In this document: in pieces, positions 1 through 36,350 of the stretch
How positions within the stretch are numbered: the stretch's first letter is position 1
Layout: the number at the start of each line of letters is the position of its first letter
Origin: Candidatus Erabacter solicola
Lineage (GTDB): Bacteria; Vulcanimicrobiota; Vulcanimicrobiia; Vulcanimicrobiales; Vulcanimicrobiaceae
Assembly: GCA_003136895.1 (NCBI GenBank)
Contig: PLDY01000034.1
Span: 1 to 36,350 of the forward strand
Direction of reading: 5' to 3'
Length of the DNA: 36,350 nucleotides
Notes under the pieces: model-generated
What the model was told of the DNA's origin: nothing
Database searches by the model: none
What the model saw: only the letters and a program-made list of their open reading frames with translations
Program-made: the position numbers and the translations under genes

Positions 1-89
1 CGCGTCTTGATCTGCGCGACGATCTGCGCCAAGAGCGCTTCGTCGCCAAGATTCCCGAAGCCGTAGTAGCCGCTTAGGAGAAACCGCAC
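1..89 (-). CDS. csaB: CsaB-type polysaccharide pyruvyl transferase, 5' end only
   Basis: The minus strand read from GTG at 87-89 gives about 29 residues before the window edge. They start with a short hydrophobic beta-strand followed by SGYYGFGNLGDEALL, the characteristic N-terminal motif of CsaB pyruvyl transferases. These enzymes add ketal pyruvate to secondary cell-wall polysaccharide, the ligand of SLH-domain S-layer proteins. It begins 14 nt after the stop of the upstream DUF5693 gene on the same strand; csaB and DUF5693 genes are often neighbours in other genomes. The motif and adjacency are seen; the pathway is family knowledge. The rest of the gene lies outside the window. Confidence 0.85.
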   Translation of the reverse strand, partial: MRFLLSGYYGFGNLGDEALLAQIVAQIKT

Positions 90-103
90 GCCTAGAGCAC
101 GAG

Positions 104-2113
104 CTACTGCACCGGCCGGCGCCGCGCTGCGAGATTGACGGCGAGACGATAGATCCAAATCAAGAGCGCGCCGATCAAGACGCCGATCACGGCCCCGTTG
201 ACGATGCGCAGCGACGAGACGAAGAGCGGCGTGTGCAGATGGGAGAACGTATCGATCACATCCGAGGTGGCGATCCCGGCCGCGATTGCGAAGATCCAGC
301 CGCACAGGCGCCGGTGCTCGAGGCGCAGCGCCGGCAGCAACATCAACAGTGGAAAGCCGATTGCGAACTCTTTGAAGCGCGGCCGCACGCCGAGGAGTGC
401 GGTCAAACCCGAGCGTAGCGAGAGTTCGAAAGCCGAGGGCGCTATATCGCTTTGGTTGCCGCTACGCGAGATGTAGAGAAACGCCGCACCGAGCAAGAAG
501 CCGAGAATGGCGAGTTGATAGATGCGCACGGGCGCGAGCGCGCTCTCCTGGAAACTCGCCGGCTCGTTGCCGAAGCGCCGCGTATAGACGTACAAGAGGA
601 AGGCCAGAATCGGCGGCGCGACGATCACGAGTTTCACGCCGGTGAACCGGTCGATCTCTTCCATCAGCAGCGGGACCGATAGGAGTCCGACGACGACGAG
701 GGCGCCCATGATCGCAAACGCCAACGCGACGCCAAGCGTGCGCAAGCCCGCGAGAAGATTGCCCCAATAACTTCGCGCCTCCGGGGTGGTGAAGGCGCGC
801 GGAATCGCGACGATACCCATGGTCGAAAACGCGATCGCTCCGGTCAACGCGATCATTTTGCGAACGATCAGATCGTGATGGAGCGCGTAGCCGAGCGCCA
901 GCAGCACGACGTCCGCAACGAGGAACGCGTAGACGAAGCGAGGCCGCCGGATGCCGAACGCTTCGAGCAAGAGCAACAGGATCGCAGGCACCGCCAGCGA
1001 GACGAGCACGATGACGATCGGCGGTGACACGAAGGCCGGGACCGGCGTCGCGCGGCCCAGCTTGTAACCGCGCGCGCGCAATCCGTCCGCGATCCTCCGG
1101 ATCATCTCAACGTTGGTCATCTCGAGCGAGAGATTGCCCTGCGCGTGCAGAAACGGCCGCAGGTACACGACGCGCACGTTACGTTCGCGAACGCCGAGCA
1201 GATACCGAGCCACGACCGTCTCGAAATCGAGTTTGTCTAGTTCCGTCTTCGCAATCGCTTGAACGCGAGTCGTTCGCTCGATCGCGCGCTGCGCCAGGCC
1301 CTCGTTCCCTTTTTGAATCTGCTTCTCGTCGTAGACTTCGATCGATCCGTAGTTCATGCCGGTTCGTTTCAAAGCGTCGGCGACGTCGTCGAGATGATCG
1401 GGATAGCCCAAGACTTCGTTACGCGCTCCGAAGAAGATGACCGTGCTCGGTTTCTCGTTATTCGCGAAGCTCGCGAACATCGCGTCGATCTCACCCGTTC
1501 CGAAGCGCTCGTCGTTCTGTACGCGCGGCACGAGGAGCAGATGCAGGCGTTGCGTGAGCGCCATCGGTCCGGCCGGCAAACCGAGGCCGAGCGTGCTGAA
1601 GAAATCGTACTGCGATCGAATTGCGAGAATCGTGGGGTTGGCGGCGCGCAGCGTGCGCACGGCGTGCGCACCGAGATGCAGCGTAACCGCTTGCCGGTAG
1701 CGCGCGACCTCAGCAGAATCGTAGACGATCAGATAGAGATCATCGGCGCGCAGCGCGCCCTTGCGCGCGAGTGCGGCTAAGGTTGGTTCGGCGAGCGGCG
1801 AGAGCCGGGCCTGATCGATCAGTTGCGCCCCGGGCAACAGGAGCGCGGCGGTACCCGAGTTTACGGAGGCGCCGAGTTCCTCCGAGACCGCGAGCGAGGT
1901 GAGCCCCACGCGGCGCAGCGCGACCAGAAACTGTTCTTCATTATAGGCATAGGAGCGCGCCAGCGCCGAGAAGTCCGGGTAGTCCATAACGATCTCGACG
2001 CGCCGCGAGTCTCGCTCCTCATGCGCGCGAACGGCGGCAACGTAGAGCGCTGCGAGCAGCCCCACCACGAGCGCGACCGTCAATGCCAGCCGGTAACGCC
2101 GCGGCGCGCTCAT
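104..2113 (-). CDS. DUF5693 family polytopic membrane protein
   Basis: 669 residues from ATG at 2111-2113. An N-terminal basic stretch and one membrane anchor (about residues 8-28) are followed by a roughly 340-residue extracytoplasmic region, then a C-terminal block of many membrane spans (from about residue 355) ending in a basic tail. This architecture and the csaB neighbour match DUF5693, whose biochemical role is not established; a job in cell-wall polymer or S-layer export is only inferred. The frame is open up to a GTG at 2170, which would add 19 residues. That start is less likely because its SD-like GAAGGA abuts the codon and the extension would run through the divergent hom promoter. 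Confidence 0.85.
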   Translation of the reverse strand: MSAPRRYRLALTVALVVGLLAALYVAAVRAHEERDSRRVEIVMDYPDFSALARSYAYNEEQFLVALRRVGLTSLAVSEELGASVNSGTAALLLPGAQLIDQARLSPLAEPTLAALARKGALRADDLYLIVYDSAEVARYRQAVTLHLGAHAVRTLRAANPTILAIRSQYDFFSTLGLGLPAGPMALTQRLHLLLVPRVQNDERFGTGEIDAMFASFANNEKPSTVIFFGARNEVLGYPDHLDDVADALKRTGMNYGSIEVYDEKQIQKGNEGLAQRAIERTTRVQAIAKTELDKLDFETVVARYLLGVRERNVRVVYLRPFLHAQGNLSLEMTNVEMIRRIADGLRARGYKLGRATPVPAFVSPPIVIVLVSLAVPAILLLLLEAFGIRRPRFVYAFLVADVVLLALGYALHHDLIVRKMIALTGAIAFSTMGIVAIPRAFTTPEARSYWGNLLAGLRTLGVALAFAIMGALVVVGLLSVPLLMEEIDRFTGVKLVIVAPPILAFLLYVYTRRFGNEPASFQESALAPVRIYQLAILGFLLGAAFLYISRSGNQSDIAPSAFELSLRSGLTALLGVRPRFKEFAIGFPLLMLLPALRLEHRRLCGWIFAIAAGIATSDVIDTFSHLHTPLFVSSLRIVNGAVIGVLIGALLIWIYRLAVNLAARRRPVQ

Positions 2114-2127
2114 CGGGGTTCCAAACC

Positions 2128-2157
2128 TTGACGCACCGGCGCGGGGTTCGGTATAGT
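2128..2157 (+). promoter_or_regulatory. Sigma70-type promoter for hom-metY-metX
   Basis: TTGACG at 2128-2133 and TATAGT at 2152-2157 are separated by 18 nt, a near-consensus housekeeping promoter. The predicted transcript starts near 2164, leaving about 60 nt of leader before the hom start. I see no riboswitch-like architecture in that leader. The promoter sits just behind the divergent DUF5693 start. Confidence 0.65.
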
Positions 2158-2226
2158 GGGCGGACTTCACTCCTTCGATATATACGGCCGGCGAGCTTGG
2201 CTCGACGGACCTTCCAGGTGGAACGC

Positions 2227-3526
2227 TTGTCGCTCACTCACCCAGCGCACGCGGATCGCACCACGCTCGACCAAGATTGTGTCCGCATCGCCCTCTTAGG
2301 CTGCGGCACGGTCGGAGGCGGCGTTGCGAATCTGCTCCTCGCCTCAGCCTCAGCGATCGCCGCCCGCAGCGGCGCGGCGTTTTCGCTGGAGGCGATCGCA
2401 GTTCGCTCGGTCGACAAGCCACGCCCCGAATCGATCCCGCACGAACTCTTGACCGACGACGCGCACGCGCTGGTCACGGATCCCGCGATCGACGTCATCA
2501 TCGAGTGCATCGGCGGCACGGGTATCGCCGCCGAGTTGGTCGAGACCGCGCTGCGCCGCGGCAAACACGTCGTGACCGCCAACAAGGACCTCCTGGCGAC
2601 GCGCGGTCCCGAACTCCGCGCGCTGGCGGGTGCCCGTGGCGTGACGATCGCCTACGAAGCCGCGGTCGGAGGCGCGATCCCAATCGTGCGCACGATCGCC
2701 GAATCGCTCGCGGGCGAAGAGATTCTCGAGGTCGGCGGCGTGCTCAACGGAACCACCAACTTCATCCTCTCGGCGATGTTCGAGGGCGAGACCTACGATG
2801 GCGCGCTCGCGCGCGCGCAACAGCTGGGTTTCGCCGAGGCCGATCCGACGAACGATGTGGAAGGCGTGGATGCCGCGCATAAACTCGCGATCCTCGCGCA
2901 GCTCGCTTTCCGGCGCGCGCTCGTCACTTCCGAGATTCCGCGCACCGGAATCACCGCATTGTCGCGCGACGACGTCTCGCTCGCGAAGCGCTTAAACTAT
3001 CGCCTGAAACTCGTCGCCTGCGCACGCGCCGATGCGTCGCTCGTTACGCCGGCCTACGTTCCGCTCGCGCACCCCTTCGCGCAACCGGCCGGTCCGCAGA
3101 ATTGCATCCGGGTGACTGGCCGCAACTCGGGCTCGCTCACCTTCGCCGGAACGGGCGCGGGGAGCGCACCGACGGCGTCGTCGGTCATCGGCGACGTCGT
3201 CGCCGTGCTGCGCCGCATCGCTGCCGGACGGCACGTCGGCACGCAGCCGGCTGAGGATAGGCTCGCGCCCGTGATGCTCGCGCACGAGCCGCCGATCGCG
3301 CTGCGGCGTGTCGTGCGGCTCGAATCGCTGCGCGACGTTCGGCCGGCGCGCGAAGCGATCGTCGCCTCCGGCCTCGAAGCGCACGCGCTCGAAGGCGTGC
3401 CGGCGTTGCTCACCTCGCGCATCGGCGGCGACGCAACCTCGCATATCGGCAAGGTGTTACGCGAGCACGGCGTTACCATTCCGAGTGTTATTCCGCTTTG
3501 GGAAGACGCCGCCCCGGAGGAACCTC

Positions 3527-3534
<8 letters not shown>
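2227..3534 (+). CDS. hom: Homoserine dehydrogenase
   Basis: NADP-dependent homoserine dehydrogenase reduces aspartate semialdehyde to homoserine, the branch point for methionine and threonine. 435 residues from TTG at 2227, chosen because AGGTGGA lies 4 nt upstream (2217-2223) and because residues before it have no family match; the frame itself is open to 2083. It shows the Rossmann motif GCGTVGGG (residues 25-32), the NADP/active-site segment VTANKDLLA, the signature [12 protein letters not shown], and the conserved [16 protein letters not shown] block. The last about 80 residues form an ACT-like regulatory domain, suggesting end-product feedback. Its stop overlaps the metY start by 8 nt, so translation is probably coupled. 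Confidence 0.95.
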
Positions 3535-4842
<1,308 letters not shown>

Positions 4843-4846
<4 letters not shown>

Positions 4847-5886
4847 CGGAACCGTCCTTCGAGCGCGACGTTTCGATCGGATCGTTCGCGCTCGATTGCG
4901 GCGTCACGCTCGACGGCGTCGTCCAGCGCGTTAGCATCTACGGCGAACCGCGCGCCGACGGCGCGAACGTCGTGCTCGTCAATCATGCCCTCACCGGCTC
5001 GAGCCGCGTCACCGACTGGTGGGGTGAGATTGCCGGGCCAGGGAAACTCTTCGACACGCATTCGCTCGCGGTCGTCGGGGTCAACGCCTTGGGGAGTTGT
5101 TACGGCTCGACGGGTCCCGGCTCGAACGGCCCGGGCGGCACACCGTACGGCGCGGACTTTCCGGTGATCGGCGTCCCCGACATGGTACGCGCCCAACGTG
5201 CCGCGCTCGCCGCGCTCGGCATCGACCGCTTAGCGGCGGTGGCGGGCGGGTCGCTCGGCGGAATGCAAGCTCTCGAGTGGGCGTTGCAAGCGCCGGCGCA
5301 GGTCGATCGCGCGATCGTCGTCGGCGCGTACGATTGGTTTTCGCCGATGGGCATCGCGCTCAACGCGGTCGCCCGCGAAGCGATCCGCGTCGCCGTTACG
5401 CCCGCGGCCGGTATCGAATTAGCACGCAAGATCGCGATGCTCACCTACAAGAGCGAAGCGCTCTTCGCGGAACGCTTTGCGCGGCGATTCGACCGCAAGG
5501 GCGGCGACCCGACGAAGAATGCGCGGGACCGGTTCGACGTCGAGGGTTACCTCGACTATCAGGGCACGCTCTTCTCCGCGCGCATGGACCCGCAAGCGTA
5601 CCTTACGATCACGCGCGCGATGGATCTGTTCGACACGCGCGAGCGCTGTTTGGGCGATCCGCACCCTGCGTTCACGTTTGTCGGCATCAGCAGCGACTGG
5701 CTTTTCCTTCCGGAGTACGTTCGCGCGGCCGCGGAGCGATTTGCCGCCGCCGGCGCGGATAGCGTCTACTTCGACCTCGTCTCCAATCACGGGCACGACG
5801 CTTTCCTGGCCGATCCCGAACATCTGCGGGCGCTGGTCGCCCCACGTCTCGACGCGCTTTACAAAGGGTTGGCGCAGCCGCGTTAA
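4843..5886 (+). CDS. metX: Homoserine O-acetyltransferase
   Basis: Alpha/beta-hydrolase-fold enzyme that acetylates homoserine from acetyl-CoA to make the MetY substrate. 347 residues if it starts at TTG 4843, which overlaps the metY stop as TTGA, with AGGCGG 7 nt upstream. Visible motifs are NHALTGSS (residues 47-54), the nucleophile elbow GGSLGGMQ with Ser137, the acid Asp285 in SSDWLFLP, and the base His318 in SNHGHDAFL. It is somewhat shorter than the usual 370-380 residues, with a trimmed N terminus. The order hom-metY-metX supplies all steps from aspartate semialdehyde to homocysteine except sulfide supply. The start codon is the uncertain part. Confidence 0.93.
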
Positions 5887-5924
5887 AAGACTCTGCCTTG
5901 CCGCCTACCGGAGGGTCCCGATCG

Positions 5925-6443
5925 ATGCAAGACTATCTCCAGTCCCGTCAATCTGCTCCCGACGACCGCGCGAGCGCGCTCGCAAAACTGGTCGCGGGCA
6001 TTCGTTCCCGGCAGAGCCTGCCGCTCGGAATCGCCGGCGGCGTGGCCGGCGCGCTCGCCGGCGCGCTTGCGTGGGCTGCAATCAGCGCCATGACCAGTTT
6101 CCAAATCGGTTACATGGCCGTCGGCGTGGGCTTTTTGACCGGCTTCGGCGTTCGCAAGCTCGGGCGCGGCATCGACCCGATCTTCGGCGTCGTTGGAGCG
6201 GTGCTCGCCTTTCTCGGGTGCATCGCCGGCAATCTGGGCGCGATCCTGATCGCCGGCAGTAAGCATTTCGATGTCTCGTTCTTCGCAATGCTCGCCAAGC
6301 TGTCGCCCTCTGACGCCGTGCAATTGCTGAAGGACGACTTCCAGATCATGGACGTACTCTTCTATGGGTTGGCGATCTACTTCGGCTACCGCTATTCGAT
6401 TCGTTACCTCACACCCCAAGAAGTCGCCGCACTCCCCGAATAG
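5925..6443 (+). CDS. Small polytopic membrane protein of unknown function
   Basis: 172 residues from ATG 5925, preceded by GGAGGG at 5910-5915, which rules out the TTG at 5898. A hydrophilic N terminus of about 30 residues is followed by Gly/Ala-rich membrane spans (about residues 33-55, 60-80 and 90-112) and another span near 138-155. The GYMAVGVGFLTGFGVRKLGRGIDP segment is typical of uncharacterised bacterial membrane domains that often carry a zinc-ribbon partner; no ribbon is present here. It lies 38 nt after metX and may be co-transcribed. It ends 2 nt from the convergent gene at 6446. No function can be assigned. Confidence 0.8.
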   Translation: MQDYLQSRQSAPDDRASALAKLVAGIRSRQSLPLGIAGGVAGALAGALAWAAISAMTSFQIGYMAVGVGFLTGFGVRKLGRGIDPIFGVVGAVLAFLGCIAGNLGAILIAGSKHFDVSFFAMLAKLSPSDAVQLLKDDFQIMDVLFYGLAIYFGYRYSIRYLTPQEVAALPE

Positions 6444-6445
6444 GT

Positions 6446-6772
6446 TTACGGTTCGGCGAGCGTGAAGAGCCGCCAGCGCGGGTGGCCGCGCCGCGCCTGA
6501 CGCTCGCAGTAGACGACCGCACGCCGGCCGTCACGCGCGACGAACTCGAACCAGTGCCGCTTCACGTAACTCTCGCCGCGATCGACCTTCATCGAACGCC
6601 AGGCGCGCACCAGCGTCCCGACCTCCAGCACCGAATCGTGCCAATTGAACTCGGTCGGCAACGACGGTTCGCCTTGGCTGATCGTCACCGGATCGAACGT
6701 GCCGCTCTTGGGCTCGATCGGCTCACTGACGAAACGCGGCGTGCTCACGGCGGCGCCGTCAGACGCGAGCAT
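6446..6772 (-). CDS. DUF6504-like small cytoplasmic protein
   Basis: 108 residues from ATG at 6770-6772. It has no signal peptide or membrane span and is rich in Trp, Arg and aromatic residues ([40 protein letters not shown]). This pattern of a domain that conveys a Trp-Arg core resembles DUF6504, a family of unknown function; the match is from memory and could be wrong. It overlaps the 3' end of the copper ATPase by 14 nt and is probably translated from the same message, but a role in metal handling is not shown by its sequence. Confidence 0.7.
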
Positions 6773-9038
6773 TGCGCAAGCGTAGCGCGTTTGCGATCAC
6801 GGAGACCGAACTGAACGACATCGCGGCCGCGGCGATCATCGGCGAAAGCAAGAGTCCGGTAAAAGGATAGAGCACGCCGGCCGCGATCGGAATACCCAGG
6901 ACGTTGTAGGCGAATGCAAAGATGAGATTCTGCCGAATGTTGCCCATCGTCGCTTCACTCAAACGCCGCGCTCGCACGATACCGCGCAAGTCCCCCTTGA
7001 TGAGCGTCACTCCCGCGCTCTCCATCGCGACGTCGGTCCCGCTGCCCATCGCGATCCCGACCTGCGCCCGCGCCAACGCCGGCGCGTCGTTGACGCCGTC
7101 GCCCGCCATCGCGACGAAACGGCCCTCGTTCTGCAGGCGCGCGACGACCTCGGCCTTCTGCCCCGGCAGCACGCTCGCGATGACTTCGTCGATGCCGAGT
7201 TGCGCGGCGACGGCGTTGGCGGTCGTCTCGTTGTCGCCGGTCAACATGACGATGCGAATTCCGGATTGGTGCAGTGCGCTGACGGCCTCGGCGCTCGTTG
7301 CTTTGATCGAATCGGCGACCGCTACGAGACCGGCCGGCGTCGCATCGATGGCGACGAACATGACCGTTCTGCCCAGGTCGCGCAGGGCTTGCGCGCGGGG
7401 CAGCAACTGCGCGGTGTCGATGCCGAGATCGTTCATCAAGGCGAGATTTCCGAGCGCGCAGCGCTGCGTTCCGATCCGCCCGCTAACGCCTTTTCCCGGG
7501 AACGATTCGAAATCGGCGACGGTCTCAAACGCGAGCGAGCGACTCCGGGCACCTTCGATAATCGCCGCAGCAAGCGGATGTTCGCTGGCGCGCTCGAGCG
7601 AAGCGGCCACGCCCAGCACCGTCGATGCGTCAAAGTCGGCGACCGCCTCGACCTCTTGCAAACGCGGGCGGCCTTCCGTTAGCGTTCCGGTCTTATCGAC
7701 GACCAGCGTATCGACGCGGCGCAGCGTTTCGATCGCCTCCGCATTCCTAAAAAGCACGCCGAAGGTCGCAGCCTTTCCGCTCGCGACCATGATCGACATC
7801 GGCGTCGCGAGGCCGAGAGCGCACGGGCAGGCGATGATCAAGACGGCGACGGCATTGACGATCGCATAGGCCATTGCGGGCGCGGGACCAGCGAGCGCCC
7901 ACACGACGAACGTGACGATCGACGCGGCGATGACGGCCGGGACAAAATAACCCGAAACGACGTCGGCAAGCCGCTGGATCGGCGCGCGGCTCCGGCTCGC
8001 CTCGCCGACCATTCGGACGATCTGCGCGAGCAACGTCTCGCTTCCGACACGGCGCGCTTCGATAACGAGCGAACCGGTTCCGTTGACCGTCGCTCCGACG
8101 ACGGAATCACCCGGCCCTTTTTCCAGTGGAATCGGTTCGCCCGTGATCATCGATTCGTCGATCGACGAATGGCCCTCGGTGACGACGCCGTCAACCGGTA
8201 CCTTCTCGCCCGGCCGGACGCGCAGGTGATCGCCGACGCGAACGTCGTCAAGGTTCACATCCTCCTCCGAGCCATCGGCGTTGACGCGCCGCGCCACCTT
8301 CGGAGCGAGGCGTAGAAGCGCTCGCACCGCGGCGTTCGTCTGGCTCCGCGCCCGCAATTCCATCACCTGGCCGAGTAGGACGAGCGTCGTGATCACCGCC
8401 GCCGCCTCGAAGTAGACATCGACCTGACCCGACATGCTGCGAAAGGATGCGGGGAAGAGCCACGGTGCAAGTGTCGCCACCAGACTGTACGTGTACGCGA
8501 CGGCGATTCCGAGTCCGATCAGCGTGAACATATTGAGATTGCGCGTTGCAACCGAACGCCAGGCTCGCACGAAGAATGGCCAGCCACCCCAGAGCACGAC
8601 CGGAGTGCTCATCGCGAGTTCTATCCAACGCGTCCCGGTGGGCGACAGAATGGAAACCGCAAAACCCGGGCCCTGGATTAGGACCGCGTAAAAACTTTCG
8701 CTCATTGCGAGCGCAAACACTGGTACGGTAAGAGCGACGCAGACCCAGAAACGTCGCGACATGTCGCGCAGTTCCGGATTTTCGGCGTCGTCGAGCGTGC
8801 TGTTGCGAGGTTCGAGCGCCATTCCGCAGATCGGACAATCGCCGGACTCCGCGCGAACGATCTGCTGATGCATCGGACAAACCCACTCGACCCGCGCGCC
8901 CGAAGACGGCAGCGCCGGTTCGAGTGTCATTCCACACTTCGGGCAATCGCCAGCCTCGTTCGCCGTGACCTCGGAACACATCGGGCAAACGTACGCCGGA
9001 TCATTGCCCGTCGGAATGTGGGGCGTTACTGTTTCCAT
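6759..9038 (-). CDS. copA: Cu+-exporting P1B-type ATPase with two N-terminal CPMC/CPMH metal-binding repeats
   Basis: 759-residue integral membrane pump using ATP to export monovalent copper or silver. Instead of ferredoxin-like HMA domains, the N terminus has two short heavy-metal-binding domains, YVCPMC...GDCPKCGM (17-37) and WVCPMH...GDCPICGM (52-73). The core is complete: TGEP actuator loop (299-302), CPC in membrane segment 6 (404-406), phosphorylation Asp448 in DKTGTLTEG, the SEHPLA nucleotide-site motif, MLTGDN, and GDGVNDAP. The last two helices carry YN...P and MSFSSV, the P1B-1 (Cu+/Ag+) signature. The start overlaps the 3' end of the enoyl-CoA hydratase gene by 13 nt. No copper regulator or chaperone is nearby. 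Confidence 0.94.
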
Positions 9039-9823
9039 TCCGGAGCGCGCCGTTCCAGGAACGCGCCGATCCCTTCTTGCGCGTCGCCGGCAAGCGCGTT
9101 CATGCTCATGACTTCCTTCGCATACGCATATGCCTTGGGCTGATCGAGATCGATCTGCGCGTAGAAGGCCGCTTTCCCGAGCCCGACGATGAAACTGCTC
9201 GCCGACGCGATCTTGCGTGCCAGCGTCGCGACCTCGTCCTGCAGTTGCGCGGCCGGAACGGCGCGATTGATCAATCCCCAGTCGGCGGCGGTCGGGGCAT
9301 CGATGAAGTCACCGGTCAGCAGCATCAGCATCGCCCGCTTGCGCCCGATCGCCCGGGTCAACGCGACCATCGGCGTCGTGCAAAACAATCCGATCTTGAC
9401 GCCGGGTGTGGCGAACTTCGCATCGTCGGCTGCGATCGCAAGATCGCAGGTCGCAACGAGCTGGCACCCGGCGGCAGTCGCGATGCCCGTCACCTCGGCG
9501 ATGACCGGTTGCGGAATGGACTGAATCTTCTCCATCAGCACGACGCACAGGTCGAATATCTCGCGGAACTTCACGATGTCGCTTTCGTCACCGGCGCAGC
9601 GCATCTCGCGCAGGTCGTGACCGGCGCTGAAGGCGGGCCCCAGCGCCCTCAGGACGACGACCCGAACGGTACGATCCTTGCCGGCCGCATCGAATGCTGT
9701 GACCAGTTCGCGCATCGTCGCCGCCGAGAGCGCGTTGCGCTTTTCAGGGTTCGCGAGCGTGATCGTTGCGATGCCGCTCTCGCTGCCGAACGTAAGGTAT
9801 TCGTAGGTGTTGGTCTCGATCAT
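9026..9823 (-). CDS. Enoyl-CoA hydratase/isomerase family protein (crotonase fold)
   Basis: 265 residues from ATG at 9821-9823, chosen because GGGGAG lies 8 nt upstream; another ATG at 9841 adds six residues and has no SD. Crotonase features are NPEKRNALS, the oxyanion-hole segment [11 protein letters not shown] (first backbone NH) and the second hole loop [19 protein letters not shown]. The usual Glu of the second active-site loop is replaced by a [12 protein letters not shown] segment, as in ECHDC3-like members, so true hydratase activity is uncertain. It is the first gene of an overlapping unit with copA and the DUF6504-like gene. The functional link to copper export is unclear and may be only transcriptional. 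Confidence 0.88.
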
Positions 9824-9890
9824 ACTTTGGCTCCCCGTCATTGCTACGAAACCCGCCGGTGCGGCGCCTCCCTGCCGAGCGCGGCGACGC

Positions 9891-11003
9891 CTACTTCGCC
9901 GCGATAACGTGCACGCGAAAGTTCTTGAGCCCGGGGAGACAGGTTCCGGCCAGGCGGATGCTGAGGTCGGGATAGATGGCCCAACTCTTGACGCCGTCGT
10001 TGAGGATGTCGCCGGAGCGAGGAACGGTTTCCAGCGTTTGCCAATTGTTTACCGCTCCGCCGTGCTGTAGCCAGTCCCAGCGGGTCCGCGCTAGAAGGCT
10101 CAGGCAGCGCGCGCTACCGTCGCCGGCGAGACGCGCATCCCATACCGCGGTCGCGCGGCGCATATCGAAATGCAGCAACATATCCAGATTGGATTGCCGC
10201 ACGTTGGGCTGCGTGATGGGCGTCAGATCGAACCAGCCTTGCATGGGGATATCAAATTCCGTCATTCCGGTTTTCGTGCCGGCATCGACACACTGCATCG
10301 AACCCAATCCGGAGAAAAATCCCTGCGACGACTGAACGCGTGCGGCGAAACAGTCTCCGCTCCGGAAATTCGCAACGAACGTCGAGAGACGAGTTCGCGG
10401 GACGCTCATCGGACCGGCGGCAACGAGGAGCGCGCCGTTGGGCAGCGGCGGCACGAGGGTCGGAATTGGCACGTCGGTGCTTGCAACGGTCAGGCCACCC
10501 GAACGCGTCGCCGAAGTAGATTGCGACAGGAGCGAACTCAAGCGCGAAACCTTGTACAACTCGAAATGCGTGACTTGGGTCGCGCAGGTAGTCGAGGCGC
10601 ACGGAAACCAGCCGAAGACGACCTGTAATTTCCCCGCCTGAATCGCTTGCAGGCAGGCTGCATCGTCGGTCGTCGCGGCGCGCGAATCGGCCAGCCGGCA
10701 CTGCAGCGGCTGATTTCCGAGCGCGATCGGCCAGCCCATCGAGGGCGGCGCAATGCGCAGCGGAGCGGGAGCGCGCACCTTGGGCGTCGCGGACGGAAGG
10801 CTGCGCGCTCGCAAGTTGATCGACTGCATCGTTCCGGCCGGCACGGGTGTGATCACCGGCGCGCCGGGCACGTTATGCGGCGCAGCAGTCAGTCGCGGCG
10901 CAGGCGTCAGCGCCGGCGGGTCGGCGAGGAGGCCTGAAGGCGCGAGTGCCGACAGCACTATGCAGAAACAACTGACCAACGCGAGCGCTTTAGACGGCGG
11001 CAC
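9891..11003 (-). CDS. Secreted protein of unknown function (second of a pair)
   Basis: 370 residues from GTG at 11001-11003. A Sec signal peptide (about residues 1-27) is followed by a Pro/Ala/Thr-rich linker containing the block PPALTPAP, then a mostly beta-predicted region with Cys pairs (CRLADSRAATTDDAACL, FPCASTTC) and many Trp and aromatic residues toward the C terminus. No catalytic motif is recognisable. The start overlaps the upstream gene's stop by 14 nt, so the two are probably translated together. The upstream protein has the same signal-linker layout, including PPVLTPAP, so the pair may be distant paralogues or co-secreted partners. Confidence 0.8.
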   Translation of the reverse strand: MPPSKALALVSCFCIVLSALAPSGLLADPPALTPAPRLTAAPHNVPGAPVITPVPAGTMQSINLRARSLPSATPKVRAPAPLRIAPPSMGWPIALGNQPLQCRLADSRAATTDDAACLQAIQAGKLQVVFGWFPCASTTCATQVTHFELYKVSRLSSLLSQSTSATRSGGLTVASTDVPIPTLVPPLPNGALLVAAGPMSVPRTRLSTFVANFRSGDCFAARVQSSQGFFSGLGSMQCVDAGTKTGMTEFDIPMQGWFDLTPITQPNVRQSNLDMLLHFDMRRATAVWDARLAGDGSARCLSLLARTRWDWLQHGGAVNNWQTLETVPRSGDILNDGVKSWAIYPDLSIRLAGTCLPGLKNFRVHVIAAK

Positions 11004-12087
11004 TTGGCGTATATGTCCCTATCGGAATCGACACGTAAAGAATGATCGCGTACGAACCATCGTCCTTCTCGGTGTACGTGCGATGGTTGCCGTTGGCAGA
11101 CGCTTCGGTCTTACTATGCAGCGTTTGCCAGTGGACGCTCCACGAGACGTTCGTCGGATCGAGGGTTGAATCGATGGCCAGCGTCGTGTTTCCATCTTGG
11201 CCTGACAATTCGAGGTGATCGAATCGCCACCCGGCCGGCAGGTGCACTTGCCAGGTATCGTTGCCCGAGTCCGACGCCGTCTGAATGTGTTCGGCCCACA
11301 AGCAACTGGTCGTCCAACTGCAGAGGTCCGCGGCGCCGCAATCCTCGGTCAGCGGATGAGCGCCCCGTCCACAGGACCAACTGGTTCCCTGCGTGCTCAC
11401 TTCGAGCACCTGGCGCTGTGCCACGAAACTCATTCGCGCGGAGGACGAAACAGTCTGTCCCGTGCCCTTATCGTGCAGGCCCATCGTCGTAGCCGGTCGC
11501 TGAAGACGAATGTCGACAGCTTGATCGAGCGCGCGGGTGATGGCTGGAATCTTTGCGGTGACCGATTGATCCGTCCATGTCAGCACGACCAGGCTCACCG
11601 CGCCCTTCTCGTTGGGGAAGTTTCCGAGCATCTTTATCTGACCGGCCGGCGGACCGAAACACGCGCCGGTGGCCGTGATCGTTCCGCCGGGGGTCACGTC
11701 GCCGCTGACGCGCGCCAATTGCAGCGGGTGCTGATCGCAATAATGCGCGTCGGCGTAGCGTTGGGCGGCGCCGCTCGCCGCTACAATCGTGTCCTGCCGG
11801 ACACCCGCCAGCGCGATCGCGGTTTGGCGTAATCGAAACGTGCGCCTCGGCACCGCGGCGAGCGCCGCGAACTGTGCTTTCAAAGCGGTGCTCGAAGTGC
11901 TCCTCGCCGATAGCGACCCGGTGCTTCGAATCTGCGCGGCCGCGGTGCCGGCCGGGGCCGGAGTCAATACCGGTGGCCCGGCGCCTGCGCCGCTCGGCGC
12001 CGAGGCGAACAACACGATTGCGAGCGCCGTCAAGAGAGCGGCGGGGCGGCGAAAAATCCGCGTCTGCAATTGGTCCCAGGTGAACAA
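10990..12087 (-). CDS. Secreted protein with possible IPT/TIG-like domain (first of a pair)
   Basis: 365 residues from TTG at 12085-12087, supported by GGGAG about 8 nt upstream. A basic N terminus and hydrophobic core form a signal peptide ending near residue 36, followed by an Ala/Thr/Ser-rich linker with PPVLTPAP. The segment around residues 125-200 (VSGDVTPGGTITATGACFG, then VVLTWTDQSVTAKIP) looks like an IPT/TIG immunoglobulin-like fold as found in surface proteins. The C-terminal part holds several Cys and Trp (WSCGRG, DCGAADLCSWTTSCLW) suggesting disulfides. No enzyme motif was seen. It is coupled by overlap to the following secreted gene. Confidence 0.8.
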   Translation of the reverse strand: MFTWDQLQTRIFRRPAALLTALAIVLFASAPSGAGAGPPVLTPAPAGTAAAQIRSTGSLSARSTSSTALKAQFAALAAVPRRTFRLRQTAIALAGVRQDTIVAASGAAQRYADAHYCDQHPLQLARVSGDVTPGGTITATGACFGPPAGQIKMLGNFPNEKGAVSLVVLTWTDQSVTAKIPAITRALDQAVDIRLQRPATTMGLHDKGTGQTVSSSARMSFVAQRQVLEVSTQGTSWSCGRGAHPLTEDCGAADLCSWTTSCLWAEHIQTASDSGNDTWQVHLPAGWRFDHLELSGQDGNTTLAIDSTLDPTNVSWSVHWQTLHSKTEASANGNHRTYTEKDDGSYAIILYVSIPIGTYTPSAAV

Positions 12088-12153
12088 ATCCGGTGCTCCC
12101 AGCCGCGTCGCGACGATCGATTGCCGATGCCGCCTTGGGCTTCAGTCTCGATT

Positions 12154-12202
12154 GTCGCAGTTGCGACGAATCACCCGCAAGGGCCAAGGCTACTTGGGTG
12201 AT
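12154..12202. promoter_or_regulatory. Two adjacent dyads in a divergent intergenic region
   Basis: GTCGCA-GT-TGCGAC (12154-12167) is a perfect 6-bp inverted repeat flanked by GATT and GAATC, which extend the symmetry. Right beside it, ATCACCC-GC-AAG (12170-12181) pairs with CTT-GGGTGAT (12193-12202). Both lie between divergently oriented genes starting at 12087 (minus) and 12271 (plus). They could be operators or leader hairpins; no regulator is identifiable. Confidence 0.35.
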
Positions 12203-12270
12203 GGACTCGTATCAGAGCTTGTACGATCCGATGACGATCGACACCCCACGCGCTCCCCGGGAGGCACGGG

Positions 12271-12756
12271 ATGAAAATATTCGCTACGCTCAGCCTTCTC
12301 ATCGCCGTCCTAGCGCTGACGCCGGTGACGGCGAAGGCCGGCCCGGTATCGGATCAAAAGAAGGCGTATAAAGCGATCGGCATCGACGTCGGCAAAAACA
12401 AGCCCGCGCTCTGCCGGCTTCTCTCGAAGAGCGAGGTTGAAAGAGTCGTCGGGAAACCCGTGCGCGACGGAACCTCGGCCGGACCGGTCATCGCCGGATG
12501 CGCCTGGCACGCCGCCGACGGTTCGAACGACGGCCTGCTCGTGACGCGCCAGTCGCGCGATGGCTGGTACCCGCCGGCCACGTCGAAGTTCTATAAGAAG
12601 GTCAGCGGCATCGGCGAGCAAGCCTATTCAAATTACTCGGAGGTCGGTTACGAGGCCGCTGCTCTGAGCGCGAAAGGCGTCACCGGCGTTTTGATCAGCG
12701 GCAAGGGAACCATCAAAGCTGCGATCGATACGCTGCGCATCGTTCTGAAGCGTTAG
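12271..12756 (+). CDS. Small secreted DUF3558-like protein
   Basis: 161 residues from ATG 12271 with GGGAGG at 12259-12264. A signal peptide (about residues 1-23) precedes a compact domain. The pattern ALCRLLSKSEVERVVGKPV followed by a second Cys in AGCAWHA and a C-terminal helix (TIKAAIDTLRIVLKR) matches the DUF3558/small lipoprotein-like layout, in which a Cys before LLS and a C-x-W form a disulfide. There is no lipobox. It runs divergently from the secreted pair upstream and convergent to the dehydrogenase gene that ends 2 nt after it. Function unknown. Confidence 0.8.
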   Translation: MKIFATLSLLIAVLALTPVTAKAGPVSDQKKAYKAIGIDVGKNKPALCRLLSKSEVERVVGKPVRDGTSAGPVIAGCAWHAADGSNDGLLVTRQSRDGWYPPATSKFYKKVSGIGEQAYSNYSEVGYEAAALSAKGVTGVLISGKGTIKAAIDTLRIVLKR

Positions 12757-12757
12757 T

Positions 12758-13831
12758 TCAGGCCGGGACTGCGGCGAGAGCTTCGCAAACCGCTCGAGTG
12801 ACGGCGGCGGTCTTCGCGCTGCCGCCGAGATCGGCGGTTCGCGGCCCGGACTCCGTTACACGTTCGATCGCCCGCATCAAACGCCCGGCCGCGGCAGCCT
12901 CGCCGAGATGCTCGAGCATCATCACGGCGCTCCAAAACGCGCCGATCGGATTGGCGAGCCCGCGGCCCATGATGTCGAACGCCGACCCGTGGATGGGTTC
13001 GAACATCGACGGAAAGCGCCGTTCGGGGTCGAGGTTCGCGGTCGGCGCGATGCCGATCGAGCCGGCCAGCGCCGCGGCCAGGTCGGAGAGAATATCGGCG
13101 TGCAGATTGGTCGCGACGACGACGTCGATCGTTTTCGGCTTCAAGGTCATGCGAACGGTCATTGCGTCGACCAACTCTTTATCGACGGTGACGCCGGCGC
13201 ACTCGCGCCCGATTTCGGCCGCGATCTCGTCCCAGAGCACCATGCCGTGCCGTTGCGCGTTCGATTTCGTGACGACCGTAAGATGTTTGCGCGGCCGCTT
13301 GCTCGCGAGCTCGAACGCGAAGCGCATGATCCGCTCGACGCCGTGACGCGTGAAGACCGCCGTCTCCATGGCGGTCTCCTCCGGCAGTCCGCGGTGCGCG
13401 CGGCCGCCGACGCCGGCGTACTCGCCTTCGCTGTTCTCTCGAACGATCACCCAATCCAGATCTCCCGGCGCGCAGTCGCGCAGCGGACTCGAGAGACCCG
13501 GTAAGATGCGCGTCGGCCGAACGTTCGCGTACTGATCGAAGCCCTGACAGATCGCGATTCGCAGACCCCACAACGTGATGTGATCGGGAACATCCGGGCT
13601 GCCCACTGCCCCGAAGTAGATCGCATCGAACGGACGCAACGTTGCGAGCCCGTCCTCCGGCATCATGCGCCCGTGCTTGCCGTAGTACGCCGAACCCCAA
13701 TCGAAGTGCGCGACATCGAGCCGGAAGCCGCCGTCGCTCCGTTGCAGCGATTCGAGCACGGTCAGGCCCGCGGCAATCACTTCGATCCCGATGCCGTCGC
13801 CGGGGATGGCCGCGATACGGTACGTGCGCAT
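12758..13831 (-). CDS. Tartrate / D-malate dehydrogenase (decarboxylating), IPMDH family
   Basis: 357 residues, the usual family length. It is a Mg/Mn- and NAD-dependent beta-decarboxylating dehydrogenase. Motifs include IPGDGIGIEV at the N terminus, YANVRPTRILPG with substrate-binding Arg, the ENSEGEYAGVGGR loop, TKSNAQRHGM, the metal-binding ATNLHADILSDLAAALAG, and FEPIHGSAFDIMGRGLANPIG. The VRENSEGEYAGVGGRAHRG and DQYANVRP patterns fit tartrate dehydrogenase/D-malate dehydrogenase (TtuC/DmlA) better than LeuB or isocitrate dehydrogenase. It is the last gene of an operon with tdh and an M20 peptidase, 36 nt after the latter, suggesting catabolism of hydroxy acids and amino acids. The exact substrate is not decided by sequence. 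Confidence 0.88.
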   Translation of the reverse strand: MRTYRIAAIPGDGIGIEVIAAGLTVLESLQRSDGGFRLDVAHFDWGSAYYGKHGRMMPEDGLATLRPFDAIYFGAVGSPDVPDHITLWGLRIAICQGFDQYANVRPTRILPGLSSPLRDCAPGDLDWVIVRENSEGEYAGVGGRAHRGLPEETAMETAVFTRHGVERIMRFAFELASKRPRKHLTVVTKSNAQRHGMVLWDEIAAEIGRECAGVTVDKELVDAMTVRMTLKPKTIDVVVATNLHADILSDLAAALAGSIGIAPTANLDPERRFPSMFEPIHGSAFDIMGRGLANPIGAFWSAVMMLEHLGEAAAAGRLMRAIERVTESGPRTADLGGSAKTAAVTRAVCEALAAVPA

Positions 13832-13867
13832 GCGTCTCTATCGCGTCTCGATGGCGCGAGGCCCTTC

Positions 13868-15265
13868 TTACGAGCGAGCGCGAGCCGGCGGCGTCTCGCC
13901 GAGGTCCCAAAAGAGCGCCGTCATCAGTCGCAGCGCCTCCCGCGCAACCGGAGCGAGCAGATGCTCGTCCACCGCGTGCTGCGAGCACGCCGGATACGAG
14001 TGTGGAATCCAAATCGTGGGCAAGCCCAAGAGCGTGGCGAAGATGTCGTTGGGAAGCGAGCCACCGAGATTTGGTAGCACCACGACGTCTTTGCCGGTCG
14101 ACGCCGCGATCGAGTCCGCCGCCCACCGCACCCAGGGATGATCGGGATCGAGCCGCGTCGCCGGAAAGTAGCCTTTCTCGGTGCGACGGATCTCGACGCC
14201 CGCGAAGCCTCGATCGTCGAGATGCCGGCGTAATGCCGGCAAGAATCCGTCGGGGTCCACGCCGACGACAAAGCGCATCGCGCAGTGCGCGCGCGCCGTG
14301 GGTGGAATCGCGTTGACCGGGCGCTCGGGATTGCCCGTGACGAATGCGAGCGTCTCGAACGTGTTCCAACCGATGACCTTCTCGGCCGTCGTAAGCCCCC
14401 GTTCGCCCCACTCCGGGTCGATCTTCGGGCCGTCGCCGCCTTCGCCGATCGTCACGCCGCGCAACAACTCGCGAATCCGCGCCGGAAGTTCCGGCGGCAA
14501 CCAGCCATCGACCAAGATTTTTCCGCGCGCCGTGGTGATGCTGGCGAGCGCGTGCGCCAAGACGATCCCCGGATTGGCGAGCGCGCCGCCCCAATTGCCC
14601 GAATGATGCGCGCCTTCGCGCAGGTTGACGATGAGATCGAAGTTGAGCGCCCCGCGCGCGCCGAGAAAGATCGTCGGACGCTCGGCGTTGACGCGCGGCC
14701 CGTCCGACGCGATGAAGATATCGGCGCGCAGGCGCTCGCGTTCGCGTTCGCAGATCGCGCGCAGCCCAGGCGAGCCGACCTCTTCGCCCGTCTCGATCAG
14801 GATCTTACAGTTGAAGCCGAGTTTGCCGCGCGTTTGCAGTACCGCATTGAGCGCACCGAAGTTGATCGAGTGCTGCCCCTTGTTGTCGGCCGTGCCGCGT
14901 CCGTACATGCGATCGCCGATACGCGTGAGTTTCCAGGGTGAGCGTCCGTCGCTCCACTTGCCTTCCATGCCCAAGACGACGTCACCGTGCCCGTACGACA
15001 ACACGGTCGGCAACGTCACGTCCTCGTTGCGCTCCGCGATGAGGAACTCTCCGGCGCCGGCCGGATTCTCCAGGAGCGTGCACGTGAAGCCCAAGCGCTC
15101 GAGCGAGGGGCGAATCTCGTTCTCCAGATACGAACGGAGAACGCCGGCACGATCGCTCGCCTGACTCTCGGTCGGAATAGCGACGCGGCGCGCGAGATCC
15201 TCGGCGAATCGGCCTCCGTCAAAATACGCGGTGACGCACTCGCGCGCCGCCGGCTTACCCGTCAC
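13868..15265 (-). CDS. M20 family metallopeptidase / amidohydrolase
   Basis: 465 residues from GTG at 15263-15265, which overlaps the tdh stop as GTGA; upstream residues in the open frame are shadow of tdh. Di-zinc ligands are visible: His and Asp in SYGHGDVV, the bridging Asp in GRGTADNKGQ, the catalytic Glu pair in TGEEVGSPG, the Asp of ASDGPR, and the last His in PHSYPACSQHAVDEHL. A dimerisation insertion lies between (LGARGALNFDLIVN...HSGNWGG). This resembles the dipeptidase/ArgE-DapE-CPG2 group but the substrate is open. Placement between tdh and a TtuC/DmlA-like enzyme suggests a role in peptide or amino-acid catabolism. Confidence 0.9.
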   Translation of the reverse strand: MTGKPAARECVTAYFDGGRFAEDLARRVAIPTESQASDRAGVLRSYLENEIRPSLERLGFTCTLLENPAGAGEFLIAERNEDVTLPTVLSYGHGDVVLGMEGKWSDGRSPWKLTRIGDRMYGRGTADNKGQHSINFGALNAVLQTRGKLGFNCKILIETGEEVGSPGLRAICERERERLRADIFIASDGPRVNAERPTIFLGARGALNFDLIVNLREGAHHSGNWGGALANPGIVLAHALASITTARGKILVDGWLPPELPARIRELLRGVTIGEGGDGPKIDPEWGERGLTTAEKVIGWNTFETLAFVTGNPERPVNAIPPTARAHCAMRFVVGVDPDGFLPALRRHLDDRGFAGVEIRRTEKGYFPATRLDPDHPWVRWAADSIAASTGKDVVVLPNLGGSLPNDIFATLLGLPTIWIPHSYPACSQHAVDEHLLAPVAREALRLMTALFWDLGETPPARARS

Positions 15266-16299
15266 TTCGATTCGACGTCGAGCACGATCTTGGCGGCGCG
15301 TCCGGTACTCATCAGCTCGAACGCGTCGGCGAACGATTCGAAGGGCAGAATGTGGGTGATGATCGGACGCAGGTCGACGCGTCCGCTGGCGACCAGCGCC
15401 TCGGTCTGATACCACGTTTCGAACATCTTGCGACCGTTGATACCGAGCACGGTGAGTCCTTTGAAGATGATACGTTCTGCGAGGTTGATCTTGACGTCGT
15501 CGGGCGGAATGCCGAGCAACGCGGCGCGGCCACCGTTGCGCAACATGTGCAAGCCTGCGTCGATCGCAGCGCCGCTACCCGACATCTCGAGTAACACATC
15601 GGCGCCGTGACCCTTGGTGCGCCGCAATATCTCGTCGATCAAGTTGGGATCCTCGGCATGGAAGACGGCGTCGGCGCCCAATCGTTCGGCCAATTCGAGT
15701 TTCTGCTGATTGACGTCGATGGCGAAAACGAGCGCCGCGCCCGCGGCGCGCGAAACCGGAATCGCCATCAAGCCGATCGATCCGACCCCGCTGACCACAA
15801 CGCTCTTGGTGCTGACGCCGGCCGCCATTACCGTGTGCACCGCGTTCCCGAGCGGATCGAAGATCGCCGCGATCTCGTCGGGGATCGATGGATCGAGTTT
15901 CCAGACGTTCGCGGCCGGCATCGCTATATAGGTGGCAAACGCGCCATCGATATCGACGCCTATGATCTTGACGTGCTCGCAGATGTGCGCTTCGCCCGTG
16001 CGGCAGAGCAGGCACGTTCCGCACGAGACGTGGCCCTCGGCCGAGACGCGCTCGCCGGGGGCTAGTGACGAAACCGCATTCCCGACCGCGGCGACCGTGC
16101 CCATGAACTCGTGACCGACGATCAGCGGCGGCTTGATGCGACGCTGCGCCCAGGTGTCCCAGCGAAAGATGTGCTGATCGGTCCCGCAGATGCCCGCCTT
16201 CAAAACACGGATGAGCACGTCGGACGGGCCGAGCGCGGGCACGCGAGCTTCGACCAGATCGAACCCGGCCTTCGCGCCGGTTTTCGACAGAGCGCGCAT
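15262..16299 (-). CDS. tdh: L-threonine 3-dehydrogenase (zinc MDR)
   Basis: 345 residues, the normal Tdh length. It oxidises L-threonine to 2-amino-3-ketobutyrate with NAD. Catalytic zinc residues are Cys38 (GICGTDQH), His63 and Glu64 (VGHEFMG). The structural zinc is held by Cys93, Cys96, Cys99 and Cys107. The nucleotide fold has GVGSIGLMAI. ICGTDQHIFRWDTWAQ and FDPLGNAVHT are typical of bacterial Tdh. No kbl (glycine C-acetyltransferase), the usual partner, lies in the window; here the genes downstream are an M20 peptidase and a decarboxylating dehydrogenase. The first gene of the operon, with AGGCG about 9 nt upstream of ATG 16299. Confidence 0.92.
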   Translation of the reverse strand: MRALSKTGAKAGFDLVEARVPALGPSDVLIRVLKAGICGTDQHIFRWDTWAQRRIKPPLIVGHEFMGTVAAVGNAVSSLAPGERVSAEGHVSCGTCLLCRTGEAHICEHVKIIGVDIDGAFATYIAMPAANVWKLDPSIPDEIAAIFDPLGNAVHTVMAAGVSTKSVVVSGVGSIGLMAIPVSRAAGAALVFAIDVNQQKLELAERLGADAVFHAEDPNLIDEILRRTKGHGADVLLEMSGSGAAIDAGLHMLRNGGRAALLGIPPDDVKINLAERIIFKGLTVLGINGRKMFETWYQTEALVASGRVDLRPIITHILPFESFADAFELMSTGRAAKIVLDVESK

Positions 16300-16493
16300 G
16301 GTTGAATCGCCTGAAATGACCGGCCTCGTATCCTTGAAAAGTGAGCGAACTGGTCTATCGCGTTATTGGGTCAAATCCCCGCGTGGCCCGCCGCGGGTCT
16401 TGCGTTTCCGACGAATATGACCCCAAGTCACGGTCGCCCAGACCGCTGACGACGCCTGGCGCGGCGGACGCCCCTTCCGGCTCCGCAAGATCG

Positions 16494-16677
16494 ATGCGGA
16501 TCCCGAACCTGTTCGGAACGTCCCTGCGGGCTGAGGTGCTCGCACTCATCGAACGCGAGCCGCGGTACACGATCCCGTCGTCGTCGGCGGGCGTACCGCG
16601 CGCTCGACGTCGACATGATTATCGTCGGCGGCGTCGACAAGTCGGGGCCGGTGATACGTAGTCTCTTATTGTTCTAA
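16494..16677 (+). pseudogene. Possible relic of an HTH-nucleotidyltransferase gene
   Basis: Starting at ATG 16494, one frame reads PNLFGTSLRAEVLALIERE, like the N-terminal helix of small HTH proteins fused to a nucleotidyltransferase domain. A different frame then reads ALDVDMIIVGGVDKSG to a stop at 16675-16677, like the D-x-D strand of such nucleotidyltransferases. Together they would be the two ends of one gene joined by an internal deletion with a frame change. The region lies next to tRNA-Val. The homology is short and from memory, so this is tentative; the alternative is plain intergenic DNA between tdh and the tRNA. Confidence 0.3.
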
Positions 16678-16679
16678 AA

Positions 16680-16752
16680 TGGGCGATGACGGGATCGAAC
16701 CGCCGACCATCACCGTGTAAAGGTGCCGCTCTCCCAGCTGAGCTAATCGCCC
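16680..16752 (-). tRNA. tRNA-Val (anticodon TAC)
   Basis: The minus strand folds as a complete cloverleaf. The acceptor GGGCGAT (5' end at 16752) pairs with ATCGCCC (16681-16687), with discriminator A at 16680. D arm GCTC/GAGC, anticodon loop TTTACAC with TAC reading valine codons, and T arm GGCGG-TTCGATC-CCGTC. The anticodon stem has one mismatch at its outer pair. CCA is not encoded. The 73-nt length is standard. Confidence 0.95.
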
Positions 16753-16771
16753 GCAAACCTGCGCAGAGCTC

Positions 16772-16802
16772 GTTCGAGGGTCACCCGAACGCCCCCTCGA
16801 AC
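16772..16802 (+). promoter_or_regulatory. Inverted repeat upstream of the DUF885 gene
   Basis: GTTCGAGGG (16772-16780) and CCCTCGAAC (16794-16802) are perfect 9-bp inverted repeats around a 13-nt spacer, located between the tRNA-Val 5' end and the DUF885 start at 16836. It could be an operator or a leader hairpin. There is no T-run, so an intrinsic terminator is unlikely. Confidence 0.4.
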
Positions 16803-16835
16803 TCGGGAGCCGTCGTCTTATTGGAGGTTGCTCTC

Positions 16836-18620
16836 GTGCGTCTTTCCCGTTGTGCCGCGCTCCTCGCACTCGTTGCATTACTGCTGCAAGGCGCGCCGTC
16901 GTACGCGCAGCGTTCCGCCACCGCGTCACGCCTTCAGTCACTGGCGCGCGAGATGACGTTCGCGTGGGCGAAGTCGCACCCGCTCGTGGCGACGGGTCTC
17001 GGCTTGACCGGCGAAGACGGCGATCTCGACCGGCCGTCTCCGGCGGCTCGACGGGCGGATCTTGCACAGGTTCGGATGTGGGAGCGAGCGCTGGCCGCAA
17101 TTCCACTTGCAAACGCAGCCTTGGTCGATCGTGACGACGCGCTGCTCCTGCGCGCGCAACTCGTCGGCATGGAGCGCGGATATACGGTCTACCGCACCGA
17201 CCAAAAAGATTATTCTGCGCCGGCGCAAGCAATTCTCAACGCCATCTTCACGCAATTCATCCACTTGCCCGTGCCGGGCGAGAACGGCGCGAGCGCTGCG
17301 GATCGAGCGACGGCGTGGGTAAATATCATCTCGCGCATGCAGAAGTCTCCCGCGTACATCATCGCGGCGCAGCACCTGGTCACGACCCCGGGCCGGCTCT
17401 TCGGTGTCGTCGGCGCTTCGCAACTGGCGGGCGCGCCGGACTTCTTCAACGGCGCGCTCAGCGATGCGGCCAAGCAACAACTCTCCGCCACGCAGCTTGC
17501 GACGTTCAGGAGCGCGCGCAATGCGCTGGTCGCGACGATCGCGGCGACCAAAGCCTATATCGGCGCTCATGCCGCGGCGTGGCCCGAAAACTACGCCATG
17601 GGCGGCGCGGCTTATGACGCGATGCTGCGCGACGAACAGCTCCTACCCTTCAATGCAGATGATGTCGTGCGCATGGGCCAGGACGAACTGGCGCACGGCT
17701 GGGCCGAGCAGATCTGGCTCGAGCACGAAGCAGTCGTCCGCGGCACGACGCTGGGAGCCGCGAGCGGCGGCGGCATGGCGCCCTCGGGTCCGGCGATCGT
17801 TCCCTACTACCGCGCGCGCATCGCCGAGCTGGCCGACTTCGTCAAGACGCACGATATCGTCACGGTTCCCGCTTGGCTCGGCACGATACAAGTCATCGAG
17901 ACCCCGAAGTTCTTGCAACCGGTGCAGCCGGGAGCATCGATGAACTCCCCGCGGCTCTTTTCTAAAGAGACCACGGGCTTCTACTTTATCACGCCGCCGA
18001 AATCGCTCGCGGCGGCAGCCGCGCGACTCGATCTCTACCAAGATTTCGATCGCGATCGCATCTGGTCGACGGCCGCGCATGAAGCCATGCCCGGACACTA
18101 CCTCCAGCTCTCGATCGCGCGGCGTCATCCCGACTTCGTGCGGCGCATCCAAGGCAGCGGCGTCTTCGCCGAAGGCTGGGCCTACTACGGCGAAGAGATG
18201 TTCGTTCGCCTCGGACTCTACGGCGACGATCTCGACGGACGCCTCGACGTCGCGCAATGGGAGCGCATTCGCGGCGCTCGCGCGATCACCGATGCGAAAC
18301 TGGCGAGCGGAACGTGGTCGTATCGCCGCGCGGCGGATTTCTTCGCGCGAGAGACGGGCGCAACCAAGGATCAGGCCGACGCGGCCGTCGCCGGAATCGC
18401 ACTCGGCCCGGGATACGTCATTTCGTACACCGTCGGACGTTTTCAACTCGAGAATCTCTTAACCGAATACCGGCGCCGGATGGGCAAGCATGCCTCGTTG
18501 CACGATTTTCACGATCGTCTGATGTCGTACGGCACGACGCCCTTCGCGATCGTAACGCCGGAGTTGCTCGCCGATCTGACCAAGCCGGTCGCTCAGGTAC
18601 GCGCCGCCGCGCATTACTAA
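16836..18620 (+). CDS. Secreted DUF885 family protein (putative metallopeptidase-like)
   Basis: 594 residues from GTG 16836 with GGAGG at 16823-16827; the open frame extends back into the tRNA but that part is not coding. The signal peptide has a hydrophobic core LLALVALLLQ and cleavage near SYAQ (about residue 27). The mature part is mostly helical and contains AAHEAMPGHYLQ with His415, Glu416 and His421, the HExxPGH motif that defines DUF885 and suggests a zinc-hydrolase fold. A second conserved block FAEGWAYYGEEM follows. The C terminus has the GPGYVISYTVGRFQLENL segment typical of the family. Converges on the nuclease-helicase gene, with stop codons overlapping by 3 nt. Confidence 0.9.
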   Translation: MRLSRCAALLALVALLLQGAPSYAQRSATASRLQSLAREMTFAWAKSHPLVATGLGLTGEDGDLDRPSPAARRADLAQVRMWERALAAIPLANAALVDRDDALLLRAQLVGMERGYTVYRTDQKDYSAPAQAILNAIFTQFIHLPVPGENGASAADRATAWVNIISRMQKSPAYIIAAQHLVTTPGRLFGVVGASQLAGAPDFFNGALSDAAKQQLSATQLATFRSARNALVATIAATKAYIGAHAAAWPENYAMGGAAYDAMLRDEQLLPFNADDVVRMGQDELAHGWAEQIWLEHEAVVRGTTLGAASGGGMAPSGPAIVPYYRARIAELADFVKTHDIVTVPAWLGTIQVIETPKFLQPVQPGASMNSPRLFSKETTGFYFITPPKSLAAAAARLDLYQDFDRDRIWSTAAHEAMPGHYLQLSIARRHPDFVRRIQGSGVFAEGWAYYGEEMFVRLGLYGDDLDGRLDVAQWERIRGARAITDAKLASGTWSYRRAADFFARETGATKDQADAAVAGIALGPGYVISYTVGRFQLENLLTEYRRRMGKHASLHDFHDRLMSYGTTPFAIVTPELLADLTKPVAQVRAAAHY

Positions 18621-21600
18621 AGCGCGCTCGCGTCCTCGACGAAACGGCAGAGCGCGTTGACCATGCGTAACTGCTCGACGCGCGTGCAATGCGTGTCGAG
18701 CAGCGCCGGCGAGCAGACCAGTACCGCAAGCGCCCGCGCCCGTGAGACCGCCACGTTGAGCCGGTTGCGATCGAAGAGGAACTCGAGGCCGCGCGGCAGC
18801 TCGTCGCCGTTCGATGAAGCCATCGAGAAAAAGACGACCATCGCTTCCTGACCTTGAAACTTGTCGACGGTTCCGGCGCGCACCTCACCGAGGCCGTGCG
18901 CGTCGAGCGTCCGGCGCAGACGCCGAACCTGCGCGTTGTACGGCGTCACGACCATCACATCGCCTTGTTCGAGCCGGCGCGTCGTGCCTTTGCAATCGGT
19001 AACGGTGCCCTCGAGCATCCGCCTGACCGCTTCGGCAATCGCCTCCGCTTCTTCTGAGGATTGTTGCACGTTACCATCGTGCGCGACCGGCAGGTAGCGC
19101 AATCCCGCTCCGGATGGATCCAGCCGTTGAAGCGAACACGAGGGGTCCCCGTGCAGCCGCCCGTCGTACGCGAGTTCCGAGATGAAGCGGCAGATCTCGT
19201 CCTGCATGCGGTACGTCACGGGCAAGAAGACGCCGCGGTCGGGGGCGACCGTCGTGCGCTCGCCGAGCAAGTGCTCGAGGACTGAGGCACCGGTTCCGGG
19301 CGGATGCCGCGCCTGCGAGACCTGCGCGAGCTGCATCGGATCGCCGAGCAAGATGAGATTGCGCGCCGAGGTCCCGAGCGCAATCGCATCCGCCAGAGAG
19401 ACTTGCCCCGCCTCATCGATCACGAGCACATCGAGCGTCCGATCGAAATTCGCATCGGCCAGGAGCCAGGCGGTGCCGGCAACGAGCGCGAGGTCCGTAT
19501 CTTCGTAACACCGCTTCGCGTCATCGCTCGACTCTATGAAGCCATGCTTTGAAACGAAGACGGTCTCGGGGCTGTTCGCGGTACTCTTCTTCATGCCGCG
19601 AAAGGCGAGGCCGCGTTCGGCCGCAACGGTTTCGACGCGATGCAGCAGGTTGTGAATGGCTTTATGACTCGTCGACGAGACGCCGACGCGCCGGCCCGCT
19701 AACAAAACTTCGACGATCACGTGCGCGCCGCGCCAGGTCTTTCCCGAACCCGGCGGACCTTGAATGAAGAGATAGCTCGCGTCGAGCGCCAGCGCCAGCT
19801 CGGCGAGCGACTCCGCGCTTCCGCTGCCGTCGTCGAGCGGCGCACCGAGCGCCCGGCCGCGCACGCGCGGCAAGTCGCCCCGTAAGAGATCTCCGAGGGC
19901 GCGATACTCGGTGTGTGCGCCGTCGCGCGCATACGCGCGTCCGAAGCGCGCGAGTGCCGCGCGCTGTTTCTCGTCGGGGATCGGGCGCCCCGGAACGAGC
20001 GCCTGCGGTAACGCGACGTCGCGCAGCGACGGTCCGCGGAGGAGACGCAGACGGCCTCGATCCTCGTCGATATCGACCACGGTCCCGGCTCCCGGGATCT
20101 TTCCGCTCGACGGATCGTAGGTCGCCGGATCGTGGACCGTCGCGCCAGGGCGCAGCTTGTACTCTTGCGCCGGAAACTCGAGCGTGTGGATCAGCGACTT
20201 CTTCGCGACCTCGGGCTCGATCCCGAGCACCGCAACCACCGGGCCGATCGACTCGGGATCGTCGAAGAGTTCTTCCGGCGTCTTTTCCAGCCGATCGTGG
20301 AGCGCCCACCAGGCCGGCTTCGCTTCGCGCTTGTGATATGAGAGCATCTGCCCGGCGAGCCAACGCGAACGTTGCTCCGGCAGTGCGGCCGAAGGATCGG
20401 CGACGGCTGCCGTCAATTCGATCGCCAGTTCGTCGGACGGATCTTCGGGTTTGACTTGCGACGCCTCGGCTTCGCCGCGCGCGCGCCAAGCGATCTCCGT
20501 TGCAAACCGTTCGCAGGCCTCGCCGCGCAGTTGCAGCAGCCACTTGTGCAGATCCAGGGTCGAGTCGCAGTCGGCCTTGTTGTAGGCGGAGATCTCGTCG
20601 AGCGCGCGTTGGTCGCCCGTCTCGCGGTAGCGCTCGTAGGTGACGACCGAACCGAGCGCATCCTTGACGTCCTCGCTGCGCGGCCCGAGATAGAACTGTT
20701 CGATCTTCTTCAGCGAGTAACTCTCATACGAAGCGCGTAGCGCTTGACGCACGACCTCGTACAGGTCGACCAAGACGCGCTCGCGCAACAGCACGTCGAC
20801 CTGCTCTTCGCGCGTCGCATGCGTGCTCGCCAGTCGTTTGAGCGCGACTGATTCGTACGGCGCGTAATGATAGACGTGAAGGTTCGGAAAGCGAACGCGC
20901 CGTTCCATCACGAAGTCGATGAAGCCTTCGAAGGCCTCGCGTTCGCCGGCCCGATCGTGCCCCCAGAACGGCCGAAAAGCACGTTCGCCGTCCTCGAAAG
21001 AGGAGACGCCGAAGAGATATTCGAGGCCGTCTTCGTAGAACGGATCGCCTTCCATATCGAAGTAGAGGTCGCCCGCGTCTGGCTGCGGCAGCAGCGCGAA
21101 GCCGCGCTTTTCGTCGAGCTCGAGCAATTCGTAGTGGCGCTCGCCGTCGGTTCGCGCGGCAACTTGCAGTGCGGCCTGCGCGCGGATGCGCTCGAACGTC
21201 GGCTGCGACAGCCTCGCCGGACGGAGATCGTCGCCGGCGACGGCGAGCGCCGCCACGGTCGCGATGCCGCTCGTCGCGAGTTTTACGATCTGGCTGCCGC
21301 GCACGTTGGCGACCAAACTGAGGTAATCATCGGCGCGGCGGCGCGCGATACAGGCGTCGCTCCAGCGGCAGCGTGCGCAATGTTCGACCGGAGTCGGATA
21401 CGTCTCGGCTGCGGGATCGAACGCGAGAAAGCGCTCCTTGACGCGCCGGTAGTACGCGGTGTAATCGAGACAGCGAAACGATTCCGTCCGGCCGTCGCCG
21501 AGGACCGCGTGCATGCGGTCCGGTGCGATGCCTTGCACGCGTTCGAGCAACTCGCCGTAGACACAGAGTTGGATCAAGGTCGCAGCCTTGGCCGTTCGCG

Positions 21601-22030
21601 CCAGCTTCGTATCGGCGACTTCGTAGCTCCACGCGCCAAAACGCGACGGCCGCTCGATGCGAATCAGAAAGTCGGCGACGCCGCTCCAGCCTCCGCCCAA
21701 TTCATGTTCGTCGAGGAAGGTCGCGCCGTGAACGATCTCGGCCCCGGCCTCGAGTGCGGCGATCGTCTCGGCCGCCGCGCTGCGCCGTGCCTCGAGACTC
21801 GGGCCCGCGGCGATGTCGACGACCGTCTTGCCTTCGGCGCGCAGGCGCGCGAGATAGGCAATCTCGTGCGCCTGTCCCTTGTGCGCGACAAGCAACTCCT
21901 CGGGCGAGGGTCGCGGCCGCGTTTCCAGACCGAGTGCGACCTTCCGGTCGAGCGCCGCCAGATGCTCGCAGGCCACGAAATCGACCAGCTTACCGGCCGA
22001 GAGCAACTGCGAGTCCGCGGCGCGTTCCAT
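18617..22030 (-). CDS. TM0106-type RecB-like nuclease fused to a Dna2/UPF1-type superfamily 1 helicase
   Basis: 1137 residues from ATG at 22028-22030; upstream codons in the open frame antiparallel the gene at 22120 and are not credible. The N-terminal RecB-like nuclease has the core YEVADTKLA (PD-(D/E)xK type), followed by a Cys cluster with CARCRWSDAC that may bind Fe-S or zinc. A middle DEDD/RNase H-like exonuclease segment begins DLYFDMEGDPF. The helicase half has Walker A GPPGSGKT (about 758-765), Walker B LVIDEAGQ, motif III LLGDPMQLAQV, and the C-terminal TVDKFQGQEA and NRLNVAVSRA motifs. It probably resects or repairs DNA; the biological role of this family is little studied. No partner subunit gene is adjacent. 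Confidence 0.9.
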   Translation of the reverse strand: MERAADSQLLSAGKLVDFVACEHLAALDRKVALGLETRPRPSPEELLVAHKGQAHEIAYLARLRAEGKTVVDIAAGPSLEARRSAAAETIAALEAGAEIVHGATFLDEHELGGGWSGVADFLIRIERPSRFGAWSYEVADTKLARTAKAATLIQLCVYGELLERVQGIAPDRMHAVLGDGRTESFRCLDYTAYYRRVKERFLAFDPAAETYPTPVEHCARCRWSDACIARRRADDYLSLVANVRGSQIVKLATSGIATVAALAVAGDDLRPARLSQPTFERIRAQAALQVAARTDGERHYELLELDEKRGFALLPQPDAGDLYFDMEGDPFYEDGLEYLFGVSSFEDGERAFRPFWGHDRAGEREAFEGFIDFVMERRVRFPNLHVYHYAPYESVALKRLASTHATREEQVDVLLRERVLVDLYEVVRQALRASYESYSLKKIEQFYLGPRSEDVKDALGSVVTYERYRETGDQRALDEISAYNKADCDSTLDLHKWLLQLRGEACERFATEIAWRARGEAEASQVKPEDPSDELAIELTAAVADPSAALPEQRSRWLAGQMLSYHKREAKPAWWALHDRLEKTPEELFDDPESIGPVVAVLGIEPEVAKKSLIHTLEFPAQEYKLRPGATVHDPATYDPSSGKIPGAGTVVDIDEDRGRLRLLRGPSLRDVALPQALVPGRPIPDEKQRAALARFGRAYARDGAHTEYRALGDLLRGDLPRVRGRALGAPLDDGSGSAESLAELALALDASYLFIQGPPGSGKTWRGAHVIVEVLLAGRRVGVSSTSHKAIHNLLHRVETVAAERGLAFRGMKKSTANSPETVFVSKHGFIESSDDAKRCYEDTDLALVAGTAWLLADANFDRTLDVLVIDEAGQVSLADAIALGTSARNLILLGDPMQLAQVSQARHPPGTGASVLEHLLGERTTVAPDRGVFLPVTYRMQDEICRFISELAYDGRLHGDPSCSLQRLDPSGAGLRYLPVAHDGNVQQSSEEAEAIAEAVRRMLEGTVTDCKGTTRRLEQGDVMVVTPYNAQVRRLRRTLDAHGLGEVRAGTVDKFQGQEAMVVFFSMASSNGDELPRGLEFLFDRNRLNVAVSRARALAVLVCSPALLDTHCTRVEQLRMVNALCRFVEDASAL

Positions 22031-22119
22031 GCACCTATCATCGCATGCCGGTGTGCCACCGTCCTGGCACAACCCCGCTTCACAGGGCTCGCCGCTTCGC
22101 CGAGTCGAACCGAGCGCGC

Positions 22120-22785
22120 ATGCGGCGCTACCAGGCAGCAACTCTTTTTCTTCTGAGCGCGGCGCTGGTTCTGCCCGCGCGCGCGGGGGCGATCGCGCCG
22201 GGCTGGCTGGAACTGCGCCCCGGACAGGTTGCGCGCGTCGGCGCCGCACCGTGGCCGATGACCGAACCGGAAGCGGCGCTGAGCGGCAGCGAAGATTCCG
22301 CGGCGAAGAATCCCGACGATTACGCCGTGCGGCCGAGCGACGCGATCCACGAGCCGATCGGGCTGCGAGTCGTCATCGAACGCGTCTACGACGACAAGGT
22401 CGTACGCGTGCGGCCGGACGGCGTGGCCTGGTCGGCCTACACGCGCCTCGATCAACTCGCTCCCGAGGTGCCTGTCGGAACCGATTTGGTAGTCGCGGGC
22501 GGGTTCGGCAACTACGGCGACTTCTATCCGGCGCTCGAGACGCCCGCGCGGGGCGCGATCGAGCTCGTGACCGGCACGCCGATCGTGGCGCTGAAGATGG
22601 GCACGGCCGTCTATGACCCGGAGGGCAGCGACTTCGTGCGCGTCAAGGTCCTCGTCAAGGCCGGCAAGATGCGCGGCCGGGTCGGGTGGATTCCGGTCCT
22701 GTACACGGGCCTGCCCGGCGCCGGCGGCACGCCGCTCTCGACCACCGAGAGCGCCTGCCGTTGCCGCCTCCTCGAGTTCCGTTAA
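22120..22785 (+). CDS. Secreted protein of unknown function
   Basis: 221 residues from ATG 22120, the first Met before a clear signal peptide (RRYQAATLFLLSAALVLPARAGA). The mature part is acidic and beta-rich, with repeated short strands (VVIERVYDDKVVRVRPDGVAWSAYTRLDQL, RVGWIPVLYTGLP) that recall SH3-like beta-barrel segments, and ends with a CRC motif near the C terminus. No lipobox or catalytic motif was found. It is divergent from the nuclease-helicase gene, with 89 nt between starts, and 51 nt upstream of the acyltransferase gene, so it may share its message. Confidence 0.75.
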   Translation: MRRYQAATLFLLSAALVLPARAGAIAPGWLELRPGQVARVGAAPWPMTEPEAALSGSEDSAAKNPDDYAVRPSDAIHEPIGLRVVIERVYDDKVVRVRPDGVAWSAYTRLDQLAPEVPVGTDLVVAGGFGNYGDFYPALETPARGAIELVTGTPIVALKMGTAVYDPEGSDFVRVKVLVKAGKMRGRVGWIPVLYTGLPGAGGTPLSTTESACRCRLLEFR

Positions 22786-22836
22786 CCAGCCCCGAACCTT
22801 CACGTTCGAGGCTCCAACGGCCGATAGTCACTAGTG

Positions 22837-24234
22837 ATGGAACACGCACAGCGGTTCGGCTATTTCGCCGGTCTTCGGGCGCTGGCGGTCTGCGGCGTTT
22901 TGGCCTACGAAGTGCTCAAACACGCTCCCAGCCTGGCCTTCAACCCGCTCTGGCACCGCGCGGCCTTCGACGGGCTGCACGGCTTCGAACTGTTCCTCGT
23001 GCTGGCGGGCTTCGCGCTCGCGTTCCCGGCGCTCGCGACCTTGCGGGCCGAAGGCGTCGCCTCACTCGATCCGGGAGGCTTCGCGCTCGCGCGCGCCTTC
23101 CGTCTGATCCCGACCTACTATGCCGTCCTGGCATTGACCCTCATGCTGCCGTACGCCGCTTCGCACTACGGCCTGAGCGCGTTCGGCCACGCGGAACTCC
23201 CCGCACCCGGTCGCGTCCTCGAGCAGATGCTCTTCAGTGGCAGTAACTTCGGAAACGACGCGTTCTGGGCGCTCGCAGTGCTCGTGCGCGCTCTGGTTCT
23301 CTTTCCGCTTCTGCTCGCGGTCTACGTTCGCAAGCCGCAGCTGTTCGTCGCACTCGCCGCCGGCGCGTGGCTCGCGAGCCTGCTGACGCCGGCGCACCAA
23401 CTCGATATCGGCGCGCTGCCGGCGTTCATGCTCGGCATCATGGCTGCCGATCTGCGCGCCCGAGCGCATGCGTGGGAGCGTCTCGCGCTACCCATCGGCG
23501 CGGCCGCCGCGGTCGCCGCATTTGCGTTGGATCCGTGGATTGCGAGCCTGCCGGGACCGCGACTTGGCGCGGGCATCGAAACGTGGAATCCACTTTGGGC
23601 GATCGCCGCGTTCGCACTGGTCGTCGCACCCTCACGTTTGCCCTGGTTGCAGCGCATCCTATCGTTCCCGGTGCTCACGCTACTCGGCGCATCCGCGTAC
23701 TCGATCGCGCTGATCGCCGAACCCGTCGCCGCGTATATCGTGCGCAAGGCAACGCCGACGCTCGGCACAGGGACCGCAGCCGCGCACGCATTTCTCATCG
23801 CGCTCTTGGCCGGTCTCGCGATTTGGCTCGCCTTCGACCGGCATTTCGCCGACGCCGATTTCCGCCGCCGCGTCTTCGAGACCGTGCGTTCCGCGTACGG
23901 GCGCCTACGCTCGTCCGCGCGGCTCATGCCCCTTCGCTTCGACGCCACGCAGGACGCGCGCGCCACCGATCTCGCCTCGCGATCGATGCACGTTCACGCC
24001 CAGGGTGAACTCTCCGTTCTGATCAAGCGCACGGGATCGCCCGACGAACTCTACGCCGACATTCTGGCGACCAAGGTGCGCTTCGCCGAACGCGGCTCGT
24101 TTACGCCCTTCTACTTCGACACGCCGCGCGTCGTGGAAGCGGCCCGTATCGTGAACGTCGCTCACGAAGCGACGGAAGCGGAGCAGCCTCGCCCATCGAT
24201 TCACCTTCACATCTCACCCTCCGGAGCTGCCTAA
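22837..24234 (+). CDS. Acyltransferase-3 family membrane protein lacking the catalytic His, with C-terminal soluble tail
   Basis: 465 residues from ATG 22837 (a GTG at 22834 is equally open). About ten membrane spans up to residue 345 match the acyltransferase-3 (OafA/NodX-like) layout, with recognisable counterparts of the helix-1 block (YFAGLRALAV), the FFVLSGF motif (ELFLVLAGFAL) and RxxRLxPxYY (RAFRLIPTYY). The usual R-x10-H of helix 1 reads R14-x10-E25, and the Asp three residues before Arg is Ala. After the last span a roughly 115-residue soluble region follows that is unusual for the family. The stop overlaps the next start by 1 nt (TAATG), so the two proteins probably act together. 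Acyl transfer activity is doubtful. Confidence 0.82.
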   Translation: MEHAQRFGYFAGLRALAVCGVLAYEVLKHAPSLAFNPLWHRAAFDGLHGFELFLVLAGFALAFPALATLRAEGVASLDPGGFALARAFRLIPTYYAVLALTLMLPYAASHYGLSAFGHAELPAPGRVLEQMLFSGSNFGNDAFWALAVLVRALVLFPLLLAVYVRKPQLFVALAAGAWLASLLTPAHQLDIGALPAFMLGIMAADLRARAHAWERLALPIGAAAAVAAFALDPWIASLPGPRLGAGIETWNPLWAIAAFALVVAPSRLPWLQRILSFPVLTLLGASAYSIALIAEPVAAYIVRKATPTLGTGTAAAHAFLIALLAGLAIWLAFDRHFADADFRRRVFETVRSAYGRLRSSARLMPLRFDATQDARATDLASRSMHVHAQGELSVLIKRTGSPDELYADILATKVRFAERGSFTPFYFDTPRVVEAARIVNVAHEATEAEQPRPSIHLHISPSGAA

Positions 24235-25142
24235 TGTTTGAGCCGGTCTCCGCTCAAAGCGCCATCGAACGCGCTCAAGCCGCGCTGAACGCCGCAGAGT
24301 CACGCTTGCCGGCGACCGAGGCGATCGCGCGCGAAAAGCGCCGGCTGCGCGCCGAGGCCGCCGAGCGCCGCATCGAACTCGAGCAGCGCGTCAATGACGC
24401 GCGGGCGCGCGAAGCGTTAGTGCAGGCGCGACGGGAATACGTCAATCAGGGCGCCGCGAGTTTCCGCGCCGCTCAGGCTTTCGCCGCCGCCGCAAAGACA
24501 GAAGCGGAGGCCGCCGGCGACCGCGAGCGTGCGCAACGCGAGCGTACGGTCGAGGACCGCGCCGCGTACGAAGCGTCGCTGCTGGAGGAACGCGCGGACC
24601 GCGAACGCGCGAGCGACCCAAGCCCAATCGGCGAACGCGTCGAATTGGAAGCGCGTCTGGCCACCGAACGCGAACGCGAAGCGACCCTAACCCGCGAGCA
24701 AGACTCTGCGGAAGCGACGATCTCGTTGATCCGCGGCGAGATCTCCGCAGCCCTAGCCGAAGTCGAGCGCGCGCGCGCCACGACGACGGCTCCGCCGCCC
24801 CCGGTCGTCGCGCCGGACCCGCCGCTTGGAACGCAGCCTTCGGAGCGCAGCGTAGCCCTTATCCAACTCGAAGTGACGATCGCCGAACTGCGCGACGCGG
24901 AAGCGAAGCTTGCAGTGCGACGCGCCGAGGCCGAATGCGCGTTCGCTAGTTTGATCGGAAATGAAATCCAGCCCGCAGAACCTCTGCAAGCGCGCGCCGA
25001 GGCTCCGGTCTTCGAGAAACCGGCACAGATCGAGCGCCCGGAACCCGCGCCGGCGCCAGCGAAACGATTGCCGACGAACGGGGAACTGATCGCGGGGGTG
25101 ATCCTCAGTCTGTTCGCGCAGCGGCCGCCGCCCGCCGCTTAG
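24234..25142 (+). CDS. Ala/Glu/Arg-rich coiled-coil protein of unknown function
   Basis: 302 residues from ATG 24234, sharing the A of TAATG with the acyltransferase stop. The first about 190 residues are strongly charged heptad-like helix (runs such as AEAAGDRERAQRERTVEDR) with no signal peptide, interrupted by a Pro-rich hinge (TTAPPPPVVAPDPP) and a second coil near residues 205-245. The C terminus ends with a Pro/Ala linker and a short hydrophobic helix GELIAGVILSLFAQ. It is probably a cytoplasmic scaffold or membrane-associated partner of the acyltransferase-like protein. No family was recognised. Confidence 0.75.
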   Translation: MFEPVSAQSAIERAQAALNAAESRLPATEAIAREKRRLRAEAAERRIELEQRVNDARAREALVQARREYVNQGAASFRAAQAFAAAAKTEAEAAGDRERAQRERTVEDRAAYEASLLEERADRERASDPSPIGERVELEARLATEREREATLTREQDSAEATISLIRGEISAALAEVERARATTTAPPPPVVAPDPPLGTQPSERSVALIQLEVTIAELRDAEAKLAVRRAEAECAFASLIGNEIQPAEPLQARAEAPVFEKPAQIERPEPAPAPAKRLPTNGELIAGVILSLFAQRPPPAA

Positions 25143-25158
25143 CCCGCGCTAAGCGGGC
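25142..25158. terminator. Possible bidirectional terminator hairpin
   Basis: GCCCGC (25142-25147) and GCGGGC (25153-25158) form a GC-rich stem with a 5-nt loop, spanning the 6-nt gap between two convergent genes and overlapping both stop regions. No T-tract follows on either strand, so intrinsic termination would be weak. Confidence 0.4.
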
Positions 25159-26909
25159 AGCTCAAACGAGAATTCAGAGAACGTTCCGTTCTCCGAATCG
25201 ACCGAGATCGAACCGCCGCAATCGTCGACGACGCGTCGCTTGATCGTACTCAGGCCGCTGCCAAGCGCCGGTGAAAACATGAAACCGGCAATCTGCGATT
25301 CATCGATCGAAACGGCGCTCTCGGCGTCGATCAATCCCGCGGCAACAGCCCGGTCGCGAATTGTAGACGTATCGAGTCCGCGCCCATCGTCGCGAAACGT
25401 CAACCCGAACGCCCCCGGCACAGCCATCGTTGCCGGCGTGATATCGATCGCGCCGGCGCGCGGCTTTCCAGAGGCCTCTCGAACCGACGGATCCTCGATC
25501 CCGTGCTCGAGTGCGTTATGCGTCAATTCCAAGAGCACGTCTTTGACGAGCGCCCGCCGTTCCGGCGAAAGCGTCTGCGAATCCAAACCGCTTGCGTTCA
25601 CGACGACCTGCTTTCCAAGTTTGCGGGCCCGCTCGTTAGCGAGCTTCGAAACGGCAGCGCCGAGATCGTTCGTCACTTGCTGCGGCGGCGTAGGCTCGGA
25701 AATCGGCGTCGCTACCGGCGTGGCTTCATTCTCCCGTTCGGCCGCGTCCTCGCCGGGCGCGGCCAGCCGTGCTCGCAACGCTTGCAGGCCGTCAAGCTCG
25801 GAGCGAAACGCGGACTGCTCCATAACCAGCGTTAGGAAATCATCTCCGCGCAAGATGTCATAGAGCTTCAGGTACGCGATCTTCGCTTCGTAGTCGGCGG
25901 CACGCGTCTCGAAGTAGCGAAGTTGCAACGTCGCCGCCGAAGTCTTTATGGCGCGGACCTGCTGCAGAATCGTCTCAAGCCGCTCCCGGAACGCTTCGCT
26001 TTGCCCGCTGCGCAGCGACACGTGGCCCGCGCGAAGCGTCTCGTCGATCGAGCCCAGATGTTTCGTGACCCCACTGGCGAAAGCGTCGAGCGCTTCGGGC
26101 GCGACGTGCACGATTCCAATCAGCATATCGAACTGCTTGGCCTTAGTAGCATCGACCTCACGCTCGCTCCGTTCGCGTTGCAGGCGTTCGGTCGTATCTT
26201 CGATCCAAACCAGAGCGCGCGCATCCGGCCCCGTCTCGACGGTGGGCCGCACGACGAACGACAGCGTGTGGAGCGCCTTGGCGCCATTCGGCGTCGTGGC
26301 AATCACTTCGACGTTCCAAAGCGGATGCGGCGGTGCGCCGGCTGCGTTCGCAGCCGAATCGAAGATCGTTCCGAGATACGCGTGGGCCGCGTCGAACTTG
26401 GCCTCGGGCAAGAGCCGCCGCAGCATACTCAACAGATTGTCGTCGTCAAACTCGCTGCGCGGCAAGACGCCGTCCAACTCGCGCGTATGGCGTACCAAGA
26501 TGCGATACTCGCGATCGATCGTGAGGACGCTCCCGGGTATCGCGTCAAGAATGAATTGAGCCTCGCGATTCGCGGTGTCGAGCGTCGCGTTTCGCTGCGT
26601 CAAGTCTGCGTTGGCTTGCGTCAGCGTCGCGTTCTCAAGGGCGAAGCGTTGTTCGCGGCCGCCCCTCGAGCGCAAGAGGCCAAAGACGAACAAGGCAAAT
26701 CCGGCAACCCCGAGCGCGGTCAGCGACCAAAATGCTCCGGCTGAGAGCGACTCGGCGGCGCGCGAACCGAAGACCGCGAGCGCGATTGCGAGGAGTATGA
26801 ATCCAGCGGTCGGCGCGGCGAGGGCGATCATCGCCGAACGATCGAGCTTGCTTCCGTCGGCCGCCGCCGGCGCGTTCTCCGGAGACTCGGTCAGGATCAG
26901 CTTTCTCAT
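25149..26909 (-). CDS. CheA-like membrane histidine kinase homologue with degenerate Hpt domain
   Basis: 586 residues. Two membrane spans (about 26-48 and 59-79) lead into a coiled coil (82-115), a PAS-like domain (about 116-245), an Hpt-like helical bundle (about 255-350), a linker and a CheA-type HATPase. The ATPase has the N box ELTHNALEHGIEDP (Asn465), DDGRGLD (507-513) and GSGLSTIKRRV. The Hpt element HxxKG of CheA is replaced by RAIKT with Arg319 where the phospho-accepting His should be, and no conventional DHp His (H-E-x-x-x-P) is visible. It may be a pseudokinase or act on another protein. The start follows the stop of the small upstream gene directly. Confidence 0.85.
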   Translation of the reverse strand: MRKLILTESPENAPAAADGSKLDRSAMIALAAPTAGFILLAIALAVFGSRAAESLSAGAFWSLTALGVAGFALFVFGLLRSRGGREQRFALENATLTQANADLTQRNATLDTANREAQFILDAIPGSVLTIDREYRILVRHTRELDGVLPRSEFDDDNLLSMLRRLLPEAKFDAAHAYLGTIFDSAANAAGAPPHPLWNVEVIATTPNGAKALHTLSFVVRPTVETGPDARALVWIEDTTERLQRERSEREVDATKAKQFDMLIGIVHVAPEALDAFASGVTKHLGSIDETLRAGHVSLRSGQSEAFRERLETILQQVRAIKTSAATLQLRYFETRAADYEAKIAYLKLYDILRGDDFLTLVMEQSAFRSELDGLQALRARLAAPGEDAAERENEATPVATPISEPTPPQQVTNDLGAAVSKLANERARKLGKQVVVNASGLDSQTLSPERRALVKDVLLELTHNALEHGIEDPSVREASGKPRAGAIDITPATMAVPGAFGLTFRDDGRGLDTSTIRDRAVAAGLIDAESAVSIDESQIAGFMFSPALGSGLSTIKRRVVDDCGGSISVDSENGTFSEFSFELPA

Positions 26910-27086
26910 CTATGAGATTTCGGTTTCGGACGGCGAACGTTCGACAGTGCTCTCTTCAGCCAGCGCCGCCCGCTCGATCTCAGTGCGCGTCCTCGCCCGC
27001 TTGTCCTTGTGGGCTCCGGCCGGGCGAAGATTGGTCGGCGGACCTAGCCGCGGAACCAAAGGCGTTCGTTTGCGCTTTTTCGACAT
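26910..27086 (-). CDS. 58-residue basic protein of unknown function
   Basis: From ATG at 27084-27086 with a strong SD AGAGGAG 8 nt upstream. The N-terminal half is very basic (SKKRKRT..., AHKDKRARTRTE) and Pro-rich, the C-terminal half acidic and Ser-rich. It has no membrane span. TAG at 26910-26912 is immediately followed by the ATG of the kinase gene, so the pair is surely translated from one message and the kinase may depend on coupling. A nucleic-acid binding role is possible from charge alone. The longer ORF in this frame up to 27899 has no support and is discounted. Confidence 0.65.
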   Translation of the reverse strand: MSKKRKRTPLVPRLGPPTNLRPAGAHKDKRARTRTEIERAALAEESTVERSPSETEIS

Positions 27087-27205
27087 GACGGTGCTCCTCT
27101 GGGCTATCATACCGCCCGCGGCCGCCCGGGCGCCATAGCGAAGGGGCCCGCTGACGCGAGGGTCGCAGACGCTTGCGCGCCGGAGCTGTCGTGTACGGTA
27201 ACCGA

Positions 27206-27718
27206 CTAGCCTGGCGGAGGAGCCTTTGGGATTTTGTGCTCGTACGTCGCGCTCTCGTTCTGCTGCGGACGCCGCCGCACGACGCCGCGATCCAGGTCGT
27301 CGACGATGTAGCCGAGCATGCGCACCGCGGCCGGAATAACCGCGCGTTCGTAGAATTCGCGCGGGCTCTCGCCGGGCACGATCGCCAGCACCTCCTGCTC
27401 GCAGATATCGCCTGTATCGTAACCTTCGTCGGCCCAGAACCAGGTCGCGCCCGTATAGGCTTCGCCGAGCTTGAACGCCCACTTGATCGAATCCGGACCG
27501 CGGTGGCGTGGCAACAACGACGGGTGAAAAATGAGCACGCCGAGCTTGAGCTTCGAGGTCTCTTCCGGCGGTAACAACTTCGTGAGCAACGGCGCGACCG
27601 CGACGTCGGCTCCCGCCATTCGGTCGACCAGGATCGCTTTTCGCCGCTCGAGTGACTCGAGACAAGCCTGCACGATCGGCAATTCCCGACTGCCGATGAG
27701 ATGTATCGCCAACTGCAT
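27206..27718 (-). CDS. Compact formyltransferase-fold protein
   Basis: 170 residues from ATG at 27716-27718 (GGAGG 3-4 nt upstream). The core IFHPSLLPRHRGPDSIKWAF and ATWFWADEGYDTGDICEQE match the hydrolase/formyltransferase domain of 10-formyltetrahydrofolate enzymes, especially the FDH type, which has Ile-x-His before PSLLP in place of the Asn of Fmt and PurN. His65 and Asp101 correspond to the catalytic pair. The N-terminal Rossmann half is about 35-40 residues shorter than usual and looks trimmed, and there is no C-terminal domain. Sugar or amino-acid formylation, formyl-THF hydrolysis, or a degenerate domain are all possible. Divergent from the DUF1579-like gene. Confidence 0.82.
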   Translation of the reverse strand: MQLAIHLIGSRELPIVQACLESLERRKAILVDRMAGADVAVAPLLTKLLPPEETSKLKLGVLIFHPSLLPRHRGPDSIKWAFKLGEAYTGATWFWADEGYDTGDICEQEVLAIVPGESPREFYERAVIPAAVRMLGYIVDDLDRGVVRRRPQQNESATYEHKIPKAPPPG

Positions 27719-27859
27719 CTTCCTCCGCGTCCTTTGTTTGGCGGTCTCGCGCGCCAGGCCTGGAAACGCAACGCGCAGTTCCTAGGACAGCGATTGACTG
27801 GCCAAGAAAGCAGCCCTGGCAAGCGCGCTGACTGTCTGCGCGCTGCTGAAAGGTCTGCG

Positions 27860-28405
27860 ATGTTCTATTTCCGCCTACTGAGCGGTGTCTTTGTCGCAAT
27901 TCTCGCGACCGCCGGTCTCACATCGGCGCAACAGGCGACTCCGGTTCCAGATATCAAGCCCGATTTTTCGGGGATGACGTTCTTGCTGGGAACTTGGGAC
28001 TGCAAGACGGTCAAGGTTAGCATGGGCCGCGGAGCGGGCCGAACCGAGACCGACGTCAACACGATGACCCTGGACGGCCATTACCTGCGAACGGACAGCA
28101 CGTCGAAACCCTTCGACAAGGCTCGGACGCGCGCGATCGTCGGACAATCCTGGGTCAGTTACGATGCCACAAAGAAACAATGGTATTCGTTCGGCGTCGG
28201 CAACTTCGGCGGATTCGTGATGTCGATGTCGCCCGGCTGGAAAGGCAACACGATCGTATGGACGGATTCGTATGCAACGGACGGCGCTCCGCTCGGGGTC
28301 ACGACAACGACGAAGGTCAACCCCATGAAAATCACCGACATGAGCGTTACGAAAACTACCAAGGGAACCGAGACGACATCGGACGCGTGCATTAAGCGGA
28401 AATAA
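27860..28405 (+). CDS. Secreted DUF1579-like protein
   Basis: 181 residues from ATG 27860 with AAAGG 8 nt upstream; upstream residues in the same frame are not coding. A signal peptide ends near SAQQA (about residue 24). The mature domain starts with MTFLLGTWDCKTVKV, the DUF1579/lipocalin-like opening FLxGxWxC, and then alternating strands (YLRTDSTSK, WVSYDATKKQWYSFGVG, NTIVWTDSYAT, TTTTKVNPMKI), consistent with a small beta-barrel. A second Cys (SDACIKRK) near the end may form a disulfide with the first. Ligand and role unknown. Divergent from the formyltransferase gene. Confidence 0.8.
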   Translation: MFYFRLLSGVFVAILATAGLTSAQQATPVPDIKPDFSGMTFLLGTWDCKTVKVSMGRGAGRTETDVNTMTLDGHYLRTDSTSKPFDKARTRAIVGQSWVSYDATKKQWYSFGVGNFGGFVMSMSPGWKGNTIVWTDSYATDGAPLGVTTTTKVNPMKITDMSVTKTTKGTETTSDACIKRK

Positions 28406-28421
28406 GCCCGCGCGGATAGAC

Positions 28422-28595
28422 TCAACCGCGCGCGGACAGCGTGGAGGCTTCATCTCCCGCCGTCCGCGCCCGCGTTGAGCGGAAACTGCCGCAGACCGTC
28501 TCGAATGACACGTCGACCGACGCGCGAGAAGCCTCGAGCCGGGAAGCATCCACGTTCATCAGTTGCGCGATCACCGGCATCAGTTTGCCGGCCAT
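28422..28595 (-). CDS. Possible small ORF after the OPT gene
   Basis: ATG at 28593-28595 to TGA at 28422-28424 gives 57 residues beginning MAGKLMPVIAQLMNVD, with an Arg/Ser/Thr-rich second half. It lies 21 nt after the OPT transporter stop on the same strand. No SD is visible and no family was recognised. It may be a genuine small gene or chance; the rest of the 210-nt gap shows only GC-rich partial inverted repeats. Confidence 0.25.
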   Translation of the reverse strand: MAGKLMPVIAQLMNVDASRLEASRASVDVSFETVCGSFRSTRARTAGDEASTLSARG

Positions 28596-28616
28596 GGAAA
28601 TTTTCGTGCTAGCCGC

Positions 28617-30623
28617 TTAAAGCCTTGGCGCAAGCCGGCCGGCCCAGCGGTATAAGAGGAAGACGATGACCGGGAATGCGATCAGGCTGACGATCGTCGC
28701 CACCGGTTCGAACGAATCGCCGGCGACGGCGAACGGAAATTCCTTACTCGTTGCCGCGATAAGGCCCGACTTGGCGACGCCGAGCAATCCTTCGCCGACG
28801 ATGAGACCGGATGCGAGCAGAATGCCGAGCCGCACGGCGACGCCGGGATTCTTGCCGCGCGAAACCCAACTATTGTACGCCTTGCCCGCAAAAGCGCCGA
28901 CGACGACCATGAGCGTCACGCTCATCGGCAAGTAAATGCCGAGCGCAACGGCGAGCGGCGGAAACTGCCGGTTCGCCGTGCGACGCAAGATCTCGTCGAT
29001 GGCGACTATTCCGAGACCGATCAGCGCACCGATCCCGATCAAGTGCCAGTTGAGGTCGCCGGCGATCACGCCGTTGGCGAGCGCTGAGATCAACGTCGCT
29101 TGCGGCGCGCTCAGCGGCTGGTTCGTGATCCCGTGAATCGGCGAGCCCGCGAAACCGAACGAGTGATTGAGTAGATTCAGCACCGGAGGGATGACGAGCG
29201 CGCCGAAGATCACGCCGAAAATCAGCGCGACTTGCTGACGCCAGGGCGTAGCGCCGACGAGTTGTCCCGTTTTCAGGTCTTGCAGGTTGTCGTTCGAAAT
29301 CGTCGCGACGTTGATGATCACCGCCGTGACAAACAGCGCGTATGCGACCAGAGCCTTTGCAGCGTTGGGATCGCCCGGCCGTGCGACGGCGACGAGCAAC
29401 AGCGCCGCGCCGAGAACCGTCAGGATCGCAAGACCCGAGACGGGAGAGTTGGACGAACCGATGAGCCCCGCCATGTACCCGCATACCGCGGCGACGACGA
29501 GTCCCGCGACAACGGTGTACGCGAGTGCACCGAGCACGAGAGGTACGATTTGGCCCGTCAGCGGCGTTCCGCCGAGGAACGAAGCGAGCAGCGCGCCGAG
29601 GGGCAGCAGACATACTATGCTGACCAGGATGACCGTGTTGAACGGGATGTCGCGCTCGGTGATCGGCAGTTCGGCTCCGCGTCCCGCGCGCCGTTCGCGA
29701 CCGGCTGCGAGCGACGAGATGACGCCGCCGACGACCGGCCCGGCGAGTCGTCCGAGGGACCAGAGCGCCGCGACCGCGATCGCACCCGCGCCGACCAGGC
29801 GCACTTCGCGACGCCACACGCCGTTTGCAAATGCTGCGACGTCGGGAAGCGCGGCATGGTGCGCCGTCATGATCGGCACGAGAATGCCCCACGACAGCAC
29901 GATTCCCGCCAGCATCGCGACGCCCACCGTGACGCCGACCAAATGGCCGACGCCGATCAGCGCGAACTGCAAGCCGATGTCGATGCCCGTCGCGGACGCA
30001 CCAAAGCGCGCGAAACGCCCGACGTCGTCCAGCAGAACGCGCACGAAGACGAGAATGCCGTAAGCCGCGCCTACGAGCGCGCCCCAGATGACGACCGCGA
30101 GCCCGAGTTTGTTTTCGGCGATCGCGGCCGCGCGCTGCGCGTCGGTGCCGCCCATCCCCGCGCCGACCTTCAGTACTTCGGCGGCGGCGATGCCCTCCGG
30201 ATAGGGAAGGTCGCTGCCGGTCACCATCGCGCGGCGCAGCGGCACGCTATACATGACGCCGAGAATTCCACCGATCGCGCAGATCGCGAACGAATACCAG
30301 AATGGGAAACCGGTCCACCAGCCGATCATGACGAGACCGGGCAGCACAAAGATGATCGAGGAGAGCGTCCCCGCAGCCGAAGCGACGGTCTGAACGATGT
30401 TGTTCTCCCAAATCGTCGAGGTGCGGAACGCGCGCAGCACGGCCATCGATATAACCGCGGCCGGAATCGACGACGCAAACGTAAGCCCGACCTTGAGCCC
30501 GACGTACACGTTGGCCGCCGTAAAGACGACCGTGATCAACGCGCCGAGGATGATCCCCCGAACCGTAAGCTCGACGCGCCGGTCGCGCGCCGTCGGGGTA
30601 AGAGCGTCGCTAACAGATGCCAA
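28617..30623 (-). CDS. OPT superfamily oligopeptide transporter
   Basis: 668 residues from TTG at 30621-30623 with AAGGGGG about 8 nt upstream. It has about 15 hydrophobic segments and the family opening RGIILGALITVVFTAANVYVGLKVGLTFASSIPAAVISM, the loop SDLPYPEGIAAAEVLKVG and the TGQLVGATPWRQQVALIFGV block, which match the bacterial OPT/EspB-like group (TIGR00733). Such proteins are proton-coupled importers of peptides or metal chelates; substrate unknown. The antisense strand carries a long open frame across almost the whole gene, which is a GC-skew artefact. Adjacent, same-strand lemA/TPM genes have separate SDs. Confidence 0.9.
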   Translation of the reverse strand: MASVSDALTPTARDRRVELTVRGIILGALITVVFTAANVYVGLKVGLTFASSIPAAVISMAVLRAFRTSTIWENNIVQTVASAAGTLSSIIFVLPGLVMIGWWTGFPFWYSFAICAIGGILGVMYSVPLRRAMVTGSDLPYPEGIAAAEVLKVGAGMGGTDAQRAAAIAENKLGLAVVIWGALVGAAYGILVFVRVLLDDVGRFARFGASATGIDIGLQFALIGVGHLVGVTVGVAMLAGIVLSWGILVPIMTAHHAALPDVAAFANGVWRREVRLVGAGAIAVAALWSLGRLAGPVVGGVISSLAAGRERRAGRGAELPITERDIPFNTVILVSIVCLLPLGALLASFLGGTPLTGQIVPLVLGALAYTVVAGLVVAAVCGYMAGLIGSSNSPVSGLAILTVLGAALLLVAVARPGDPNAAKALVAYALFVTAVIINVATISNDNLQDLKTGQLVGATPWRQQVALIFGVIFGALVIPPVLNLLNHSFGFAGSPIHGITNQPLSAPQATLISALANGVIAGDLNWHLIGIGALIGLGIVAIDEILRRTANRQFPPLAVALGIYLPMSVTLMVVVGAFAGKAYNSWVSRGKNPGVAVRLGILLASGLIVGEGLLGVAKSGLIAATSKEFPFAVAGDSFEPVATIVSLIAFPVIVFLLYRWAGRLAPRL

Positions 30624-30653
30624 AGCGGAACCCCCTTATAGTCGGCGAGATGG

Positions 30654-31058
30654 TCACGAGGAAGACGGCTTCCGGGGGAAGTGCCGCGCCAAAAGGTGGC
30701 TCACTTCTTCAATCCCCGCAACTAAGCCGGCGGTCGGATCGGCCAGGCGGAAATGTTTCTCGACGGTCGCCGCCACGCTGTCCCACGCTCCCTGCCCGAG
30801 CCGTTCGTGCGCGCCCGCGTCGCCGACGACGGCGAATTCGCGCCGCGACGGGACGACAAAGAAGTGCACGGCGTTGCGATCGGTTACGTGCGACCGGCCG
30901 TGGCGCTGGAGAGCGCGCAATGCGGCCGCATGAACGTCTCCCGAAACATGTGGCGCGATTGAAACCGAGATCGGCGCATCGGTCACTTCTTCGGCCCGAA
31001 CGATCGCATCGTGAACTCGCTTCTTGTCAACGAACTGGTGCAGCCGTGCATTCACCAT
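30654..31058 (-). CDS. Cytoplasmic TPM-domain protein
   Basis: 134 residues from ATG at 31056-31058 (GGAGGAG about 10 nt upstream). It has no signal peptide. Segments KKRVHDAIVRAEEVTDAPISVSI, RHGRSHVTDRNAVHFFVVPSRREFAVVGD and WDSVAATVEKHFRLADPTAGLVAGIEEV match the TPM (DUF477) fold also found in the next gene upstream, which it overlaps by 7 nt. Such lemA-TPM-TPM triples are common and are linked to membrane quality control by inference, with no defined biochemistry here. Confidence 0.88.
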   Translation of the reverse strand: MVNARLHQFVDKKRVHDAIVRAEEVTDAPISVSIAPHVSGDVHAAALRALQRHGRSHVTDRNAVHFFVVPSRREFAVVGDAGAHERLGQGAWDSVAATVEKHFRLADPTAGLVAGIEEVSHLLARHFPRKPSSS

Positions 31059-31825
31059 GAGCCGGTCGCTCCTCCCCCGCCCGAAAAACCGCCGCCTCCG
31101 GAGAATCCGCCCGTCATGCCGCCACCCACGAAACCGGCACCCAAGAGGGCGAGGCCGCCCCAGCCGCCGCCGCTACTGCTGCCACCGATATACACACCGG
31201 GAGATTTTATTCGTCCGACGAGAACGATAACCCCAACCGCAATCAGGATGGCTAACAGTATGCCGAGTGCGACCCATACCGGGCTCGAACCGGCGTCAGA
31301 TTCCTCGGGCGCATTTGTGGCGACCTGGCTCGGCGTCTCGCCGCCGATCGTACTGAGAATGCCGTCAACGCCCGCGACCACGGCTTCGTCGGGTTGGCCG
31401 GCGCGAAGCTTGGGCGTGATCGTGTCGCGGATAATGCGCGCCGCGGTTGCATCGGGGACGGTTTGCTCGAGCCCGTAACCAACCTCGATACGCACCTTGT
31501 GGTCGGTCGGGAAAACGAAAAGGATCAGACCGTCATCCATCCCCTTTCGCCCGACTTTCCAGCTTCGAAACGCGCGCACGGTCCAATCTTCGGTCGGCGT
31601 CTCCCCGGTCGTCGGCGCCACGTATACCAGAACCTGATGTCCGGTATCGGTTTGATACACGCGCAGGCGAGCGTCAAGGGCCGTAACGGTTTGCGGTTTC
31701 AGAAAGCCGCCCGTATCGGTAGCCCATTGTGTCGGCGAGGGCGGGATGGGGACCTCGGCGCCGCTCGCCGCGGACCCCAGGCCGATCAGCATAAGCAGCG
31801 CCAGGGACCAACGGAGGGCGCTCAT
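31052..31825 (-). CDS. Secreted/membrane-anchored TPM-domain protein with Gly/Ser-rich tail (YgcG-like)
   Basis: 257 residues from ATG at 31823-31825. A signal peptide (cleavage near ASG, about residue 22) is followed by a TPM domain (about 38-160: WATDTGGFLKPQTVTALDARL, YQTDTGHQVLVYVAPTTG, WKVGRKGMDDGLILFVFPTDHKVRIEVGYGLEQ), a membrane span near 180-202, then a Gly/Ser tail ending GGGFSGGGGATGSW. This is the standard YgcG layout. It sits 4 nt after lemA and overlaps the cytoplasmic TPM gene. Confidence 0.92.
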   Translation of the reverse strand: MSALRWSLALLMLIGLGSAASGAEVPIPPSPTQWATDTGGFLKPQTVTALDARLRVYQTDTGHQVLVYVAPTTGETPTEDWTVRAFRSWKVGRKGMDDGLILFVFPTDHKVRIEVGYGLEQTVPDATAARIIRDTITPKLRAGQPDEAVVAGVDGILSTIGGETPSQVATNAPEESDAGSSPVWVALGILLAILIAVGVIVLVGRIKSPGVYIGGSSSGGGWGGLALLGAGFVGGGMTGGFSGGGGFSGGGGATGSW

Positions 31826-31829
31826 CCTG

Positions 31830-32429
31830 CTAGAACTTCACCGGCGGAGCAGCCTCCGAACCCGGCTGCGATTTGAAATACGTTTTCTCGTTGAAGCGCG
31901 TCCCGAAAAAGCCTGCGACAAGATTGGTCGGGAACGAGTCGCGCGCGGTATTGAACACCTGAGCGGCATTGTTGAAGCGCATCCGCTCGACGGCGATCCG
32001 GTTTTCCGTCCCTTCGAGCTGTGCTTGAAGGTCGGCAAAGTTCTGGCTCGCTTTGAGATCGGGATAGTTTTCGACGACCGCGAGCAGGTGCGATAAGGCC
32101 GACGAGAGAGCATCCTGCGCGCCGGTAAACTTCGCGAACGCGGCGGGATCGTTCGGTACACCGCTCGCCAGGTTGAGCTGGCCCACCTTGGAGCGCGCCT
32201 CCGCGACGGCGACGTACGTGCTCTTCTCGAAATTCGCAGCACCCTTGACGGTCGCCACGAGATTTGGGATCAGATCGGCGCGTCGTTGATAGACGCTTTC
32301 AACTTGAGCCCACTGTGACTGGACCGCCTGGTCGAGCGTGACCAACCGGTTATAGGTGCCGGCTATCGCCATCACCACGATCAACAGAATGACGACGAGG
32401 CCGCCCACTGCGATCAGCCCACGGTTCAT
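31830..32429 (-). CDS. lemA: LemA family protein
   Basis: 199 residues from ATG at 32427-32429. An N-terminal membrane anchor (about 5-25) is followed by the long helical bundle with the family motif YNRLVTLDQAVQSQWAQVESVYQRRADLIPNLVATVKG, then SKVGQLNL and the conserved YPDLKASQNFADLQAQLEGTENRIAVERMRFN. The C terminus has NLVAGFFGTRFNEKTYF, typical of LemA. First gene of the lemA-TPM-TPM operon. No clear SD is visible; the 365-nt region upstream is described separately. Confidence 0.95.
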   Translation of the reverse strand: MNRGLIAVGGLVVILLIVVMAIAGTYNRLVTLDQAVQSQWAQVESVYQRRADLIPNLVATVKGAANFEKSTYVAVAEARSKVGQLNLASGVPNDPAAFAKFTGAQDALSSALSHLLAVVENYPDLKASQNFADLQAQLEGTENRIAVERMRFNNAAQVFNTARDSFPTNLVAGFFGTRFNEKTYFKSQPGSEAAPPVKF

Positions 32430-32794
32430 TTGTTGCTAGCCATCGAACGCACTTCACTGCCCGGAACATCGAATCCGCTTCGCAAACGGAGAGACCTCCA
32501 CGCCGCCGATTAATAGGCTGGCCAGCCCGATACGCTGGAGCAGTTCAGACTCCATCATCCTATGGGCGGTCGCTGCAAAATCTCCGGAAGCCACAGAATC
32601 GCGACGGCGATAATGCTGCAGTCGTCCCGTCTATACCGCCCTCCACATTTTTGGGGAGGCGGTAGGAAGGCGCGGCTGGCGCATAGGGCTGTTGCGTTTC
32701 GTTGCATCACTGCATACAAATCGTCAAATCGATGCCAAAAACCCTCAATGGGAAGTCCTCATGAAACGCCGAGACGGGCTAACGATCGTTGTCG
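32430..32794. other. Gene-free stretch upstream of lemA, with one hairpin
   Basis: No credible gene is present. It contains TACCGCCCTCC (32632-32642) and GGAGGCGGTA (32653-32662), which pair as a 10-bp stem with one bulged C and a loop rich in T. There is no T-run after it. The stretch marks the boundary between the intact lemA operon and the decayed region to the right. The lemA promoter should lie in it but I could not identify it. Confidence 0.45.
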
Positions 32795-33810
32795 TCAGCG
32801 GCCGTTGTACACGCACGCCGTATGATCGGGCTCCGCGGTCCACGGAATCTTCGGCTCGGGGTGCTTCTCGGTGAACTGCACGAGATTCGCAAGTCGCCCA
32901 CCGCTGGCGATGCTGCCGATGTACCAACCTCGCCGAAGGGTGGGATCCGGAACGTCGCTCGCTCTCCACGTAATCCCGATGCTGAAGTTCGGTGTCGCGC
33001 CGGCCTCTACGCGAACGGCCGCTTCCCCGAAATACGCTTCCCCGTTCGGCCCAGCACCATGGACCGTGACGACTTGCGTAGGGACGTTCTGGAGATCCAT
33101 CACGACCATCGTCCACCCTCGCGACCGCATGCGGAACTCGTGACGCGCGAACGCGCCGTCCATGACTACCATCTGAGGCAGGCCCCACTGGCAGTCGGCC
33201 GTCGACGCGCTCGCGACGGGGACGTGAAACGTGTAGCCTTGCAGTTCGTGCTTCCCTCCGACTGCACAGACGTGCGGAACGAACGAGGGCTCGAGGGCGA
33301 CATGGCATTTCCTGCAGAAATGCACCAGAAATGCACGTCCGCGGCGCTCGGCACGTTCGCGGTGCTCAGCCCGAACATGTAGCCTTGCGCAACATGTCCC
33401 CCGCCGGCGGCGCAGCGCCCCTTGTTCGGGTCACCGTCCCAAAACATCGCGAAGCACTTGTTGCAGAAGCGTCAGTCGTACTGCACGTTGCTTCCGAGCT
33501 TCTGGGTATCGTAATGAAAAGAGTACACCGCGGCGTTGGCCCCGCGGAACGTCACGTGCTGCCCTCCAACCAACGGACAGACGCCCTTGGTCGAATATCC
33601 GTCGAAGAACAGTGCGTCGCACTGCTCGCATGCGCGCCAGTCCGATTGATTGCCGACCTCTGCGCTCGCCGGTCTCGGGTAGGCCCACAGCCCCATCGAC
33701 GCAGCGAGCGCGATGCTGCTGGTGCCAATCGACAAAACGCGGCGCCGTGAATACACGGCCGCCGTCTGCAGGTCAGTCGCTTCGGTCGTCTCTGAATCAG
33801 ACATCCGCAT
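32795..33810 (-). pseudogene. Tat-exported protein with three Cys-rich W-x2-C-x2-C...C...GG-x-H repeats, disrupted
   Basis: From ATG at 33808-33810 the frame encodes a Tat signal (SRRRVLSIGTSSIALAAS, cleavage near PASA) and a first Cys-rich repeat (WRACEQCDALFFDG...GVCPLVGGQH). A TGA at 33472-33474 then sits exactly where the repeat Trp should be; repeat 2 (RFCNKCFAMFWDG...GRCAAGGGH) continues in the same frame. At 33315-33336 an 11-bp tandem duplication changes frame; deleting one copy joins repeat 2 to repeat 3 (FCRKCHVALEP...VCAVGGKH) and a C-terminal beta domain up to TGA 32795. Without those 11 bases the span is 335 codons, showing that only two lesions broke the gene. Each repeat is a likely metal-binding C-x2-C...C...H module, found in uncharacterised bacterial secreted proteins. 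Confidence 0.85.
33315..33336. repeat. 11-bp perfect tandem duplication
   Basis: CAGAAATGCAC occurs twice back to back (33315-33325 and 33326-33336). It lies inside the Cys-rich repeat pseudogene, and removing one copy restores the reading frame. This is a typical replication-slippage product, indicating a recent event since the copies are identical. Confidence 0.95.
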
Positions 33811-34012
33811 TACCCGCGATTCCCCATATGGGCGAGCATGTCGACGCAAGATTGCTGAGTTCCCGCCTTCGGGCGCTGGCACGGCTCCTGGCGAGCGAGG
33901 CGGGTGGCGATGGCGCCCTTTCTCCGCGCCGGAGCCGAAAAACGCTGACTTGATGCTCATAGGGTCGCAAATCTCCGTTTGTTTTGATCTCGGAAACCAT
34001 ATCATCGTTCTT

Positions 34013-34250
34013 TTACGATCTCGCCGGAATCAGCGGCGCGCGATGGCGACCTCGGCCATATAGGAAAGCGACGTAGCGACCGTGGCTGACGACCTGCGCA
34101 CCGATCTTGATGAGCTTCTTGCGTAGACTCGTGAGCGACCAATCATGGAGCGGCTCAGGCGTTACGAGCGTGCGAAAGAAGTTCCCAAGATTGTACGCCA
34201 ACGCGTGCAGTTGAAGCCGCCGAGTCCCGCTGAACGGCATAGCTAAGTCG
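34013..34250 (-). mobile_element. IS1380-type transposase, 3' remnant
   Basis: The minus strand encodes RRLQLHALAYNLGNFFRTL...WSLTSLRKKLIKIGAQVVSHGRYVAF, the typical C-terminal segment of IS1380-family DDE transposases. The final MAEVA-like piece lies in another frame, so there is a frameshift near 34060. The catalytic upstream part is absent: coding similarity stops near 34250, where the integrase remnant begins on the other strand. No terminal inverted repeats or target duplications could be identified. It is an inactive scrap. Confidence 0.78.
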
Positions 34251-34613
34251 GCTCTGCAAATTGGAAGGGTCAAGTACGCGAAGTGGAAGCTCGCGGCTGG
34301 AGAAGCCTGGGGCGATTCCGGCTACTAATCACCGACGAACTCGGGCGGAGACTGTATCCGAACACCCTTACGGATGCCTTCAGAAAGCTCTACGAGCTGC
34401 TCGATATGCGATACCGACTCCACGACATGCGTCGTACGAATAGCAACCTTCATGTTGCACGCAGGCAAGAGCATCGACACCGTCCAGCAGATTCTCGGTT
34501 ACGCAGCCGCCTCGACCACCGTCAATATATACGAGCACGTAACAGATGCGGCCCATTGGGGAGCATCCTTTTCAACTCGCCATGCCGATCTTTCCGCCTC
34601 CTGGTTTCATTGA
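34251..34613 (+). pseudogene. Tyrosine recombinase (phage-type integrase), C-terminal remnant with two frameshifts
   Basis: Three successive frames join into one catalytic domain: KWKLAAGEAWGDSGY (to 34325), then LITDELGRRLYPNTLTDAFRKL...LHDMRRT (34325-34438), then ATFMLHAGKSIDTVQQILGYAAASTTVNIYEHV (from 34443). The first switch fits loss of one C at about 34325, where the uninterrupted text would be TACCTAATC. The second fits one extra base in 34439-34442. HDMR carries the catalytic His and Arg, and Tyr in NIYEHV is the nucleophile position. The N-terminal core-binding domain is missing. It is the only recombinase trace in the decayed region. Confidence 0.82.
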
Positions 34614-34983
34614 GGGACGTAGGCGTGATGCTGGCTTCGCCAATATAGACATTAGATTGCCTGTGTGGGGCAACTCGGAATCGTACGAACGTTTCGACAA
34701 GATATCACGCGACGACCCACGCAAACGACGCGTGCATGTCAAGACCGAAGTCGACTTTGATCCTTTTTGCAAGCCGCTTGCGAAGATCGCACATTCATTC
34801 GCCGTCGCATCTCAAGGCTACGGGGCTTTTGAGCCGTTTCTCTGTAAGTATATTCTCGCCCCCAAGAGATACGAGCACCGATGGCATGTACTTCTGCCGG
34901 TGATGCGCCGCAGTTCGGGCGCGAAATCGACTGCTGAGTGCCGGCCGCCTCGCCGGTTTTCGAGTGTCGAGAGTGCACGATAA
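34546..34983 (+). pseudogene. Gene fragment of uncertain family
   Basis: An open frame of 145 codons overlaps the end of the integrase remnant. The middle (about 34594-34850: PPPGFIEGRRRDAGFANIDIRLPVWG and FDPFCKPLAKIAHSFAVASQGYGAFEPFLCKYIL) looks like genuine, conserved protein, perhaps from the larger hypothetical proteins found beside HNH-type endonucleases; that resemblance is from memory. The flanking residues are not protein-like, there is no SD, and start and end do not fit a whole gene. I read it as an internal fragment. Confidence 0.45.
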
Positions 34984-35023
34984 GGCGGACCCTGTTCGGC
35001 GGGACGTGAAAGCGGTCCAGGAT

Positions 35024-35929
35024 ATGGAGGCGAACCTCGAGCACGGCCCTGCCGCTTTGGGGAGCCCGGCCTGGCGGCCGGCATCCTTACTGGCGTTCCG
35101 GTTCGCTTTCTGCTATGTCGCGCTGTACATCGTGTCGATGGTCGACGTTACCGTTGCAATACTGCTTGCCAGAGAGCCGTTGCCATAGAAGCTCTTGCAG
35201 GGAATCAGCTCCTGGGTGGCTCGGCACATTTTCCACGTTAGCGCGACAACCGCCGTCGTCAGCAATGTTGGGGGCGACCCAGCCTCTCAATTGCCGTTGC
35301 TCGCGTTCAGTCTGGTAATAGCGTCGGCAGCCACAATCGGTTGGTCGGCACTCGATCGAAAACGGCTAGAGTACGCGCGACTGTATGCATGGCTGCGGCT
35401 GGTGCTGCGGCTGCTTCTCGCCCTCACGCTCTTCGAGTATGGCATGGTGAAGGTGGTTCCCGCGCAATTTGGCTACATGACGCCCGATCGATTGGCGTTG
35501 CCGTTCGGTGCGCTGACGCCGAAGCAGATCTTGTGGGCCTTCATGGCGTCATCGCCTGGCTATACGATGTTTACGGGCTGGATCGAAGTCGCCGCCGGCG
35601 CTCTCTTACTGATTCCGCGCCTTGCGACGCTCGGCGCGCTGCTCGCCGCGACCGCTTTGACGAATATCGTCGCGCTCAACCTTTTCTACGACGTGCCCGT
35701 AAAGATATTTTCGTTTCACCTCCTTTTGTTTGCCATTCTTGTGGCTTTACCCGATATCCCGCGCCTCGCCGACGTCCTACTGCTCAATCGCACGGCATTG
35801 CCATCGTCTCCAGTACGGCTTTTCCGCGACAAGCGGAGCGAGACGAGATTCAGGTGGGCTTCCTTTGGTCTGGCCGCGCTCTGGGTTGCAAGCATCGCGT
35901 ACGGCATTTTTCGATATTTCACTCGTTGA
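35024..35929 (+). pseudogene. DoxX-like polytopic membrane protein interrupted by an amber codon
   Basis: From ATG 35024 the frame runs 302 codons to 35929 but has one in-frame TAG at 35186-35188 (codon 55). Protein sequence on both sides belongs together: an N-terminal span (AFRFAFCYVALYIVSM) and, after the stop, about five spans with SALDRKRLEYARLYAWLRLVLR, YGMVKVVPAQFGYM, ILWAFMASSPGYTMFTGWIEVAAGALLLIPR, and LNLFYDVPVKIFSFHLLL, the pattern of DoxX-like uncharacterised membrane proteins. An alternative start at ATG 35195 gives a 244-residue product missing the first span. The lesion may be real or a sequencing error. Confidence 0.75.
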
Positions 35930-35944
35930 ACGCTTCGATGGGCG

Positions 35945-36260
35945 CTAAGGACTAAGCAACAGCTTCCCGGTCGTAGCGCGACCCTCAAGCTCCGCGTGTG
36001 CGCGCGCGGCATCCGCGAGCGGATACTCGTGCTCGATTCGCAGCTTCAGCTTGCCTTTGCGCATCGCAACGAACAGGTCGCCTGCGCGCCACGCGATTTC
36101 GTCAGGCGTTTGCGCGTACATTGCGAGCGACGGGCGGGTCAGGAAGAGCGAACCTTCGCATTGAGGACTTGCAGATCGAACGGAGCACGGGACCGCTCGA
36201 CGATCCAAATACGACGAGATAACCGCGCGGGACGGATGGTTGATTCGCTTTCATGCTATG
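35945..36260 (-). pseudogene. Quinone oxidoreductase (MDR family) C-terminal remnant with two frameshifts
   Basis: Read on the minus strand, three frames spell one Qor C terminus: PRGYLVVFGSSSGPV (about 36232-36190), PFDLQVLNAK (about 36188-36158), and GSLFLTRPSLAMYAQTP...GKLKLRIEHEYPLADAARAHAELEGRATTGKLLLSP to the stop at 35945. Frame changes fall near 36183-36189 and 36150-36155. The first two thirds of the enzyme, including the nucleotide-binding fold, are absent; similarity fades near 36260. It cannot make a functional enzyme. Confidence 0.82.
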
Positions 36261-36306
36261 AACCTGACGTGCGCTCAGGACAGCACACGGCGCAGTTATT
36301 CAAGCA

Positions 36307-36320
36307 CCCGTGTTCACGGG
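36307..36320. promoter_or_regulatory. Short hairpin next to the tRNA 3' end
   Basis: CCCGTG-TT-CACGGG is a perfect 6-bp inverted repeat 8 nt from the putative tRNA CCA end. It might help tRNA transcript termination, or be part of the junction with foreign DNA. No T-run follows. Confidence 0.35.
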
Positions 36321-36327
36321 CCACAAG

Positions 36328-36350
36328 TGGTAGCGCCAACGGGAATCGAA
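36328..36350 (-). tRNA. 3' end of a tRNA gene (partial, identity not determinable)
   Basis: The last 23 nt, read on the minus strand, have the exact order of a tRNA 3' end: T loop TTCGATT (36344-36350), T-stem strand CCCGT (36339-36343), 7-nt acceptor strand TGGCGCT (36332-36338), discriminator A (36331) and encoded CCA (36328-36330). The 5' part, anticodon included, lies outside the window. In contrast to tRNA-Val at 16680, CCA is encoded. The position beside a decayed, integrase-bearing region makes this a candidate attachment site. Confidence 0.55.

Follow-up and report, generated by a model that had tools for sequence, protein, structure and literature searches.

A minus-strand coding region of 1,016 nt (32795–33810), encoding a cysteine-rich repeat protein with an export signal, is broken by an in-frame TGA and an 11-bp duplication near one end of the 36,350-nucleotide stretch of DNA that was analysed (hereafter the window). 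The question that it raises is whether these lesions mark a gene that has been lost, one that can be switched back on, one that is read through, or one that is intact in the cell and misrepresented in the draft genome. We consider it probable that the locus is a young pseudogene, the intact form of which would have been a protein exported by a Tat-type route and composed of three zinc-ribbon-like modules and a C-terminal domain, its function having been lost in the host genome. As a gene relic the locus is ordinary. The protein family is worth annotating: its module, probably zinc-binding, is found in several bacterial phyla beside extracellular enzyme-like domains and has neither a curated family nor a solved structure, so that many proteins could be annotated from a small structural study of one intact relative.

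A coding region broken at two places

Read on the minus strand, the region begins with a start codon and a Tat-type signal peptide (33661–33810) that carries SRRRVL at 33733–33750 and terminates in a cleavage-like ASA. Repeat 1 (33505–33645; WRACEQC...C...GGQH) is complete, with a small insertion 3′ of its His. The in-frame TGA (33472–33474) occupies the site of the Trp that opens repeat 2 in relatives, one of which has YDWRFCSRCFAMF, and repeat 2 itself (33361–33471; RFCNKC...C...GGGH) is missing only that first residue. The duplication (33315–33336), consisting of two exact head-to-tail copies of CAGAAATGCAC (33315–33325 and 33326–33336), causes a frameshift where repeat 3 begins (33197–33325; HFCRKC...C...GGKH), which is diverged and has neither the opening W-R nor the second aromatic residue. 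The C-terminal region (32795–33196) ends in TGA. A search of the curated libraries gave no family match for it, no relative was found in the 98 other genomes of its taxonomic family, and its single-sequence structure model, mostly strand, is of very low confidence (pLDDT 31) and uninformative.

The three pieces left by the lesions were searched separately and unmended. The family modules remain recognizable in them, with profile E=5.3e-16 for repeat 1 (itself 1 of the 23 profile rows) and E=2.9e-17 for repeat 2 (not a row), in a frame that is broken relative to intact homologues; repeat 3 is weaker, with E=0.05 in a search of the genome and 4.6e-6 by BLASTP against a relative in another genome of the taxonomic family (G087, described below). 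The frame is more than chance, because G+C at third codon positions of the three pieces (0.77, 0.85 and 0.77) lies within or just above the range of the window's other genes (0.71–0.82) and because intact homologues exist. The pieces on either side of the duplication align to the relatives with E between 1e-17 and 5e-6. An earlier note on this DNA had proposed that exactly two lesions break the gene, an opal codon at 33472 replacing the Trp that opens repeat 2 and an 11-bp tandem duplication that shifts the frame. Both were confirmed, a relative having YDWRFC where the window gene has YD-stop-RFC, and the length proposed for the mended gene is exact (1,016 − 11 = 1,005 nt, or 335 codons with the stop counted). 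An imperfect 18-bp tandem pair at 33333–33367, in frame with the gene, adjoins the 11-bp duplication, and the stretch around the two may be slippage-prone.

The earlier note had suggested looking for intact orthologues in related genomes. Across 99 genomes searched in the taxonomic family, relatives turned up in 4 others (G087, G077, G094 and G068). Two intact tandem genes are present in G087, from another genus (L019; 363 and 357 aa; E=1.3e-31 and 9.2e-27), and the relatives in the other three are shorter or weaker. The tandem genes share with the window gene a Tat-type signal, three modules and a similar length, at 33–63% amino acid identity over aligned pieces. Unlike the window gene, they have open frames, and no relationship was detected between their C-terminal region and that of the window gene. 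One of the two has YDWRFCSRCFAMFYNG at the site where the window gene has YD-stop-RFCNKCFAMFWDG, a sense codon that supports Trp at the position of the window stop.

A second member of the family, beyond the reach of the earlier note, was found in the host genome on another contig (C25:14102–15144), and it too is broken. Its TGA (14234–14236), in CEAMF-stop-NGG, stands in place of a residue that is aromatic in relatives, and the frame is shifted at about 14289 by an additional T within a GGTTTTC run. Because the lesions of the two copies differ in place and kind, they arose independently. No other member was found in this genome, but at about 92% completeness it may lack an additional intact copy.

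A module that is probably exported and metal-binding

The module spans about 45 aa with the pattern W-R-x-C-x2-C...C...H and is present in several tandem copies per protein. Six columns (C, C, F, G, C and H) are invariant across the 23 repeats aligned, and W, R and G are nearly so. Sequence searches of Pfam, NCBIfam and the PDB turned up no entry for the module itself, in keeping with the earlier description of the repeat family as uncharacterized. Searched against curated zinc ribbon profiles, none of the window pieces exceeded a cut-off. Single repeats match zinc ribbon families weakly but consistently (E 0.02–0.05), and one relative, a Spirosoma plasmid protein, exceeds the PF13240 cut-off (31.8 versus 25 bits). 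A single-repeat model of moderate confidence (pLDDT 79), for which the input rows came solely from the window and a Rhodospirillales metagenome-assembled genome (MAG), consists of a hairpin around C-x2-C plus a third strand; a fold search with this model gave nothing significant (best E=1.4).

The invariant CCCH set, the weak zinc ribbon matches and the hairpin-plus-strand model make a four-ligand metal site likely, and we infer that the module is probably zinc-ribbon-like. One metal ion, in all likelihood zinc, would be bound per module through C-x2-C, the third Cys and the His. With the zinc ribbons (Zn_Ribbon_1 PF13240, Zn_ribbon_19 PF14369 and the RPB9 type) the module shares a C-x2-C knuckle in a β-hairpin; it differs from them in having a third Cys and a His where zinc ribbons have a second C-x2-C, and in being exported and tandem. 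The rusticalin-type cysteine-rich repeat was considered and rejected, its cysteine spacing (Cx6Cx6-7Cx8Cx7CC; PMC6339383) differing from the C-x2-C...C...H of the module.

The family is predicted from its signal to be a Tat-type exported protein. An SRRxxL...ASA pattern is shared by the window gene (SRRRVL), its paralogue and the G087 relatives (SRRRIL and SRRQAL among these others), and TatC is present in the genome over its cut-off, so that both a twin-arginine signal and the Tat translocase are in place. The Tat assignment of the earlier note is in this way strengthened by conservation of its SRRRVL...ASA signal in the paralogue and the intact relatives. On the most economical reading, the modules would be folded with their metal before export, act as extracellular binding modules and be joined to varied partners.

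Outside the taxonomic family, the module keeps varied company. In Spirosoma it is joined to a matrixin-like metalloprotease (WP_231780091.1), in Paraburkholderia it occurs alongside NHL repeats, and in the Rhodospirillales MAG (L023) it accompanies a weak match to DUF4185 that lies below the Pfam cut-off; DUF4185 corresponds to the GH183 endo-D-arabinanase family (PMC10115798). The Spirosoma and Rhodospirillales proteins share with the window gene the same module, in three to eight copies, and differ from it in that their modules are joined to an enzyme-like domain, whereas the C-terminal region of the window gene has no recognized domain. Because the module adjoins a matrixin-like metalloprotease, a DUF4185/GH183-like domain or NHL repeats in several phyla, its sequence context suggests a secreted binding module. 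Outside the cytoplasm, the modules would offer a platform for binding, the ligand probably being a surface or extracellular polymer, beside variable partner domains, with both ligand and function conjectural. On a Spirosoma plasmid (L024, 3986–4960), three modules are followed by a matrixin-like metalloprotease domain with HEVGHVLGLEH. Three contigs of a viral collection (L057–L059, classed as viral) also encode the module; among phage records, no match turned up.

Error, switching or recoding

Could the gene be intact in the cell, with duplication and stop as assembly or consensus errors? The genome is a draft of 176 contigs, which leaves room for such artefacts, but the window's long genes have uninterrupted frames, base-call errors do not usually take the form of an exact 11-bp tandem duplication, the paralogue has different lesions and the flank contains further gene remnants; we regard this explanation as unlikely. 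One of the remnants, on the minus strand at 34016–34258, is found at a single place in the genome and is a neighbour, not part of the gene; from its translation we take it to be a transposase C-terminus. Another, on the plus strand at 34283–34571, is likewise not part of the gene and has a frame that is broken inside, with RLHDMRRT in one frame and LHAGKSIDTVQQILGYAAASTTVNIYEHV in another; it is presumably a tyrosine recombinase, and a Pfam search of the open reading frame at 34283–34571 gave no match. With these remnants on one side and an intact LemA and TPM-domain pair on the other, the gene borders a run of decayed genes. Further along, at 35947–36250, lies a C-terminal fragment that lacks its N-terminal part and that we assume to derive from a quinone-oxidoreductase-like dehydrogenase.

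A second possibility is that the 11-bp duplication acts as an on/off switch of the gene, as two exact tandem copies can be lost through slippage. The earlier note had called the lesions reversible-looking. As a functional idea this is not supported: two reversions would be needed, one of them of a point mutation, and the sole paralogue found is broken by unrelated lesions, so that gene loss fits and phase variation does not. Even with the duplication removed, the stop codon would still block expression; switching is rare with two 11-bp copies, and the frameshift of the paralogue sits in a run of only four T. We regard slippage phase variation as very improbable.

Whether TGA terminates at all bears on the remaining alternative. 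The genome encodes an RF2 that exceeds its cut-off, and the programmed frameshift site typical of RF2 genes, CTTTGAC, is present in it; TGA is therefore a true stop here. Of the 16 long window genes checked, 5 end in TGA. No SelB exceeded its cut-off in the roughly 92% complete genome, and neither selenocysteine nor TGA-as-Trp, both of which were considered, is supported. Although each copy has an in-frame TGA at an aromatic position plus a frameshift, we give the least credence of all to a full-length product made, in both paralogues, only by coordinated recoding in which UGA is decoded as an amino acid and the ribosome makes a programmed change of frame, because the genome encodes RF2, itself under a UGA-controlled frameshift, SelB was not found, several window genes end in TGA, the TGAs of the two copies lie at different module positions, their frameshift sites also differ and intact relatives have sense codons.

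The best reading is that the window gene and its paralogue are two young pseudogenes, produced by two independent losses, rather than parts of a reversible switch. Function would have been lost in the host genome through independent breakage of both members found, each by a stop at an aromatic position and a frameshift.

Age and setting of the probable loss

The earlier note had judged the lesions recent, and a neutral simulation supports a young age. The coding region has 1 stop in 335 codons and retains all 11 Cys codons of its three pieces; under the simple mutation model assumed, divergence above about 0.08 substitutions per site rarely leaves at most one stop together with all 11 Cys codons (P=0.016 at 0.08), so that the lesions are young on that divergence scale. 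The sampled genomes include no second one of the host genus, and the lesions are therefore not datable against a close orthologue.

Some relaxation of constraint may be older than the lesions, as repeat 3 is diverged, repeat 1 carries a small insertion and the third-position excess, clear in repeat 2, is weak in the other pieces. Differences by codon position are saturated in part and carry little weight. Across the phylum, the repeat family was found in 5 of 149 sampled genomes, and this distribution, together with the breakage of both copies in the host genome, fits a dispensable trait that is patchily kept.
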